Source: Caulobacter sp. CCUG 60055
Lineage (GTDB): Bacteria > Pseudomonadota > Alphaproteobacteria > Caulobacterales > Caulobacteraceae
NCBI RefSeq assembly: GCF_022750545.1
Contig: NZ_PUIC01000001.1
Location: 372,001-436,000 of the forward strand
Reading direction: 5' to 3'
Length of the DNA: 64,000 nucleotides
Positions 1 through 64,000 of the stretch are shown here, piece by piece. The number at the start of each line of letters is the position of its first letter. The first letter of the stretch is position 1. The notes beneath the pieces were generated by a model. That model had not been told where the DNA came from and did no database searches. It worked only from the letters and a program-made list of their open reading frames with translations. Position numbers and translations under genes: made by a program.

Positions 1-2
1 TC

Positions 3-317
3 TACCGCTACGCCATGTCGCGCACGCCGGTGGGCTGGCGCGCCTCGGCGCTCGGCGGCGCCGTGGCCGCCCTGATGTTCATCGCGGCCTCCTGGGCCAG
101 CGCCTACTATGTCGAGCAGATCGCCCATCTGGGCGCCACCTACGGCTCGGTGGCGGCGGTCGTGGTGTTCCTGATCTGGCTGTCCTGGAACGTCAACGCC
201 ATCTTCTTCGGCGGCGCCGTGGCCACCGAGGCGGCCATCGCCCTCGGCGACGAGAGCGACGCCGTCTACGAAGCGGGGCGGGCCGAAGTCGGCGAGCGTC
301 CGACTAGCGCGGCCTGA
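3..317 (+). CDS. YihY/BrkB family inner-membrane protein (C-terminal part)
   Basis: The reading frame is open from the left window edge, so the gene begins upstream and only about 105 residues are seen. The visible part has the features of the YihY/BrkB C-terminus: an aromatic/basic YRYAMSRTP stretch, a hydrophobic helix over A-A-L-M-F-I-A-A-S-W, a YGS loop and a second helix ending in FFGGAVATEAA, where the family normally has a G-A-E. Two membrane segments are visible. The family is of uncertain transport function; it was once misnamed ribonuclease BN. The last 14 bases overlap the end of the convergent tusA-like gene. Confidence 0.75.
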   Translation, partial: YRYAMSRTPVGWRASALGGAVAALMFIAASWASAYYVEQIAHLGATYGSVAAVVVFLIWLSWNVNAIFFGGAVATEAAIALGDESDAVYEAGRAEVGERPTSAA

Positions 318-546
318 CCACCAGGAAGCTCGAGGTCGCGCCGTCGCTGGACTGTTCGAGCAGCTCAAAGCCGTTCTGGGCGGCGAAATGCGGCACGTCG
401 ATGCGGGCCATCGGGTCGTCGGCCAGGAGGCGCACGGCCTGGCCGGGGGCGGCCGACGCCAGCGCCTTGCGCAGCTTGAGGGTCGGCACCGGGCATTGGT
501 GGCCCCGCGCGTCGACGATGGGTATGGCGGCGTTCGGCGAGGACAT
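304..546 (-). CDS. tusA: TusA/SirA-family sulfur carrier protein
   Basis: This is an 80-residue protein with the TusA hallmark near the N-terminus: DARGHQCPVPTLKLRKAL, where the Cys of CPxP carries the persulfide in sulfur relay. The length is typical of the family (75-85 residues). Members deliver sulfur for tRNA 2-thiouridine, molybdenum cofactor or other thiolation. No tus partner genes lie nearby, so the exact pathway is open. It converges on the YihY gene and the 3' ends overlap by 14 bases. Confidence 0.8.
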   Translation of the reverse strand: MSSPNAAIPIVDARGHQCPVPTLKLRKALASAAPGQAVRLLADDPMARIDVPHFAAQNGFELLEQSSDGATSSFLVVRPR

Positions 547-678
547 GCCACGCCTTTCATCACGACTGCGTCGATGCGTCCATGCCGCATTGGCTTCCGG
601 CGCGAAGCGGGCTCAGATCGGCGCAAGGTTCGATCAGGAGGGCGTCGCCGGTTGCCGGCGGCGGGAATCGGGCGGCGC

Positions 679-2940
679 ATGACCGGGTGGATCAAGTTCT
701 GGGCGACGACGGCCTGCGCCGTCACGCTGTCCCTGACGCTGGCGGCTTGCGGCGGCGGCGGCGGCGGAGGTCCTGGCGGAGGCGTCACCACGCCGGCCCC
801 GCCGTCGCCGCCGCCGTCCAACCCGCCGCCTGCGCCGCCGCCGGCCAACACGCCCAGCACCACCAGCGACGAGTTCCTCCGCAACTATGCGGTCGGGGCG
901 ATCAAGGCCGACAAGGCCTGGGCCCAGGGCGCCACCGGCAAGGGCGTCGTCATCGGCGTCATCGACACCGGCATCGACTTCGCCCAACCCGACCTGCAGG
1001 GCAACATCTCGTCGGACTCGACGGACGTCATCGCGGGCCGCCAGTCGAGCGCCCTGGCCTCGCGGCACGGCACGCGGGTGGCGGGGGTCGCCGCCGCCGC
1101 CTTCAACGGCATGGGCACCATCGGCGTCGCCTATCAGTCGACCATCCTGTCGGTGCGGGCCGAGACCGACGGCAGCTGCGCCACCGAGTGTTCGTTCAAC
1201 GACGTCAACACGGCGCGGGGGATCGACTACGCCGTGGCGCACGGGGCGCGGGTCATCAACCTGTCGCTGGGCGGCCCGGACCCCAGCAGCGCCGCCTTCA
1301 TCGCCGCCATGCAGCGCGCCGTCGGCGCCGGCGTGGTGTTCGCCATCTCGGCCGGCAACGATTCGGCGGCCAATCCGTCCAATCCGGCGATGCTGGCCGT
1401 GGACCCGCGCTTCCAGGGCTCGGTGATCGCCGTCGGCGCCACCACCCAGGCCGGGACCCTGGCCAGCTTCTCGAACAAGGCTGGCGCGGCGGCGCAGGAC
1501 TACATCACCGCCCCAGGGGTCAACATCGTCTCGGACTGCGATGCGAGCGGCTGCTGGTCGATGTCGGGCACCTCGTTCTCGGCGCCTCAGGTGGCCGGCG
1601 CCCTGGCCTTGCTGCTGCAGGCCTTTCCCAACCTGACCGGCGCCCAGGCGGCCGACATCCTGCTGCGCACGGCCGACGACCTGGGCGACCCCGGGACCGA
1701 CGCCGTCTATGGGCGCGGCGGGCTGAACCTGCAGCGGGCCTTCCAGCCGGTCGGGACCACCAGCGTGCCCACGGCGGCGGGCGCGGCCATCGCCCTGCCC
1801 GAAGGCAAGGGCGGCGGGACGATGGGCGCGGCGTTCGGCGGCGCCGTGCGCGTCGGCGCCGGCCTGACCACCATCGGCTACGACGACTACAGGCGTCTGT
1901 TCGTCGTCGACCTGGGGGCGGTCTTCCATGGCGCGGCCCGCCAGAGTCTGCGCCCCGGCCCGGCCTCGTCAGTCGTCTCCAGCAGCACGATCCAGACCGC
2001 CGGCGGCGCCCGTCTCAGCCTGACCGTCAGCCGGCCGGCGTTCGCCGACGCCGCGCCGGCCGCCCTGACCAGCCTGACCCAGGCCCAGCCGCAGCCCGAG
2101 ATGCTGGCGTCGTTCCGCCAGGGCGCGCTGCTGCTCGACGCCTGGCGGGGCCAGCCGGGAGCCGCGCCCGGGTTCGAGGCGGCGCCGACCGACGCCTTCA
2201 CCCTGATGGCCGGGGCCGACCATGCCGTGCGCGCCGGCTACGCCCTCGGCCCGTGGACCCTGTCGGCCGAGGAGGGCGGCGGGCCCCGCCGCGCCTTCCT
2301 CGATCCCACCATCGCCCCCACGGACCAGGGCGGCTCGCGCTACGTGCGGGCGACCGCCGGTTTCGCGCGCGGGCCCTGGCGGGCGGCCGCGTCGTTCGGG
2401 ACGCTGACCGAGGACGACGGCCCCCTGGGCTCGCTGCTGTCGGCGCGGGCGGGCTTCCAGATGCCGGCGCGGACCCAGTTCGCCACCTTGTCCGGCGACT
2501 GGGACGCCGCCGACGGCGTGACGCTGTCGGCCGAGGCGTCGATGGGCCGCAGCCAGGCCGACGGCCGCGTGCTGCAACTGGCGGCCGGGGCGCTCAGCTC
2601 CAGCTGGCGGGTGGGGGCGAGGGCGGACTGCGCCCTGCTGAATCTTGGCTGCACGGGGCTGTCGCTCGACCTGTCGCAGCCTGTGCGGGTCGAGCGGGGC
2701 GCCTTCACCGCCCGCCTGGCCGACGTCCCGGCCGGCTATTTCGACCCGGTGACCTTCTCCGACCGCCGCGTCGACGCCGCGCCGACGGCGCGTGAGCTGG
2801 ATCTCGGCCTCAACGCCTGGCGCGATCTCGACGCCTGGGGCGTGGTGCAGCTGCGCGGGGTGGTGCTGTTCAACGAGAACCACGACGCCGCCAACGCGCC
2901 CAACCTGGGCCTGTTCGCCACCTGGCGGGCTTCGTTCTGA
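679..2940 (+). CDS. S8 subtilase lipoprotein with autotransporter-like C-terminus
   Basis: A predicted secreted serine peptidase of 753 residues. The chosen ATG gives a clean lipoprotein signal ending in LAAC (Cys24), followed by a run of glycines and a Pro-rich linker to about residue 60. The subtilisin triad is visible: Asp96 in VIDTGID, His130 in SRHGTRVAG, and Ser309 in SMSGTSFSAPQ, with the oxyanion Asn in SAGND. The peptidase domain runs to about residue 355. The remaining 400 residues have alternating hydrophobic/aromatic strands and end in Trp-Arg-Ala-Ser-Phe, suggesting a C-terminal outer-membrane barrel as in subtilase autotransporters. A lipobox together with a barrel is unusual. 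The open frame extends upstream to 388, but that part is basic and low-complexity and looks non-coding. Confidence 0.82.
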   Translation: MTGWIKFWATTACAVTLSLTLAACGGGGGGGPGGGVTTPAPPSPPPSNPPPAPPPANTPSTTSDEFLRNYAVGAIKADKAWAQGATGKGVVIGVIDTGIDFAQPDLQGNISSDSTDVIAGRQSSALASRHGTRVAGVAAAAFNGMGTIGVAYQSTILSVRAETDGSCATECSFNDVNTARGIDYAVAHGARVINLSLGGPDPSSAAFIAAMQRAVGAGVVFAISAGNDSAANPSNPAMLAVDPRFQGSVIAVGATTQAGTLASFSNKAGAAAQDYITAPGVNIVSDCDASGCWSMSGTSFSAPQVAGALALLLQAFPNLTGAQAADILLRTADDLGDPGTDAVYGRGGLNLQRAFQPVGTTSVPTAAGAAIALPEGKGGGTMGAAFGGAVRVGAGLTTIGYDDYRRLFVVDLGAVFHGAARQSLRPGPASSVVSSSTIQTAGGARLSLTVSRPAFADAAPAALTSLTQAQPQPEMLASFRQGALLLDAWRGQPGAAPGFEAAPTDAFTLMAGADHAVRAGYALGPWTLSAEEGGGPRRAFLDPTIAPTDQGGSRYVRATAGFARGPWRAAASFGTLTEDDGPLGSLLSARAGFQMPARTQFATLSGDWDAADGVTLSAEASMGRSQADGRVLQLAAGALSSSWRVGARADCALLNLGCTGLSLDLSQPVRVERGAFTARLADVPAGYFDPVTFSDRRVDAAPTARELDLGLNAWRDLDAWGVVQLRGVVLFNENHDAANAPNLGLFATWRASF

Positions 2941-3041
2941 GCGGGGATCGACGCGACGGGCGCTGGAGCCCGCCGCCGACGGCTGGTAAGAGGCGCGACG
3001 CAAGCTCGCCGACGGCCGATTCCGCCGGCGGCCGCGTCTGC

Positions 3042-3131
3042 GGACGGGTGGCCGAGTGGTTTAAGGCAGCGGTCTTGAAAACCGCCGTGGGTTCACGCCC
3101 ACCGTGGGTTCGAATCCCACCCCGTCCGCCA
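3042..3131 (+). tRNA. tRNA-Ser (anticodon TGA)
   Basis: The acceptor arms GGACGGG (3042-3048) and CCCGTCC (3121-3127) pair perfectly. The anticodon loop CTTGAAA contains TGA, the GGTTCGAAT T-arm is present, and the extended variable arm (GTGGGTTCACGCCCAC region) is the class II signature of tRNA-Ser. CCA is encoded. Confidence 0.96.
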
Positions 3132-3158
3132 CAGGAGTACGCGGCCACATCGTAGGCC

Positions 3159-4103
3159 CTAGGCTGCGTGCGCCGTCGCGGGCGACGGCGGCTGGCGGTG
3201 CTCAAGCATGAAGTCCACGAACGCGCGTACGCGCGACGGCAACAGCCGCCCGTGGGGGTAGATCAAGCTGACCGGCCGTGAGCGGCCGGCGAAGGGTTGC
3301 AGCACCTCGACGAGCGAGCCGTCGGCCAGGTCCTTCTCGACCACGAACCGGTAGGTCTGGAACAGGCCCGCGCCCGCCCTGGCCAGCGTCACGCCGGCCA
3401 GCACATCCTCGGAGCAGCTGTAGTGGCTGGTCAGGAGCAGTTCCTTGTCACGGCCGTCCAGCCTGAACAGCCACGGGATCCGCCGTCCGCTGCTCGGCAG
3501 GGCGAACTGGACGCACTCATGCCGTTCCAGATCCGGCAAGGTCTCGGGCCGCCCCGCGCCCCTAAGGTATTCGGGGCTGGCGACGACGACGAGCTCGGCG
3601 TCCTCCAGGTGGCGCGCCACCACGGTTGAGTCCGGCAACGCGCGAAAACGGATCGCGACGTCGAAGTTCTCCTCATGCATGTCGATGTTGCGATTGCTGA
3701 TCTGGGCCTCGACCGTGATCAGCGGATGCCGCGCGCGGAACGCGGGCAGTAGGGGCAGGAGCCTGTAGTGCCCATAGGTCGTGGGCGCGCTGACGCGGAT
3801 CACGCCGCTGGGCTGCGCCTGCTCGCCGGTCACCCTGCGCTCGGCCTCGACCAGCTGGTTGAGCGCCGTGCGGCAGTGTTCGAAATATTCGCGACCGCCT
3901 TCCGTGAGGCGGATGCTGCGGGTGGAGCGCACGAACAGGCGCACGCCCAGCCGCTTTTCCAGGCGGGCGATGGACCGGCTGACGGCGGCGGGGGTGACCC
4001 CGGCGGCATGGGCGGCGGCCGTGAAGCTTCCGGCCTCGGCGGCCAGGCAGAACAGCTCGATGCTGCCCAAGACGATGTCGTCAAACTGGCGTTGCGCATT
4101 CAT
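3159..4103 (-). CDS. LysR-family transcriptional regulator
   Basis: A 314-residue LysR-type regulator. The N-terminal winged helix-turn-helix (about residues 12-70) contains AAEAGSFTAAAHAAGVTPAA and SIARLEKRLGVRLF, both typical of the family. The rest is a periplasmic-binding-protein-like effector domain with GVIRVSAPTTYGHY and ARAGAGLFQTYRFV. It is divergent from the SDR / muconolactone-isomerase-like operon starting at 4231, so it probably controls that operon from the 127-bp intergenic region. The inducer is unknown. Confidence 0.9.
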   Translation of the reverse strand: MNAQRQFDDIVLGSIELFCLAAEAGSFTAAAHAAGVTPAAVSRSIARLEKRLGVRLFVRSTRSIRLTEGGREYFEHCRTALNQLVEAERRVTGEQAQPSGVIRVSAPTTYGHYRLLPLLPAFRARHPLITVEAQISNRNIDMHEENFDVAIRFRALPDSTVVARHLEDAELVVVASPEYLRGAGRPETLPDLERHECVQFALPSSGRRIPWLFRLDGRDKELLLTSHYSCSEDVLAGVTLARAGAGLFQTYRFVVEKDLADGSLVEVLQPFAGRSRPVSLIYPHGRLLPSRVRAFVDFMLEHRQPPSPATAHAA

Positions 4104-4230
4104 TACATCATGTATCCATAGAAGTGCGTCAGCCTACATTTATCAGCGCGTTGGTCATTAATAAGTTTCCTCGGTCGGCGCGCCCTGGCCATCAGCCAGG
4201 CCGTCCAAACGGACCCATCCGAGGGCCACC

Positions 4231-4964
4231 ATGAGCAAGTCTGAAAACACCATCGTCATCACCGGCGCCGGCGGCGGCATCGGCCTGGGCCTCGCCGAGG
4301 CCTTTCTGCGCGAGGGCTACAACGTGGTCGGCACGGGCCGCTCCGCCCAGCGCCTGCAGGCCGCGGCCGACCGCCTGAAGGCCGGCGAGCGCTTCCTGGC
4401 GTCGCGGGCGACGTCGGCGCGCCCGGAACCGCCCGCGACGTGTTCGCGCAGGCGATCTCGCGCTACGGGCAGGTCGACGTGCTGGTGAACAACGCCGGCA
4501 TCTTTGCGGTCAAGCCGTTCGTGGACTTCACGCCGCAGGAGATCGAGGAGCAAATCTCGACCAACCTCAAGGGCGTGCTCTACATGTCGCAGGAAGCCGC
4601 CCGCCACATGGGCGAGCGCGGGCGCGGCAGGATCGTCAACATCACCGCCGCGCTGGCGCTGCAACCGCACGCGAGCGTGCCGGCGCTGCTCGCCGTGGCG
4701 CTCAAGGGCGGCGTCAACCAGGCCACGCGCGCCCTGGCGCTGGAGTTGGCGCCGCGAGGGGTGACCGTGAACGCCGTCGCGCCAGGCGTCGTGGACACGC
4801 CCATGCATCCGGCCGAGAGCCACGCCGCCCTCGGCGATCTGCACCCGCTGGGCCGCATCGCCCGCGCCGACGAGATCGCGGCGGCGGTGCGTTACCTTGT
4901 CGGGGCCGAGTTCGTCACCGGCGCCGTCGTGCCGGTGGACGGCGGCTTCAGCGCCGGGCGCTGA
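4231..4964 (+). pseudogene. SDR-family oxidoreductase, interrupted by a frameshift
   Basis: Two adjacent frames together make one short-chain dehydrogenase of about 244 residues. The first (4231 to about 4400) carries the Rossmann motif TGAGGGIGLGLAEA; the second (about 4400-4964) carries NNAGIF and the C-terminal VTGAVVPVDGGFSAGR. The frame changes near base 4400, where one added base (for example a G giving L-A-V-A-G-D-V) would restore a standard SDR sequence. In the second half the usual YxxxK tyrosine is replaced: the region reads LLAVALKGGVN, so Lys is kept but Tyr is Ala. Either the gene is decaying, or the sequence has a one-base error. It is the first gene of an operon with 4991-5876. 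Confidence 0.75.
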
Positions 4965-4990
4965 GGCGCCGAACGAGCCGAGGAAAGCCC

Positions 4991-5602
4991 ATGGAATACC
5001 TTGTGACGATGACCACCCACGTCCCGACCGGAACCTCGGAGGCGGCTGTCGAGGACATGCGCGTCCGAGAGGCGCGCAGCGCCGCCGAACTGGCGCGTGC
5101 GGGCCGGCTGCTGCGTCTATGGCGCCCGCCGCTGCGGCCGGGCGAGTGGCGGAGCCTGGGCCTGTTCTCGGCCCCGGACGAGGCCAGCCTCGAAAGGGCG
5201 CTGGCCTCGATGCCGCTGCGGGTCTGGCGCACCGACCAGCCGTCGCCGCTGTCGGCCCATCCGAACGATCCGGGAGCGCGCGCGGCCGTCCCGACCCTGG
5301 CGGCGGGCCGGGAGTTCCTGATCGTCATGACGGTCACGCCGCCGCCAGGAACGCCGCGCGCGCAGGTCGACGACGTCCTGTCGCGCGAGGCCGAACGCGC
5401 GCGGGATCTGGCGGCCCGGGGGAACCTGCTGCGGCTATGGTCGCTTCCGGCCCCGTCGGGCGAACGGCGCGCCCTCGGCCTTTGGCGCGCGGGCGACGAC
5501 GCCGAAATCGCCGCGATCGTCGACGCCTTGCCCCTGCGTCCCTGGATGACCGTGGAGACCACCCCGTTGACCCCGCATCCCAACGACCCGACGGGCCGCT
5601 GA
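4991..5602 (+). CDS. Two-domain muconolactone delta-isomerase-like protein
   Basis: This 203-residue protein is an internal duplication of the muconolactone isomerase fold (MIase family, normally about 95 residues per chain). Each half starts with a strand (MEYLVTMTTHVPTGT; REFLIVMTVTPPPGT), has a helix and a RLWR or RLWS element, and ends in HPNDP (HPNDPGA, then HPNDPTG). Family members isomerise muconolactone in the beta-ketoadipate pathway, but many homologues have unknown substrates. A good SD (GAGGAAAG) precedes the ATG. It lies between the SDR and the tautomerase in an apparent operon. Confidence 0.8.
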   Translation: MEYLVTMTTHVPTGTSEAAVEDMRVREARSAAELARAGRLLRLWRPPLRPGEWRSLGLFSAPDEASLERALASMPLRVWRTDQPSPLSAHPNDPGARAAVPTLAAGREFLIVMTVTPPPGTPRAQVDDVLSREAERARDLAARGNLLRLWSLPAPSGERRALGLWRAGDDAEIAAIVDALPLRPWMTVETTPLTPHPNDPTGR

Positions 5603-5630
5603 TCGCCCGGGCGAGAACAAGGAGAGAGCC

Positions 5631-5876
5631 ATGCCTTTCGTCAGCATCCGCATCACCCGCGAGGGCGTCAGCGCCGGGCAGAAGGCCCAAGTCATCCGCG
5701 AGGTCACCGACACCCTGGAGCGCGTGCTGCGCAAGCCGCCGGAATGGACGCACGTGGTGATCGAGGAGGTCGACACCGACAACTGGGGTTTCGGCGGACA
5801 CACCACCACCGCCATCCGCGAAGGGCGAGCGCCGGCGCCTGGTTCCGAGCCGCGGAACAGCCGCCGAGGGCCTTAG
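5631..5876 (+). CDS. 4-oxalocrotonate tautomerase-family protein
   Basis: An 81-residue protein beginning Met-Pro-Phe-Val. The Pro exposed after Met removal is the catalytic base of the tautomerase superfamily. The sequence continues with SIRITREGVSAGQKAQVIRE and VVIEEVDTDNWGFGG, as in small 4-OT-like proteins that are slightly longer than the classical 62-residue enzyme. The SD AAGGAGAG precedes the start. It follows the isomerase-like gene by 28 bases, which suggests a shared aromatic or ring-cleavage product pathway; the substrate cannot be told from sequence. Confidence 0.82.
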   Translation: MPFVSIRITREGVSAGQKAQVIREVTDTLERVLRKPPEWTHVVIEEVDTDNWGFGGHTTTAIREGRAPAPGSEPRNSRRGP

Positions 5877-5891
5877 CGCAGGGCCAGGCGG

Positions 5892-7424
5892 TCACGCCGG
5901 GGCGGGGCCTCCGAACCATCGCGAGGCGGCTCGGGCCGCTTCGTCTGGGTTGGGGGCTCCGTCGCTGGCCCAGGCGACGAAGCCGTCGGGGCGCACGAGA
6001 ACGGCGCTCAGGCCCAGCCGCTCCTTGGGGGCGCCGGCGACATAGGCGATGCGGTCTCGCCAGCCGTCCGCCAGCGCCTGAAGCGGCGCGCGCGGGTCGA
6101 AATCCAGCAGCAGGCCGGCGCCCGTCCGGAGGAGGTCGCCGGCCCTGGTCCCGTCGCCCAGTTCGAAGTCGGGAACGCTGCGTCCCGCCAGCGCATGGCC
6201 TTCGCCGAGATCGTAGCGAAGGCAAACGCCCCAGACGCGCTCGGCGAAATAGGTCGCGCCGTCGCCGGTGGCGATGAGGTCGCGGATGATGGCTTCTAGG
6301 GCCCGCGAACTCCGGCTCGGCCGCATGATCGCCACCTGGGCCCGCGACCAGTCTAGGACGTCGGCCCCCACCGGATGGCGTTCGCTCCCATAGCTGTCGA
6401 GCAGACCGTCCGGCGCGTGGCCGCGGACGGTGGACGCCAGTTTCCAACCCAGGTTCATGGCGTCGCCAAGCCCGAGGTTGAGCCCCTGACCGCCCAAGGG
6501 GGAGTGGATGTGCGCGGCGTCGCCGGCCAGCAGCACCCGGCCCCGGCGGTAGGCGGTCGCCTGATAGGCGCGATCCGTCCAGGTGGTGGCCATTCGCAGG
6601 TCGGTCAGGACGACGTCGACGCCGGAGACGCGGCGCAGGACCGCCTGCACGTGCTCGAGCGTGATCGGCGAGCTTCGGTGGAAAGCCCCGCCGTCGAACT
6701 CGACCATCGCGATGGTCCCGGGCCGGGCGTAGGTGAACATCCCCGTGGCGGTGTAGTGGCGGCCCTCGCGAAGCTCGTCCGGATCGGCCATCTCGACCTC
6801 GACGGAATAGCCGGTGAATTCGGGGTCGGCGCCCGCGAACTCGAAGCCGCCGGCCTTGCGGACGGTGCTGCGGCCGCCGTCGCATCCGACCAGCCAGCCT
6901 CCGCGAAAGGTCTCGCCGCCGGCGCTGACGGCCACCCCGTCGTCCGACGCGGCGAGCCCCTCGACGCCAAGGCCGCGCCTGATCTCAACGCCCATGGCGA
7001 CGGCGCGGGCGGCCAGGATGGATTCGATGGACTCCAGATCGACCGCCATGCGGGCGCCGGCCGGGCTCGGAAGGCGGTACGGCCATTTCGAGGCGTCGAC
7101 GTCGTCGTCGTAGAACTGGATGCCGGCGAAGTGACCGCCGGGCCGGCGCGTCTGCCGCGTCCAGTGCGCCGCGGCTGAAACGCCGCCGCCCGAGGCGTCC
7201 TTGGCCTGTTGCTGCGCGGTGATGTCGTCGAGCAAGCCGCGACGGTGGAAGGCCTCGATGGTGGGCGCCGAAAGGCCGCGCAGCCCGAAGGGGAGGCGCT
7301 TCAAGGGGGAGGCTGGGTCTTCGGCTTGCTCCAGCACCAGGACCGAGAGTCCCGCGAGGCGCAGCTCGCACGCCAGGAACAAGCCGACCGGGCCGGCCCC
7401 GGCGATCACGACGTCATAGAACAT
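5892..7424 (-). CDS. FAD-dependent aromatic-ring monooxygenase
   Basis: A 510-residue flavin monooxygenase of the PHBH/PheA class. From the chosen ATG the protein opens MFYDVVIAGAGPVGLFLACE, the FAD-binding GxGxxG. The central LVGCDGGRSTVRK is the DG motif, and LLAGDAAHIHSPLGGQGLNLG is the second FAD-binding GD motif. The last 120 residues form the thioredoxin-like C-terminal domain typical of the longer members (EGHALAGRSVPDFEL and on). The frame is open further upstream to 7514, but that part would overlap the end of the neighbouring monooxygenase. It follows that gene by 20 bases and is probably co-transcribed from the operator region at 8599-8638. Likely role: hydroxylation of an aromatic or polyketide-like substrate. 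Confidence 0.9.
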   Translation of the reverse strand: MFYDVVIAGAGPVGLFLACELRLAGLSVLVLEQAEDPASPLKRLPFGLRGLSAPTIEAFHRRGLLDDITAQQQAKDASGGGVSAAAHWTRQTRRPGGHFAGIQFYDDDVDASKWPYRLPSPAGARMAVDLESIESILAARAVAMGVEIRRGLGVEGLAASDDGVAVSAGGETFRGGWLVGCDGGRSTVRKAGGFEFAGADPEFTGYSVEVEMADPDELREGRHYTATGMFTYARPGTIAMVEFDGGAFHRSSPITLEHVQAVLRRVSGVDVVLTDLRMATTWTDRAYQATAYRRGRVLLAGDAAHIHSPLGGQGLNLGLGDAMNLGWKLASTVRGHAPDGLLDSYGSERHPVGADVLDWSRAQVAIMRPSRSSRALEAIIRDLIATGDGATYFAERVWGVCLRYDLGEGHALAGRSVPDFELGDGTRAGDLLRTGAGLLLDFDPRAPLQALADGWRDRIAYVAGAPKERLGLSAVLVRPDGFVAWASDGAPNPDEAARAASRWFGGPAPA

Positions 7425-7444
7425 GGGCGAATTCCTGGGCTTCC

Positions 7445-8578
7445 TTAATGGGTGGAGGCGGGCGCGCCGGCGAAGAAATCGGCGAGGCTGTAGGGCGCGC
7501 GGCCGTCGAGACAAAGCGCCAGCATCCGGTGCGAGTCCTCGGCGGCCGACCGGCTGCGCGGGAACATCGCCGCCTCATAGACGCCGAGCGCGGCCTCGAT
7601 GTCGTCGGGGCGGGCGGCGATGGCTGCCCCCAGTTCGGCGCCGTCGAGCATGGCCAGGTTCGCGCCCTCGCCAGCCGGCGGCGCCAGATGGGCCGCGTCC
7701 CCGAGCAGCGTCACCCCCGGCCTGCGCCCCCATCGATGGTCGGTCGGCAGGGCATGCAGCATGCGCAGCACGGGGGCGGCCTCGCCGCCGGTGATCAGCG
7801 CGGTGAGCGCCGGCGCCCATCCGTCGAACTCGGCCGCCACTTTCGCGATCGCGGCGGCCGAGGCGAAATCGAGCCCGGCGAACCACGCGGCGGGACGGCT
7901 CAGCGCGACATAGGCGTGTAGAACGCCGCCGGCTTCGCGGTGGGTGAAAACCCCCTGGCCCGGGGCGAGCGCGAAGAGGGCGCCGCCGCCGGCCGCTTCC
8001 GCCGTCGCGGGGAACCGCGTGTCGACGTCATGCAGGTAGGTCTCGACGAACGACGTGCCGATGTATTCGGGAACCGCCTGGGACAGCAGCGGCCTGACCT
8101 TCGACCAGGCGCCGTCGGCGCCGACGAGCAGGCGGCTGGTCACGGTCGATCCGTCGGCGAAGGTCAGCGCGTGACGGCCGTCGCCCAGCGCGACGACGCG
8201 GTCGAGCTTCCTGCCCCACCGGATCGTCTCCGGGGGCAGGGATCGCAGGAGAATTCGGCGCAGATCGCCGCGAAGGACCTCGGGCCGCCCGCCGGCGCCG
8301 TCGTCGGGCTGTTCGAACACCACGCCGCCGCGCCGATCGAGCACGCGCGCGGCCTCGCCGCCCCGGTGAATGATCGCGCGGAACTCGTCGATGAGGCCGG
8401 CGGCCTTGAGCGCGACCTGACCGTCGTGCTCGTGAATGTCGAGTTGACCGCCCTGCGTCCGGGCTTCGGCCGAAGCATCGGCCTCGTAGACGGTCGCTGG
8501 GACGCCGTGCAGGTGGAGGACGCGGGCGAGGACAAGACCGCCTAGGCCCGCGCCGATGATGGTGACGGGTGTCGTCAT
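7445..8578 (-). CDS. TetX-like FAD-dependent monooxygenase
   Basis: A 377-residue single-component flavin monooxygenase. It starts TTPVTIIGAGLGGLVLARVL (FAD GxGxxG), continues with GGQLDIHEHDGQVALKAAGL, and has VGADGAWSKVR and LLGDAAHLAPPAGEGANLAM. The GGxLDxHxxxGQxAxxxAGL block resembles the tetracycline-inactivating Tet(X) enzymes more than PHBH-type hydroxylases. This places it near the TetX-like group without proving tetracycline as substrate; many soil homologues have unknown roles. It is divergent from a TetR repressor with two operators in the intergenic region, the usual arrangement for drug- or metabolite-induced enzymes. Confidence 0.87.
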   Translation of the reverse strand: MTTPVTIIGAGLGGLVLARVLHLHGVPATVYEADASAEARTQGGQLDIHEHDGQVALKAAGLIDEFRAIIHRGGEAARVLDRRGGVVFEQPDDGAGGRPEVLRGDLRRILLRSLPPETIRWGRKLDRVVALGDGRHALTFADGSTVTSRLLVGADGAWSKVRPLLSQAVPEYIGTSFVETYLHDVDTRFPATAEAAGGGALFALAPGQGVFTHREAGGVLHAYVALSRPAAWFAGLDFASAAAIAKVAAEFDGWAPALTALITGGEAAPVLRMLHALPTDHRWGRRPGVTLLGDAAHLAPPAGEGANLAMLDGAELGAAIAARPDDIEAALGVYEAAMFPRSRSAAEDSHRMLALCLDGRAPYSLADFFAGAPASTH

Positions 8579-8598
8579 CGCCTTCCTTCCGGATTCAA

Positions 8599-8613
8599 TG
8601 GAACGTTGTTCCA
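8599..8613. promoter_or_regulatory. TetR operator copy 1
   Basis: A perfect inverted repeat, TGGAAC-GTT-GTTCCA, in the 80-bp region between the divergent TetX-like gene (start 8578) and the TetR gene (start 8659). It shares its TGGAAC/GTTCCA half-sites with the second copy 25 bp away, centre to centre. Confidence 0.8.
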
Positions 8614-8623
8614 GATGCCTTAT

Positions 8624-8638
8624 TGGAACGACGTTCCA
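8624..8638. promoter_or_regulatory. TetR operator copy 2
   Basis: A perfect 15-bp palindrome, TGGAACG-A-CGTTCCA, with the same half-site as the copy at 8599-8613. Two copies between divergent repressor and enzyme genes suggest that the TetR protein encoded at 8659 binds here and controls both directions. Confidence 0.82.
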
Positions 8639-8658
8639 TTCATGTCAAGATCACGCTC

Positions 8659-9330
8659 ATGGCCACACTGACTCAACGGACCGAACGGCGGGCGAACGCG
8701 CTTTCGAAGGAACGCATCGTCGAAGCCGCCATCGAAATTCTCGACGCCGACGGGGAGGGCGCCCTGACCTTCCGGGCGCTCGCGGCGCGCCTGAAGACCG
8801 GGAGCGGCGCGATCTACTGGCACGTCGCCGACAAGAGCGAGCTGCTCGCGGCGGCCGCGGACCAACTCGTCGCCGGCCTGACGACCGGCGCGAAGACGGA
8901 TTTACCGCCGCGCGAGGTGATCCGCGCGTTGGCCCTCGGGGTCTTCGACGTCATCGACGCCCACCCTTGGATAGGCGGGCAGCTTTCCCGCGACCCCTGG
9001 CAGCACGCAGTCCTGCGGATACTGGAGGGGGTGGGCGCGCAGGTTCAGGCGCTCGGCGTTCCAAGGCCTATCCAGTTCAACGCCACGACCGCGATCTTGA
9101 GCTTCATTCTCGGCCTGGCCGGTCAGTATGCGGCCGGTGCCCGCTTTTTCGCGAGCGGCTCGGATCGGGCGACGCTCCTCGGGGCCATCGCCGACAAATG
9201 GGAGCGGCTCGACCCCGTGGCCTATCCGTTCGTGCGACAGGTGGCGGCGCAGTTGCCCGAGCACGACGACCGCGAGCAATTCCTCGCCGGCGTCGACCTC
9301 ATCCTCGCCGGCATCGAGACCGTCAGATAG
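8659..9330 (+). CDS. TetR-family transcriptional repressor
   Basis: A 223-residue regulator. The N-terminal HTH (about residues 15-65) has RIVEAAIEILDADGEGALTF and LKTGSGAIYWHVADKSELL, the TetR pattern with the W-H-V-x-D-K-x-E-L-L recognition segment. The C-terminal domain is longer than in many family members and resembles the TetR_C class (LALGVFDVIDAHPWIGGQL). The ATG at 8659 was chosen because an upstream frame (from 8569) would run through the two operators. It probably represses itself and the divergent monooxygenase pair. Confidence 0.9.
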   Translation: MATLTQRTERRANALSKERIVEAAIEILDADGEGALTFRALAARLKTGSGAIYWHVADKSELLAAAADQLVAGLTTGAKTDLPPREVIRALALGVFDVIDAHPWIGGQLSRDPWQHAVLRILEGVGAQVQALGVPRPIQFNATTAILSFILGLAGQYAAGARFFASGSDRATLLGAIADKWERLDPVAYPFVRQVAAQLPEHDDREQFLAGVDLILAGIETVR

Positions 9331-9360
9331 GCGGCCGTCCGGCGCGAACGGGGCGGGGCC

Positions 9361-10125
9361 CTAGCCGCGGTAGATCGAGAACCCGCCGTCGACCAGGACC
9401 GCCGTTCCGGTCATGAAGCTTGAGGCCTCGGAGACCAGGTGCAGGGCAGAGCGGGCGATCTCCTCGGGGGTGGCCAGCCGTCGCAGGGCGTGCAGCCCTT
9501 CGATATAGGCCCGGCTCTCGGGCGTGTTGGCCACTTGACGCCCCATCGGGGTGTCCGTGCCGCCCGGCAGCAGGGCGTTGGCCCGGACGCCCGCGCCGCC
9601 GAATTCGGCGGCGATGACCTGGGTCAGGCCGATCAGCCCGGCCTTGGCGGCGGCGTAGGCGGCCAGTCCCTGGAAGCCGACCGTATGGCCGACGAAGGTC
9701 GAGGTGAACAGCAAGGCGCCGCCGCCGCGTTCGATCATGGCCGGAATCTGCCGGCGGGCGCAGAGGAAGGCGCTGGTGAGGTTGGTCTCTATGGTCTCGC
9801 GCCAGGCGTCCGCGTCGATCTCCGGCGTCGGGGCGACGGCGCCCGTGGCGCCGGCGTTGTTGAAGGCGATGTCGAGGCCGCCGAACCGCTCGACGGCCAG
9901 ATCGACCAGCGCCGCTGAGAGGGCCTCATTGCGGATGTCGCCGGCGATGGCCGCGGCTTCGCCGCCGGCCGACCGGATTTCGGCCAGCAGAGCGTCCAGC
10001 TCGGCCTGACGCCGGCCGGTCGCCACCACCTTGGCGCCTTCGGCCGCGAACAGCCTGGCCGCCGCCCGACCGATCCCCGAGGTGGCGCCGGTGACGATCG
10101 CCACCTTCCGCTCCAACTGTCCCAT
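9361..10125 (-). CDS. SDR-family NAD(P)-dependent oxidoreductase
   Basis: A complete classical short-chain dehydrogenase of 254 residues. The cofactor motif is TGATSGIGRAAARLFAAEG, followed by NNAG (in AFNNAGATG), the catalytic Ser in LLFTSTFVG, Tyr-Lys in AAYAAAKAGLIGL and the C-terminal MTGTAVLVDGGFS. A TGRR segment after the second strand (VVATGRRQAEL) favours NADP(H). The substrate is unknown. It converges with the TetR gene and is divergent from the small secreted protein at 10310. Confidence 0.88.
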   Translation of the reverse strand: MGQLERKVAIVTGATSGIGRAAARLFAAEGAKVVATGRRQAELDALLAEIRSAGGEAAAIAGDIRNEALSAALVDLAVERFGGLDIAFNNAGATGAVAPTPEIDADAWRETIETNLTSAFLCARRQIPAMIERGGGALLFTSTFVGHTVGFQGLAAYAAAKAGLIGLTQVIAAEFGGAGVRANALLPGGTDTPMGRQVANTPESRAYIEGLHALRRLATPEEIARSALHLVSEASSFMTGTAVLVDGGFSIYRG

Positions 10126-10309
10126 GATGCGCGCTCCGTTGTTGACCGGAGGGCTTAGTGACGTCCGCGACGCCGATCCGACACCCGTATCTTGCGGTTC
10201 GCCGGCCGCTCATAATTCTACCCTGAGGGGAATTTCACCCTTTATAGTTTAAGGCAATGGTGGAGACTGCCCGTTGCGGGCGTCGGCCCGCGCAGAAGGG
10301 CGAACCATC

Positions 10310-10750
10310 ATGAAACACCTGCTCCTGGCCGCGGCCGTCCTGGCCGGCGGCGTCGCGACCGCCCAGGCCGCCTCGGCGTCCCCCATCGTTTCGCTGATCC
10401 TGAAGAACCAGGGCGCGGCGTCGATCAGCGCCACGGACGATCTGGGAATCTTCTCCACCCAGCCCAAGGTCGTCGCGGCCATGGGGCAGGGAACAGGCTC
10501 AAAGAACTTCTCGGGCGACGTCTACAGCAACGTCACGGTGTTCGACACGTTGTCCAACGCCAGCTGCACGTTCCACACCCAGTCGGTGTACAGCAGCTTC
10601 TACGGTCACTACCAGATCACCGCGACGACGCCGGTTTCGCGCAACGCCACCGACGGCAGCGGCCGCGCCGCGACCTGCGGTCAGACCTTCACCTATCGCT
10701 ACGCCCTGTCGGGGGATTACGATTCGACGATGACCGTCTCGTTCCACTGA
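10310..10750 (+). CDS. Small secreted protein of unknown function
   Basis: A 146-residue protein with a clear Sec signal peptide (MKHLLLAAAVLAGGVATAQA, cleavage after AQA). The mature part has two well-spaced Cys residues (in NASCTFHTQ and AATCGQTF) that may form a disulfide and is rich in Ser/Thr/Tyr, consistent with a small beta-sandwich. The SD AGAAGGG precedes the chosen ATG; an upstream in-frame start at 10274 would put residues ahead of the signal. I do not recognise the family. Confidence 0.68.
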   Translation: MKHLLLAAAVLAGGVATAQAASASPIVSLILKNQGAASISATDDLGIFSTQPKVVAAMGQGTGSKNFSGDVYSNVTVFDTLSNASCTFHTQSVYSSFYGHYQITATTPVSRNATDGSGRAATCGQTFTYRYALSGDYDSTMTVSFH

Positions 10751-10756
10751 GGCGAT

Positions 10757-10787
10757 CCTGGCGGAGCGGGCGGTCCGCTGCGCCAGG
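10757..10787. terminator. Hairpin between convergent genes
   Basis: Arms CCTGGCG (10757-10763) and CGCCAGG (10781-10787) pair. After a single G/G mismatch, AGCGG pairs with CCGCT around a 5-base loop. It sits exactly between convergent genes ending at 10750 and 10792 and lacks a T-run. Confidence 0.5.
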
Positions 10788-10791
10788 GCCT

Positions 10792-11193
10792 TCAGCGCGT
10801 GGGCGGCCGCGCCAGCAGGCGCTCGGCCAGTCGCTCCATGTCGGCGACGAACCAGACGACACGTCCGCGATCGGCCTCGCGGACGAAATCGGCGAGCGCG
10901 CCGCTGGCGGCGGTCCATCGCGAGACGTCGCCGACCACGGCCAGCAGGAAGCCGTAGTTGGCGAATTTCTGGGTGATGGCTCCCGCCAGCCCGGTCCTCA
11001 GCTGGAAGAACGCCGGCGGCAGGCGGATCGCCGGCACGGCGACCGCGGCCACGTCCAGTCCGAACGCGTCGCCGATCAGGTCGGTCGCCCGGCTCTCGGC
11101 GTCTATCAGCGGCCCGTCATCCGGGCAGACCATCACCCGAACCCCGGCGAGGACCGCCACGCCGTCGGAGACCGCATGCCGGGCGGCGGTCAC
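10792..11193 (-). CDS. DUF4180 domain protein
   Basis: A 133-residue protein matching DUF4180 by its layout: DGPLIDAESRATDLIGDAFG, then AIRLPPAFFQLRTGLAGAIT, then FANYGFLLAVVGDVSRW. The function of the family is not established. The start is a GTG whose first base lies just outside the upstream stop, giving a GTGA overlap with the HTH gene (11190-11606), so translation is probably coupled. No ATG is available in frame near that position. Confidence 0.75.
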   Translation of the reverse strand: MTAARHAVSDGVAVLAGVRVMVCPDDGPLIDAESRATDLIGDAFGLDVAAVAVPAIRLPPAFFQLRTGLAGAITQKFANYGFLLAVVGDVSRWTAASGALADFVREADRGRVVWFVADMERLAERLLARPPTR

Positions 11194-11606
11194 GACAGGG
11201 CTTCCAGCAGGGCGGCCAGGGTCTGCAACACCGCCGCCGCGTCGGCCGGGGCGGCGATGACCACCACCTTCAGTCGCCGCCGCGCCGGATCGAATGCGGT
11301 TTCGAGCCGCACGGCCTCCGGCCGCGCTTCGCGACCGACCAAGGTCGCGGTCAGCGCCGTCGCCAGGCGGTCGGCCTTGTCGGCGGGGATGTCCGGAACA
11401 TCGACGATGCTGGTCGACAGCGCCTGGAGGGGAGTGCGCGCGCGGTCCTGACCGATCAGGGCCTCGAAATCGCTCCTCAGGATGCGATAGGCCTTGCCGA
11501 AGCGGACCGCACGCAGGCGGCCGTCGTGAATGAAACGCAGCACGGTCTTGGGATGCAGGTCCAGCCGGGCGGCGACCTGTTCGACCGTATAGACCTCGTC
11601 CGACAT
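11190..11606 (-). CDS. Excisionase-type HTH DNA-binding protein
   Basis: This 138-residue protein begins EVYTVEQVAARLDLHPKTV and continues RFIHDGRLRAVRFGKAYRI. This is the MerR-like winged helix found in the excisionase/'helix-turn-helix domain' family, where a K-A-Y-R-I or similar strand follows recognition. The C-terminal 80 residues are a separate small domain with strands (RLKVVVIAAPADAAAVL). It is translationally coupled to the DUF4180 gene, so it may regulate that protein or act with it. The small palindrome CGCA-AAA-TGCG at 11648-11658 lies 42 bp upstream and could be its own operator. Confidence 0.8.
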   Translation of the reverse strand: MSDEVYTVEQVAARLDLHPKTVLRFIHDGRLRAVRFGKAYRILRSDFEALIGQDRARTPLQALSTSIVDVPDIPADKADRLATALTATLVGREARPEAVRLETAFDPARRRLKVVVIAAPADAAAVLQTLAALLEALS

Positions 11607-11792
11607 CGCTTGTCAGGCTATAATTATCCACATTAGTCTCTATATATCGCAAAATGCGGAATAATAAAGGCGATCTCGCTAGGCGATGCGGACGCCATCG
11701 CGGCGCAAGCTTCGCTTAACCAATCCTAAAAACTCCTTGTTCACCCTTCGGCGTGCCGGCGGCGGCGGTTCGCCGCCCGATGGGAGGCGCGA

Positions 11793-12710
11793 GTGCTCGC
11801 TGCGACCTCGAAGCGATCCAGCCTGACGCTCGCCGTCGCCTGCCTGGGCGCATTGGCTCTGGCGGCCTGCGCGACGACATCGCCGCCGCCGCGATCGACC
11901 GCCCAGCAAGCCAAGACCAAGGCCAAGCGCGTCGCCAACCCGCAGTCGGGCGGACGCTATATGGTGGGCTCGCCGTACCAGGTCGGCGGCGTCTGGTACG
12001 TGCCCTCCGAGCAGCCGAACTACGACAAGACCGGCGTCGCGTCCTGGTATGGCGAGCCGTTCCACAATCGCCGCACCGCCAACGGCGAGACGTTCGACAT
12101 GTTCACGCCGTCGGCCGCCCACACCACCTTGCCGCTGCCGAGCATCGTCGAGGTGACCAATCTCGACAACGGCCGCCGGATTCAGGTGCGGGTCAACGAC
12201 CGGGGCCCCTTCTACGGCGGACGCATCATCGACCTGTCCAGGGCCGCCGCCGACGAGCTCGGCTTCTTCAACAAGGGCACGGCGCGGGTTCGGGTGCGCT
12301 ATGTCGGCCCGGCGCCGCTGATCCCGTCGACCGCGCGGCCGCAGCTGGCGATGAACGAGCGCCGCCCGCCCGCCGCCGCTCCCCCGCCGCCGCCTCAACC
12401 CGCGCCCCAGCCGACCCAGATCGTGTCTGGGCCGCCGCCCGCGCCCGTCCCCGCGCCTTCGCCAGCCGCGCCGGCGGGAGCCTTCGCCATCCAGGCCGGC
12501 TCCTTCTCCAGTCGCGACAACGCCGAGCGGGCGGTCGCCCAGCTTTCGGTGGCGGGGCAGGCGGTGATCCGCCCCATCGTGCGCGGGGGCTCGACGCTCT
12601 ATCGCGTGGTGGTGATGGGCGGCTGGGCCGACGAGGCCAAGGCCGCCGCCGCCTTGCCGGGCGTCGCGGCGGCCGGCTTCGCCGACGCCCGGGTGGTTCC
12701 CGGCTTCTGA
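11793..12710 (+). CDS. rlpA: RlpA-family septal ring lytic transglycosylase with SPOR domain
   Basis: A 305-residue lipoprotein. The signal ends in LALAAC. The double-psi beta-barrel RlpA domain (about residues 75-165) includes GVASWYGEPFHNRRTANGE and VRVNDRGPFYGGRIIDLS. A Pro-rich linker (about 185-225) leads to a C-terminal SPOR domain (about 228-305; FAIQAGSFSSRDNAERAVAQ), which binds denuded septal glycan. The start is GTG, chosen because GGGAGG lies 5 bases upstream and the lipobox fits. It is the first gene of a co-directional run with tmk and holB. In many alphaproteobacteria a D,D-carboxypeptidase gene follows rlpA; here tmk follows directly. Confidence 0.9.
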   Translation: MLAATSKRSSLTLAVACLGALALAACATTSPPPRSTAQQAKTKAKRVANPQSGGRYMVGSPYQVGGVWYVPSEQPNYDKTGVASWYGEPFHNRRTANGETFDMFTPSAAHTTLPLPSIVEVTNLDNGRRIQVRVNDRGPFYGGRIIDLSRAAADELGFFNKGTARVRVRYVGPAPLIPSTARPQLAMNERRPPAAAPPPPPQPAPQPTQIVSGPPPAPVPAPSPAAPAGAFAIQAGSFSSRDNAERAVAQLSVAGQAVIRPIVRGGSTLYRVVVMGGWADEAKAAAALPGVAAAGFADARVVPGF

Positions 12711-12774
12711 CCGCCGGCTTTGACGCGTCGGGCCTTGCGCGCCAGACCTTGCACGAACGCGCGAACCAGCCAAT

Positions 12775-13419
12775 GTGAGGCCCGTGGCGCGCGGTCGGTT
12801 CATAACATTCGAGGGCGGGGAAGGGGGTGGCAAGTCCACCCAGGTCCGGCTGCTGGCCGAACGTCTCGCCAGCCTCGTCTCCGAGGTGACGACAACCCGC
12901 GAGCCGGGCGGCTCGCCCGGGGCGGAAAGCATCCGCGCCCTGCTGGTCGACGGTCCGCCGGAACGTTGGTCGTCCCTGACCGAGACCTTGCTGATGTACG
13001 CCGCCCGCGCCGACCACGTCGAACGGGTCATCCGTCCAGCCTTGGCGCGCGGCGCCTGGGTGGTCTGCGACCGCTTCCATGACTCCACCCGCGCCTATCA
13101 GGGCGCCGGCGGCGGCGCGCCCCAGGATCTGATCGGCCAGTTGGAGACCTCGGTGCTGGGCTCCACGCGGCCCGATCTCACCCTGATCCTGGACCTTCCG
13201 GTGGAGGCCGGCCTCGCCCGCGCCGCCGCGCGGGGCGGCGGGGAGGCCCGTTTCGAGGCCAAGGGCCTGGCTTTCCATCAAAGGCTGCGCGAGGGCTTCC
13301 TGGCCATAGCCGCCGCCGAACCCGAGCGGTGCGTGGTCCTCGACGCCTCGGCCGCGCCCGACCACGTCGCCGATCTGGTCTGGGAGACGGTGCGCGCGCG
13401 GCTGGACCCGCCGCGATGA
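12775..13419 (+). CDS. tmk: Thymidylate kinase
   Basis: A 214-residue dTMP kinase that converts dTMP to dTDP in the cytoplasm. The P-loop is in FEGGEGGGKSTQ, the TREPGGSPGAE motif is the substrate-binding segment, and VCDRFHDSTRAYQG is the DRY/H-like motif. The lid region contains R-A-A-A-R-G. The start is GTG at 12775; an alternative GTG lies three codons later. The stop overlaps the holB ATG (ATGA), so the two are translationally coupled. Confidence 0.95.
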   Translation: MRPVARGRFITFEGGEGGGKSTQVRLLAERLASLVSEVTTTREPGGSPGAESIRALLVDGPPERWSSLTETLLMYAARADHVERVIRPALARGAWVVCDRFHDSTRAYQGAGGGAPQDLIGQLETSVLGSTRPDLTLILDLPVEAGLARAAARGGGEARFEAKGLAFHQRLREGFLAIAAAEPERCVVLDASAAPDHVADLVWETVRARLDPPR

Positions 13420-14423
13420 CCGCCACGGCCGAGACCCCGCATCCCCGCGACGTGTTCGACTACAAGGACGGCTCCGGCGCCGAGCAGGCCTTCCTCGACG
13501 CTCAGGCGCGCGGACGCCTGCACCACGCCTGGCTGCTGTGCGGCCCCGAAGGCGTCGGCAAGGCCACCTTCGCCTACCGCGCCGCCCGCCGCCTGCTCGG
13601 CGCCGCGCCGGACCCGGCCCGGGGCTTGCTGGGCGCCGCCCCGAACGATCCGGTCTGCCGGCAGGTGGCCTCGCAGTCGCACCCCGACCTGCTGGTGCTG
13701 GAGCGCGCGGTCGAGGACGGCAAGACCAAGAAGTTCATCGCCGTCGACGACGCCCGCCGCATGCCGGAGTTCTTCTCCAAGGCGCCCGGCTCGGCGCCGT
13801 TCCGGGTAGCCATTATCGACTCCGTAGACGAGATGAACATCAACGCCGCCAACGCGGTGTTGAAGACTCTTGAGGAGCCGCCCGAACGCGGCGTCATCTT
13901 CCTGGTCTCCCACGCGCCGGGAAAGCTGCTGCCCACCATACGCTCGCGCTGCCGCCGGCTGACCTTCGCCAGTTGGAGCGAGGAGCGCGCCGCCGCCTTC
14001 GTGATCGACCGCACAGGTCTCGACGCCGACCGCGCCGCCAGGCTGGCTCAAATGGCGCGTGGCGCGCCGGGAAGGGCGCTGGCCCTCGCCCAACGCGGGG
14101 CGCTGGAGGTCGACCAGACCGTCGCCGACCTTTTGGGGAACCTGCCGGCGACGGACGAGGCGGCCTTGCTGGCCCTCGCCGACACCTTCCGAGGGGCGGA
14201 GGGCGCCGAACGGTTCGCCACCGTGCTCGAACGGCTGGCCGAACAGGTTCGCGAGCGCGCCCTGGCCGCCGCCACCGCGTCCGCCGGCGTGGCGGTTGAT
14301 CGCTGGGCCGCCCTGTGGGAGAGGCTGACGGCGCTGCCGGCCGAGGTCGACGCGGTCAATCTGGACCGCGCCGACGCGTTCTGGAGCGTGATCGCCGACC
14401 TCAAAGCCGCCGCACGGCTCTAG
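13416..14423 (+). CDS. holB: DNA polymerase III subunit delta'
   Basis: A 335-residue clamp-loader subunit. It shows the AAA+ walker A-like GPEGVGKATFAY (about residue 45), the sensor/arginine region VLKTLEEPPERGVIFLVSH, and SRC in TIRSRCRRL, which is shared by delta' and gamma/tau. The length and the tmk-holB pairing are standard. The ATG overlaps the tmk stop by 4 bases. Delta' opens the sliding clamp together with delta and tau. Confidence 0.93.
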   Translation: MTATAETPHPRDVFDYKDGSGAEQAFLDAQARGRLHHAWLLCGPEGVGKATFAYRAARRLLGAAPDPARGLLGAAPNDPVCRQVASQSHPDLLVLERAVEDGKTKKFIAVDDARRMPEFFSKAPGSAPFRVAIIDSVDEMNINAANAVLKTLEEPPERGVIFLVSHAPGKLLPTIRSRCRRLTFASWSEERAAAFVIDRTGLDADRAARLAQMARGAPGRALALAQRGALEVDQTVADLLGNLPATDEAALLALADTFRGAEGAERFATVLERLAEQVRERALAAATASAGVAVDRWAALWERLTALPAEVDAVNLDRADAFWSVIADLKAAARL

Positions 14424-14438
14424 CCGCCCCGGATCGCC

Positions 14439-15218
14439 ATGCTCATCGACAGCCACGTCAACCTGCACGCGCCGCAGTTCGCCGAAGACCAGGCGGAGGT
14501 CATCGCGCGGGCGCGCCAGGCGGGCGTGGCCCTGATGGTCACCATCTGCGACCGCGTCTCGGCCTTCGAGGCCGTGCACCAGATCGCCATGGCCCACGAC
14601 GACATCTGGTGCACCGTCGGAACACACCCGCACGAAGCCAAGGAAAATCCGGGCCTTATGGCCGAAAACCTGATCGCCCTGGCGCAACGCCCCAAGGTGG
14701 TCGGCATCGGCGAGGCCGGGCTCGATCTCTATTACAACCACAGCCCGATCGCCGTGCAGGAAGCGGTGTTCCGCCAGCACGTCGCCGCGGCCCGCGCCAC
14801 CGGTCTGCCGCTGGTGGTCCACACCCGCGACGCCGACGCGATGATGGCCGACATCCTGGAGGAGGAGCACGCCCGCGGCGCCTTCAAGATCCTGTTGCAC
14901 TGCTATACCGGCGGGGCGGAGCTGGCCGCCCGCGCGGCGGCGCTGGGGGCCTGGTTCTCGGTGTCCGGCATCGCCTCGTTCAAGGCGGCCGAGGACGTCC
15001 GGGCGGTGATTCGCGACATGCCGGCCGACAGGATCATCGTCGAGACAGACTGTCCCTACCTCGCCCCGGTTCCGATGCGCGGCCGACGCAACGAACCGGC
15101 GTTCCTGCCGCACGTGCTGGCCAAGCTCGCCGAAATTCGCGGCTGGAGCGCCGCCGAGGCCGAGGCCCGGACGGAGAGCGCGTTCTTCGCCCTGTTCGAC
15201 CGAGTCGCCCGGCCATGA
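14439..15218 (+). CDS. tatD: TatD-family metal-dependent hydrolase
   Basis: This 259-residue TIM-barrel hydrolase begins MLIDSHVNLHAPQF. The usual D-x-H-x-H metal motif is D-S-H-V-N here, so the second His is Asn. The later motifs are normal: GEAGLDLYYN, LPLVVHTRDAD, LLHCYTGG and IIVETDCPYLAPVPMRG. TatD proteins are nucleases/esterases linked to DNA repair. In many alphaproteobacteria metG lies between holB and tatD; it is absent here, with only 15 bases between the genes. The stop overlaps the next ATG (ATGA). Confidence 0.9.
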   Translation: MLIDSHVNLHAPQFAEDQAEVIARARQAGVALMVTICDRVSAFEAVHQIAMAHDDIWCTVGTHPHEAKENPGLMAENLIALAQRPKVVGIGEAGLDLYYNHSPIAVQEAVFRQHVAAARATGLPLVVHTRDADAMMADILEEEHARGAFKILLHCYTGGAELAARAAALGAWFSVSGIASFKAAEDVRAVIRDMPADRIIVETDCPYLAPVPMRGRRNEPAFLPHVLAKLAEIRGWSAAEAEARTESAFFALFDRVARP

Positions 15219-16027
15219 GCGGCGTGCTGGAGTTCACCATCCTGGGCAGCGGCTCGTCCGGCGGCGTCCCGCGCGCCGACGGCGACTGGGGGGCGTGCGA
15301 CCCGGCCGATTCGCGCAACCGGCGCAGCCGATGCTCGCTGCTGGTCCGCCGGCTGTCGCCGGACGGCCCGGAGGAGGCGACCACGGTCCTGGTCGACACC
15401 GCGCCCGACCTGCGCCTGCAGACCGCCGAGGCGGGCGCCAGGCGCATCGACGCGGTGCTGTTCACCCACGACCACGCCGACCAGGCGCACGGGATCGACG
15501 ACCTGCGCGCCTTCGCCCAACGGCGGCGGCGGCGGATTCCCTGCTACATGGACGCGCCTACCCACCAGTCGCTCACCCGGCGCTTCAGCTACATCTTCGA
15601 GGGGGAAGGGGGCTATCCGGCCATCTGCGACGCCTGCGCCCTTCCGCCGCTCGGCCAGGCCTGGCGCATCGAGGGGCCGTCGGGCGCCGTTCCGGTGATC
15701 GGATTCGACCAGGATCATGGCGGGGTGCGCTCGGTCGGCTACCGCTTCGGCGACCTGGCCTATTCCAGCGACGTCGTCGACCTGCCCGATTCGGCGTTCG
15801 AGGTCCTGGCCGGCGTCGACGTCTGGATCGTCGACGCCTTGCGCGAGACGCCGCATCCGACCCACGCGCATGTCGACAAGGCCTTGCAGTGGATCGAGCG
15901 GGTGCGGCCGCGTCGCGCCATCCTGACCAATCTCCACATCGATCTCGACTACGCCCGGCTCGCCGCCCGGCTGCCGCCGGGGGTCGAGCCGGCCTTCGAC
16001 GGGTTGCGCCTGGAGTCGCCCGGCTAA
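15215..16027 (+). CDS. MBL-fold metallo-hydrolase (PhnP-like)
   Basis: A 270-residue metallo-beta-lactamase-fold protein. It opens with FTILGSGSSGGVPR and has the metal-binding FTHDHADQAHGIDD (HxHxDH), then FDQDHGGVRSVGYRF, LAYSSDVVDLP and a late His in ILTNLHIDLDY. It resembles PhnP/RNase-Z-like phosphodiesterases, which hydrolyse cyclic phosphodiesters. Its position directly after tatD, with a 4-base overlap, is a conserved alphaproteobacterial arrangement. Confidence 0.88.
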   Translation: MSGVLEFTILGSGSSGGVPRADGDWGACDPADSRNRRSRCSLLVRRLSPDGPEEATTVLVDTAPDLRLQTAEAGARRIDAVLFTHDHADQAHGIDDLRAFAQRRRRRIPCYMDAPTHQSLTRRFSYIFEGEGGYPAICDACALPPLGQAWRIEGPSGAVPVIGFDQDHGGVRSVGYRFGDLAYSSDVVDLPDSAFEVLAGVDVWIVDALRETPHPTHAHVDKALQWIERVRPRRAILTNLHIDLDYARLAARLPPGVEPAFDGLRLESPG

Positions 16028-16050
16028 AAAGGCGGTTTCCAGAGCCCCCG

Positions 16051-16071
16051 CAACCTGAAAGCGACAGGTTG
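16051..16071 (+). terminator. Possible terminator or attenuator hairpin
   Basis: Perfect 7-bp arms CAACCTG and CAGGTTG enclose the loop AAAGCGA, 24 bases after the MBL hydrolase stop. There is no T-run, so termination would have to be Rho-dependent or the hairpin has another role. Confidence 0.35.
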
Positions 16072-16202
16072 TCACAGAAGCGAAACACCGGCCCAGCCCC
16101 TTCAATGAGCGATAGAATTGCCTTGAGGCGTGAGCTATTCGGTGGCGTCATCACCAAGGGGCAGGGCGCAGGCCCTCCTCGTTTGCGTACGGAAGGTTGC
16201 GG

Positions 16203-16445
16203 ATGACCGACGACGAACTGCTGGATATTTTTGCGAGCGAAGCGCTGGTCGATCGGGCGTCGCTTGTCCGCGAAGCTTCCCTCGCCGATATCGGAATCTC
16301 GTCCCTGGACCTGATGAGCGTCCTGTTCGAGGTCGAAGAGAAGTACAATGTCCGCGTCGAAGAGGCGGACCTGGAAAACTGCAAGAATCTCGGCGATGTG
16401 CTGGACTATCTTAAGTCGCGCATCAACTCGCCGGCGGCGTCCTGA
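16203..16445 (+). CDS. Acyl carrier protein
   Basis: An 80-residue acidic carrier protein. DIGISSLDLMSVLFEVEEKY is the phosphopantetheine attachment region, with the Ser in I-S-S-L-D. The four-helix pattern and length fit ACPs. It is separated by 8 bases from a ketosynthase gene, so it is probably a dedicated carrier for a specialised acyl chain rather than the main fatty-acid ACP, whose usual neighbours fabG/fabD are absent. The SD GGAAGG lies 7 bases before the chosen ATG. Confidence 0.88.
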   Translation: MTDDELLDIFASEALVDRASLVREASLADIGISSLDLMSVLFEVEEKYNVRVEEADLENCKNLGDVLDYLKSRINSPAAS

Positions 16446-16453
16446 AAGACGAA

Positions 16454-17698
16454 ATGATCTCTCCAGGCGGCAAGCGGATCGTGGTGACGGGCTATGGCGC
16501 GGTGTCCGCGCTGGGACGGTCCGTGCCTGAAACCTGGGCTTCGGTGCGGGAAGGGCGGGGCGGCATCGCCATCCGCACCATCGGCGGCGGCGAATACGGC
16601 CCCCCCAGCCAGGACGCGCCCGTCGCCCAGATCGTCGACGGCTACCAGGCCGGTCTCGACGCCCACTTCGGACCGCAGACGGCGGCCGCTCTCGACCCCT
16701 TCGCCCGCATGGCCCTGGCCGCGTCGCTGGAGGCGCTGCAGATGGCCGGCCTGGTCGGCGCGTCCGTGCTGGACGAGCAGACCGCCGTGGTCGTCGGCCA
16801 CGGGCTGGTCGGGCTGGAGACCCTTGAGAAGGGCTATGAGCGCTTCTACGGCATGCGGTCGCCGCGGCTGCACCCGGCCACCATCCCCAAGGTGATGATC
16901 AGCGCCGCCGCCAGCGCGGTGGCCATGGCCTTCCAGATCCACGGACCGGTGTTCGCCACCTCCAGCGCCTGCGCGTCGTCGGCGCACGCCATCGCCCAGG
17001 GCGCCGGCCTGATCGCCAGCGGCCAGGTCCGGGCGGCGATCGTCGGCGGCAGCGAGGCCGTCGCCACGCCCGGCTCGCTGCGTTCCTGGGAGGCGATCCA
17101 CGCCCTGTCGGCGACCACCTGCCGGCCGTTTTCGGCCGACCGCGACGGCATGGTCCTGGGCGAGGGCGGCGCCGTCATGATCATCGAGGATTTCGAGCAC
17201 GCCCGGGCTCGGGGCGCGACCATCCTGGGCGAGCTGATCGGCGTCGGCATGACCTCCGACGCGTTCCACATCACCCAGCCGGCGCTGGCGGGCCCGGTGC
17301 GGGCCATGCGGGCGGCGATGACCCAGGCCGGGGCCCTGGACGCCGAGACGGTGCTGATCTCGGCGCACGGCACCGGAACGCCGCTCAACGATCTCACCGA
17401 AAGCCAGGCCATCCGCGAGGTCTTCGGCGAACGGGCCGCGTCGCATCCCGTGATCGCCACCAAGAGCGCGCACGGCCACTTGCTGGGCGGCGCCGCCGCG
17501 CTGCAGGCCATCATCGGCCTGGTCGCGCTGCATGAAGGCCTGGCGCCGCCGATCCTCAACTACACCACGCCGGACCCGGCCTGCGCCGGCATCGACCTGG
17601 TGCTCGGGGAAAGCCGCGCCATCGACACCAAGCTGCTGCTGCAGAACGCCTTCGCGTTCGGCGGCCTGAACGTCAGTCTGGCCTTCACCACGGCCTAG
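16454..17698 (+). CDS. Beta-ketoacyl-ACP synthase (FabF-like)
   Basis: A 414-residue condensing enzyme. The nucleophile is Cys173 in ATSSACASSAHAI, and the two histidines are in SAHGTGTPLND and KSAHGHLLGGAAA, giving the Cys-His-His triad of elongating KAS I/II enzymes. VVTGYGAVSALG at the start is typical. It probably uses the carrier protein encoded immediately upstream and elongates an acyl chain for a secondary lipid or pigment. The product cannot be assigned because no further biosynthetic gene is adjacent. Confidence 0.9.
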   Translation: MISPGGKRIVVTGYGAVSALGRSVPETWASVREGRGGIAIRTIGGGEYGPPSQDAPVAQIVDGYQAGLDAHFGPQTAAALDPFARMALAASLEALQMAGLVGASVLDEQTAVVVGHGLVGLETLEKGYERFYGMRSPRLHPATIPKVMISAAASAVAMAFQIHGPVFATSSACASSAHAIAQGAGLIASGQVRAAIVGGSEAVATPGSLRSWEAIHALSATTCRPFSADRDGMVLGEGGAVMIIEDFEHARARGATILGELIGVGMTSDAFHITQPALAGPVRAMRAAMTQAGALDAETVLISAHGTGTPLNDLTESQAIREVFGERAASHPVIATKSAHGHLLGGAAALQAIIGLVALHEGLAPPILNYTTPDPACAGIDLVLGESRAIDTKLLLQNAFAFGGLNVSLAFTTA

Positions 17699-17862
17699 CC
17701 CATATTTCCGATAATATTCCTTAGGCGACATTCAGAGCGCCGCCGATTTGCGCGACCTCGCCGCGCACCGGCTTCAATTTCGGTTCGCCCCCCTCCTGGA
17801 CTGACCGCAGAGACCTAGCGGGCGCGCAGCATGCGTGGGAAGCTTACCGTTAGAGCCCGGCC

Positions 17863-18291
17863 ATGCTTGACCAGTTGATGATACCCGACCTCACCGCCTC
17901 TGAAAGAGAAGAGCTGGCCCACGCGGCGGCTAGCCTGCGCGCTGACGGTTGGGCCGACTTCATCACCGTTGAACGGCTGTTGACCGAATGGATCGAACTA
18001 TCGCGCACGGTGGATACCTACTTGATGATCGTAGACGATTACACAAATGATGTGACGTCCCGAGATGGACTAGAACTCGCCGTCGCCAAGTGTTCACCAA
18101 CGCTTAGAGCTAAGCTCGTCGCTTGCATTGAACCTGCCGATCAAACCTTCAAAAGCCGTACGAAGCTCGACACGGAAGGGGTGCTCGCTTACTTCTTCAG
18201 GATTGACGATCTGCCTGGGTGGTGGTGGAGGCGAGTCCCGGAAACCGGCCCCCTCGCCGAGGCCCTGAAGAGCGCGAATAGGGTCCGCTAA
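17863..18291 (+). CDS. Hypothetical protein
   Basis: A 142-residue acidic protein with no signal peptide or membrane segment and no motif I recognise. A predicted helical N-terminus (TASEREELAHAAASLRADGW) is followed by VERLLTEWIELSRTVDTYL and a Trp-rich LPGWWWRRVPETGP near the C-terminus. Its base composition is less GC-rich than the flanking genes, which suggests an accessory insertion between the ketosynthase gene and the peptide-catabolism locus. Coding status is inferred from length and normal amino-acid use only. Confidence 0.6.
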   Translation: MLDQLMIPDLTASEREELAHAAASLRADGWADFITVERLLTEWIELSRTVDTYLMIVDDYTNDVTSRDGLELAVAKCSPTLRAKLVACIEPADQTFKSRTKLDTEGVLAYFFRIDDLPGWWWRRVPETGPLAEALKSANRVR

Positions 18292-18370
18292 CCCCCTACC
18301 CGAATTTCCGAACGTCGCTTCCCGGCAACGACCTACGTGCCTCGCGCGCCTAAAGGCGCACCCGGAAAAA

Positions 18371-18559
18371 CTAGCTCCGAAATTGATGTCGAATGAGGAT
18401 TTGCGCACCGCGAATTACGGCTGCGCAGATTCCAGCAAATATTGGAAAGAACTGCCTATATTTCAATCCGATTATTGCGGGGGCAAAGTGATCGTAGGCC
18501 AGCCCCGCGGCCAGCATCAGAAAAAATAAAATAATTATATCAAAAGCGAGCGATTTCAT
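18371..18559 (-). CDS. Small membrane protein
   Basis: A 62-residue protein with two likely membrane helices: LAFDIIILFFLMLAAGLAY, and a second around FFPIFAGICAAVIRGAQILI. An SD-like AGAGG lies 5 bases before the ATG. There is no recognised family. The AT-rich codon use resembles the flanking orphan genes. Confidence 0.5.
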   Translation of the reverse strand: MKSLAFDIIILFFLMLAAGLAYDHFAPAIIGLKYRQFFPIFAGICAAVIRGAQILIRHQFRS

Positions 18560-18695
18560 AAAAACCTCTGACTTGGCGGCCTCGGCCTGAAGCTTAGTTG
18601 AACGCTGCGCCTTTCACAGCGTTCACATAGCCGGGGCCGATCGCCGTGCTGCTAGGCCCCCGCCTTCGCGAGCATCGCCTCAAGTCGGAAGAGCG

Positions 18696-19286
18696 TCACG
18701 TATTGAGCGATTCATTCAGGTCCGCGAGACGGACTGCGAGGGCGAGCTGTCGCGCGAATTGCTCTTTGGTCGGGACATGGCGGGGGGATATGTCGTCAGT
18801 ATAGGTGAGTTTCTTCTGGGCGTGACCGTAATTCACGGTCACATAGGTTTGCGTCGCGGCGCTTACGCGGCCCACCTCTTCGAGGATGGAACTGGCCTTG
18901 AGCCGCGCCTCAAGCTCAGGGGCGCGCGCGGCCATGAGTTTCAGTTTGTTGGGACCGAACCCGAGCCCGGTGGCTTCAAACCTGACGTCCCAGCTTCCCC
19001 GGCCGGGCAGGTCCATGATCTCGATCTTCAGGGCCTTGAGGCTGTAGCAGTTTTCACTGTTGTTGTTGACGCCTTCCCCCCCAACCGTAACGCGAAGCTT
19101 GCGGCCTTGACAGGTTCCGTCGAGCCATCCGTTTCTCCGGTCCACTGCGCCGTTCACCATAGGCGCCAGGGCAGACAGCAGAGATGCGCTCCGCAGGTTT
19201 CGCCATCTGTGCATGGCGCTTCCCACAAAGTAGCAGGCGACCAGGAAGGCCGCGAGACAGATGAAGCCGAGGACCATATCCGACAC
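18696..19286 (-). CDS. Hypothetical membrane-anchored protein
   Basis: A 196-residue protein with one N-terminal membrane helix (MVLGFICLAAFLVACYFVGS) and a mainly polar domain behind it, probably cytoplasmic or periplasmic depending on orientation. RNGWLDGTCQGRKLRVTVGG and WDVRFEATGLGFG look like beta strands. I do not recognise the family. It is the last gene of the orphan trio before the 316-base non-coding gap. Confidence 0.6.
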   Translation of the reverse strand: MSDMVLGFICLAAFLVACYFVGSAMHRWRNLRSASLLSALAPMVNGAVDRRNGWLDGTCQGRKLRVTVGGEGVNNNSENCYSLKALKIEIMDLPGRGSWDVRFEATGLGFGPNKLKLMAARAPELEARLKASSILEEVGRVSAATQTYVTVNYGHAQKKLTYTDDISPRHVPTKEQFARQLALAVRLADLNESLNT

Positions 19287-19602
19287 TCCGGCCTCCCTTC
19301 CGCTTAGAAATTAAATCTGACCGCCACTTAATTTGGCCGAGGCGCGGCGCTGCAGCCTGCACACGGCAGCAACAACCCAAGAGCCAGCCTAGCCATTGCC
19401 GCAGCATCTGGCACGTTTAGGATGAGGTCAAATCTATCGTTTGCGGTCGTCTTCGCGCCTCGCGCGCCTGTTGGAGGGCTCCGCGCCCGCCTGCTCCCCT
19501 CACCTAATTCCCTGGTGACATTTCTAACTGACCATCGGGATTCTCGCTGTCCCCGCGTTGCTGACAGTCCACGTTCGGTGTCAGCGACAGCCGAAAGGCC
19601 TT
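19287..19602. other. Non-coding stretch
   Basis: A 316-base gap between the orphan gene start (19286) and the end of the enolase-superfamily gene (19603). It contains no convincing coding frame, tRNA or strong hairpin. A short string, GCCTCGCGCGCCT, near 19460 also occurs near 18343, but no larger repeat is visible. Confidence 0.5.
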
Positions 19603-20778
19603 CTAGGCCGCGATGCTGATCGGCCTATGGGTCAGGTATCGGTCGACGGCGGCGTCATCCAGCTCCACGCCCCATCCAGGCCCCGTGGGCACGTGGGCGA
19701 AGCCGTCCTCGTAGACGATGCGCTCGCGGATCAGGTCGTCCTCCAGCATGATGTGGCCCTGCAGTTCGGTGGCGTGGCGGATGTCGCGCGCGCGGGCGGC
19801 GTGCATGTGCAGGACGATGGCGCTGCCGATCCCCGAGGGCTGGTTGTGCAGCACGACGTCCAGCCCGCGCGCCGCGGCGTAGTCGATCGCCTTGAGCGCG
19901 CGGCTCATGCCGCCCGGCCGCTCCGCGTTGAGGCCGAAGGTGCGCACCGCGTCCATCTCGGCCAGGGTATGGAGATCGCGCAGGCCGAACGCCCCTTCGT
20001 GGGCCATCAGCGGAATGCGGCTGCGCGACTGCAGGCGCGCCATCCCAGCGAAGTCGTCGGCGCGAACGGGCTGCTCGGCGAAATCGACCCGAAAGGGGGC
20101 GATCGCGTCAAGCACGGCCAAGGCCTCGTTCGGCCCATAGGCCTGGTTGAAGTCGACCCGCAGCGCCACCTCCGGCCCCACGAGGTCGCGCATGGCGGCC
20201 ATGATCGCCACGTCCTTGACGATCCCGTCGCCGAGCTTGCAGCGGAAGGCGCGAACCCCGAGTTCGAGCCCCTGTTTCGCCAGGGCGCACACCACCGGGC
20301 CCGGCGCCAGCGGCAGCACCATGCACAGCGGAACCCGGTCGATCTGCCGCCCGCCGCAGAGGTCGTGGACCGGCCTTGAGACGCTGCGCGCCGCGACCTC
20401 GTGAAGCGCGAGGTCGAGCACGCCCTTGGCCATCTCATTGCGGGCGACGTTGTCGTCGAACTTGGCGTTGATCGCCTCGATGTCGAAGGCCGACCGGCCC
20501 AGGACGAAACGCGCGAGATGGTCGCGGATGAGGTCGGCCATCAGCATCGGCGAAACGCCGCTCTCCACCAGCCAGACGAAGGCCTCCCCTACCCCCGTGA
20601 CGCCGCCCTCGGTCGTCATCCGGCAGATCAGGAAGTCGCCGCCCAGCCAGTGATCGTCGACGTTCAGGCTCATCGCCACCTTGCCGCTGCCGCCCTGCAG
20701 CGCGGCGCGGACCTCCTCGCGGAACGGCACGTGCAGCGGATAGAGGTCGATGCGGACGATCGGATCGTGTGCGCTCAT
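19603..20778 (-). CDS. Mandelate racemase/muconate lactonizing enzyme-family protein
   Basis: A 391-residue enolase-superfamily enzyme. In the barrel, AFRCKLG carries the second-strand base. The three metal ligands are plausible in LRVDFNQA (Asp), DFAEQP (Glu) and MAHEGAF (Glu), and VVLHNQPSGIGSA carries a possible second acid/base His. The residue pattern is not that of a dipeptide epimerase, and the usual N-x-K-x-x-R-x-G-G is LNAERPGG here. The substrate is an unidentified carboxylate. Its ATG overlaps the stop of the DUF2817 gene (ATGA), so it is the last gene of an operon with 20775-23506. Confidence 0.85.
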   Translation of the reverse strand: MSAHDPIVRIDLYPLHVPFREEVRAALQGGSGKVAMSLNVDDHWLGGDFLICRMTTEGGVTGVGEAFVWLVESGVSPMLMADLIRDHLARFVLGRSAFDIEAINAKFDDNVARNEMAKGVLDLALHEVAARSVSRPVHDLCGGRQIDRVPLCMVLPLAPGPVVCALAKQGLELGVRAFRCKLGDGIVKDVAIMAAMRDLVGPEVALRVDFNQAYGPNEALAVLDAIAPFRVDFAEQPVRADDFAGMARLQSRSRIPLMAHEGAFGLRDLHTLAEMDAVRTFGLNAERPGGMSRALKAIDYAAARGLDVVLHNQPSGIGSAIVLHMHAARARDIRHATELQGHIMLEDDLIRERIVYEDGFAHVPTGPGWGVELDDAAVDRYLTHRPISIAA

Positions 20779-21878
20779 GGGGTCAGTCTTTCCTCGAGAT
20801 CGGGCGCGCCGAGGCCGCTCAGGGCCTGGGCGAACACCTCGCGTCCGCGCGCCAGGACGGCGGCGCGCCAGGACGGGTCGGCGGGATAGAAGGCGCGCAG
20901 CAGCCGCGCCTTGATCCGCCGCCCCCGCTCGCCGGCGGGGTCGCCGTGATGAACCAGCCAGTTGTCTTCGATCATGGCCGCCAGCACGACCTCGCTCGGC
21001 TCGGTGCCGTATTCGAGGGTCATCGGCGCGACGCGGACGCCGGCCAACTGCGTCTCCATGGCCTGGTTCATGTAGCCGCCTAGGATGGTGTCGGCGCGCG
21101 AGCGCGGCCGCGGCGTCACCAGCATCGGGCCGAACCATTCGGCGGTCAGCGCCTTGTGCGGCTCGCCCTCGTCCGCCGCCATCATCAACATCCCGACGCC
21201 GGAGGCGCCGAGCCCGCTGTGCAGATCGATCTGGACCACGACGCGGCGGTCGGCGAGCCGCCGCGCCCACAGCGCCTCGACCGTGCGTCGCGACCAGGCC
21301 GGGGCCGAGCCGCCGTACTGGACGCCGCGCGGAAAGGCGTACTGCCCGCCCGAGACCGCCTTGAGCATGCTCAGATAGTCGGTCGTCGCCCGCATCCGAT
21401 CCAGCTCGGCGGTGATCGCGGCCATCGCGCCGTCGGGCAGCTCGGCCGGATTGAGCAGCGCGTCGATCGCGGCGTAGGCGTCGTTCTCCGGCGTATCGGC
21501 GGTGAAATCGACGAAGTTGCGGTTGAGGTCGACATTGTCTTCGTTCACCCGCCGCAGATGCGAGAAGCCGTAGGGATTGACGGCGTGGACCAGCATCAAC
21601 GCCATGTCGGGCGGGAGAGCCGGCGCGTCCTCGACGAGCTGCAGCTGCAGGGCCGACCCGCAGAAGCCCTCGACGCCGTGGGTTCCGCTGGAGATCGTCA
21701 GGACGCGGGTCGCGTCCTGCGGCCCGCGCCATAGGACGTCCATGTAGAGCGGCCCGCCGTCGGCGCCGGCCAGCGGATGAGCGATGGCCTCGTGCGTCCA
21801 GCCGCCCAGCGCCTGAGCCGCCGAAAGCAGGCGCGTGCGCGCGGTGCGGTAGTCTTCCGAATAGCAGGTCATGGTCAT
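20775..21878 (-). CDS. DUF2817 (M14-like) metal-dependent hydrolase
   Basis: A 367-residue protein of the DUF2817 group within the M14 carboxypeptidase/deacylase clan. Zinc-binding candidates are SSGTHGVEGFCGSA (His and Glu in HGVEG) and VVQIDLHSGLG (third His). VNPYGFSHLRRVNEDNVDLNRNF is the strongly conserved N-P-Y-G-F...D-L-N-R-N block of the family. A likely catalytic Glu is in MTLEYGTEP. It probably removes an acyl or amide group from a small molecule. It overlaps both flanking genes by 4 bases, indicating tight operon coupling. Confidence 0.85.
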   Translation of the reverse strand: MTMTCYSEDYRTARTRLLSAAQALGGWTHEAIAHPLAGADGGPLYMDVLWRGPQDATRVLTISSGTHGVEGFCGSALQLQLVEDAPALPPDMALMLVHAVNPYGFSHLRRVNEDNVDLNRNFVDFTADTPENDAYAAIDALLNPAELPDGAMAAITAELDRMRATTDYLSMLKAVSGGQYAFPRGVQYGGSAPAWSRRTVEALWARRLADRRVVVQIDLHSGLGASGVGMLMMAADEGEPHKALTAEWFGPMLVTPRPRSRADTILGGYMNQAMETQLAGVRVAPMTLEYGTEPSEVVLAAMIEDNWLVHHGDPAGERGRRIKARLLRAFYPADPSWRAAVLARGREVFAQALSGLGAPDLEERLTP

Positions 21879-23506
21879 CCGGCCTGTTCCGCCGTGGCGT
21901 CATCAGCGGTCTGGACAAAGGATCCGGCGATCATCGTGCGCAGCACCTTGATCTCGCCGATACGATCGGCCGGGACGTCCAGGGGACTGGCGCTGAGGAT
22001 CACCAGGTCGGCGGCCTTGCCGGCCTCCAGGGCGCCCTTCTCGGCCTCCTCGAACTGGATGAAGGCGGCGTTGCGCGTGAACATCGCCACCGCCTGCTCC
22101 GGCTCCACGCCCTGCTCGGGATGGAAGCCGCCGCGATTGACCGCGTAGTCGATCGCGGCGATCACGTCGGGGTGCTCGATCGGCGCGTCCGACGAGCCCG
22201 CCAGGGGAATGCCGGCGGCGAAGAAGTCCCGGAACGGATAGACATGGCGCGTCCGCTCGGCCCCCAGCCGCGCCGGCAGCCAGTCCTTTTCCGAGCGGAT
22301 GAACAACGGCTGGGTGCAGATCTGCAGTCCGATCCGCGCGATCCGCGCGATCAGATCGGGGGCGGCGATCGAGGCGTGCTCGATCCGGTGGCGATGGTCG
22401 TCCCTGGGGTGCTCCGCCAGCAGCCGCTCGAACAGCCGCACGCAGTTGGCGACGCCCTGGTCGCCGATCGCGTGGATGCAGATCTGGTATCCGGCGATGT
22501 GCGCCGCCTCCATACGGCGATAGATCTCGTCGTCGGGCAGCGTCATGTAGCCATGCGTGCAGGTCTTGTCGGCGTAGGGCTCGCTCATGCAGGCCGTGCA
22601 CGAGCCGAACGTGCCGTCGGCGAAGATCTTGATCGCCCGCGCCCGGGTGGGATTTCCCGGATCGTTGAGGGGCGAGTCCACCAGCGCGCGCACGCCGTCC
22701 AGCGTCTTGCCGATGACGATGGCGTAGATGGATTGCGGCATCCGCTCCCGCACCGCCTGGACGACCAGGCTTTCCATCCGCGCGGAAGCGCCGCCGGGCC
22801 CCTCCTCGTCGCTCTGCATCATGGCCCCGATCGAGGTGACGCCGGCGGCGGCCAGCGCGGCGAAACAGGTCCGGCTCGCTTCGAGCATGCGCGCGGGGTC
22901 CGGCCCCGGCATGTGGGCCAGCGGCAGGCCGGTCGCCGCCTCGTAGAACAGGCCGTCCAGCCGCCCGTCCGCGTCACGGCCGAGCGCGCCGCCGGCCGGC
23001 GCGACCGCGTCCTCGGCGACGCCCGCCGCGCGCAGCGTCGCGGAATTGACGATCACCGCATGACCATCGCGCGTGTAGATCAGCGTCGGGCGCTCCGGAA
23101 ACCAGGCGTCGAGCGTCCGGCGGTCGAGCCGCTCGGGCCCGGCCAGGCGCTTGGATTCGAACTGGACGCCGATGAGCCACTCGGCCTCGGTCAGCCGCGG
23201 CGCCAACGCGTCGAGCCTCCTCCGGACGTCCGCCAGCGAAGCCGCGGTTTCGAGATCGGCGTTGGCCGCGAAGAACATCATCGGCAGCGGGTGCAGGTGC
23301 GGGTCTATGAAGCCCGGCAGGAGCGCGCCGCCGTCGAGGTCGATCTCCTCCGGCGCCGCGCCCGTCCGCCGGGCCCGGTCGCGGGCCTCGCCCAGCGCGC
23401 CGACGAAGACGATGCGGTCCCCGGCCGTGAGCACGGCCTCGGCCCGCAGCGCCCCGTCCGCCATCGTCAGGATCGGACCGCCGTGAAACAGGTAGGAGGT
23501 AGCCAC
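21875..23506 (-). CDS. YtcJ-like amidohydrolase
   Basis: A 543-residue metal-dependent amidohydrolase of the YtcJ/Amidohydro_3 group. GFIDPHLHPLPMM is the first metal motif (HxH), IKIFADGTFGS the conserved central segment, ICIHAIGDQGVANCV and HRIEHASI carry further His ligands, and AGSSDAPIEHP the late Asp. Such enzymes hydrolyse N-substituted amides or formamides. The GTG at 23506 was chosen because an upstream TTG at 23533 would begin inside the palindrome at 23533-23550. It overlaps the DUF2817 gene by 4 bases and lies downstream of a TetR gene. Confidence 0.87.
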   Translation of the reverse strand: MATSYLFHGGPILTMADGALRAEAVLTAGDRIVFVGALGEARDRARRTGAAPEEIDLDGGALLPGFIDPHLHPLPMMFFAANADLETAASLADVRRRLDALAPRLTEAEWLIGVQFESKRLAGPERLDRRTLDAWFPERPTLIYTRDGHAVIVNSATLRAAGVAEDAVAPAGGALGRDADGRLDGLFYEAATGLPLAHMPGPDPARMLEASRTCFAALAAAGVTSIGAMMQSDEEGPGGASARMESLVVQAVRERMPQSIYAIVIGKTLDGVRALVDSPLNDPGNPTRARAIKIFADGTFGSCTACMSEPYADKTCTHGYMTLPDDEIYRRMEAAHIAGYQICIHAIGDQGVANCVRLFERLLAEHPRDDHRHRIEHASIAAPDLIARIARIGLQICTQPLFIRSEKDWLPARLGAERTRHVYPFRDFFAAGIPLAGSSDAPIEHPDVIAAIDYAVNRGGFHPEQGVEPEQAVAMFTRNAAFIQFEEAEKGALEAGKAADLVILSASPLDVPADRIGEIKVLRTMIAGSFVQTADDATAEQAG

Positions 23507-23532
23507 GAGCGTCCGTCTCCCCGTACATCGCA

Positions 23533-23550
23533 ATATAGTAATTGCTATAT
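23533..23550. promoter_or_regulatory. Near-perfect 18-bp palindrome, probable operator
   Basis: ATATAG-TAATTG-CTATAT: eight of nine base pairs are symmetrical. It lies 27 bp before the amidohydrolase GTG start and just after the TetR gene end, a natural binding site for the TetR protein encoded at 23594-24196. Confidence 0.6.
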
Positions 23551-23593
23551 GCGAGATCGGGACCGGTCAACCGGCGTCCATGGCGGGTTCAAG

Positions 23594-24196
23594 TCAGAAG
23601 AGATCGAGCACGCCGGCCAGCGCCTCGGCCGTCCGGTCCAGCACCACGGCTTCGTTGGCGAAACCGGTCTCGAACAGCATCTCGACGGCCGCGTAGCCGA
23701 GATGCAGGGCCAGCCCGGCGCGGATCGACAGCGCGTCCCGGTCCTCGGTCAGGCCCTGTTCGGCGAAATAGTCGACCAGCAGGACGGCCATGCGCTCCTG
23801 GTGGCGCAGGCGGATGTCGCGCAGCTCGGGAATGGCGCGCAGGGCCACGAGCAGTTCGAAGCCTCCGGTGAACGCCCGGCTCATCCGCAGCGACTCGCTC
23901 AGCATGTCGCGGCAGATGTCGCGCAGGTCGGCCGCCGTCTCCACGCGGCGGCCGGTGTCGGTGCGGATGGCCGCGCTCTGCGCGCTCAGCATCCGCTCGC
24001 CCAGCTCGCGCAGCAGCGCGTGCTTGTTCGGGAAGTAATGATAGAAGGTCGGCGGGGTCAGGCCCGCCCGCACCACCACGGCGTTCGAATTGACGCCCTC
24101 GACGCCCGCCTCGGCGAGAATCGCCTGCGCGGCCTCGACAAGGCGCTCGACCCCGCTGGTCTTCGCGCCGGGGCGCGCTTTCTGCTTCGAGCTCAT
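23594..24196 (-). CDS. TetR/AcrR-family transcriptional regulator
   Basis: A 200-residue regulator. The HTH region (about residues 15-65) has LVEAAQAILAEAGVEGVNSN and AGLTPPTFYHYFPNKHALL, the TetR F-Y-x-Y-F-x-x-K recognition segment. The C-terminal ligand domain is all-helical. It lies directly upstream of, and on the same strand as, the amidohydrolase/DUF2817/enolase operon, with a palindrome between. It is therefore the likely local repressor of that operon. Confidence 0.88.
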   Translation of the reverse strand: MSSKQKARPGAKTSGVERLVEAAQAILAEAGVEGVNSNAVVVRAGLTPPTFYHYFPNKHALLRELGERMLSAQSAAIRTDTGRRVETAADLRDICRDMLSESLRMSRAFTGGFELLVALRAIPELRDIRLRHQERMAVLLVDYFAEQGLTEDRDALSIRAGLALHLGYAAVEMLFETGFANEAVVLDRTAEALAGVLDLF

Positions 24197-24238
24197 AAGC
24201 CGATCTACGGCGGCCAGCCCGGGCGGGCAAGGCGGCGG

Positions 24239-25003
24239 TCAGATCGAACTGGAGTCGAGATCGCCAAACGCCGCGGTCCGGGATCGGGCCGACCATTCGA
24301 CGCAAGCCCTCGCCAGGGCCAGCGTCGAATCCACAAAGCATCCGTCAAACCGCGCATAGGTCAGCAGGGGCAATTCCGTACAGCCCAGGATGCAGGTTCG
24401 CGCGCCGCGCGCCGCCAGATTCCGGACCACCCCGTCCAAAGCATGACGAACGGATGCGATGCGGCCCGCCTTGACGGCTTGGATCACCTCGACCACCCGC
24501 GCCTGGTCGGCTGGGACCGGAACGATCAGATCAAGACCCGCCGCCGCCATGGCCGAGTGATAGATGTCGGCCTGCATGGTGGCGCTGGTTCCGATCAGCC
24601 CCACGGCGGCCCCGCCGCCCACCTTCCGAACCTGATCGATGACGGCGTCGATCATGCTGATCATCGGCGTGCGAACCGAAGCCTGCAACGCGTCGAACCA
24701 GAAGTGGGCGGTGTTGCACGGCACGACGATGGCCGCCGCGCCGGCGCTTTCAAGAACCTGCGCCGCGTCGCGCATGGCCGCGAACGGAGACTCGGTTCCA
24801 TGCAGGATCGCGCCGGCCCTGTCCGGAATCTGCGGCAGGACGTAGGTCAGGACCGGGATGTGCTCCTGATCGACGCTGGCGGGCGTCAGGTCCTGCAGCT
24901 TGTTGAGGAAATCGGTGGTGGCCCGCGGGCCCATCCCCCCGACGACGCCCAGAAGGCCGGAACCCCGCCTGCGATCCTGATTTCTGGAGACGGCCGACCC
25001 CAT
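24239..25003 (-). CDS. Aspartate/glutamate racemase-family protein
   Basis: A 254-residue racemase. The two catalytic cysteines are in VVPCNTAHFW and ILGCTELPLL, and LLGVVGGMGPRATTDF is the family's N-terminal motif. Such enzymes interconvert D- and L-aspartate or glutamate (or related hydantoins) without cofactor. It is separated by one base from the upstream epimerase-transporter gene, so the two are almost certainly co-transcribed. In this setting it could convert imported D-Asp/D-Glu to the usable L form. Confidence 0.88.
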   Translation of the reverse strand: MGSAVSRNQDRRRGSGLLGVVGGMGPRATTDFLNKLQDLTPASVDQEHIPVLTYVLPQIPDRAGAILHGTESPFAAMRDAAQVLESAGAAAIVVPCNTAHFWFDALQASVRTPMISMIDAVIDQVRKVGGGAAVGLIGTSATMQADIYHSAMAAAGLDLIVPVPADQARVVEVIQAVKAGRIASVRHALDGVVRNLAARGARTCILGCTELPLLTYARFDGCFVDSTLALARACVEWSARSRTAAFGDLDSSSI

Positions 25004-25004
25004 G

Positions 25005-27482
25005 TCAGGCCGCCCTCGCCTCGGCTTGCTGTTCTTCGCGTCCCTCGGCCTCCAGCCGCCTGACCGGCCGATCGAGCAACACGAGCACCGCGCTGGTCAG
25101 TCCCGTGGGAACCGCCATCAGCAGGAAGAACTGGGCGTGGGAGATATGGCTCCACAGAGTCCCGAGCGCGCCGGCGAACAGGTTTCCCGCGAAACAGGCG
25201 AAGAACCAGGCTGCGATCATCGTGGCCTGCATGCCCTTGGGCGCGAGGCGGCCGAACAGCCCAAGCCCCACCGGCAGGATGTAGAGCTCGCCCACGGTCA
25301 GGACCAGGAAGAAGGCGGCGAGCCAGAGCCAGTGGGCCTGCCTCGCCCCGCTGCACCAACTCACGACCGCGAGCATCACGAACGACAGCCCGACGAGGCC
25401 GGCGCCCATGGCCATCTTCGCCAGCGGCGACGGCTCGCGACCACGCGTCGCGGCTCGCGCCCATCGCATGATCAGCAGGGGGGTGATCAGGAACACGAGC
25501 AACGGGTTCAGCGACTGGAACCAGGTCATCGGAATGCTCCAGTCGCCCAGGCCGATGGCGCGATTGACCCCGTCGTCGGCCCACAAGGCCACGGTGTTGC
25601 CGGTCTGCTCGTAGGCGCCGCGGAAGACCATGACCGTGACGGCGACGCCGGCAAGCAACGCGAACCGGTTGAAACGCCTGGCTCCAGACCCCGCGCTCCG
25701 CGCCGCCGCCGCTCCCCCGGTCCGGGCCGGTTCAGGCGGCAGATGGCGCCGACCGAGGACGTAGATCGCCAGGCCGGAGACCATGCCGATCCCCGCGGCC
25801 GCGAAACCCCAGTGCCAGCCGTAGAGTTCGCCCAGCGTGCCGCAGATCAGCGGGGCCAGGAATCCCCCGAGATTCACCCCCACATAATAGACGTTGTAGG
25901 CGGACGACCGGCGCGGATCGGCGGGGCTGTACAGATCGCGGATCTGGCTGGGCAGGCTGGGCAGGAAGAGGCCGTTGCCGATCGTGATGACCACCAGGGC
26001 CAGATAGAACAGCGGCTCGAACGCCATCATGAAATGGCCGGCGGCCATGATCACGCCGCCGATGATGACCGAGGCCCGTCGCCCCAGCCAGCGATCGGAG
26101 ATGACCCCGCCGAGCACCGGGGTGAAGTAGACGAAGGCGGTGTATAGCCCGTAGATGAGCGAGGCGTTTTCCTGGCCGATCAGCAGACGCTTGGTCATGT
26201 AGTAGATCAGCAGCGTTCTCATTCCGTAGAACGAGAATTTTTCCCACATCTCCGTCAGGAACAGGACCGTGAGGCCTCTGGGTTGCCCGAACCAGTCGGA
26301 TGTTTGCTTGGCGGGCCTGGCCCGCAACGCGCTGATGTTCGCCATGGCTTGAACCGTTTCCGGGGGGCGAGCCCCCTCCCCTGGGTCGTCTTGTTGAAGC
26401 TGGAAATCTCGCGAACCTTCGCCGGGCGGGATCGCTGCCGAGGGCGACGAAGGGGCGACGGCGGCGTCTGTCGCCGGGGCGGGATGTCCCCACAGCTCGG
26501 GCGGGCACCAGACCGTCCCGCCGCGATAGACGGCCGGGACCGGCCTGTCGGCGGCGAGAAGAAGCGGTCCGTTCAGGGAAACGCCGTCGCACAGCTGGCC
26601 GAGCATGAAAGCCGGAGCCATGGCCAGGCTGTCGCCTCGCGCGCCGTCGACCCTCGCCTTGAGGCCCAGGCGGCGCGCCTCGAAAAGGATCGCCAGGCCC
26701 TCGGTGAGCCCCCCGCACAGATCCAGGTCGATGATGACCGCGTCCACCCGGCCCGCCAGTTTCGCCACGTCGGCGGCCTCCCGCACGGCCTGTCCCACGA
26801 TCAGGGGCGTCGACGGGGCGGGTCGTCCGGGCGGGGCGTCGCGGGCTTCCGAGGCGGGCTGTTCGGACCAGAGCACGCCGGCCGCCTGCAGGCTGGACAT
26901 CTGCCGGTGCAGGGCCTCATGCCTGGGCGCGACGGCCCATCTGACGCCCAGCAGGACGTCCGGTCGCGCGGCCCGGACCATTCGCAGCCGTTCGCCATCG
27001 AGAAGATCGCCGCCCAGGACGACGCTCAGCGAGCGCGCCGACGCATGGACCTGGGCCATGGTCGCCATCGTCTCGGGCCGGTCGACGTCTAGGACGTAGG
27101 TGTTGACCAGGGGCTCCGGCTGCGGGAGGCCGGCGAGCCGCCAGACGGGCTTGCCGGATCTCCTGGCCTCCAGGTCCCAGAACGCGCAGTCGAGGGCGTT
27201 GCGCGCGACGCCCGGCGGCGTCAGCCTGTTGAGCGTGGGCCGGTCCAGGCCGCCCTTGAGGTCGGTTCGCACGGCCTCGATCTGCGCCAGGACCGTGGCG
27301 ACGGCGTCTGGCTGGGCCGGGATCGCGGCCTCGCCCCGGCCCGAGAACGGGCCGTCTCGCAAGGTGACGGCGACGACCTGCATTTGCGAGCCGCCGCAAG
27401 GGCCCGTCCGCGGCGAGGACCTCAGGGGCCAGGCCTCCACCGCCGCCTCGAGCGTAGGGCGGGCTTTGCGGGCGGTGTTCAT
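25005..27482 (-). CDS. Degenerate dipeptide-epimerase domain fused to a POT-family peptide transporter
   Basis: One uninterrupted frame of 825 codons. Residues 1-332 have the dipeptide-epimerase fold (LEAAVEAWPL at the start, NALDCAFWDLEARRSGKPVW, CPPELWG at the end). Compared with L-Ala-D/L-Glu epimerases, the K-x-K lysines are Ser153 and Val155, the first metal Asp is Arg181, the D-E pair is Gly230-Gln231 and the far-side Lys is Leu255; only Glu207 (SEQP) remains. Residues 333-379 are a Pro/Ala-rich linker. Residues 380-825 are a complete proton-coupled oligopeptide transporter with EMWEKFSFYGMR (the ExxERFxYY motif, Arg to Lys), GGVISDRWLGRR and NVYYVGVNLGGFLAP. POT N-termini are cytoplasmic, so the dead-enzyme domain would face the cytosol. 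A separate start at Met380 is possible but has only a weak SD. Confidence 0.82.
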   Translation of the reverse strand: MNTARKARPTLEAAVEAWPLRSSPRTGPCGGSQMQVVAVTLRDGPFSGRGEAAIPAQPDAVATVLAQIEAVRTDLKGGLDRPTLNRLTPPGVARNALDCAFWDLEARRSGKPVWRLAGLPQPEPLVNTYVLDVDRPETMATMAQVHASARSLSVVLGGDLLDGERLRMVRAARPDVLLGVRWAVAPRHEALHRQMSSLQAAGVLWSEQPASEARDAPPGRPAPSTPLIVGQAVREAADVAKLAGRVDAVIIDLDLCGGLTEGLAILFEARRLGLKARVDGARGDSLAMAPAFMLGQLCDGVSLNGPLLLAADRPVPAVYRGGTVWCPPELWGHPAPATDAAVAPSSPSAAIPPGEGSRDFQLQQDDPGEGARPPETVQAMANISALRARPAKQTSDWFGQPRGLTVLFLTEMWEKFSFYGMRTLLIYYMTKRLLIGQENASLIYGLYTAFVYFTPVLGGVISDRWLGRRASVIIGGVIMAAGHFMMAFEPLFYLALVVITIGNGLFLPSLPSQIRDLYSPADPRRSSAYNVYYVGVNLGGFLAPLICGTLGELYGWHWGFAAAGIGMVSGLAIYVLGRRHLPPEPARTGGAAAARSAGSGARRFNRFALLAGVAVTVMVFRGAYEQTGNTVALWADDGVNRAIGLGDWSIPMTWFQSLNPLLVFLITPLLIMRWARAATRGREPSPLAKMAMGAGLVGLSFVMLAVVSWCSGARQAHWLWLAAFFLVLTVGELYILPVGLGLFGRLAPKGMQATMIAAWFFACFAGNLFAGALGTLWSHISHAQFFLLMAVPTGLTSAVLVLLDRPVRRLEAEGREEQQAEARAA

Positions 27483-27596
27483 GCGGCGTCTCCCGCAGCA
27501 GCAGCCTGGTACTGGACGAAGAGGCGCAGCGCGGCGGCTCCGGCTCGGGCGAGCGCGGACATGCCGGCATGCGGGCGAAGGCGTTCCCCGAGGTCG

Positions 27597-29189
27597 TCAG
27601 TCGACCTTCTTGAAACTCAGGTCCTTGAAGTCGAAGCTGGTGTCGGTGGACGGCGAGATGGCCTGCATCGTCATGCCTTCGACCCGGCGATCGTAGCTCT
27701 GGGTGAACCGGACAAAGGCGTCGGCGTCGAGCGCCCTGTCCTTCCAGCGCACGACGAAGATGTCGCCGCTGTAGGGCAGAAGCCGCCCTTCCAGGGCCTC
27801 GGTCCTGCTGAACTTCAGAACCAGGTGGTCGCCCTCGACCCGGACGCCGGCGTCGCCGCGCCAGGGGTCGCGATAGACGCCGGCGTAGGTCTGCAACGGC
27901 AGGGTCGGCTTGACGTCGCCGCGTTTGAGGACCGCCTCGACCTCGGTCTCCTTGGCGCTGACCTGCTCGCGCTCCTCGTCGACGGCCTCTTTGAACACCT
28001 TGACCCAGTCATGATCGGATCGGCCGAGCTGGGCGTCGACAATCTGCAGCATCAGGGCCAGCTTCGCGGCCTCGTGCTGCTGGTTGGTCAGGACGATGAC
28101 GCCGAACTTTTCTTCCGGCAGCATGGACACGACCGAGCTCATGCCGGTGATCTCACCGTCGTGATAGACCAATGTGCGGCCGGCGACGTCGGCGACGCCC
28201 CATCCCAGCGCATAGGACTGGAACTTCAGCCCCGCCTCGGCGCTCAGTCCTTCACGGGCTGGCGGCAGCAAGGTCTGGGGCGTGGACAACTCCAGCGTCT
28301 GGGCCTTGCTGAGCAGCCGCTTCCCATCGGGCGCCACGCCTTCCGCCAGCAGCGTGCTCACCCATTTCGCCATGCCGGGCAGGTTGCACTGCATCGAGCC
28401 GGCCGGCCCGACCAGTTCGAGATTGTCGGCCTTGACCGCCTGCATGACGCCCGCGACCGGCACGTGGGGAGAAGCCAGATTGGCCGTGCTCTTCACGCGC
28501 CGCAGATTGACGGCGCAGGGCTCCATGGCGAGCGGGGCCAGGATGCGAGCCTGAACGAAGTCTTCCCAGCTCTGGCCGGTGACCGCCGGTATGATCTGGC
28601 CGGCGACGACATAGAGCAGGTTGTCGTAATTGTACTTGGTCCTGAAGCTGGAAGACGGCTTCAGGTTCCGCAGGCTGCGGATGATCTCGTCGCGGGTGAA
28701 GTCGCTCGACGGGACGAACATCAGGTCGCCCGCGTAGGAAGGCAGCCCGCTGCGGTGGGTCAGCAGGTCGCGGATCGTGAATTCCCGGGTGACGTAAGGA
28801 TCGTACATCCGGAAGTCCGGAAGGTGATCGATGACCTTGTCATCCCATTTGATCTTCTTCTCATCGACCAGGATGGCCAGGGCCGCCGCCGTGAACGCCT
28901 TGCTGTTCGAGCCGATGCCGAAGATGGTGTCGGGATCGACCTTGTCGCCGCCGCCCAGTTGGCGGACGCCGTAACCCTTGGCGAAGACGAGCTTCCCATC
29001 CTTGACGATCCCGACCGAAACGCCCGGGACGTCGAAGGATTTCATCGCCCTGGCGACGAGTGCGTCGATCTTCGCCGGCGTCATCGGCGGAGAAGCCGAA
29101 CGCCCCTCCCCCGCCGACGCAGCCCCGACGAACATCAAGACCGTCGACATCGCCAGCATCGACGCTGACGCCCAGTGCTTCCGCAGCAT
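27597..29189 (-). CDS. Serine hydrolase, class C beta-lactamase/D-aminopeptidase-like
   Basis: A 530-residue exported hydrolase. Its signal peptide ends near AASA. SxxK is Ser94-N-S-Lys97 (GIGSNSKAF), YxN is Tyr188-D-Asn190 and the third motif is YHDG. The domain spans about residues 35-400; the last 110 residues are a separate beta-rich domain (DUF3471-like; YAGVYRDPWRGDAGV). This penicillin-binding fold includes D-aminopeptidases, esterases and MlrB of microcystin degraders. A strong SD GGGAGGG precedes the ATG. It is the first of three related hydrolases. Confidence 0.9.
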   Translation of the reverse strand: MLRKHWASASMLAMSTVLMFVGAASAGEGRSASPPMTPAKIDALVARAMKSFDVPGVSVGIVKDGKLVFAKGYGVRQLGGGDKVDPDTIFGIGSNSKAFTAAALAILVDEKKIKWDDKVIDHLPDFRMYDPYVTREFTIRDLLTHRSGLPSYAGDLMFVPSSDFTRDEIIRSLRNLKPSSSFRTKYNYDNLLYVVAGQIIPAVTGQSWEDFVQARILAPLAMEPCAVNLRRVKSTANLASPHVPVAGVMQAVKADNLELVGPAGSMQCNLPGMAKWVSTLLAEGVAPDGKRLLSKAQTLELSTPQTLLPPAREGLSAEAGLKFQSYALGWGVADVAGRTLVYHDGEITGMSSVVSMLPEEKFGVIVLTNQQHEAAKLALMLQIVDAQLGRSDHDWVKVFKEAVDEEREQVSAKETEVEAVLKRGDVKPTLPLQTYAGVYRDPWRGDAGVRVEGDHLVLKFSRTEALEGRLLPYSGDIFVVRWKDRALDADAFVRFTQSYDRRVEGMTMQAISPSTDTSFDFKDLSFKKVD

Positions 29190-29394
29190 GATCCCTCCCA
29201 GCGCCCAGGGCGCGCTCGCCGCGTTGTGCGGTCGTCGATAGGTTTGATGCCGGAAGAAGCGAAATCATCACGCCGCAATGTTCATACATGAAAACATGGA
29301 CATTATTTAATAATGACGGAGACGAGTTCTGATCTTCCGGTTATTCGAATCGATTTTAACTTGAGCTTGATCGGCCGATCATTTGCCCGTTTCG

Positions 29395-31074
29395 CTATCT
29401 GGGCGTCTCGGCCAGCCGGTCGAACTGCACGTTCCTCACACGGTCGCCGGTCAGGCGCAGCCCTGTGACCTTTCCACCGGAGCCCCTGACGAAGCGAACC
29501 AGCAGCCCTTCGAGGTCGAAGGCGTCGGCGTAGGATGAAGCCAGGTCGAAAGCCGCCTCCGGATGCCCCTTGATCGCCAAGGTCAGGTGATCGTCCTTCA
29601 CGCCGATCAGGTAGGTCGCCCCCGCCTCATCGCTGGCGTAGGCGCCGGCGTAGGCGGCGAGCGACTGCGCGGTTGCGGGCGAAACGGCGCCTCCCCGGTG
29701 GAACGAGGCCAGGCCGCCATAGGCGTCGGCCAGGGTGAACCTGTCCTTGTTTTCGAAGCTTAGGACCGAACCCGCCGATTCAAACCGAGCGGCGGACGCG
29801 AGGGCCAGTTGCATGCCGCCCCCCACCTGCAAGGCCCCCTCCGCCAGTTTCAGCTTTACGGGAGCGCCGGTCGTCTCGTTGATGAAGACGCCCTCGATCC
29901 CCGCCATGGGCTGGATCGGAGCCTTGGGTTTCGGCGTCGCCGGCGATTTGGAGAGGAAGACGTCGGCCACGGCGTGGGCCAGGGCTTCGTTGTCCGCATC
30001 CGCCCGATTGCACAGCAGGGCGATGGACAGGCCGTCTTTGGGATACCGGCCGAGCCACGCCGTGTAGCCGGCCGTCGCCCCCGGATGGGCGATCTCGGGA
30101 TGGCCCCGGTAGTCGGCCCAGATTAGTCCGCGCGCATAGTTGATCCGCCGTCCTGACGCCAGGACGCCATGCTCGGCGAGGCCGCCCGCGACATAGGCGC
30201 TGATCCGTCCATCGGTCAGCGCCGCGTTCCAGATCAGCATGTCGCCAGCCGTCGTCAGCAGGCCCGCATGACCGTAGGTGTCCTCGAAGGGCATGGCTTG
30301 GGCGAAGCCGGTCTCGGTCGGCGAATAGGCGATCGCTCGCCCCTTCTCCACCCGCCGGAAATTGTCCCGCCAGCGGGTGTTCCGCATGCCCAGGGGGGTG
30401 AAGAACTCGGCGGCCGTATAGTCCGGCAGGCTCTTTCCGCTCACCCGCTCGGCGACGATGGCCAGCAGGTTGTAACCGGTGTTGGTGTAGGAGAACTCGT
30501 CGCCGGGCGTGAAGTTCAGCGCCTTCTGCCGAACCGCGAGGTCCAGGACGTCCCGCATCGAATAGACGCGGGCGCCGCGCGGCTCGCCGGCGAAAGAGGC
30601 AAGCTCTCCCCAGTCCCGAACGCCGCCGGTGTGGTTCAGCAGGTTGAGGATGGTGACGACGTGGCCATAGTCAGGCAGTTCGGGGATGTATTTCCGCACG
30701 TCGTCGGTGAGCGACAGCTTGTGCTGCTCCGCCAGGCGCAGAACGGCCGCGGCGGTGAATTGCTTGGACGTCGACCCCGCCTCGAACACGGTCGCCGGGG
30801 TGTTGGGCGCATCGTGCTCGAGGTCGGCCACGCCATAGGCCCGGATGATCGAGGCGTTGCCCTTCTGGTCCACGCCCACGACGCAGCCAGGCGTCTGGCC
30901 CGGCTTCCATTGCGCGAAGACCTTGTCGATCCTCCCGACGACGGAAGGGAGCGCGGCGGGCCGGACGCCGACCGCCGGCTTGGCCGCGAGGGCCGGGCCG
31001 GCCGTTGTCGAACAGATCGACAGCGCGACCGCGGCGACGTTGACGATGAATGCTCGCTTCTGATTGTCGGGCAT
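29395..31074 (-). CDS. Serine hydrolase, class C beta-lactamase/D-aminopeptidase-like
   Basis: A 559-residue exported relative of the gene at 27597. The signal peptide ends at GPALA. The motifs are Ser101-T-S-Lys104 (EAGSTSKQF), Tyr-T-Asn (FSYTNTGYN) and H-P-G (IAHPGATAGY). The C-terminal 150 residues form a beta-rich domain. The ATG at 31074 was chosen for the signal; the open frame upstream (to 31497) runs through the next gene's coding sequence on the same strand and is not plausible. A likely periplasmic peptidase or esterase. Confidence 0.88.
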   Translation of the reverse strand: MPDNQKRAFIVNVAAVALSICSTTAGPALAAKPAVGVRPAALPSVVGRIDKVFAQWKPGQTPGCVVGVDQKGNASIIRAYGVADLEHDAPNTPATVFEAGSTSKQFTAAAVLRLAEQHKLSLTDDVRKYIPELPDYGHVVTILNLLNHTGGVRDWGELASFAGEPRGARVYSMRDVLDLAVRQKALNFTPGDEFSYTNTGYNLLAIVAERVSGKSLPDYTAAEFFTPLGMRNTRWRDNFRRVEKGRAIAYSPTETGFAQAMPFEDTYGHAGLLTTAGDMLIWNAALTDGRISAYVAGGLAEHGVLASGRRINYARGLIWADYRGHPEIAHPGATAGYTAWLGRYPKDGLSIALLCNRADADNEALAHAVADVFLSKSPATPKPKAPIQPMAGIEGVFINETTGAPVKLKLAEGALQVGGGMQLALASAARFESAGSVLSFENKDRFTLADAYGGLASFHRGGAVSPATAQSLAAYAGAYASDEAGATYLIGVKDDHLTLAIKGHPEAAFDLASSYADAFDLEGLLVRFVRGSGGKVTGLRLTGDRVRNVQFDRLAETPR

Positions 31075-31217
31075 CTGATGGGGTCCTGCTTCCGGCGAGC
31101 CGGGTTTTCCGTTCGATGGGGTGATTGTCGGGTTTGCGGTTCGCTGGCCGCCACGGTCGCGGGGGCGCCTCGGCGGGCCCCATCTCCCTGCGGATGGGGC
31201 CGTGAACCGGACGGACC

Positions 31218-33137
31218 TCATCCGAACCTCCAGCCCAGCAGGTTCCATTGAGCAAAGAAGGCGACGACGCCGAGCGCCGCCAGCGCGATCGCGGAATGAT
31301 AGAGCCGCAGCCGCAAGGTCAGGCCCTTCCGCATCCAGACCCGCACGACGGCGACCAGGGACGCCGCGGTCAGCCCGATGAAGACGATAGGCATGCCCAA
31401 GGCGAGCTTCAGGTTCAGCGGCACGCTGCTCTGCCGGGCGACCACGTCGGTCAGGATCAGGAAGACGAACAGCGCCGCGAGGGTCAGAGGCCCCCACAGG
31501 GAGACGGCGGTCGAGATCAGGATCAAGCGCCTGTCGGCGCGGGGCGCCGCCCAGATTTCACGTCGCCGATAGAGGAAGCCCAGCAACGCGCTGCCGAACA
31601 GCAGGAGGGCGACGACGAGCACGGGATACCAGAGCGCCGTATCGTCGAGCAGCGAGGCCCGTTCCAGCGGGATCGGCGACAGGAAGTCCATGAACATGTG
31701 GGTGACCGCGCCCGACCCATCGACGCGGAAGGCGATGCGGCGCTGTCCGCCGATCTCCTGGAACAGGTCCGGGCCCGTAGGCGCGAACTGGACCGCGTCA
31801 TTGCCCTGGCCGACGCTCAGGCCCTCTCCAGACACCTTGACCGGCATCCGGGACAGCAGGTCGTAGACCTTGTCGACCTTGGTGTGGTTGCGGCGGGTGA
31901 ACTGGTAGGAGCCGGCGTACTTCTCGAGGGAGGCCGCCTTGTAGGACGCCGGCGCGCCGCCCTGGGGCGGATAGTAACGCGCCAGCAGAGCCTTCTCGAC
32001 GTTCTCGGCGGCCACGCCGCCCTCGCCGCCGCTGAACGAGATGAAGACGCCCAGATTGTGGGCCGGCAGCAGGGACAGCTCGGTGTTGAAGGCCGGATCC
32101 GATCCGCCATGGCCCACCAGCATCTGACCGCCCATCGCGGTCTCGTAGAAACCGAGGTCCATCGCTGGGAGGCGCTTGTCGTAATAGAAGGCCGGCGTTC
32201 GCATCAGGCGGGCCGTGGCCGGCAGCAGTATCCGCTTGCCCTCGTACTCGCCGTCCTGAAGCTGGGCGATCATGAACCGGGCCATGTCGGCGCCCGAGAC
32301 CGCGCCGGAACCGGCGGGGCGGAAGCCCCCCTCGAAGGTCTGCTTCTGGAAGACGAAGGCTCCGTTCTCCCAGGCGTAGCCGTTGACCTTGTAAGGGACC
32401 AGCGCCGCGGGGACCGGCTCGCGCACGGTGGCGTACTTCATGCCCAAGGGGTCGAAGATGTTCCTCTGGACGTAGTCCTCGTAAGGAACGCCGGTCACCT
32501 CCTGAACGATCAGGCCGGCCAGCGCGGCGCCGTAGTTGGAGTAGGAAAGCATCTCGCCCGGCGGGCGCACCCGCGCCGGAATATGAGCGCCGAGCACCTT
32601 GGCGATCGAGGGTTCAGGTTGCAGGGCGATGCCGTAGCCGACGCTGCCTTCCTCGAACCCCGCCGTGTGGGTCAGCAGGCTCCGCAGCGTGACGGGCTTG
32701 GCGTAGGTGGCTGGAATTTTGAACGATTTCAGATAGGTGTTGACGTCCGCATCGAGATTTAGCCTGCCCTGTTCGACCAACTGCATGACCGCTGTCCAGG
32801 TGAACAGCTTGGTCGTGGAGGCGATGCGGAACAGGCTCTTGTCGGGGTCCACCCGCGCGCCCTTCTCGACGTCGGCGTAGCCGTAGCCCTTGGCGAGCAG
32901 GGTCTTGCCGTCCTTCACGATGACGATGACCGCGCCGGGTATCTTCCATTGCTCCATCTGGGCGGTCATGACGCCGTCGACGAACGGCGCCAGCGTCGTG
33001 ACGTCGTCCAGGATCGGCGAGGCCGGCGCGGCGGAGGCGACCTGCGGGGCGGGCGGCGGGACGGCGGCGTCCGCCGCCCCGCCGCTGAGCGCCAATCCCG
33101 CCATCAGGCAGGCGGCGATCTTCTTCACGTTCATCAT
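31218..33137 (-). CDS. Serine hydrolase with C-terminal membrane domain
   Basis: This 639-residue protein is the third penicillin-binding-type hydrolase of the locus. It has a signal peptide (CLMAGLALSGGAADA), Ser107-T-T-Lys110 (RIASTTKLF), Tyr-S-Asn (LSYSNYGAA) and H-G-G (VGHGGSDPA). Unlike its neighbours it ends in about four membrane helices (ALWYPVLVVALLLFGSALLG to the C-terminus), which would hold the catalytic domain at the outer face of the inner membrane. The start is one of two adjacent ATGs; AGAGG lies 8 bases upstream. Confidence 0.87.
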   Translation of the reverse strand: MMNVKKIAACLMAGLALSGGAADAAVPPPAPQVASAAPASPILDDVTTLAPFVDGVMTAQMEQWKIPGAVIVIVKDGKTLLAKGYGYADVEKGARVDPDKSLFRIASTTKLFTWTAVMQLVEQGRLNLDADVNTYLKSFKIPATYAKPVTLRSLLTHTAGFEEGSVGYGIALQPEPSIAKVLGAHIPARVRPPGEMLSYSNYGAALAGLIVQEVTGVPYEDYVQRNIFDPLGMKYATVREPVPAALVPYKVNGYAWENGAFVFQKQTFEGGFRPAGSGAVSGADMARFMIAQLQDGEYEGKRILLPATARLMRTPAFYYDKRLPAMDLGFYETAMGGQMLVGHGGSDPAFNTELSLLPAHNLGVFISFSGGEGGVAAENVEKALLARYYPPQGGAPASYKAASLEKYAGSYQFTRRNHTKVDKVYDLLSRMPVKVSGEGLSVGQGNDAVQFAPTGPDLFQEIGGQRRIAFRVDGSGAVTHMFMDFLSPIPLERASLLDDTALWYPVLVVALLLFGSALLGFLYRRREIWAAPRADRRLILISTAVSLWGPLTLAALFVFLILTDVVARQSSVPLNLKLALGMPIVFIGLTAASLVAVVRVWMRKGLTLRLRLYHSAIALAALGVVAFFAQWNLLGWRFG

Positions 33138-33232
33138 CAAGCGGACCTCTTGCAGCCCTCGGGCGGTCCGCCGCCGACTGGCGGCGGCCGCTTGCGGGGT
33201 ATGCGTTGTGGGAAAATTGCGGCCAGCGAGGG

Positions 33233-35683
33233 CTAGAAGGCGGCGTCCAGACTCACGCCGATCGTGCGAGGCTGCAGAACCACGCCCTGGAAGTAGGAAC
33301 CTACAACGCCGCCGTTCGGATAGACTCGGCGATCAGCGGCGTTGCGGACGAAGAAGCCCAAGGTCCAGCGACTGTTCGAAAGGCTGGCGTTCAGGTCGAG
33401 CGCCCCATATTCGGGAAGGCGCACCGTATTCACCCCGCCCTCGACGTCGTTGAACCGCGCGCCGATGTAGCGGTAGCCGCCCCCCAGCCGCAGCATCCAG
33501 TCGTCCGTCACCCGGGTCTCGTAGTTGGCGGTGACCGAGGCCGTCCAACGCGGCGCCGACGGCATCCGGGCCTTGTCGGCCCACCCCATCGAAGGCACCG
33601 CCTCAGTAAGGACGGCGTCGGTGTAGGCGGTGTTGAAACCGAGCTGGACGCCCTTGACCGGGATGAAGAGCGTGGAGAGTTCGACGCCCTGGCTGCGCGC
33701 GGTGCCGCCGTTGGCGCCGAAGCTGACGCTGCCGTCCGGCGTATGCGCTTCAAGCTGGATATCCTTCCAGTCGATGCGGAACACGGACAGGTCGAGCTGG
33801 AGCCTGTGCTCCAGCAGGTCCCCCTTCAGGCCGCCTTCGTAATTGATGATGGTGTCGGCGTTGACCTGGGACGGCACCCCCGGAAAGACCGGATTGGGAC
33901 CGCCGGGGCGATAACCGCGGGCGACGCGCAGATAGGCGATGTAGTCGGCTCCAAGCCGATACCTGGAGCTGATGGCGTAGGTGAGGACGTCGTCCTCCGA
34001 CTTGCCGGTGACGGGCCCCGTCGGCCCATTTTCGAGCAGCGCGCCGACGGCGTCCTGCTTGAGGGTTTGCCGATTGCGCGCCCACCGCAACCCCGCCGTC
34101 ACGTCGAAGGCGTCCGTGAAATGATAGGTCGCGTTGCCGAATACCGCCCCTTCGCGGTACGCGCTGCGCAGGCTGCTGCGCAGCAAGGGATCGAGATCGG
34201 GAACGGGCGTCCGCGTCGCCGGGTCAAGCGCGGACAGGTACTGACCCGCCTTGGTGAACTCGTCGTCGTAATAGAGGCCCGCCAGCCACTCGAACTTGCC
34301 GGGCCTGGACGCCAGCCGGAACTCCTGGGTGTATCGCCGCAGGTCCGCCGCGTTGCGGAGGTCGGAGAGGCCCACGCTCGCATAGACGTCGGAATAGTCC
34401 GTGGTCGATCGCAGCCGCCCCTTCGAATAGCTGGTCGCGGAAATGAAATCGGCCCAGCCAAGGTCCCAGTTCACCGACGTCGCCAACAGCAGGGTGCGTT
34501 TCTTGAAGGGCTGGGCGAGGATGTTGCCGTTGGTCAGGTCTCCCCCCACCGGGCCGAGCGGGGTCGTCCCGCCCCTGGCCAGCCGCACGATGCCGTTGCC
34601 CTTCGACGCGCCGTCCTGGTAGGTCGCCGAGGCCTTGACGCTGAGCGCGTCGGTCGGCTGCCAGAGCAACGCCAGCCGCGCGCCGTCCTGGCGGCCGCTG
34701 TTCTCGCCCTTGCCGCCCGTCACGTAGTTGTCGATGTAGCCCGGCGTCTGTTCGTGAAAGACGCTCGCCCGCACGGCGAGCTCCCCCGGGATCAGCGGCG
34801 CATTGATGCCCACGCGGCCGATATAGCCCAGCTTCCCGGCCCCTTCGGTCGTGGAGACCTCGGCGCCGGCTCGGACCTCGTAGTCGTTCAGGTGCGGAGC
34901 CCGTGTGACGTACTTGAGCAGCCCGCCCATGCTGTTGGCGCCGTAGAGGGTTCCCTGCGGCCCGCGCAGCACTTCGACCCGCTCCAGGTCGTACGGCATC
35001 ATGTCGAAGGAGGTCGAGGCCTCGGCCGAGTAGCCGTTGCTCGACCCCAGCGGGGCCTCGTCGACATAGGTGGCCACCATCGTGGTGTCCCCGCGCGGGT
35101 TCAGCCCGCGCATGGTGATCGTGCTCTCCCCCGGCTGGCCGCCGCTGTCGACGATGAGGCCCGGCACATAGGCGGCGTAGTCCTTGAGGTTGCCGGCGTG
35201 CAGGTCCTCGAGCTGCCGCCGCCCGAGAACGCTCACCGAGGCCGGCACGTCCTTGGCCCGCTCGGCGCGCTTCTGCGCGGTGACGATGACCTCGGCGATG
35301 CCGGTGAACTCTTCCGCGGCGCCGGCGGGCGCGGAGATGGCGGCGACGGGTTCGCCGCCCGCCTGGCTTCGCTTCTCCACCATGAAGGTGTCGGGATTGA
35401 CCGTGCGCGACACCAGGCCGGTCTCGGCCAGCAGGCCTTGCAACGCCTTGCCCGGCTCGATCGTCCCGCGAACCGGGAAAGACAGCTTGCCCTGGGTTTG
35501 ACGGCTGTCGAAGACGATTTCCTTGCCGCTCTGCTTGCCGAACAGCTCCAAGGCTAGGGCGAGCTCCTGGCGAGGAATGTCAAATCTGCGCTGCTGCTGC
35601 GCCTGAGCCGAAGTCGCCACCGCGGCGATGGCGACCCCCGCCATCGCCCACGACCGCGCGCCGCCGAATCTGTTGTGGTTCAC
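33233..35683 (-). CDS. TonB-dependent receptor with N-terminal signalling (STN) domain
   Basis: An 816-residue outer-membrane receptor. The signal peptide ends ATSAQA. An STN/secretin-like domain (about residues 32-108; DIPRQELALALELFGKQSGK) is followed by the TonB box region EVIVTAQKRAERAKDVPAS, the plug (VEVLRGPQGTLYGANSMGG) and a 22-strand-type barrel ending in Phe. The STN domain transmits substrate binding to a FecR anti-sigma factor, and fecI/fecR lie directly upstream on the same strand. The start is GTG with GGGAGGGAA upstream. Its cargo is inferred to be a peptide, from the neighbours. Confidence 0.92.
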   Translation of the reverse strand: MNHNRFGGARSWAMAGVAIAAVATSAQAQQQRRFDIPRQELALALELFGKQSGKEIVFDSRQTQGKLSFPVRGTIEPGKALQGLLAETGLVSRTVNPDTFMVEKRSQAGGEPVAAISAPAGAAEEFTGIAEVIVTAQKRAERAKDVPASVSVLGRRQLEDLHAGNLKDYAAYVPGLIVDSGGQPGESTITMRGLNPRGDTTMVATYVDEAPLGSSNGYSAEASTSFDMMPYDLERVEVLRGPQGTLYGANSMGGLLKYVTRAPHLNDYEVRAGAEVSTTEGAGKLGYIGRVGINAPLIPGELAVRASVFHEQTPGYIDNYVTGGKGENSGRQDGARLALLWQPTDALSVKASATYQDGASKGNGIVRLARGGTTPLGPVGGDLTNGNILAQPFKKRTLLLATSVNWDLGWADFISATSYSKGRLRSTTDYSDVYASVGLSDLRNAADLRRYTQEFRLASRPGKFEWLAGLYYDDEFTKAGQYLSALDPATRTPVPDLDPLLRSSLRSAYREGAVFGNATYHFTDAFDVTAGLRWARNRQTLKQDAVGALLENGPTGPVTGKSEDDVLTYAISSRYRLGADYIAYLRVARGYRPGGPNPVFPGVPSQVNADTIINYEGGLKGDLLEHRLQLDLSVFRIDWKDIQLEAHTPDGSVSFGANGGTARSQGVELSTLFIPVKGVQLGFNTAYTDAVLTEAVPSMGWADKARMPSAPRWTASVTANYETRVTDDWMLRLGGGYRYIGARFNDVEGGVNTVRLPEYGALDLNASLSNSRWTLGFFVRNAADRRVYPNGGVVGSYFQGVVLQPRTIGVSLDAAF

Positions 35684-35797
35684 AATCTTCCCTCCCGGCG
35701 CCTTTGCGACGCGCTTGCCACCTTCAGGCGGCCTCTGGAGGAAAGATGTCGGATTCAGAAAACTCCTTACTTATAATAAAATTTTCTCGAAATTCTC

Positions 35798-36871
35798 TCA
35801 GCCGGCCTTGCGCCAGTCCAGCACCACGGCCCCCTTGGACCTGGGCCGCTCCTCCAGCGGATAGAACGCCGTCACGGCCGCGAGGAAGTTTTCGGGGCGT
35901 GAAACATTGAAAACCCCGCTGATCCTCAGATCGCCGATCCGGGGATCCTCGATCAGGATCTGGGTTCGCGAATAGCGGTTCATCTCCTTGATGGCCTCGG
36001 ACAGCAGGTCGTCCCGGAAGATGAGCCGCCCCCGGTCCCAGCTGGTGAGGCGCTCGACGTCGGCGGCGGCGATGACCAGCGGCCGATAGGGGTCGGCGAT
36101 CAGCTGCTCTCCGGGCTGAAGCTCCTGGCGGTCCAGGCTCGGAACCAGTCTCGCCATTCCCTTGTGACGAAGCGGGTCGACCGTCACCCGCCCTTCGGCA
36201 AGCACGACACGCACGCCGCCGTCGCCCACGCGGACGTCGAAGGCGGTGCCGACCGCGGTGACGCGCCGGTCGCCGGCCAGCACCACGAACGGCCGATTTC
36301 TGTTCTTGGCGACCTCGAACAGCGCCTGCCCCTGCAACAGCCGGACGCTCCGCTCGTCGCGCGAATAGGCCACTTCAAGGACCGTATTGGTGTTGAGCGA
36401 GACGATCGAGCCGTCCTCAAGCGTGTATTTCGACCGCTCCCCGACCGCCGTGGCGTATCGCCTGGCTGAGGGCCCGGGCGCGGGCGCCGCCGGAGCCGCG
36501 CCCTGGATGGTCGCGTCGAGCCCGGGAACAGTTCGCTCCGAGGGGCGCGGCGCTATGGACCATGTCCCGACGCCGAGCAGAACGATGGCGGCGGCGGCGG
36601 CGGCCCGCCAGAAAATCGTGATCCGTCGGGCTTGCAGCGGCGCCGCCAGCGCCGCGTCGCGCATCCTGCGCACCTCCGGGCTCGCGGCGACGGCGCCAAA
36701 GCTCGCGATGGACGCCTCGGCCTCGTCATAGGCGGCCGCGTTGGCCGCCTCGCCCAACCAGTTCTCGAAGGCGGCCTGGTCCCGAGAGGTCATCAGCCCG
36801 AGCTGGCGGCGCGCCAGCCAGTAGGCGGCCGCTTCCCGCGCCTCGTCGATGTCCAGCACGGCCCGGTTCAT
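35798..36871 (-). CDS. FecR-family anti-sigma factor
   Basis: A 357-residue inner-membrane regulator. The N-terminal domain (AAAYWLARRQLGLMTSRDQA, FENWL) binds the sigma factor; a single membrane helix follows at about residues 88-107 (AAAAAAIVLLGVGTWSIA). The periplasmic FecR domain has TLEDGSIVSLNTNT, QGQALFEVAKNRNRPF and VTAVGTAFDVRV. The C-terminal part matches the STN-interacting region (ISGVFNVSRPENFLAAV). It overlaps the sigma-factor stop by 4 bases. It should relay TonB-receptor occupancy to the sigma factor. Confidence 0.92.
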   Translation of the reverse strand: MNRAVLDIDEAREAAAYWLARRQLGLMTSRDQAAFENWLGEAANAAAYDEAEASIASFGAVAASPEVRRMRDAALAAPLQARRITIFWRAAAAAAIVLLGVGTWSIAPRPSERTVPGLDATIQGAAPAAPAPGPSARRYATAVGERSKYTLEDGSIVSLNTNTVLEVAYSRDERSVRLLQGQALFEVAKNRNRPFVVLAGDRRVTAVGTAFDVRVGDGGVRVVLAEGRVTVDPLRHKGMARLVPSLDRQELQPGEQLIADPYRPLVIAAADVERLTSWDRGRLIFRDDLLSEAIKEMNRYSRTQILIEDPRIGDLRISGVFNVSRPENFLAAVTAFYPLEERPRSKGAVVLDWRKAG

Positions 36872-37398
36872 CGCAGCCTCGCCCGCAGGTGCGCAATGGC
36901 CCGCATCATGTCCTTCTCGACCGTGCTGACGGCGACGCCCAGGCGGCGCGCGATCTCCACGCCCGTCAGATCCTCGAACCGGTTGAGAATGAACACCGTG
37001 CGGGCGCGCTCAGGCAGCTCCTGGAGGCTTCGCACCATGAGGTCATAGGCCTCGCGGCCCAGCAGGATCCGTTCCGGCGACATGTCGTCATAGGTTTCGG
37101 CGAAGTCGTCATCCAGCGGCTGCTGGACGTCGCGCCGACGCCGCAGCCGACGCCGCCCCCGCTCGCGCAGGAGATTGGCCGCGATCTGGAAAAGATAGCC
37201 TTCGATGTTCTCGATATCGCCCAGCCGCGCCCGGCGCAGCAGCCTGATGAAGACCTCCTGGGTGAGGTCCTCGATGTCCGAGGCTCCCGGCAACCGTCGC
37301 GAGAAATAGCGGCGCACCGCCTCGGCGTACCGGGCCGAAAGGTCGGCGACCTGCCGCGCGTCAGCCGTCGGAAGCCTTTCGGACGCTTCGCTGCTCAT
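36868..37398 (-). CDS. FecI-type ECF sigma factor
   Basis: A 176-residue ECF sigma factor. Region 2 has DIEDLTQEVFIRLLRRARLG and GYLFQIAANLLRER; region 4 has LQELPERARTVFILNRFEDL and IARRLGVAVSTVEKDMMRAI. The ATG at 37398 was chosen; the upstream in-frame sequence lacks sigma features. It forms a FecI-FecR-receptor cassette with the next two genes and probably turns on the receptor, and perhaps the hydrolases, when peptide substrate is present. Confidence 0.92.
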   Translation of the reverse strand: MSSEASERLPTADARQVADLSARYAEAVRRYFSRRLPGASDIEDLTQEVFIRLLRRARLGDIENIEGYLFQIAANLLRERGRRRLRRRRDVQQPLDDDFAETYDDMSPERILLGREAYDLMVRSLQELPERARTVFILNRFEDLTGVEIARRLGVAVSTVEKDMMRAIAHLRARLR

Positions 37399-37631
37399 GG
37401 ACGTTTCGACACCTGAACGGCATGGCTGGGCAAGGCGTGGAGGTCGCCTCCCGCCGGCCTTCGTCGCGACCTGTAAGCCCAAAGCGTCAACGGCCCGCCT
37501 CGCCTCTGAATCTGCGCCCGTACCTACAGATGACGGAAAGCGGCCTTACCTCATGGAATTCCACCCCAGGCTGTTATCAGCCTCGCAGCATCTCCTGACG
37601 CGCAGCTCCCGTTCCCTCGGCGAGCATAGGG

Positions 37632-39260
37632 CTAGTCGTCGCAGCGATGGCGAAGAATCTGCCCGGCCTTGGCTCCCGTGGCGCGGCCGGCGTTGACAGC
37701 AAGGACGCCGTTGACCAGCACATAGTCGACGCCCTCCGGAGCCGCCATGGGCGCTTCCCAGGTCGCCGCGTCCTTCACCCTGTCCAGGTCGAACACGACA
37801 AGATCCGCCTTCAGTCCTTCACGGATCATGCCTCTGTCATTCAGGCCCATGCGCGTGGCGGGCCATCCGGTCATCTTCCGAACGGCGTCCTCCACGGTCA
37901 GGACCTGACGCTTCCGGACATACTCGGACAGCACCCGCGGGAAGGTTCCATAGCTTCGGGGATGCGGCAGGTCCTCCGCGTCCAGCTGGCCGAAGACCTC
38001 GGTCGCGCCGGCGTCGCTGCCGATGCTCGTCCACGGCTGCTTCATGGCCAGTTCGATGTCCGGCTCGCTCATCATGAAGAAGAGGGCCATGGCCCGGTTT
38101 GGCAGCGCGTCCAGGACGATGTCCCAGGCGAGGTCGGCCGGGTCCTCGCCCATGGCCTTGGCGATGAAGGCGATGCTCTTGTAGCGGTAGCGGTCGTATT
38201 TCGGGTTGTAGGCGTTGGCCAGAACGATCCTGTCCCAGCCGCCCGCCGCCTGGACGAGGTTGGACCACCCGGGGACCGATCCGGCGGCGACCTCTTTCTT
38301 CAGGCGCGCCCGGATCGCCGGATCGCGCAGCCGTTCCCATCCCTTGGCCTCGCCGTCGGCGAAAATCCAGTTGGGGGCGGTGATGCTGAGCCCCGTGCCG
38401 CCGGCCGTATAGGGATACATGTCCGCCGCCACGTCCACGCCCCGCGCCCGTGCGGCCGAAATCGTCGCGACGGCCTTGGGCATCAGCTCGCCCCAGCCTG
38501 GCGCATAGCCGGCCTTGAGGTGGAAAATCTCGACCTTGGCGCCCGAACGCTCGCCGATGGCCACCGCCTCCTCGATCGCGCCGACCAGGCCGGCCGCCTC
38601 GTCGCGCATGTGCGTCACGTAGAAGCCGTCGCACCGGCCCGCCACCTTGGCCAGTTCGACCAGTTCGTCGGTTCCCTGGAAACTCATCGGCGGATAGATC
38701 AGCGCGGTGGAGACGCCGAATGCCCCGGCTTTCATGGCCTTGCGGACTTCGGCCTTCATCGGCTCGAGCTGAGCCGGGGTGGCGACGCCTTCCTTGTCGC
38801 CCATGACCGGCAGCCGGGCCTGCATGGCGTTGTAGTAGACGCCGATATTGACCCCGATCCCCTGGCGCGCGAGCTGGTCGAAATAGCCGCCGATCCCATC
38901 GGCGGCGACCGGGACGCCCGCCTCTCCGGCGATGACCGTGGTCACGCCCATCCGCAGCTTGTTCTCGGCGCGGCCGGCCTTGAGGAGCACCTCCTGCGAC
39001 TGGTCCATCATGTCGATGAACCCCGGCGACACGTAGCGTCCCCGGGCGTCGATCTCTCGCGCCCCGCGCCCGCGGACCGTTCCCACGCGGGCGATCAGGC
39101 CGTCCTTGACGGCGACATCGGCGCGGACCCACGGGTCGCCGCCGCCGTCCAGGACGCGGCCGTTGCGGATCACGACATCGTAGTCGGCCGCCGGCGCCGA
39201 CCAGGCCGGGGCGGCGACCAACGCCGCCAAAGCCAGCGCGGCGCTTCGAAACAGCTTCAT
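37632..39260 (-). CDS. N-acyl-D-amino-acid deacylase-like amidohydrolase, HxH motif missing
   Basis: A 542-residue exported amidohydrolase (signal MKLFRSAALALAALVAAPAW). It follows the D-aminoacylase layout: VIRNGRVLDGGGDPWVRADV, then SPGFIDMMDQSQEVLL, where the usual HxH metal pair after F-I-D is replaced, then EIFHLKAGY, and finally ADLVVFDLDRVKDAAT near the end. A late SIGSDAGATEV carries the Asp. Loss of the first HxH occurs in a divergent branch of this family, so the protein may use one metal or another activity. It pairs with the next upstream gene, which keeps HxH. Confidence 0.85.
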   Translation of the reverse strand: MKLFRSAALALAALVAAPAWSAPAADYDVVIRNGRVLDGGGDPWVRADVAVKDGLIARVGTVRGRGAREIDARGRYVSPGFIDMMDQSQEVLLKAGRAENKLRMGVTTVIAGEAGVPVAADGIGGYFDQLARQGIGVNIGVYYNAMQARLPVMGDKEGVATPAQLEPMKAEVRKAMKAGAFGVSTALIYPPMSFQGTDELVELAKVAGRCDGFYVTHMRDEAAGLVGAIEEAVAIGERSGAKVEIFHLKAGYAPGWGELMPKAVATISAARARGVDVAADMYPYTAGGTGLSITAPNWIFADGEAKGWERLRDPAIRARLKKEVAAGSVPGWSNLVQAAGGWDRIVLANAYNPKYDRYRYKSIAFIAKAMGEDPADLAWDIVLDALPNRAMALFFMMSEPDIELAMKQPWTSIGSDAGATEVFGQLDAEDLPHPRSYGTFPRVLSEYVRKRQVLTVEDAVRKMTGWPATRMGLNDRGMIREGLKADLVVFDLDRVKDAATWEAPMAAPEGVDYVLVNGVLAVNAGRATGAKAGQILRHRCDD

Positions 39261-39307
39261 GACGGTTCGTCCTGTCGAGAAAGGAACACGAAATGCGGGC
39301 GGCGGCG

Positions 39308-40930
39308 TCAGCGCGACGTCGCGGACGCCTCGCGGCGAATGGGTCGGCCGGGCTTCGTCGTCGGATCGAGCCGTCCTTCGGCGATCAGGACCTGGCCATT
39401 GACCAGGACGTAGTCCATCCCGGCCGACAGGGCGGCCGGCTGCTCGAGCGTGGCCCGCACCCTTATCCGATCGGGATCGAAGACGATCAGGTCAGCGTCG
39501 GCGCCGACCTTCAGCCGCCCCTTGTTCCGGAACTGCGGCGCGGCGGCCTCCAGTTCCCGGGCGGGAAAGTACGAGCCGGCGCGCAGGACATCCATCAGCC
39601 CGACGAGCTTCCACTTGCCGACGTAGTTCTCGATGATCCGGGTATAGGTCGCCGCGCTTCGCGGGTGGGACCAGGCGTCGGCGGGCAGAGGCCAAGTCTG
39701 CTCGGGGATGTAATGTGTCGGCGCCTGCGTCCAGGGCATGGCGTCGGAGGCCAGGACCCAGCCGGGCGTCGCCAGGCGACGGGCGGTCTCCGTGCGAAGC
39801 GACAGGTCGGCGTCGTCCGTGGCGGGGTCGAGGTTGATGATGAACGCTCTCGGGTCACGCGCTCTCAGGTCGGCCAGTTCGGCGTACGAGCCGACATGGC
39901 GGCCATAGTAGATGATGCTGTCCGGCTTCTGTCCCGCCGCCTTCAAGGCCTCCGGCGCGAGGAAGGTCGCCCCGATATAGGTGGCCCCGTGGAACCAGCC
40001 CTTGGTTTCGGGCGTGACGCGACCGCCCTGGGCGCGCACGGCCTCCAGAAGGTCGCGCTGCTCCACGCTGTCCCAATAGACGTGCATGATGTGCCATTGG
40101 GCCCCGGTCGCGGCGGCGTCGGCGACGACTTCCTGCGTCGCCGCGAAGTCTCCGACCGTGCTGCGCATGTGCACGAACACCGGAACGCCCCGGGCCGCCG
40201 CCAGCCTGGAGATCTTGAAGACCTCCTCCTCGCCGGCCCCGGGCATGTAGCCGAGCGCCAGGCCGATCCCGACGGCGCCCTCGTCGAGACCCTGGCCGAC
40301 CAGTTTGAGGATGTCGCGGGTCTGCGCCGCGCTCGCTTGCGCCGTCGTGGCCGCGTGGCCCTTTTCGAGCGCCTCGGGGATGGCTTCGGCGGTCCCGTCA
40401 GGCGTCGCGCCGCCCAGCACGGTCGCCCTGGCCAGGGCCCAGGACGACGAGAAGCCGTAGTTGATGGCCCGTCCGCTCCTGGCCGCCCGGTCGTAGGCGG
40501 CGGCCACGGGCAGTTGCCCGACCTCGTCCTCCATCGCCGTCGTGACCCCGTCGAAGGCCTGGACCCGGCCGCCGAGGAGGTTCTGGGCATGGGAGTGCAG
40601 ATCGACGAAGCCGGGGGCCACCACCCTGCCCCTCGCATCGATGATCCTCGTCCCCGACAGCGGAGCTTCCGAGATCGCGGCGATCCGGCCGTCTCGCACG
40701 CCGATGTCCCGCACGGCCTGCAGGCCCGTCTCCGGGTCCATCGCCAGGCCGCCCTTGAGGACGATGTCGAACGGTTCCGCCGCCAGGCTCGCCGAGAAGG
40801 GCGTCAGGCCGGCCAGCGCCAGCAAGGCCCCCCGCTTCAACAGCTTCAGGACGATCCTGGACGGGATGGCGGCGTCGGTCGAAGGCGGACGGTCCGGGCG
40901 AAAAGGCTGAGAACGCTCAGATCGATTCAT
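39308..40930 (-). CDS. N-acyl-D-amino-acid deacylase-like amidohydrolase
   Basis: A 540-residue amidohydrolase with an N-terminal hydrophobic export segment (LLALAGLTPFSASLAA after a basic leader). The metal motif VAPGFVDLHSHAQNLL is intact (HxH), VFVHMRSTVGD and QWHIMHVYWDS carry further His residues, and LASDAMPW the late Asp. Family members free D-amino acids from N-acyl-D-amino acids or D-peptides. A good SD (GAGGG) lies 5 bases before the ATG. It is the first gene of the minus-strand series and diverges from the MlrC-like gene. Confidence 0.85.
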   Translation of the reverse strand: MNRSERSQPFRPDRPPSTDAAIPSRIVLKLLKRGALLALAGLTPFSASLAAEPFDIVLKGGLAMDPETGLQAVRDIGVRDGRIAAISEAPLSGTRIIDARGRVVAPGFVDLHSHAQNLLGGRVQAFDGVTTAMEDEVGQLPVAAAYDRAARSGRAINYGFSSSWALARATVLGGATPDGTAEAIPEALEKGHAATTAQASAAQTRDILKLVGQGLDEGAVGIGLALGYMPGAGEEEVFKISRLAAARGVPVFVHMRSTVGDFAATQEVVADAAATGAQWHIMHVYWDSVEQRDLLEAVRAQGGRVTPETKGWFHGATYIGATFLAPEALKAAGQKPDSIIYYGRHVGSYAELADLRARDPRAFIINLDPATDDADLSLRTETARRLATPGWVLASDAMPWTQAPTHYIPEQTWPLPADAWSHPRSAATYTRIIENYVGKWKLVGLMDVLRAGSYFPARELEAAAPQFRNKGRLKVGADADLIVFDPDRIRVRATLEQPAALSAGMDYVLVNGQVLIAEGRLDPTTKPGRPIRREASATSR

Positions 40931-41330
40931 GGCGGCCCTCCCGGCGCGGCCATGAAGGCTTATTTTCCAAATCCATATTTCACAATCGGAAATTCAATTC
41001 CACTCATCCGACAATCCATCCTGACTGAGAGTCTTGAATCGGCGGAGGTGATCGCGGCGGTTCGGCGGCGTTAAAGATAGTCCTTATTTAACAATGGCAT
41101 GATCTCGACCTCTTCCGCCCCATCCCATTCCGATGGAAAATTTTAGCTTCGGAAAAATTTTCCATCTATGAAAAGTGACTTTGCGAAACCATTGTTCTGC
41201 GTGTTCGACCACCAGATTGAAGCGCCGCAGAGCGTGCGTGGAGCTCGATGAATCAGGGCCCTGCCCACACCGCCCAAGGCACCGACGCATTCGGCCGCCG
41301 GGTTGAGGCCGATGCCCCGGGGAGATGTTG
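40931..41330. other. Divergent intergenic region
   Basis: A 400-base AT-richer gap between the deacylase gene (minus) and the MlrC-like gene (plus). It should hold both promoters. It contains the 35-base inverted repeat at 41132-41166 and no convincing coding frame. Confidence 0.6.
41132..41166. repeat. Perfect 13-bp inverted repeat with 9-base loop
   Basis: Arms GATGGAAAATTTT (41132-41144) and AAAATTTTCCATC (41154-41166) are exact complements around the loop AGCTTCGGA. Being AT-rich and midway between divergent promoters, it is either a regulator binding site or a transcript hairpin. Confidence 0.75.
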
Positions 41331-42833
41331 ATGAAGGTATTTGCCGCCGCCTTCGGCACGGAAACCAACACGTTCAGCGCCTGGCCGACGGGAAGACGCG
41401 ATTTCGAGGAGGCCGGCGTCAGCAGAGGTCAGGCCCGCCTCGACCCCGATCGGATGGAGTCCATGGTGCTCGGCCGGTTCGAGGACCTGGCGCGCGCCGA
41501 CGGCTACGCGTTTTCAGAGGGACTGCTCGCCTTCGCGCATCCGTCCGGCCCCACTCTGCAGTCCGTGTACGAAAGCTATCGCGACGAAATCCTCGCGATG
41601 CTGACGTCGGAAGGCCCCTTCGACATCGTGCTGCTGTTGCTGCACGGCGCGATGGTCTCGACGGAGTGCGACGACTGCGAGGGCGACCTGATCCGGCGCA
41701 TCCGGGCGGTGGTGGGGCCCCAGGCCGCCATCGGCGCGGAACTGGACCCGCACTGCCACCTGACGCCGATGATGGTGGAGAACGCCGACGCGCTGGTGCT
41801 GATGAAGGAATATCCGCACGACGACTTCATCCCGGCGGCCGACGCCCTCTACGACATCTGCGCCCGGAAGGCGCGCGGCGAGGTCAAACCCGCATCGGCG
41901 GTGTTCGATTGCCGGATGGTCGGCTTTTACCCGACCACGGCCGAGCCCATGGCCGGGCTGCTGCGCCAAATGCGTGAAGCCGAACGGCGGCCGGGCGTGC
42001 TTTCCGTCAGTTTCGCCCATGGCTTTCCCTGGGGCGACACCCCCGAAACGGGATCGAAGGTGCTGGTCATCGCCGACGACGATCCGGCGCTCGCCAAGGA
42101 GGTGGCGCAGGAAATCGGCCTGGCGATCTACGATCGGCGGGACGCCCTGCTGCCCCGCTATCCCGATATCGAGACCGCATTGGACATCGCCGCGCGCTGC
42201 GACGGCCTTTGCGTGCTGGCGGACACGGCCGACAACCCCGGGGGCGGCGCGCCCAGCGACAACACCTCGCTGCTGCGGGCCATGCTCGACCGCGACCTGG
42301 ACAACGCCGCCATCGGGCCGATCTGGGACCCGATCGCCGCGGGCGTCTGCGCCGGCGCCGGCGTGGGCGCCCGTTTCGCCCTGCGCCTGGGCGGCAAGAG
42401 CGGCCCGACCTCGGCGGACCCGCTCGACCTGCTGGCGACGGTGAAGGCGATCGCGCCGAACCACGCCCAAACCGGACTGGGCGGCTCCAGCGACCCCCTC
42501 GGCCTGACGGTCTGGGTGCAGGTCGGACGGGGCGTGGACGTCGTCATCTCCAGCATACGGACCCAAGGGTTTCACGCCGATCTCTTCACCGGGCTGGGCA
42601 TCGACCTGACCGGCCGACGGACGGTCGGGGTCAAGTCGTCGCACCATTTCCACACCGGCTTCGCCCCGATCGCGGACCAGATCGTTTCGGTAGCGACGCC
42701 GGGCGCCATCGGCATGGATTTCGCCTCCCTCGCCTACCGCCGCAAGCGAGACGGAGATTTTCACCCGCGCGTCGCCGACCCCCTGAACCGAGACCTGAAC
42801 CGGGACGCGAAACCGCACACGCCTTCGAATTGA
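41331..42833 (+). CDS. M81-family metallopeptidase (MlrC-like)
   Basis: A 500-residue M81 peptidase related to MlrC, which acts late in microcystin breakdown. MKVFAAAFGTETNTFSAWPT is the family's N-terminal motif, LLLLHGAMVSTECDDCEGDL and GAELDPHCHLTPMM carry zinc-binding candidates, and ADTADNPGGGAPSDNTSLLR and GVKSSHHFHTGFAPIA are the conserved C-terminal blocks. The ATG at 41331 was chosen because GGGGAG lies 6 bases upstream; another ATG at 41325 is too close to that SD. It has no signal peptide, so it acts in the cytoplasm on imported peptides. Confidence 0.9.
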   Translation: MKVFAAAFGTETNTFSAWPTGRRDFEEAGVSRGQARLDPDRMESMVLGRFEDLARADGYAFSEGLLAFAHPSGPTLQSVYESYRDEILAMLTSEGPFDIVLLLLHGAMVSTECDDCEGDLIRRIRAVVGPQAAIGAELDPHCHLTPMMVENADALVLMKEYPHDDFIPAADALYDICARKARGEVKPASAVFDCRMVGFYPTTAEPMAGLLRQMREAERRPGVLSVSFAHGFPWGDTPETGSKVLVIADDDPALAKEVAQEIGLAIYDRRDALLPRYPDIETALDIAARCDGLCVLADTADNPGGGAPSDNTSLLRAMLDRDLDNAAIGPIWDPIAAGVCAGAGVGARFALRLGGKSGPTSADPLDLLATVKAIAPNHAQTGLGGSSDPLGLTVWVQVGRGVDVVISSIRTQGFHADLFTGLGIDLTGRRTVGVKSSHHFHTGFAPIADQIVSVATPGAIGMDFASLAYRRKRDGDFHPRVADPLNRDLNRDAKPHTPSN

Positions 42834-42849
42834 GACGAGGACATAGGCA

Positions 42850-43923
42850 ATGACCCCTTCCCCCATCCCCACCGCCGGGCGCAAACTCTCGCGGGCGGCC
42901 TTGCGCATGGCTTTCGCGGGCCTGCTGGCGGCGGCGGCCCTGGCGCCCCTGGGCGCGCACGCCGCCTCCGCGCCGGCGCCCGTCCCCGCCGAACGCGCCA
43001 AGGCGCGCGCCGCCATCGAGGCTCAGATCTTGCGGCTGTCCGAACTGTCCGGCGGCGAGGTCGGCGTGATGGCCCGCCACCTCGAAACCGGCCTCACCGT
43101 CGCCTCGAAGAGCCGCGACCACTTCCCCATGGCCAGCACCTTCAAGATCGCCGTGGCCGGCGCCGTGCTGGCCCAGGTGGACGCCAAGCGCCTGTCTCTT
43201 GATCAGATGGTGCCGGTGGACCCGGCGCTGATCGTGCCGTCGGAGGGCATCGCCGAGGTCTTTCCGTTTCCGGGAATCTCGCTGTCGGTGCGCAACCTCA
43301 TCGAAACCATGATGACCAAGAGCGACAACACCGCCACCGACCTCCTCACCAGGCTGGCGGGCGGCCCCGGCGCGGTCACGGCCTGGGTCAGAAGCGTCGG
43401 GGTCGAGGACCTGCGCGTCGACGGCGACACCGCCGGCATCATCGGCCGCTTCTACATGGTTCCCCCCGGCGAAGCGGTGGTTCCCTACGTGACCAAGGCG
43501 CTGGCCGCGGACCCCGGGCTGGAGGATCGGGCCTCCGCGCCGGATGCGAAGTATGGCGACGACCCGCGCGACACCACCACGCCCGAGGCCATGGTGAAGC
43601 TGCTCTCCCGCATTGTCGACGACCACGTCCTGTCCGCCGGCAGCACCGACGTGTTGCTGGGCGCGATGGAGCGCTGCTCCACCGGTCCCAAGCGCATCAA
43701 GGGCATGCTGCCGGCCGCCACGGTCGTCAAACACAAGACCGGGACCTTGGGCGCCAGCGTCAACGACACGGGCGTCATCTACCTTCCCGGCGGCGCAGGC
43801 CGCGTGGCCATCGCGGTGTACGTCAAGAAGAGCAAGCTGCCCGAGGAGGCGCGGGAACGCGCGATCGCCGAGATCAGCCGCTCGATCTACGACTACATGC
43901 TGATCGAAAGCGCCAGCCGTTAG
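42850..43923 (+). CDS. Class A beta-lactamase-like serine hydrolase
   Basis: A 357-residue exported enzyme. It has a long basic leader and signal (AFAGLLAAAALAPLGAHA), SxxK in MASTFKIAV, S-D-N in TKSDNTATDLL, K-T-G-T in VKHKTGTLG and the RDTTTP segment common in this group. The omega-loop R-x-E-x-x-L-N of penicillinases is not visible; the corresponding VDGDTAGIIG has no Glu in the expected place, so strong beta-lactam deacylation is doubtful. It follows the MlrC-like gene by 16 bases and is probably co-transcribed, which also fits a peptide-processing role. Confidence 0.85.
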   Translation: MTPSPIPTAGRKLSRAALRMAFAGLLAAAALAPLGAHAASAPAPVPAERAKARAAIEAQILRLSELSGGEVGVMARHLETGLTVASKSRDHFPMASTFKIAVAGAVLAQVDAKRLSLDQMVPVDPALIVPSEGIAEVFPFPGISLSVRNLIETMMTKSDNTATDLLTRLAGGPGAVTAWVRSVGVEDLRVDGDTAGIIGRFYMVPPGEAVVPYVTKALAADPGLEDRASAPDAKYGDDPRDTTTPEAMVKLLSRIVDDHVLSAGSTDVLLGAMERCSTGPKRIKGMLPAATVVKHKTGTLGASVNDTGVIYLPGGAGRVAIAVYVKKSKLPEEARERAIAEISRSIYDYMLIESASR

Positions 43924-43930
43924 GTCTTGA

Positions 43931-43961
43931 GCCGTCCGCCCGGCGTTGCGGGGCGGACGGC
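43931..43961. terminator. Strong bidirectional terminator hairpin
   Basis: Perfect 11-bp arms GCCGTCCGCCC (43931-43941) and GGGCGGACGGC (43951-43961) enclose a 9-base loop between convergent genes ending at 43923 and 43972. On the plus strand it is followed by a C/T tract. Confidence 0.8.
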
Positions 43962-43971
43962 CCCCCTCTTG

Positions 43972-45930
43972 TCACCAGGCGTAGCCGACCTGCACGCGTC
44001 CTCCCAATCGGGCGCCGCCCCCGTCGGCGGCGCCGGACACGGCCGCGCCGAGGCTCAGCGCCTCGCTGGCCTGATAGCTCCACGCCACGCCGAGCGCGGT
44101 GGCCGAGCCATATTGGCCGACGGCCGCCCCCAGCCACTGCCGCCCCGCCGCCAGGGTCGGCAGGCTGGGCATGGCCATGGCGGCGGCCACCCCCTTGGCC
44201 GCGAAGTCCTGGGCTCGCTGGCCCATCGCCCCCATCGCCTGCTGCATCTGGCCCAGGTTGACGGCGTCGCCGGGCATGACGCCGGGCGCGACATTGGTGA
44301 TCTGGCGCGCGAGGCCGGTCTGGGCGTTGCCGACCGACACCGTGTTGGCGCGGTCCGCCAGCGAGCCCTGGCCCAGGGCCACGGCGTTGGCGGCGCTGGC
44401 CACGGCGTTGGCGCCCAGGGCGACGCTGTTGTCGCCGCCGGCTACGGCGTTGGCGCCCACCGCCGTGGCGGGATCGGCCAGCGCCCGTGCGCCCGCGCCG
44501 ATGGCGACCGAGCCGTTGCGCGCCTGCGCGCCCGCGCCCAAGGCGGTGGTGTTGTCGCCCGTCGCCTGCGCGCCGGCCCCGATGGCCGTCGCGCCGGAGC
44601 CTTGCGCCGCCGCCCCGGCGCCGCAGCTGACGCCGCCGCCGGCGAAACTGCACAGCCCGTTGGCGAAGGCCTGGTTCATCAGCGTCTGCAGCGCCGCCAC
44701 CTGCTGGGTGGTGAAGTTGTTGGCGCTGGCCAGGGCGGCCTGGCCGCTCTGCTGCACCTGGCCGACATTGGCCGCATCGGTGGCGGCTTGGCCGGCGCGC
44801 AGGTTGGTGATGGTCGCGCCGCCGGCGCCTTGCAGCGCGAGCGACTGCCCGTCGGCGCTGTATTGCGCCGAGTTCTGCGCCAGCCCCAGCGCGGTGTTGG
44901 CCGTCCCCTGGGCGGCGTTGGCGGCGCCCTGCGCGGTGTTGGCCGCGCCCTGGGCCGCCGTCGCGGCGGCCTGGATACGATACGCCTGCGCGCCGTTGAC
45001 CGCGTCGGTGCTGGTCGCGGACACCGCCCCCTCGCCCAGGTTGGTGATGGTGCGCTGCTGCGTCGCCGACCCCACCGAGACGGTGTTGGTCCCCGAGGCC
45101 ACCGAGCCCTGCCCCAGGGCCACCGAGTTGGCGGCGCCGGCCTGGACCACGGCGCCGGCGCCCAGGGCCGTGGCGTTGTCGGCCAGCGCCTGCGCCGCCT
45201 GCATCCCGGCGTTGGAGCCGCCGACAGCCGTGCTGTAATTCCCGCTGGCCACGGCGCCGGAGCCGCCCGCCTGGCCGGGGCTGGTCGCATTGGCGCCGCC
45301 GCCGATGGCTGTGCTGGCGACGCCGCTGGCCACCGCGCCGGCGCCGCCGTTCCCAGCATGCCCGCCGCCGGCGTTGGCGCCGGAGCCGCCGCTGCCGATG
45401 GCGGTGGCGCCGCTGTTGCTGGCCGAGGCGCCCGCGCCGCCCGTTCCGCCGGTGGCGCCGCCGCCGAAGGACGCGCCGCCGCCGCCGCCGCCGCCCAAAG
45501 CCAGCGCGCCGCCGGCCGAGGCGTTGGCCCCGCCCCCGCCGCCGCCCGCGGCGGCTGCGGGGGCGCCAGCTCCCGCCGCGCCCGCGCCGATGGCCACCGC
45601 GCCGTCGACCGCCGAACTGCCGCCGCCGCCGCCGCCGCCGCCCGCGAAGGTGTGCGCCGGATAGCCCTGGCCGCCCGCCCCCGGAGCCCCGCCGGCGGGA
45701 TTGCCGTCAGCGCCGCCGCCGGCGGCGCCGGCCGATCCCGCAGTTCCGCCAGCGCCGGCGACCGTGTTGGCGCCGCCCCCGCCACCGCTTCCGCCGCCGC
45801 CGATCTGCACGCCCTGCGCCCAGGCCATGGCGGGGCCGGCCAGCACCCCCGCCAGCACCGCCCCGGCCGTCAAGGCGCGCCTGAGGTTCCTCGCCCGCCC
45901 TGCCTTCCGGCCGCCGTCGATCCGCGCCAT
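43972..45930 (-). CDS. YadA-like trimeric autotransporter adhesin
   Basis: A 652-residue surface protein. The signal peptide ends PAMAWA. The passenger begins with about 200 residues made almost wholly of Gly, Ala and Ser. YadA-head repeats follow (NNATALGAGAVVQAGAANSV-type, S-V-A-L-G-x-x-S, N-T-V-S-V-G), then a heptad-like coiled coil (AATAAQGAANTAQGAANAAQ) and a second head block. The C-terminal anchor (VNLGQMQQAMGAMGQRAQDF onward) ends in Tyr-Ala-Trp, a four-strand barrel per subunit. The ATG at 45930 has GAGG upstream; a TTG lies four codons earlier. Likely role: adhesion or autoagglutination. Confidence 0.88.
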   Translation of the reverse strand: MARIDGGRKAGRARNLRRALTAGAVLAGVLAGPAMAWAQGVQIGGGGSGGGGGANTVAGAGGTAGSAGAAGGGADGNPAGGAPGAGGQGYPAHTFAGGGGGGGGSSAVDGAVAIGAGAAGAGAPAAAAGGGGGGANASAGGALALGGGGGGGASFGGGATGGTGGAGASASNSGATAIGSGGSGANAGGGHAGNGGAGAVASGVASTAIGGGANATSPGQAGGSGAVASGNYSTAVGGSNAGMQAAQALADNATALGAGAVVQAGAANSVALGQGSVASGTNTVSVGSATQQRTITNLGEGAVSATSTDAVNGAQAYRIQAAATAAQGAANTAQGAANAAQGTANTALGLAQNSAQYSADGQSLALQGAGGATITNLRAGQAATDAANVGQVQQSGQAALASANNFTTQQVAALQTLMNQAFANGLCSFAGGGVSCGAGAAAQGSGATAIGAGAQATGDNTTALGAGAQARNGSVAIGAGARALADPATAVGANAVAGGDNSVALGANAVASAANAVALGQGSLADRANTVSVGNAQTGLARQITNVAPGVMPGDAVNLGQMQQAMGAMGQRAQDFAAKGVAAAMAMPSLPTLAAGRQWLGAAVGQYGSATALGVAWSYQASEALSLGAAVSGAADGGGARLGGRVQVGYAW

Positions 45931-46020
45931 GCCCTGCCTCAACCCAAGCCGATCCCTGATTCCGGCAGAGTAGGAAACGCGTCGGACGAGCGGTAACGAC
46001 CGCGTCTCAATCGGATTGCG

Positions 46021-47118
46021 TCAGCGTCTCACCAGGGCGATTTTCATCGCCTCGCGGCGCAGTTCGCCCGGGCTGACGCCGAACCGGCGGCGGAAGGTCT
46101 GGTTGAAGGTCGGCGGATCGAAGAAGCCGCAGCGCGCCGCCAGCGCGGCGATGGTGGCGTCCGGTCCCGCCACGCGCAGCAGCCGCATGAACCGCTGCAG
46201 CCGCCGATCGCGGACATAGCCCGCCACCGTCAGTTCGCGGCGGGCGAACAGCCTGTAGAGCGTGGCGCGCGAGCAGCCCGCCGACCTGGCGATCCGGACG
46301 GGATCGAGATCGGGGTCGGCGAGATTGGCCTCGATGAACCGGCAGGCGGCGGCGAACTGGCCCGCCCCGACGGCCTCGCTTCCCTCGGCGCTCGCCGAAC
46401 CCAGCACGCCGGCCAGGGCCGCCAGCAGCAGGTCGAGCGCGGCGTCGAACACGACCATCTGGTCGCGCTCGGGCGTTCGCCTCCATCGCCGCGCCATCAG
46501 GTCGAGCTGCCCCTTGAGGAAGGGAGCCAGGCCGGAAGCCTGAAGCGCCGTCCGAAGCTGCTCGGCGGGCGGCGGGTCGCCGCCGAAGGTCGAGCGGAGC
46601 AGGTCCCGGGGGACGGCGAGATAGATGCTTTCGTGGGCCGTCCATTCGAGCCGGCACGGCATGGCGGCGTCATAGACATAGAAGTCGCCCGCCTCGGACG
46701 AGCTTACGGTCCCGTCGGGGCCGACCGTCCGCCGCCGCCCCTTGCGCACCAGGCCGAAGCTGACCTCGTCGCAACCGTCCGCCCGGCTCTGCGCGCGCGT
46801 CCGCTCGCCGCTCAGCGGCCCCAGCCGACAGGTGAATATGGAGCCTCGCGGAGCGGCCAAGACTTCCCCCGCGCCCCGAAATTCCCTTTTCGCTTCGGCG
46901 TCCATGCGGCCGGCCGCGAAGTCATAAATGACCACCTCGCGCCAGAACTCGTAGGCGTCGTCGGGACCGAGGCTTCCGGTCGAGGCGGAAAGGCGGGCTC
47001 CGCTGGTCTTGGGGCGGCCGTGCGCCGGCGACCAGGGCCCGTCCGCGGGCGACCAGCTCCACACCTCGGAGGTATAGTCCCAGGTGAGGAGCGCCTCATG
47101 CTCGGGGTCGGCAGTCAT
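46021..47118 (-). CDS. AraC-family transcriptional regulator
   Basis: A 365-residue regulator with the two-HTH AraC domain at the C-terminus (about residues 255-350): PVRIARSAGCSRATLYRLFA, then AALAARCGFFDPPTFNQTFR and RFGVSPGELRR. The N-terminal 240 residues resemble the AraC-binding-like (cupin) domain of the FeaR/NphR type (TCRLGPLSGERTRAQSR, DFYVYDAAMPCRLEW). Its target is unclear: it is divergent from the orphan gene at 47246 and near the autotransporter gene. Confidence 0.9.
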   Translation of the reverse strand: MTADPEHEALLTWDYTSEVWSWSPADGPWSPAHGRPKTSGARLSASTGSLGPDDAYEFWREVVIYDFAAGRMDAEAKREFRGAGEVLAAPRGSIFTCRLGPLSGERTRAQSRADGCDEVSFGLVRKGRRRTVGPDGTVSSSEAGDFYVYDAAMPCRLEWTAHESIYLAVPRDLLRSTFGGDPPPAEQLRTALQASGLAPFLKGQLDLMARRWRRTPERDQMVVFDAALDLLLAALAGVLGSASAEGSEAVGAGQFAAACRFIEANLADPDLDPVRIARSAGCSRATLYRLFARRELTVAGYVRDRRLQRFMRLLRVAGPDATIAALAARCGFFDPPTFNQTFRRRFGVSPGELRREAMKIALVRR

Positions 47119-47245
47119 CCCGCAACGTCGCCTCAGCCTTCATCCGTCCGATCCCCCGATCGCGCCGACATTGCTCTACTTCTGAGATATATCAAGACGG
47201 GCGCGAGGCCTGGACGACGCTGCCCGGCCCGTCAGGGGGCGGATC

Positions 47246-47656
47246 ATGGCCTATGTCGTCAAGGCGCATATCGTCGATCCGGGGTCAGAGGTGTTCATCC
47301 TCGAGGCCCAGAAGACCATGTACGGCGGCAAGCTCATCGCCGAGGGCGACACGGTCTTCATTTTCGCCAGCGAGAACGAAGGCGGACGGGGTCTGTTGGC
47401 CCGCGGCGTCGTCACCACCGCGAAGGTCGTCCCGAGAAAGCCAGGCGTCGCGCGGCAGACGCCCAGGGTCAGCCTCTCGATCCGGCGAACGGCGCTGGCC
47501 AAGCGGCCCCTGGGGCGAAGCCAGCTCAAGTCCTACGCCGATTGGGGCGACGGCCAGCCCGGTTCCGAGCTGAACTTCAAGTTCTACCGGCAGGCCACGA
47601 ACAAGATCGCCGGCGTGTCGGAGGAAGCCGCCGCGTTCCTGGCCGGGTTCTTCTGA
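47246..47656 (+). CDS. Hypothetical protein, possibly PUA/EVE-like
   Basis: A 136-residue basic protein, cytoplasmic, with no signal. The segment KLIAEGDTVFIFASENEGGRGLLARGVV resembles the G-D-x-x-x-x-x-S...G-x-x-A-x-G-x-V strand pair of PUA/EVE-type folds, which bind modified bases or RNA, but similarity is weak by eye. The rest gives no clue. It is divergent from the AraC gene. The SD AGGGGG precedes the ATG. Confidence 0.6.
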   Translation: MAYVVKAHIVDPGSEVFILEAQKTMYGGKLIAEGDTVFIFASENEGGRGLLARGVVTTAKVVPRKPGVARQTPRVSLSIRRTALAKRPLGRSQLKSYADWGDGQPGSELNFKFYRQATNKIAGVSEEAAAFLAGFF

Positions 47657-47708
47657 CCTGCCGGCCTTGGCCGCACCCATTCCGGCGTAGCGCTTCGACG
47701 GGCTTGAA

Positions 47709-47723
47709 TGTTATAATATAACA
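47709..47723. promoter_or_regulatory. Zur-type zinc operator
   Basis: TGTTATA-A-TATAACA, a perfect palindrome around a central A, 94 bp before the CobW-family gene. It matches the G-T-T-A-T-A/T-A-T-A-A-C form of proteobacterial Zur boxes. Confidence 0.8.
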
Positions 47724-47817
47724 CTTCATAACCAGCCGGGGCTCGGGCGGATGTTCCGGTGCACGCGGATCAGGACCGTCGATCCGGGCCTCCAACCATC
47801 GAACCTGGAGACGCCCG

Positions 47818-49014
47818 ATGGACCCTCGCCTCCCCGTCGCCGTGTTGTCGGGCTTCCTGGGCGCCGGCAAGACCACCCTGCTCAACCACGTGCTGAACAA
47901 CCGCGACGGGCGGCGCGTGGCGGTGATCGTCAACGACATGAGCGAGGTGAACATCGACGCCGCCCTCGTCGGCCAGGGCGGCGGCGGCCTTTCGCGCACC
48001 GACGAGAAGTTGGTCGAGATGTCCAACGGCTGCATCTGCTGCACCCTGCGCGACGACCTGCTGATCGAGGTCCGCCGGTTGGCGGCGGAACGGCGGTTCG
48101 ACTACCTGCTGATCGAATCCACCGGCGTCTCCGAACCCATGCCGGTGGCGGCCACCTTCGATTTCCGCGACGAGGCCGGCGAAAGCCTGGCCGACCTCGC
48201 CCGGCTCGACGCCATGGTCACCGTGGTCGACGCCTTCAATTTCCTGCGCGACTACGGCTCCAGGGACCATCTGGCCGACCGGGGCGAGGCCGCGGACCAG
48301 GGCGACGACCGCACCGTCGTCGATCTCCTGGTCGAGCAGGTCGAGTTCGCCGACGTGATCGTGCTCAACAAGGCCGATCTGGTTTCGGCCCAGGAGATGG
48401 GCCGTCTGCGCGGCGTCCTCGCCGCGCTCAATCCCCAGGCCCGTCTGGTCGAGGCGGCCTATGGGGCCGTGCCGTTGAACGAGATCTTCGACACCGGGCT
48501 CTACGATCCCGAGCGCGCCGAGCTCGCGCCGGGCTGGCGCAAGGCCCTGGTCGGCGAGGTCGTGCCCGAGACCGAGGAATACGGCATCTCCCACTTCGTC
48601 TATCGGGCCGACCGCCCGTTCGACCCGGCGAAGCTCGACGCATGGTTTCGATCGGAATGGCCGGGCGTCATCCGGTCGAAGGGCTTCTTCTGGCTCGCCA
48701 CCCGCAACGACCGCGTCGGCTCATGGAGCCAGGCCGGCCCCGCCACCCAGGTCGAGCTCGGCGGCCGTTGGTGGGCGACCGCGCCCAAGGCGATGTGGCC
48801 CGACGATCCGCGCTGGCGGGCGAGCATGCAGAAAATCTGGCGGCCCCGGTACGGCGACCGCCGGCAGGAGATCGTGCTGATAGGCCAGGATATGGACCGT
48901 CGGGCGCTGGAAGCGGGTTTCGACGCCTGCCTGCTGTCCAAGGCCCAGTTCGCCCTCGGGCCCCAGGCCTGGTCGCGGCTGCCCGATCCCTTCCCCGCCT
49001 GGTCGTCGAACTAA
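47818..49014 (+). CDS. CobW/G3E-family GTPase, probable zinc chaperone
   Basis: A 398-residue G3E GTPase. The P-loop is in [25 protein letters not shown] is switch I, the metal site [12 protein letters not shown] has the C-x-C-C motif, [10 protein letters not shown] is the E-S-x-G switch II and LNKADL is the guanine-specificity motif. The C-terminal CobW_C domain follows (about residues 275-380). The Zur-type box upstream links it to zinc starvation, where such proteins move zinc to client enzymes. It resembles the longer ZigA/YciC-like members. Confidence 0.92.
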
Positions 49015-49074
49015 GGCCGCGCCGGACCCGCCTTCACGTCCAGGCGCCCGTCGGCGTCGACCTCGCCGCGGGAG

Positions 49075-49151
49075 TGGCGCGCCCTGCAGGACTCGAACCT
49101 GCGACCGTCCGCTTAGAAGGCGGATGCTCTATCCAGCTGAGCTAAGGGCGC
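49075..49151 (-). tRNA. tRNA-Arg (anticodon TCT)
   Basis: The 7-bp acceptor GCGCCCT/AGGGCGC, the D-arm, the loop CTTCTAA with anticodon TCT and the T-arm GGTTCGAGTCC are all present, with CCA encoded at 49075-49077. Confidence 0.96.
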
Positions 49152-49160
49152 GAAAAGGGG

Positions 49161-49466
49161 TCAATGGGTCCAGGGCTGCTTGCGGCCGAAAGCGAAATTG
49201 TCGGCGTAGGCCTTGAGGATGCGCTTGGGTTCCTTGGCCTCGGCGATCTGGAAGGCGATGCCGTGCGCCTGGGCGTAGGCCACCGCCTCCTCGCGGGTCT
49301 CGAAGGTCAGGCGCACCTGGCCGTTCATGTCGCTCGACTGCTGCCAGCCCATCAGGGGGTCGGGCAGCCGGGCCGAGGCCGGGGCGAAGTCGAGCACCCA
49401 GTCCTTGGTCTTGGCCTTGCCGGACTGCATGGCGTTCTTGGCGGGGCGATAGATGCGCGCGAGCAT
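49161..49466 (-). CDS. Complex I accessory subunit, NDUFS4-like
   Basis: A 101-residue soluble protein of the 'ETC complex I subunit conserved region' family, the bacterial relative of mitochondrial NDUFS4 (18-kDa subunit). MLARIYRPAKNAMQSGKAKT is the N-terminal signature, with WVLDFAP, DPLMGWQQSSDMNGQVRLTF and FGRKQPWTH at the end. It is one of the accessory subunits alphaproteobacteria share with mitochondria and assembles on the peripheral arm of NADH dehydrogenase. It lies between two tRNA genes, away from the nuo operon. Confidence 0.92.
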   Translation of the reverse strand: MLARIYRPAKNAMQSGKAKTKDWVLDFAPASARLPDPLMGWQQSSDMNGQVRLTFETREEAVAYAQAHGIAFQIAEAKEPKRILKAYADNFAFGRKQPWTH

Positions 49467-49493
49467 GACGGTCAGCCTCTGAAATCCCTCCGA

Positions 49494-49570
49494 TGGTCGG
49501 GGCGGCAGGATTTGAACCTGCGACCCTCTGCTCCCAAAGCAGATGCGCTACCAGACTGCGCTACGCCCCG
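49494..49570 (-). tRNA. tRNA-Pro (anticodon TGG)
   Basis: The acceptor CGGGGCG/CGCCCCG, the anticodon loop TTTGGGA with TGG and the T-arm GGTTCAAATCC are present; CCA is encoded at 49494-49496. Confidence 0.96.
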
Positions 49571-49630
49571 TGGCCCTCGGAAGCGCGGTTCTTGCCATGA
49601 GCCGCGCCCCGCCGCAACGCATCAGCGACG

Positions 49631-50063
49631 TCAACCGACCCGTTCGCGCGCCCGACGGGGCATCAGCTTGAACACGCCGCTGGCCCGCACGACGTCGCGG
49701 CCGGCGATCATCGCCCGTCCCTCGGCGAAGGCGGTGTCGCGGGCGGCGCGGGTGAGGCGCGCCTCGCCGATCACCCATTCGCCGGCGCGCGCCATGCTGA
49801 GGAAGTCGACGGACAGGTGGATGGTCACGCAGGCCGCGCCGGTGGCGCGATGCACGGCGGCGGCCAGCAGGCTGTCCAGAAAGCTGGTGAGCATGCCGCC
49901 GTGCACCAGCCCCAGGCCGTTGCAGTGTCGCTTCAGCGCATAGAAGGCGCGCTGGAACCCTTCGTCGGCCTCGCGGTCGAAGAACGGCCCGTTGTGGGCG
50001 CTGAACGGGCCGCGCGACGGCGACGGCAGGAAGCCCGGCGGCGGGGCCGGAACCTCCGCCGCG

Positions 50064-50071
<8 letters not shown>
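49631..50071 (-). CDS. PaaI-family hotdog thioesterase
   Basis: A 146-residue single hotdog-fold acyl-CoA thioesterase. CNGLGLVHGGMLTSFLDSLL is the N-x-x-G-x-x-H-G-G...D active-site segment. It continues with TIHLSVDFLSMARAGEW, the central strands. The substrate is not predictable from sequence. The start is GTG, overlapping the DUF192 gene's 3' end by 8 bases. Confidence 0.85.
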
Positions 50072-50540
<469 letters not shown>

Positions 50541-50564
50541 GACGAAACTCCCTGTGGGGAGGCG

Positions 50565-51173
50565 TCAGGTCGGGCTGATCTCGGCGACCACCAGACCCTT
50601 CGGCCCCTCGGCGAAACGGACCATCACGTCGTCGCCAGGCTGGAGGTCGTCCAGCCCGCTGCGGCGCAAGGTCTCGATGTGCACGAAGATATCGCCGGGC
50701 TGGCTGTCGCGCACCACGAAACCGTAGCCCTTGGTGCGATTGAACCACTTGACCTTGGCCCGCTCCAGCGGACCTTCCGCGGCCAGGGCCGGACGGCGTC
50801 CGCGGTCGGTCGGGCTGCGGAAACTGCGCGGCTCGTAACTGTCGCGCCGGCCGCCGTCGCGCTCGAAATGTCGTTGCGGTCGCTCGGAAGCCGGCGGCGC
50901 GGCGGTCTCGTCCAGTTCGACCACTTCGGCGACCTGCCAGCCCTTAGGCCTTCGGATCACGTCGCAGACGATGGAGGAGCCCTCAAGCGCGCTCTCGTGT
51001 CCGCACTGTCGCAGACTGGTGACGTGAAGAAGAACATCCTTAAGTCCGGTCTGACCGGGATCGTCAGGCACGATGAAACCGTACCCCTTCCCGGCATCAA
51101 ACCATTTGACCCGCCCGCTGATGCGCACCGCCTCTTCGTGCGCATCCGCCCCATTGTAATCGAAACCAGACAT
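50565..51173 (-). CDS. Two-domain cold-shock protein
   Basis: A 202-residue protein with two cold-shock OB domains. The first (about residues 18-85) has [19 protein letters not shown] and DVLLHVTSL; the second (about 137-200) has [18 protein letters not shown] and DIFVHIETL. The RNP1-like K-G-Y-G-F and RNP2-like D-x-x-x-H segments are intact in both. An Arg/Ser-rich linker separates them. Double-domain CSPs are typical of Caulobacter and relatives, where they bind single-stranded nucleic acid in cold or stationary phase. Confidence 0.93.
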
Positions 51174-51316
51174 GCAGCCCCTCTGGCCCGCCCGAAAACC
51201 TTAGAGGCGGGCAACACAGCATAACACTGTTCTTGGAACGGAGGGTGCGTCAACGCCGATTTTACGCGTATAGGCTGCATCGCCGCGCGCTAAGTTGTCG
51301 CAGGCTTGCAGGCCGA

Positions 51317-51391
51317 TGGCAGTCCCTAGGGGAGTCGAACCCCTCTCTTCAGATTGAAAATCTGACGTCCTAACCGATAGACGAAGGGACC
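51317..51391 (-). tRNA. tRNA-Glu (anticodon TTC)
   Basis: The acceptor GGTCCCT/AGGGACT has one G-T pair; the anticodon loop TTTTCAA contains TTC and the T-arm is GGTTCGACTCC. CCA is encoded at 51317-51319. Confidence 0.95.
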
Positions 51392-51467
51392 GCAGCGGCG
51401 AGGAAGGGCGATATAGCCGCGTCGGCCGGGGTGCGCAACCCCCCTCTGGAACTGTCCACAGACGATT

Positions 51468-53270
51468 TCAGATCGAGCGCATTCTGGGATCGGCGGCGTC
51501 CTCGATCTCGAACTGCACGCCGTTGCGGCCCTGCCAGTCGTCGGCTTTCAGTTTCCCGACCACGTGCAGCGCGCCGGGAGCCGCCAGCAGGGCGCGGCCC
51601 AGTTCGGTCTCGCCCGCCCGCCAGGCGACGGCGCGGATGCGCCCGCCGGCGCTGGTCAGCTGACAACGGATGTGGCCGCCGCGCAGGGCGCTGGCCTGCT
51701 CGACGCGGACATCGGCCAGGGCGAACACCGGTTCGGGGTTGCCCGGCCCGAACGGCGTCAGCCGCTGGAAATCCTCGTAAAGCCCCCGGTTCGCGCCGGC
51801 CGGCGTCACCAGGGCGTCGATCTCCACCGCGTCCAGCTCGGCCGCCGCCGCGCTTTCCTCGGCGAGCCGCTCCTCGATGAAGGCCCGGAAAGCCGGTATG
51901 GCCTCGGGGCGCATGGTCAGGCCCGCCGCCATGGCGTGCCCGCCGCCGGCGAGCAGATGCCCGGCCTCGTAGGCGGCCTGCACCGCCCGGCCGAGATTGA
52001 CGCCGGGCTGCGAGCGTCCCGACCCCTTAGCGACGCCGGCGGCCGAATCGACGCCGATGACGATCACCGGCTTGCGATAGCGTTCGCGCAGCCGGCCGGC
52101 GACGATGCCGATGACGCCAGGGTGCCACCCCTCCCCCGCCACCACGAGGGCCGGCAGGTCGGGATCGAGATTCGAGCCGCGCTCGATCATCGCCGCCGCG
52201 GCCTCGACGACCTCGCGCTCGACCTCCTTGCGCTCGGCGTTCAGCGCGTCGAGCTGGCCGGCGATCTCGGCCGCCTCCTGCGCGTCGTCGGTGGACAACA
52301 GCCGCGCGCCCAGGTCGGCGCGCCCGATGCGGCCGCCGGCGTTGATCCGGGGGCCGAGAATGAACCCGGCGTGGAAGGCGCTGGCCGGTCCCGACGACTG
52401 GGCCACGTCGAGCAGGGCCTTGAGGCCTGGATTGCGCCAGGCCGACATCACCTTCAGCCCCTGGGCGGTGAGCGCCCGGTTGAAGCCGACGAGCTGGGTG
52501 ACGTCGCAGATCGCCCCGAGGGCGGCCAGGTCGAGCCACTGCCGCAGGTCGGGCTCGGCGCGCGCCTCGAACAGGCCCCTGCGGCGCGCTTCACGATTGA
52601 GCGCGGCCAGCAGCACGAAAGTCACCCCGGCGGCGGCGAGGACGCCTTGCCCCGACCGGCAGCCCGGACGGTTGGGATTGACCACGGCGGCGGCGCGCGG
52701 CGGGTCCTCGCGCATCAGGTGGTGGTCGATCACCACCACCTCCAGGCCGATCTCGGCGGCGGCGTTGACGGCGTCATAGGCCGCCGCCCCGCAGTCGACC
52801 GTGACCACGAGGTCGGCGCCCTGCTCACGGATATGGCGGAAGGCGGTCGGGCTGGGGCCATAGCCCTCGGTCAGCCGGTCGGGAACATAGATCGGCAGCG
52901 CCTTGCCCATGGCGCGGAACCAGCGCACGAGCTGGGCGGCGCTGGAGGCGCCGTCGACGTCGTAGTCGGCGAACACCACCATCGGGCGGTCGCGCTGCAG
53001 GGCGTCGACCAGGATTTCGGCGGCCCGGTCCATGTCGGTGAAGGCCGACGGGTCCGGAAACAGGGCCTTGAGCGTCGGCGTCAGATAGTCGTCGGCGGCG
53101 GCCTCGTCGACGCCGCGCGCCGCCAGGGCCCTCGCCAGGGGCTCGGAAAGCCCCAGGCGCAGGGCGTGGCTGCGCGCCACTGCGGGGTCGGCCGGGCGCT
53201 CGCGCCAGACCCGGCCGCTGAGCGACCGCGTGACCCCGAGGAACGGCTCGGGCGCCGCCGGGCCGGTCAT
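51468..53270 (-). CDS. recJ: Single-stranded-DNA-specific exonuclease RecJ
   Basis: A 600-residue 5'-3' single-strand exonuclease used in recombination and mismatch repair. The DHH motifs are visible: VVFADYDVDGASSAAQ, VVTVDCGAA, VVIDHHLMRE, and in the DHHA1 domain AAGLTMRPEAI after GGGHAMA. A C-terminal OB-like domain completes the usual length. The ATG and the glpX stop share one base (TGATG), so it is the last gene of the aminotransferase-hom-glpX-recJ run. Confidence 0.94.
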   Translation of the reverse strand: MTGPAAPEPFLGVTRSLSGRVWRERPADPAVARSHALRLGLSEPLARALAARGVDEAAADDYLTPTLKALFPDPSAFTDMDRAAEILVDALQRDRPMVVFADYDVDGASSAAQLVRWFRAMGKALPIYVPDRLTEGYGPSPTAFRHIREQGADLVVTVDCGAAAYDAVNAAAEIGLEVVVIDHHLMREDPPRAAAVVNPNRPGCRSGQGVLAAAGVTFVLLAALNREARRRGLFEARAEPDLRQWLDLAALGAICDVTQLVGFNRALTAQGLKVMSAWRNPGLKALLDVAQSSGPASAFHAGFILGPRINAGGRIGRADLGARLLSTDDAQEAAEIAGQLDALNAERKEVEREVVEAAAAMIERGSNLDPDLPALVVAGEGWHPGVIGIVAGRLRERYRKPVIVIGVDSAAGVAKGSGRSQPGVNLGRAVQAAYEAGHLLAGGGHAMAAGLTMRPEAIPAFRAFIEERLAEESAAAAELDAVEIDALVTPAGANRGLYEDFQRLTPFGPGNPEPVFALADVRVEQASALRGGHIRCQLTSAGGRIRAVAWRAGETELGRALLAAPGALHVVGKLKADDWQGRNGVQFEIEDAADPRMRSI

Positions 53271-54223
53271 CAGACCGGCCGCTTCATCCGCACTTCGCGC
53301 ACCGTGCGGGTGGCCGAATTCATCACCAGGCTGTGGGTGTGCACGAACCCGTTCTTGTAGCTGACGCCGTCAAGCAGCGCGCCCTTGGTCACACCGGTGG
53401 CCGCGAAGATGGCGTCGGCGCGGATGATGTCGTCGAGGTCGTACTTCTTGTCGAGGTCGGTGATGCCCCAGCGTTCGGCGCGGGCGCGCTCGTCGTTGTT
53501 GCGGAACACCAGACGGCCCTGGAACTGGCCGCCGACGCACTTGAGCGCGGCGCAGGCCAGCACGCCCTCCGGCGCGCCGCCCTGGCCGACATAGAGGTCG
53601 ATGCCGGTGGCCGGATCGGCGGTGTGGATCACGCCGGCGACGTCGCCGTCGGTGATCAGGTAGACGCGGGCGCCCACGGCCCGCAGGTTGGCGATGATTT
53701 CGGCGTGACGCGGCCGGTCCATGACGCAGACGGTGATCTCCGACGGCTCGACGCCCTTGGCCTTGGCCAGGGCCCGGACGTTGTCGGCGGGCTTGGCGTC
53801 CAGATCGATGATCCCGGCCGGATAGCCAGGGCCGCAGGCGATCTTGTCCATATAGGTGTCGGGCGCGTTGAGCAGCGTGCCCTTGGGCGCCCAGGCCATC
53901 ACCGCCAGGGCGTTGGCCATGGCCTTGGCGGTCAGGGTGGTGCCTTCCAGCGGGTCGAGGGCGATGTCGATCGCCGGACCGCGGCCCTGGCCGACCTTCT
54001 CGCCGATATAAAGCATCGGCGCCTCGTCGCGCTCGCCCTCGCCGATGACGATCTCGCCGTCTATGGCCAGTTCGTTGAGGGCGGTGCGCATGGCGTCGAC
54101 GGCGGCCTGGTCGGCGGCCTTCTCATCGCCCCGGCCCACCATCGTCCAGCTGGCGACGGCGGCGGCCTCCGTCACGCGGACGGCGTCGAGGACCAGGCCG
54201 CGATCGAGGATCTCAGAACTCAT
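53270..54223 (-). CDS. glpX: Class II fructose-1,6-bisphosphatase
   Basis: A 317-residue GlpX-type FBPase that dephosphorylates fructose-1,6-bisphosphate in gluconeogenesis. Motifs: AAVASWTMVGRGDEKAADQA, IVIGEGERDEAPML (metal/substrate Glu), DIALDPLEGTT and YVGQGGAPEGVLACAALKCV. It lies between hom and recJ on the same strand. Confidence 0.94.
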   Translation of the reverse strand: MSSEILDRGLVLDAVRVTEAAAVASWTMVGRGDEKAADQAAVDAMRTALNELAIDGEIVIGEGERDEAPMLYIGEKVGQGRGPAIDIALDPLEGTTLTAKAMANALAVMAWAPKGTLLNAPDTYMDKIACGPGYPAGIIDLDAKPADNVRALAKAKGVEPSEITVCVMDRPRHAEIIANLRAVGARVYLITDGDVAGVIHTADPATGIDLYVGQGGAPEGVLACAALKCVGGQFQGRLVFRNNDERARAERWGITDLDKKYDLDDIIRADAIFAATGVTKGALLDGVSYKNGFVHTHSLVMNSATRTVREVRMKRPV

Positions 54224-54277
54224 ATATGGCGTCTCCAGCCCGTTCAGGGCGCATCGTCAGGGGTCAGGGCCCAGGGT

Positions 54278-55567
54278 TCAGACGCGGGCGATCCGCAGCA
54301 TCCGCGGCCGCTCGATGACGGCGGGCAAGGCGGCGATGCGTTCGACGGCGTCCAGAAGCACGGACTCCGGTGTTGCGTGGGTGGTTAGCACGATCGGCAC
54401 CCCGCCTGCATCCTCAACCGGCTTTTGCAGGAAGCTGTCGATCGAGACGCCGGTTTCGGCGAGGGTTTCGGACACGGCGGCGATCACCCCTGGCTGATCC
54501 TTGACCAGCAGGCGCAGATAGGCCTTGCCGACGGCGCGGCTGGGATCGACGGCGACGAACGGCTCGAGCGTGCCGGCGGGGGCCTGGAACACCGGCCGCA
54601 CCGCCCCGGTCATCACGTCGGCGATGTCGGCCGCCACGGCCGCCGCCGTCGGCCCGGCCCCGGCTCCGGGGCCCTGGATGAAGATGCGCCCGATGCGCCG
54701 CCCCTCGATGAACAGGGCGTTGAGCGCGCCCGTGGTCTGGGCCAGGGGATGGCTCTTGGGGGCCAGCGCCGGGTGCACGCTGACCGAGACGCCGTCGGCG
54801 GTCTTGACCGCCGAGGCGGTGAGCCGGATGCGATAGCCGAGGTCGCCGGCCAGCTTGATGTCCAGGAGGTCGACCTGATCGACGCCCTCGATCTCGGCGG
54901 CGGCGTAGTTCGGGGCGCAGCCGAAGGCCAGCGCGGCCAGGATGGTGATCTTGTGCGCGGCGTCGAAGCCGCCGACGTCCATGGTCGGGTCCGCCTCGGC
55001 GTAGCCCAGCCGCTGCGCCTCGCCCAGCACGTCGGCGAAGGTGCGGCCGGCGGCCTCCATCTCGGTCAGGATGTAGTTGCAGGTGCCGTTGAGAATGCCG
55101 GCGACGCCGACGACGTCGTCGCCGACCATGGCTTCGCGCAGCATCTTCACCGCCGGCGTGCCGCCCATCACCGCCGCCTCGAACAGCAGCGGCGCGCCCT
55201 TGGCCTCGGCCAGGCGCGCCAGCTCGGTTCCATGCTCGGCGATCAGCGCCTTGTTGGCGGTGACCACGGGCTTGCCCAGGGCCAGCGCCGCCTCGACGGC
55301 GGCCTTGGCCGGCCCGTCGGAGCCGCCGATCAGCTCTACAAACAGGTCGATGTCCGGCGAGGCGGCCAGGGCCACCGGGTCGTCGAACCAGGGATAGGGC
55401 GAGATGTCGATCTCACGCGGGCGCGAGCGCGAGCGCGCCGAGACGCCCCCGATCTCGACCTTGCCGCCGGCCGGCGCGAAGCCGGGCCGCTCGGCCAGGA
55501 ACTTCAGGAGGCCGGTCCCCACCGTGCCGAGCCCGGCGACGCCGACGCGCCATACATCCTTCGCCAT
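54278..55567 (-). CDS. hom: Homoserine dehydrogenase
   Basis: A 429-residue enzyme reducing aspartate semialdehyde to homoserine for Thr/Met synthesis. NAD(P) motif: VGVAGLGTVGTGLLK. Catalytic region: VTANKALIAEHG, GILNGTCNYIL and EADPTMDVGGFDAAHK (with the conserved D and K). A C-terminal ACT domain (VKDQPGVIAAVSETLAETGV) suggests threonine feedback control. The ATG at 55567 was chosen because the upstream in-frame extension lies in the preceding gene's sequence. It follows the aminotransferase gene by 8 bases. Confidence 0.95.
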   Translation of the reverse strand: MAKDVWRVGVAGLGTVGTGLLKFLAERPGFAPAGGKVEIGGVSARSRSRPREIDISPYPWFDDPVALAASPDIDLFVELIGGSDGPAKAAVEAALALGKPVVTANKALIAEHGTELARLAEAKGAPLLFEAAVMGGTPAVKMLREAMVGDDVVGVAGILNGTCNYILTEMEAAGRTFADVLGEAQRLGYAEADPTMDVGGFDAAHKITILAALAFGCAPNYAAAEIEGVDQVDLLDIKLAGDLGYRIRLTASAVKTADGVSVSVHPALAPKSHPLAQTTGALNALFIEGRRIGRIFIQGPGAGAGPTAAAVAADIADVMTGAVRPVFQAPAGTLEPFVAVDPSRAVGKAYLRLLVKDQPGVIAAVSETLAETGVSIDSFLQKPVEDAGGVPIVLTTHATPESVLLDAVERIAALPAVIERPRMLRIARV

Positions 55568-55575
55568 CACCGCCC

Positions 55576-56802
55576 CTATTGCGCAGCCGTCGGGACCTGG
55601 TCCCGCACGCGGCTGAGGATCTGCCCCGACTGGTCGAGGAATTTCTTCACGTTGCGCGCCGCCTGACGGATGCGCTGCTCGTTCTCGACCAGGCCGATGC
55701 GGACATAGCCCTCGCCATACTCGCCAAAGCCCAGGCCGGGCGCCACGGCGACGCCGGCCTCCTCGACCAGCAGCTTGGCGAACAGCATCGAGCCGGCTTC
55801 GCGGTACTGTTCCGGGATCGGCGCCCAGGCGAACATCGAGGCCGGCGGCGCCGGGATGTCCCAGCCCGCGCGCTTCATCGACGAGACCAGGGTGTCGCGA
55901 CGGGCCTTGTAGATGCCGCGGATCTCGTCGACGCAGTCCTGCGGCCCGTTGAGCGCCGTGGCGGCGGCTACCTGGATCGGCGTGAAGGCGCCGTAGTCGA
56001 GATAGGACTTCACCCTGGCCAGGGCCGCGCACATCCGCTCGTTGCCGACCACCATGCCGACGCGCCATCCGGCCATGGCGTAGGTCTTCGACAGCGAATT
56101 GACCTCGACCGCGATGTCCTTGGCCCCGTCGACCTGAAGGATGGACGGCGGCGGGTTGTCGTCGAAATAGATCTCGGAATAGGCGACGTCGGACAGCACG
56201 AGGAGGTCGTGCTTCTTCGCCAGGGCGACCACGTCCTTGTAGAATTCCAGGTCTACCCACTGGGCCGTCGGATTGGACGGATAGCTGACGATCAGCACGT
56301 TGGGCGGCGGCACCGAGTGCTTCACCGCCCGGCTGATGCCGGACAGGTAGTCTTCAGGCGACAGGGCCGGCACGTGGCGGATCACGCCGCCGGCCATGAT
56401 GAAGCCGTAGGCGTGGATCGGATAGGCCGGGTTCGGGCAGATGACCACGTCGCCGGGGGCGGTGATCGCCTGGGCGAGGTTGGCGAAGCCCTCCTTCGAC
56501 CCCATGGTGGCGATGACCTCGGTGTCGGGGTTCAGCTTCACGCCGTAGCGGCGGTCGTAATAGCCGGCCATGGCCTTGCGCAGGCCCGGAATGCCCTTGG
56601 AGGCGGAATAGCGGCCGGACTTGGGGTCGCGGGCGGTCTCGACCAGCTTGTCGACGATGTGCTTGGGCGTGGGCATGTCCGGATTGCCCATGCCGAAGTC
56701 GATGATGTCGACGCCCTTGGCGCGCAGCCCCGCCTTGATGCGGTTGACCTGTTCGAAGACGTAGGGCGGCAGGCGCCGGATGCGATGGAAATCGTGCGTC
56801 AT
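55576..56802 (-). CDS. alaC: AlaC-like class I/II aminotransferase
   Basis: A 408-residue PLP aminotransferase very close in pattern to AlaC: RLPPYVFEQVNRIKAGLRAK, IIDFGMGNPDMPTP, TMGSKEGFANL, YPSNPTAQWVDLEFY, the PLP Lys in NSLSKTYAMAGWRVG, and FTPIQVAAATALNGPQ. AlaC makes alanine from pyruvate and glutamate; genomes often label this group LL-diaminopimelate aminotransferase. Its place before hom fits amino-acid synthesis. The ATG at 56802 was chosen over an upstream extension that lacks homology. Confidence 0.88.
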   Translation of the reverse strand: MTHDFHRIRRLPPYVFEQVNRIKAGLRAKGVDIIDFGMGNPDMPTPKHIVDKLVETARDPKSGRYSASKGIPGLRKAMAGYYDRRYGVKLNPDTEVIATMGSKEGFANLAQAITAPGDVVICPNPAYPIHAYGFIMAGGVIRHVPALSPEDYLSGISRAVKHSVPPPNVLIVSYPSNPTAQWVDLEFYKDVVALAKKHDLLVLSDVAYSEIYFDDNPPPSILQVDGAKDIAVEVNSLSKTYAMAGWRVGMVVGNERMCAALARVKSYLDYGAFTPIQVAAATALNGPQDCVDEIRGIYKARRDTLVSSMKRAGWDIPAPPASMFAWAPIPEQYREAGSMLFAKLLVEEAGVAVAPGLGFGEYGEGYVRIGLVENEQRIRQAARNVKKFLDQSGQILSRVRDQVPTAAQ

Positions 56803-56910
56803 GGATGAAACGCCCCTTTCGGGGCCCAAAGAGGGACTGGCGGCGCATGGATAGCCCCCTTGCGGCGCCAAATCCACGCGAGCGAAGGCATTTTTCGCCC
56901 CCGACGCGCT

Positions 56911-57372
56911 TTATTTGGGCGGCGGGGGCGGTGTAGCTCGTTCCCTCAGGGCCTTGGCGAAAGCTTCAGCGTCGGCGGCGGAGCTTGCGCCGGGCGCCGG
57001 ACCGACGGCGTCGAGGCCCGACTGGGCGCGCACGCGCTTGGCCCACAGCTCTGGGTCGGTCTGGTCGATAGGCGTGGCCGCGATGTTGCGGTCGAGCGCG
57101 GCCTTCTCGGCGGTCATGGCGAGGACGGAGGCGCGCCAGGCCGTGACCGGGCGCACGTCGGTCGGAACCGCGGGAATCTGCCGGAAGGTCGGGAACGGCC
57201 CCTTGGCCTTGGACGCGGCCAGCACGTCCTGCGCCACCGCCGAGGTCGGATCGACCGGCGCCGGCCCCAGCCCCTTGGGCAGATCGACGCAGCCGCCCGT
57301 CAATCCGGCGACGCCCAGGCAGAGCGCCAACCGGGCCGACGTCGACAGACGCTGAAGGGAGGCCCAAGCCAT
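56911..57372 (-). CDS. Hypothetical lipoprotein
   Basis: A 153-residue protein with a lipoprotein signal: LALCLGVAGLTGGC, with Cys as the lipidation site, then VDLPKGLGPAPVDPTS. The mature part is Ala/Pro-rich and mostly helical, ending in Pro-rich ATPPPPPK. No enzyme motif is seen. It is divergent from phaC, 103 bases away, and follows the same strand as the aminotransferase gene. The frame is open upstream, but only this ATG gives a signal. Confidence 0.72.
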   Translation of the reverse strand: MAWASLQRLSTSARLALCLGVAGLTGGCVDLPKGLGPAPVDPTSAVAQDVLAASKAKGPFPTFRQIPAVPTDVRPVTAWRASVLAMTAEKAALDRNIAATPIDQTDPELWAKRVRAQSGLDAVGPAPGASSAADAEAFAKALRERATPPPPPK

Positions 57373-57475
57373 CGAAAATTCCGCAGGTTCGCCGTTCAAT
57401 TCTCTTCCGGTCTTATGCGATGATCGCGCAAAGAGGAAGGGCGGGCTCGACATATGAGCGCCTGCGGAGGAAGCG

Positions 57476-59446
57476 ATGACGGATCTGCCGACCAGCGCCC
57501 GAGCCAAGTCTCGTTCCAAGACCCCGCCCGCGCCGTCGGCCAAGCCGCCTCGCGCCCGGAAGACCGCCCAGACGACGCCCCCTTCCCCGCCGCCCGAGCC
57601 GCCGCCTGAGGCCAAGGCGCAACCCGGCCCCGCGCCGGCCGGCGACTTCATCGACGCCTTCGGCCTGCTCTCCGGCGAACAGCGGGCGGCGATCGAGGCG
57701 ATGTCCGCCAATCTGGCCCGGGCGGCGATGACCGCCCAGGGTGCCATCGCCGAGGCGGCCCTGCGCCAGGCCGACCGCCCCGCCGCCCTCAGCGCCGACC
57801 CTTTCCACGTCACGCCCGCCCTCACCGAAGTGATGGGGCGGCTGGCGGCCCAGCCCGACCGCCTCCTGCGCGCCCAGGCCGACCTGTTCACCCGCTACAT
57901 GGACCTGTGGCAGGCGGCGGCCCGGCGGCTGGGCGGCGAATCGCCGAAGCCCGTGGTCGAGCCGGCCAAGGGCGACAAGCGGTTCAACGACCCCGAATGG
58001 GCGTCCAATCCGATGTTCGACGTGATGAAGCAGTCCTATCTGCTGACGTCGAACTGGCTGAACGGCCTGGTCGCCGAGGTCGAGGGCGTCGATCCGGTCG
58101 CCAAGCGGCGGGTGGAGTTTTTCACCCGCATGCTCACCGACGCCTTCGCGCCGTCAAACTTCCTGCTGTCGAACCCGGCGGCGCTGCGCGAGATCCGCGA
58201 AAGCCGCGGCGAGAGCCTGGTGCGCGGCATGACCAATTTCGCCGCCGATCTCGAACGGGGCGGCGGCCAATTGGCCATCAGCCAGACCGACGTCTCGCGA
58301 TTCGAGGTCGGCGAGAACGTCGCCACCGCGCCGGGCAAGGTGGTGTTCCAGAACGACATCATCCAGCTGCTGCAGTTCGCGCCGTCGACGCCGCAGGTGC
58401 ACGAGACGCCGCTGCTGATCTTCCCGCCGTGGATCAACAAGTTCTACATCCTCGACCTGCGCCCCGAGAACTCGATGATCCGCTGGCTGACCGGCCAGGG
58501 CTTCACGGTGTTCGTCGTCTCCTGGGTCAATCCCGATGCCCGCCTGGCCGGCAAGACCTTCGAGGACTACATGGTCGAGGGCGTCTACGCCGCGTGCCAG
58601 GCGGCCTGCCGCCAGGCCGGGGTGAAGCAGGTCAACACCGTGGGCTACTGCATCGGCGGCACGCTGCTCTCCTGCGCCCTGGCCTATATGGCGGCCCGGG
58701 GCGATGCGATGATCGCCTCGGCGACCTTCTTCGCCGCCCAGCAGGATTTCACCGAGGCGGGCGACCTGCGACTGTTCACCGACGACGCCTGGCTGCGCGA
58801 CCTCGAACAGCGGATGGACGCCGAGGGCGGCTTCCTGTCCAGCCAGTCGATGGCCGACACCTTCAACGCCCTGCGCGGCAACGACCTGATCTGGTCGTTC
58901 TTCGTCAACAACTACCTTCTGGGCAAGGAGCCCAAGCCCTTCGACCTGCTGTTCTGGAATTCGGACCAGACGCGGATGCCCAAGGCCCTGCACCTTTTCT
59001 ATCTGCGCGAATTCTACAAGGACAACCGCCTGGCCGCCGGCGACCTCGTCGTCGGGGGCGAGCGCCTGGACCTCGGGGCGGTGAAGATCCCGATCTACGT
59101 GCAGTCGTCGCGGGACGACCACATCGCCCCCTACCGCAGCGTCTATCGCGGCGCGCGCCTGTTCGGCGGGCCGGTCACCTTCACCATGGCCGGTTCGGGC
59201 CACATCGCCGGCGTCATCAACCATCCGGACGCGCGCAAGTACCAGCACTGGACCAACCCCGCCCTGCCCGCCTCCGTCGAGGACTGGATGACCGGGGCCG
59301 TCGAAAGTCCCGGGTCGTGGTGGCCGCACTGGGCGGCCTGGCTGGCTGAGCGTTCCGGCGGCATGACGGCCGCGCGGGACCCGGCCAAGGGACCGCTGAA
59401 GCCGATCGAGGACGCCCCCGGCTCCTATGTGAAGATCAAGTCCTGA
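57476..59446 (+). CDS. phaC: Class I polyhydroxyalkanoate synthase
   Basis: A 656-residue PHA synthase that polymerises 3-hydroxyacyl-CoA into storage polyester. The nucleophile is Cys392 in the lipase-like VGYCIGGTLLS. The catalytic Asp is likely in SSRDDHIAPY and the His in AGSGHIAGVINHP. IFPPWINKFYILDLRPENS and VVSWVNPDARLAGKTFEDYM are standard blocks. The N-terminal 55 residues are an unusual Pro/Lys-rich extension before the normal start of homology (GDFIDAF). The SD GGAGGAAG precedes the ATG. No phaA/phaB gene is adjacent. Confidence 0.94.
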   Translation: MTDLPTSARAKSRSKTPPAPSAKPPRARKTAQTTPPSPPPEPPPEAKAQPGPAPAGDFIDAFGLLSGEQRAAIEAMSANLARAAMTAQGAIAEAALRQADRPAALSADPFHVTPALTEVMGRLAAQPDRLLRAQADLFTRYMDLWQAAARRLGGESPKPVVEPAKGDKRFNDPEWASNPMFDVMKQSYLLTSNWLNGLVAEVEGVDPVAKRRVEFFTRMLTDAFAPSNFLLSNPAALREIRESRGESLVRGMTNFAADLERGGGQLAISQTDVSRFEVGENVATAPGKVVFQNDIIQLLQFAPSTPQVHETPLLIFPPWINKFYILDLRPENSMIRWLTGQGFTVFVVSWVNPDARLAGKTFEDYMVEGVYAACQAACRQAGVKQVNTVGYCIGGTLLSCALAYMAARGDAMIASATFFAAQQDFTEAGDLRLFTDDAWLRDLEQRMDAEGGFLSSQSMADTFNALRGNDLIWSFFVNNYLLGKEPKPFDLLFWNSDQTRMPKALHLFYLREFYKDNRLAAGDLVVGGERLDLGAVKIPIYVQSSRDDHIAPYRSVYRGARLFGGPVTFTMAGSGHIAGVINHPDARKYQHWTNPALPASVEDWMTGAVESPGSWWPHWAAWLAERSGGMTAARDPAKGPLKPIEDAPGSYVKIKS

Positions 59447-59450
59447 AACC

Positions 59451-59960
59451 TCAGGCCGGGACGAAGGTCAGGGCGACGCCGTTGTTGCAATAGCGCAGGC
59501 CGGTCGGCCTGGGGCCGTCGTCGAACACGTGCCCCTGGTGGCCCAGGCAGCGGGCGCAGTGATATTCGGTGCGCACCTCGCCAAACAGCTGGGTGTCGCG
59601 CTTCTCGCCCACGGCGCCGTCGATCACGCGCCAGAAGCTGGGCCAGCCCGTGCCGGAATCGAACTTCCACTCCGAACGGAACAACGGCAGCCCACAGCCA
59701 AGGCAGACGAAGGCCCCGCGGCGATGCTCGCGGTTCAACGGGCTGCTGAACGGCCGCTCGGTGTCCTCGTGGCGGAGCACGCCATAGGACGCGGCGGGCA
59801 GCCGACGTCGCCATTCCGCGTCGGCGATCTTGCGGAACGGAGACGAGGCGTAGGCCTGTTCGGCGGGAGCGGCGGCCAGGGCGCGGCCGCCAGGAAGGGC
59901 CAGCGCCGCGCCGCCAAGCAGCACGGCGCGCCGTTGCAGGAAGGGGATCGAGGCGCTCAT
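59451..59960 (-). CDS. msrB: Peptide-methionine (R)-S-oxide reductase with Tat-like signal
   Basis: A 169-residue MsrB. The zinc site is two CxxC pairs (FVCLGCGLPLF and YHCARCLGHQGHVF), and the catalytic Cys is in GLRYCNNGVALTF. KFDSGTGWPSFW is the substrate-binding block. The N-terminus QRRAVLLGGAALALPGG looks like a twin-arginine signal, so this form probably acts in the periplasm on oxidised Met residues. It is convergent with phaC, only 4 bases away. Confidence 0.92.
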   Translation of the reverse strand: MSASIPFLQRRAVLLGGAALALPGGRALAAAPAEQAYASSPFRKIADAEWRRRLPAASYGVLRHEDTERPFSSPLNREHRRGAFVCLGCGLPLFRSEWKFDSGTGWPSFWRVIDGAVGEKRDTQLFGEVRTEYHCARCLGHQGHVFDDGPRPTGLRYCNNGVALTFVPA

Positions 59961-60027
59961 GTCCAGATATACGGACGAGCGGCGGAAAGGTTACGCGGCG
60001 GGGCCGATTTCGCCCCCGCCGACGCCC

Positions 60028-60975
60028 TCAGAGCCCGGCGGCCTCGTCGAGCCCCAGCATGATGTTGAGGTTCTGCACCGCCGCGCCCGACGCCCCCTTG
60101 CCCAGGTTGTCGAGCAGGGCGACGAGCCGGGCCTGGCCGGACGTGTCCGAGCCGAAAACATAGAGCTTCATGCGATTGGTGCCGTTCAGGCCCTCAGGGT
60201 CCAGGGTCTTGAGCGCCTTGCCCTCGTCCAGGCCGACCACCTCGACGAAGCGGGCGCCGGCATAGGCCTCGGACAGGGCCGCATGAAGGCTCTCCAGGCT
60301 GGCCGCGCCCAGCAGCAGCGACAGGTGCAGCGGCAGTTCGACGATCATGCCCTGGGCGTAGCGGCCGACCGCCGGCGCGAAGATCGGCCGGCTCAGCAGG
60401 CCGCCATGAACCTGGATCTCGGGCACGTGCTTGTGTTGCAGGCCCATGGCGTAGATGCGGTAGGGCGCGGTCGTATAGGTCTCGGCCGCGGGATCTTCGA
60501 ACTCGGCGATCATCGCCTTGCCGCCGCCGCTGTAGCCCGACACGGCGTTGATCGAGATCGGATAGTCCTGCGGCAGCACGCCGGCCGCGACCAGCGGCCG
60601 GATGAGGGCGATGGCGCCGGTCGAATAGCAGCCCGGGTTCGACACCCGCCTCGCGGCCGCGATCAGCCCGCGCTGTTCGGACGCCATCTCGGGAAAGCCG
60701 TAGGTCCAGCCGTCGGCCGTGCGGTGGGCGGTCGAGGCGTCGATGACCTTCACCTTCTCGTTCTCGATCAGCGAGACCGCCTCGCGCGCGGCGTCGTCGG
60801 GCAGGCACAGGATCACCGCATCGGCGCCGTTGAGCCGTTCGGCGCGCGCGCCGGCGTCCTTGCGCAGCGCCGGGTCGATCGACAGCAGTTCGATGTCGCG
60901 ACGACCTTCGAGCCGCTCGCGGATCTGCAAGCCCGTGGTGCCGGCTTCGCCGTCGATGAAGACCTTGGCGGTCAT
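60028..60975 (-). CDS. argC: N-acetyl-gamma-glutamyl-phosphate reductase, short type
   Basis: A 315-residue enzyme of arginine synthesis. KVFIDGEAGTTGLQIRERLE is the NADP-binding motif of the short (type 2) form, which differs from the long E. coli ArgC. The catalytic Cys is in RVSNPGCYSTGAIAL. GYSGGGKAMI and HKHVPEIQVHGGL are family blocks. It lies 83 bases after rpsI on the same strand, a common alphaproteobacterial arrangement. Confidence 0.94.
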   Translation of the reverse strand: MTAKVFIDGEAGTTGLQIRERLEGRRDIELLSIDPALRKDAGARAERLNGADAVILCLPDDAAREAVSLIENEKVKVIDASTAHRTADGWTYGFPEMASEQRGLIAAARRVSNPGCYSTGAIALIRPLVAAGVLPQDYPISINAVSGYSGGGKAMIAEFEDPAAETYTTAPYRIYAMGLQHKHVPEIQVHGGLLSRPIFAPAVGRYAQGMIVELPLHLSLLLGAASLESLHAALSEAYAGARFVEVVGLDEGKALKTLDPEGLNGTNRMKLYVFGSDTSGQARLVALLDNLGKGASGAAVQNLNIMLGLDEAAGL

Positions 60976-61058
60976 GCGCGTCTCCGATGCAGGTTGAAAA
61001 GAGAAAGGGCGCCTCGGTTGCCCGAAGCGCCCCTCGTTCGCGAAATAGCTCTCGCGAC

Positions 61059-61535
61059 TTAGCGCTTCGAGAACTGGAAGCTGCGGCGGGCCTTCGCCTT
61101 GCCGTACTTCTTACGCTCGACGACGCGGCTGTCGCGGGTCAGGAAGCCGTGCGGCTTCAGGACCGTGCGCAGGCCCGGCTCGTAATAGGTCAGCGCCTTG
61201 GCGAGGCCGTGACGCACGGCGCCGGCCTGGCCCGACAGGCCCGAGCCTTCGACGGTGACGACGACGTCGAACTGGCCGAGGCGGTCGGCGACCTGCAGCG
61301 GCTGGGCGATCATCATGCGCAGCACCGGACGGGCGAAGTAGATTTCCTGGTCGCGGCCGTTGATGGTGATCTGGCCCTTGCCCGGCTTGATCCAGACGCG
61401 GGCGATGGCGTTCTTGCGCTTGCCGGTCGCGTAGGCGCGGCCCTGGGCGTCGATTTGCGGTTCACGAACCACGGCTTCCGGAGCCGGGTTCGAGGAGAGG
61501 CTTTGCAGAGCCTCGAGACCTTGGGATTCGGCCAT
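61059..61535 (-). CDS. rpsI: 30S ribosomal protein S9
   Basis: A 158-residue S9. [45 protein letters not shown] and the C-terminal [18 protein letters not shown] are diagnostic; the basic tail reaches the P-site tRNA. The N-terminal extension of about 30 residues is normal in alphaproteobacteria. It starts 3 bases after the rplM stop. Confidence 0.97.
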
Positions 61536-61538
61536 CGG

Positions 61539-62018
61539 TTATTGGCTCCGGGCGTTCTTGGCGTTCAGAGCCTTGAAGTCGACGACTTCCGGGTTCTGAG
61601 CTTCGTGCGGATGTTCGGCGCTGTTGTAGATGCGCAGGTGCGTCATCTGCTTGCGGGCCAGCGGGCTTTCTTTCGGCAGCATGCGCTCGACCGCCTTTTC
61701 GAGCACGCGCTCGGGGAAGCGGCCGTCGAGGATCTGGCCGGCGGTGCGTTGCTTGACGCCGCCCGGGTGGCCGGTGTGCCAGTAGTAGATCTTGTCGGCC
61801 AGCTTCTTGCCGGTGAACTTGACCTTGTCCGCGTTGATGACCACGACGAAATCGCCGCAGTCGACGTGGGGGGTGTAGTCCGGACGGTGCTTGCCGCGAA
61901 GACGCATGGCGATGAACGACGCCAGACGGCCGACAACGGCGTCCTGGGCGTCGACCACGATCCACTTCTTCTCGACGTCCGCCGGCTTCAGCGAAGCCGT
62001 GATCTTGGTCGTCATCAA
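61539..62018 (-). CDS. rplM: 50S ribosomal protein L13
   Basis: A 159-residue L13, an early-assembling large-subunit protein. [52 protein letters not shown] and [20 protein letters not shown] are the family blocks. It is the first gene of rplM-rpsI-argC, behind the promoter-like sequence at 62073-62101. Confidence 0.97.
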
Positions 62019-62072
62019 AAATGATCCTTGTCGGCGGACGACATGGAAGCGTCGTTCCGCGGTGAGGTGGCG

Positions 62073-62101
62073 CTGATACAGGAGCGAACCGGGCGCGTCA
62101 A
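62073..62101 (-). promoter_or_regulatory. Probable sigma-70-type promoter for rplM-rpsI
   Basis: On the minus strand TTGACG (62101-62096) and TATCAG (62078-62073) are separated by 17 bases, 55 bp before the rplM start. The -35 lies in the arm of a 7-bp inverted repeat (GCGCGTC at 62093-62099, GACGCGC at 62112-62118). Confidence 0.6.
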
Positions 62102-62188
62102 CAAGCTTTGCGACGCGCTGAAACCATCATCTAATTGTATTATATAGGTATTTTTATACTGGTATTATGATACCGTGCATTTCTTGGC

Positions 62189-63220
62189 TCAAATCCGCCG
62201 CGAGCGCCAGGCCAGGACCATCGCGGCCGCCAGGACGAGCGTGGCGCCGAACTGGTGCGCGACGCCGAGGGCCAGCGGAACGTGGGTCATCAGGGTGGCG
62301 ATCCCCAGCCCGGCCTGCAGCGTCACCAGCAGGGCGAGCAGCGCGCCCAGGCTGCGGACCGCCGCCGGCGCCGTGCGCGAGCGGACGGCGCAGACGGTGA
62401 AGGCCAGCGCCCCCGCGAACAGCAGATAGGCGGCCAGCCGGTGGTTGAACTGCACCGCCGCCTGGCTGTGGGCCAGGGTGCCCCAAAGGCCGCGGCCGGC
62501 GTACTCGACCGGGAACAGCGCCCCGTTCATCAGCGGCCAGTCGTTGTAGACCTGTCCGGCGGCGTTGCCGGCGACCAGGCCGCCCAGCAGGCTCTGGACA
62601 TAGACCAGCACGGCCAGGGCCGCCGCGGCCGGCGCCCAGGGCCCCTTGGCGGTCGCCCGCGCCTTGCCGCTCCAGGCCTCCAGCCCCGTCCACACCAGGG
62701 CGCAGAACAGGATCAGGGCGAGGCCGAGGTGGATGGTCAGGCGCTCGGGCGCGACCGTCACCCGCTCGACCAGGCCGCTGGCCACCATCCACCAGCCGAC
62801 GACGCCCTGGAGCCCGCCCAGCGCGAACAGGGCGGCGCAACGCCAGATCAGCCGCGAGGGAATCCGCCGCAGGGCCAGGAAGACCACGAACGGCGCGGCG
62901 AAGGCGAAGCCGACCAGCCGGCCGAGCAGCCGGTGCGCCCACTCCCACCAGAAGATGGTCTTGAACGTCTCGACGGTCATGTCGGGATTGACGAGGTGAA
63001 ACTGCGGAATGCGCTGGTAGTTGCGGAACTCCGCCGCCCAGGCCTCTTGCGACAGGGGAGGAATGACGCCGCTGATCGGCTTCCATTCGGTGATCGACAG
63101 GCCCGAGCCGGTGAGACGGGTGGCGCCGCCGACGACGACCATGGCCAGCACCAGGAAGGCGACCGCGAACAGCCAGACCGCGACCGGGCGCGAGCGATCC
63201 GATCTCAAGAACGACGTCAT
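62189..63220 (-). CDS. ctaA: Heme A synthase (COX15/CtaA)
   Basis: A 343-residue membrane enzyme that oxidises heme O to heme A for cytochrome oxidase. About eight helices are visible. The conserved blocks are [62 protein letters not shown] and [15 protein letters not shown], each carrying a heme-ligand or structural His. The ATG at 63220 gives the normal N-terminus. It is divergent from the DUF2842 gene. Confidence 0.94.
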
Positions 63221-63385
63221 GTTGCGGCTGATCCCGTACGGCGCCGGCCCGACCGGCGAGGAGGCCGATTTAGCCCCTGCCGAACCATCCGTCCACGTCG
63301 CCGGCCGCCCACGCGCCGCCGCAAGGCTGACAAGCCCGCCGAAGGCCGGTAGTTGAACGGGCCTGTCCCTGTTCGAGGTCCGACC

Positions 63386-63583
63386 ATGAACCCCCGCCTG
63401 CGCAAGGCCATCGGCGGCGTGCTGATCCTGATCTTCCTGCCGGCCTATGTGTGGCTGGCCGCCACGCTGGCCGCGCACCTTCCGGGCAACAAGGCCGTGC
63501 AGCTGCTGTTCTATGTCGTGGCTGGGGTGGCGTGGGGAGCGCCGCTTCTGCCTCTCCTCTCCTGGATGGATCGCGGCCGCTAG
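63386..63583 (+). CDS. DUF2842 membrane protein
   Basis: A 65-residue protein with two membrane helices ([20 protein letters not shown] and [19 protein letters not shown]). [11 protein letters not shown] at the start and the W-x-P-x-L-P-L-L-S-W-M end fit DUF2842, a small alphaproteobacterial family of unknown function. The ATG at 63386 was preferred to one 33 bases upstream. Confidence 0.82.
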
Positions 63584-63599
63584 GGCCAGTCCAGGAGAA

Positions 63600-63676
<77 letters not shown>

Positions 63677-63737
63677 ACGCGAGAGGAGCGCCCTTATAGG
63701 CAGGCGCCCCGACCGCCGCAATCGGGAATTTTCCCTC

Positions 63738-64000
63738 TCAGCGAGGCTTCAGCAATTCGTCCAGCCGCGCCTTGGCGGCCTGGAGTTCGTCGAGCGAAGC
63801 CTCCAGGCGGATTCGGGCCGCCGGGTCCAGATCGCGGCCCGCGGCGGGCGAATCGGCGTCGACGGGATCGGCCGGTTCGATCGCTTCCCCGCGCCCGGCG
63901 GCGGCCAGCCGCTTGACGCCGTGCTCACGGTGCAGCCGCTGCACGCCCTTGATGGTGTAGCCGTGTTCGTAGAGCAGCGCCCGCACGCCGTTCAGCACGG
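63738..64000 (-). CDS. MerR-family transcriptional regulator (C-terminal part)
   Basis: The frame is open to the right window edge, so only the last 86 or so residues are seen. [20 protein letters not shown] followed by LHREHG is the end of the MerR winged helix, as in the regulator that follows ihfA in many alphaproteobacteria. The tail is Ala/Glu-rich with a predicted helix ([20 protein letters not shown]) likely to form the dimer coiled coil. Confidence 0.78.

Follow-up and report, generated by a model that had tools for sequence, protein, structure and literature searches.

Dipeptide epimerases of the enolase superfamily are described as working with Mg and a two-base lysine mechanism (K162 and K268 of YkfB; PMC5808125). 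Among peptide:H+ symporters of the POT family, PepT1 and PepT2 set a precedent for a transporter with an added, dispensable domain that binds a partner (PMC4597091). In the open-licence literature of PMC, no paper was found on an epimerase–POT fusion or on an operon of a dipeptide epimerase and a peptide transporter, and among the papers listed on pseudoenzymes of the enolase superfamily or on enzymes fused to transporters, none concerned this pair.

The two families meet in one open frame within the window, a stretch of 64,000 nucleotides from Caulobacter sp. CCUG 60055. The frame runs on the minus strand (27482..25005) and encodes 825 amino acids from an ATG without an internal stop; a GGGAG is read from the sequence seven bases ahead of the start codon. 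As the original prediction stated, this single frame of 825 codons has two domains, models of the epimerase family and the POT family matching residues 1–332 (26487..27482, minus strand) and 380–825 (25005..26345 with the stop, minus strand). Residues 333–379 between them (26346..26486, minus strand) form a spacer rich in Pro, Ala and Ser. Because long open frames are common in the GC-rich DNA of the window, many of them antisense in the ORF list, the openness of the frame alone is weak evidence. A chance frame is ruled out for residues 1–332 and 380–825 by homology and by codon periodicity, which is gene-like in both (GC3 of 89.5% and 88.1%, respectively). The frame is confirmed as real. Both of these parts are coding sequence, while the spacer does not resemble it.

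Residues 1–332 make up an enolase-fold domain that falls in the DgcA / L-Ala-D/L-Glu epimerase family. NF042940, the model of DgcA (N-acetyl-D-Glu racemase), matches residues 12–332 (E 1.3e-64), missing its equivalog cut-off with 218.5 vs 400 bits, and the L-Ala-D/L-Glu epimerase model matches residues 15–313 (E 4.4e-38). With Pfam models, the enolase N-domain narrowly passes its cut-off (24.1 vs 22 bits), and the C-domain narrowly misses its own (28 vs 29.4 bits). By sequence, residues 1–379 come closest to two solved structures, 4gfi (E 4.9e-47) and 1jpd, an L-Ala-D/L-Glu epimerase (E 3.9e-36). When residues 1–379 were modelled, as had been proposed with the prediction, the model had the enolase-superfamily fold of capping domain and barrel at a mean pLDDT of 84.9. 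Its best PDB match was 4gfi (VIA-align Z 40.1; 2.1 Å for 321 residues), and 1jpd was also matched, both matches being homology-driven in that the model was made with an alignment of 60 relatives. The model was limited to these residues because a joint full-length alignment misplaced the epimerase rows (14–19% identity).

The active site of this domain is largely gone. The strand-2 K-x-K, which reads K, K in 115/115 relatives of a de-duplicated set, is replaced by S153 and V155 in an S-V-V motif. At the positions of strands 3 to 5, where 115/115 relatives have D, E and D-E, the domain has R181, E207 and G230/Q231, keeping the glutamate; we take the D, E and D of these strands to be the metal ligands of dipeptide epimerases. 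Both lysines of the strand-6 K-L-D-K, again K, K in 115/115 relatives, are replaced in a D-L-D-L motif (D252 and L255) that keeps the aspartate, invariant in the relatives. The far-side base lysine equivalent to K268 of YkfB is thus lost whichever strand-6 lysine corresponds, as both are replaced. The strand-1 threonine (T in 113 and S in 2 of 115 relatives) and the strand-8 D-x-D (D, D in 115/115) presumably contact the dipeptide in epimerases, and they are changed as well, as is an asparagine invariant in the 115 relatives.

The original prediction had named the six replacements at 153, 155, 181, 230, 231 and 255 with E207 kept, and it named them rightly; the relatives read K, K, D, D, E, K there in 115/115 cases, and also in 105/105 rows of an earlier alignment that contains at least one gene twice (L002, L117). 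Its claim that the catalytic residues are lost is borne out and exceeded, the further losses being K252D, N183A, T130V, D302S, D304N, M277R, G279D and M281A. Judged from its sequence, the domain fails as a member of the L-Ala-D/L-Glu (dipeptide) epimerases on both the catalytic residues and the equivalog cut-off. The prediction had also set homologues with intact catalytic residues against itself. Such homologues exist, as all 115 relatives are intact, but they are separate genes in the pairs compared, and intact relatives speak for the ancestry of the domain rather than for its activity.

The losses are unevenly placed. Among the columns conserved at 97% or more in the 115 relatives (n = 40, with columns less than 90% occupied removed ahead of the counts), the domain keeps 24 and loses 16, while the lowest share kept by any of 60 of the 115 other members in the same test is 39/41. 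All 16 lost columns lie at the C-terminal ends of barrel strands, that is, on the active face, where 5 of the 24 retained columns lie as well (Fisher p 3e-7). The strand-end zone spans the final four residues of every predicted strand plus the three that follow, a rule set once the losses were known. Put the other way, 16/21 conserved columns of the active face are lost at this threshold and 0/19 elsewhere. When neutral decay was simulated to equal losses, 6.7–6.9 columns on average were lost outside the strand ends, with a minimum of 3 in 450 runs. The bias persists in two alignments when the conservation threshold is varied between 0.8 and 1.0 (p 5e-5 to 9e-8). With the 115 relatives, the off-face losses at 90% are A168M and L218P out of 39 columns, and at 80%, 19/30 active-face columns are lost vs 7/62 others. 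The lid residues F24 and I26 are also lost in the 60-row alignment. With its catalytic motif lost and most of its fold residues retained, the domain has, at the sequence level, the marks of a pseudoenzyme, and the bias of the losses toward the active face argues for a fold-preserving pseudoenzyme over plain pseudogene decay.

Constraint on the domain has likely been relaxed to some extent, because its GC2 is raised and its hydrophobic residues are less well retained. GC2 is 54.5% vs 47–48% in near relatives, matching simulated neutral decay. Over all hydrophobic columns, 47/52 are kept (0.90), which is under every intact relative (minimum 0.942); off the active face, 30/33 are kept, which exceeds the neutral mean (0.79–0.80) but stays within the neutral range (maximum 0.97). 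The end branch of the domain in the trees is 1.89 long, compared with 0.9 for the next longest and 0.61 for its own POT, in trees built from 55 of 116 rows where the long branch makes the placement of the domain unsure. Comparison with four near relatives shows no frameshift in the domain, and single residues are deleted at one or two places. In simulated decay, the frame stayed stop-free in 3–20% of runs in one set and in 7–13% in another, and GC3 ended at 79 to 89.5% depending on the starting gene.

The transporter half was originally called a full POT transporter, and it holds up as one. TIGR00924 (yjdL subfamily, oligopeptide:H+ symporter) matches from residue 397 with E 6.4e-84 (282.7 vs a cut-off of 130.2 bits), and Pfam PTR2 matches with E 3.1e-47 (161.8 vs 27 bits). 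Among 65 relatives, and again with columns less than 90% occupied removed, 53/53 columns conserved at 97% or more are kept and 86/88 of those at 90%. Passing the cut-offs and the conserved-residue tests, the half appears to be an intact POT, which would be expected to take up di- and tripeptides with protons. Its Met380 is at about the position where stand-alone POT genes begin, and the ATG of this residue (26343..26345, minus strand) is read from the sequence as a possible internal start.

The spacer differs from both domains in composition. Its coding log-likelihood is negative and its GC3 is 63.8%, like non-coding DNA. Among 503 stretches, each 47 codons long, taken from 61 coding-like frames in the genome, none is as low in GC3, including 46 with a linker-like residue make-up, although these frames were chosen for high GC3, which favors the contrast. 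The spacer in this respect resembles DNA that was once intergenic. Given this composition, the epimerase domain was probably dead while still a gene of its own and was joined later, or else a sequence error hides a stop; the fusion may accordingly be young or doubtful. A special RNA structure at the junction was considered and rejected, as 26310–26420 folds no better than its shuffles (z +1.13; 175 of 200 at least as good).

The domain pair was searched for in the same family, as had been proposed with the prediction. No second fusion was seen in 299 genomes of that family (E up to 1e-30, among the matches listed), nor in 385 genomes of the class and 398 of the phylum (E up to 1e-110); these sets overlap, and two to three best candidates per genome were scored, so that a weaker fusion could escape. 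None of the 17 pair-bearing loci among the 80 kept of 398 genome contig loci is fused. Plasmids gave 80 matching records, and among the 10 listed, the annotation has two genes in both records with a query coverage of 80% or more. A defence-system library gave no match. The fusion is seen in a single genome, the comparison set being drawn from outside the genus, and any selection on the fused form would therefore be conjectural.

The arrangement from which the fusion could derive is common. Out of 29 distinct epimerase–POT pairs, 28 consist of separate genes lying within 1.5 kb on the same strand, and only that of the window is in one frame. In 14/27 other pairs examined closely, the epimerase stop is overlapped by 4 bases with a start codon, consistent with translational coupling. 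Of the 17 pairs with enough flank, 16 have an S12-type serine hydrolase no more than 2.5 kb upstream. The order S12 hydrolase, epimerase, POT is found in Rhodanobacter, Dyella, Steroidobacter, Novosphingobium, Phenylobacterium and others (loci L031–L051) and, in the same genome as the fusion, at L113; records named Phenylobacterium, Brevundimonas and Caulobacter are among the relatives. This cluster may be a horizontally spread scavenging cluster.

In the window, three S12-type serine hydrolase genes lie upstream of the fusion on the same strand. The nearest (27597..29189) matches the Pfam Beta-lactamase family with a DUF3471, the second (29395..31497 as listed among the ORFs) probably starts further downstream, and the third (31218..33140) is also a family match. 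Downstream on the minus strand, an Asp/Glu racemase-like gene (24239..25003), which passes the cut-off of the model for the cysteate racemase CuyB, has its ATG one base beyond the fusion stop.

Six further genes of the epimerase family, all intact in the catalytic columns (L111–L116), are present in the same genome, and the L113 epimerase is paired with a POT 65% identical to that of the fusion. Five other full-length POT relatives are present at 56–64% identity, making six with the one in the window. Epimerase-domain matches number seven in this 4.1-Mb genome, the fusion included, compared with 0 to 2 in each of 59 other genomes. The epimerase and POT genes of the source genome are a local expansion.

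Further downstream, a DUF2817 gene (20775–21878) and an amidohydrolase-3 gene (21875–23533) run in the same direction on the minus strand, with an overlap of about four bases where they meet, and the gene of a TetR regulator (23594–24196) is nearby. These genes are probably one peptide or D-amino-acid catabolic cluster. It also contains a second enolase-superfamily gene (19603–20772, minus strand, start probably at 20778) with an atypical active site, in which R-C-K stands for K-x-K, H-E for D-E, and E-R replaces the lysine of others. The atypical site is kept in a 67–68%-identical relative (G040, L159) from another family of the order, and no further match at E 1e-80 was found in 289 genomes of the class. 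The gene looks like a rare but conserved variant.

We conceived that the fusion is a non-catalytic epimerase-fold domain tethered to a POT, acting as a scaffold or a regulator, and we put the chances of this at about even. The ancestor would be a peptide-scavenging operon in which, judging from the families, small peptides made by the S12 serine hydrolase enter through the POT symporter, and D-residues of dipeptides are converted by an epimerase in the cytosol. The epimerase of the window has lost both the K-x-K and the strand-6 lysines, together with most metal ligands and the presumed substrate contacts, with other conserved residues mostly kept, and the six intact paralogues, if active, could supply the lost chemistry. 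Stop loss between the adjacent genes, which the spacer suggests, may have joined the dead domain in frame to the POT. One polypeptide would be made, a POT carrying a cytosolic dead domain on a flexible tether (residues 339–378 are modelled at pLDDT below 50), and the domain might, for example, keep a partner, such as an active epimerase paralogue, at the transporter exit. Its role would be structural or regulatory, not catalytic. A more specific version has a retired epimerase kept as a docking or control module of the proton-coupled importer and only then tethered covalently as a permanent cytosolic domain. This version is speculative, and we lean clearly against it, but if true, it points to a physical complex of POT and dipeptide epimerase in these operons.

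Several other explanations were weighed. The epimerase part could be a decaying pseudogene, free of stops by chance in GC-rich DNA, with the POT alone, made from Met380 or by coupling, as the functional product. The non-coding-like spacer, the start of POT relatives near the matching place, the decay-like shift of GC2, the 3–20% of simulated runs that stay stop-free, the longest end branch and a hydrophobic retention below that of any intact relative all suit such decay. It is nonetheless rather unlikely in our judgment, because the losses cluster on the active face at both the 97% and 80% thresholds, no frameshift is found, and GC3 is as in real genes. A base error in the draft assembly could instead hide a stop, so that a stand-alone pseudo-epimerase and a POT are two proteins in the cell. 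The source is a single draft genome in 27 contigs, and the separate genes of 28/29 pairs and the spacer composition would suit an error, but one-base errors are rare in modern draft assemblies and the sequence itself has no sign of one. We regard a hidden stop as improbable.

The remaining two explanations give the domain a reaction or a ligand. The barrel could now serve another reaction, perhaps one without metal, or bind another ligand, new charges (R181, R277, D252 and D279) having arisen beside E207. Charged residues added on the old active face of a domain that keeps most other conserved residues would agree with this, but no reaction is pointed to, E207 is all that is left of the canonical metal ligands, and the charges may be mere salt bridges that fill the cavity; a new reaction is thus very unlikely. 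The original prediction suggested that the dead domain may sense dipeptides in the cytosol or gate the transporter, on the ground that both ancestral families share a substrate class, and the recurrent operon agrees with that. This claim is not supported, as the columns presumed to contact dipeptides are lost together with the metal and base residues, and the spacer leaves the fusion young or doubtful. Dipeptide sensing is probably not the role, and we consider the sensor or gate the most improbable of the explanations weighed.

The locus matters because its active site is cleanly erased with most other conserved residues retained, and because the intact operon recurs in several families, so that the ancestral and derived states are directly comparable. 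Should the fused protein be produced, it would suggest a physical role of dipeptide epimerases in serving the peptide importers encoded with them. The cluster of S12 hydrolase, epimerase and POT also offers a testable route to scavenge D-amino-acid dipeptides.

Compared with DgcA and L-Ala-D/L-Glu epimerases, the domain is alike in fold and in full-length homology (35% identity to 4gfi, and up to 48–49% to the intact epimerase paralogues of the same genome), but it is without the K-x-K, the strand-6 lysines, the D and D-E positions of the metal site and the presumed substrate contacts. Compared with the clusters of S12 hydrolase, epimerase and POT, the gene order is the same and the genes are homologous, whereas the epimerase is dead and in frame with the POT behind three S12 genes, that of the relatives being intact and a separate gene. 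The transporter half matches POT/PTR2 symporters at the same curated cut-offs and in the conserved residues, but among the POTs of the epimerase–POT pairs, it alone has a 379-residue in-frame N-terminal extension, unlike the other 28. In PepT1 and PepT2, the extra domain is Ig-like, extracellular and placed between TM9 and TM10 (PMC4597091), whereas that of the fusion is an N-terminal enzyme relic, presumed to be cytosolic.
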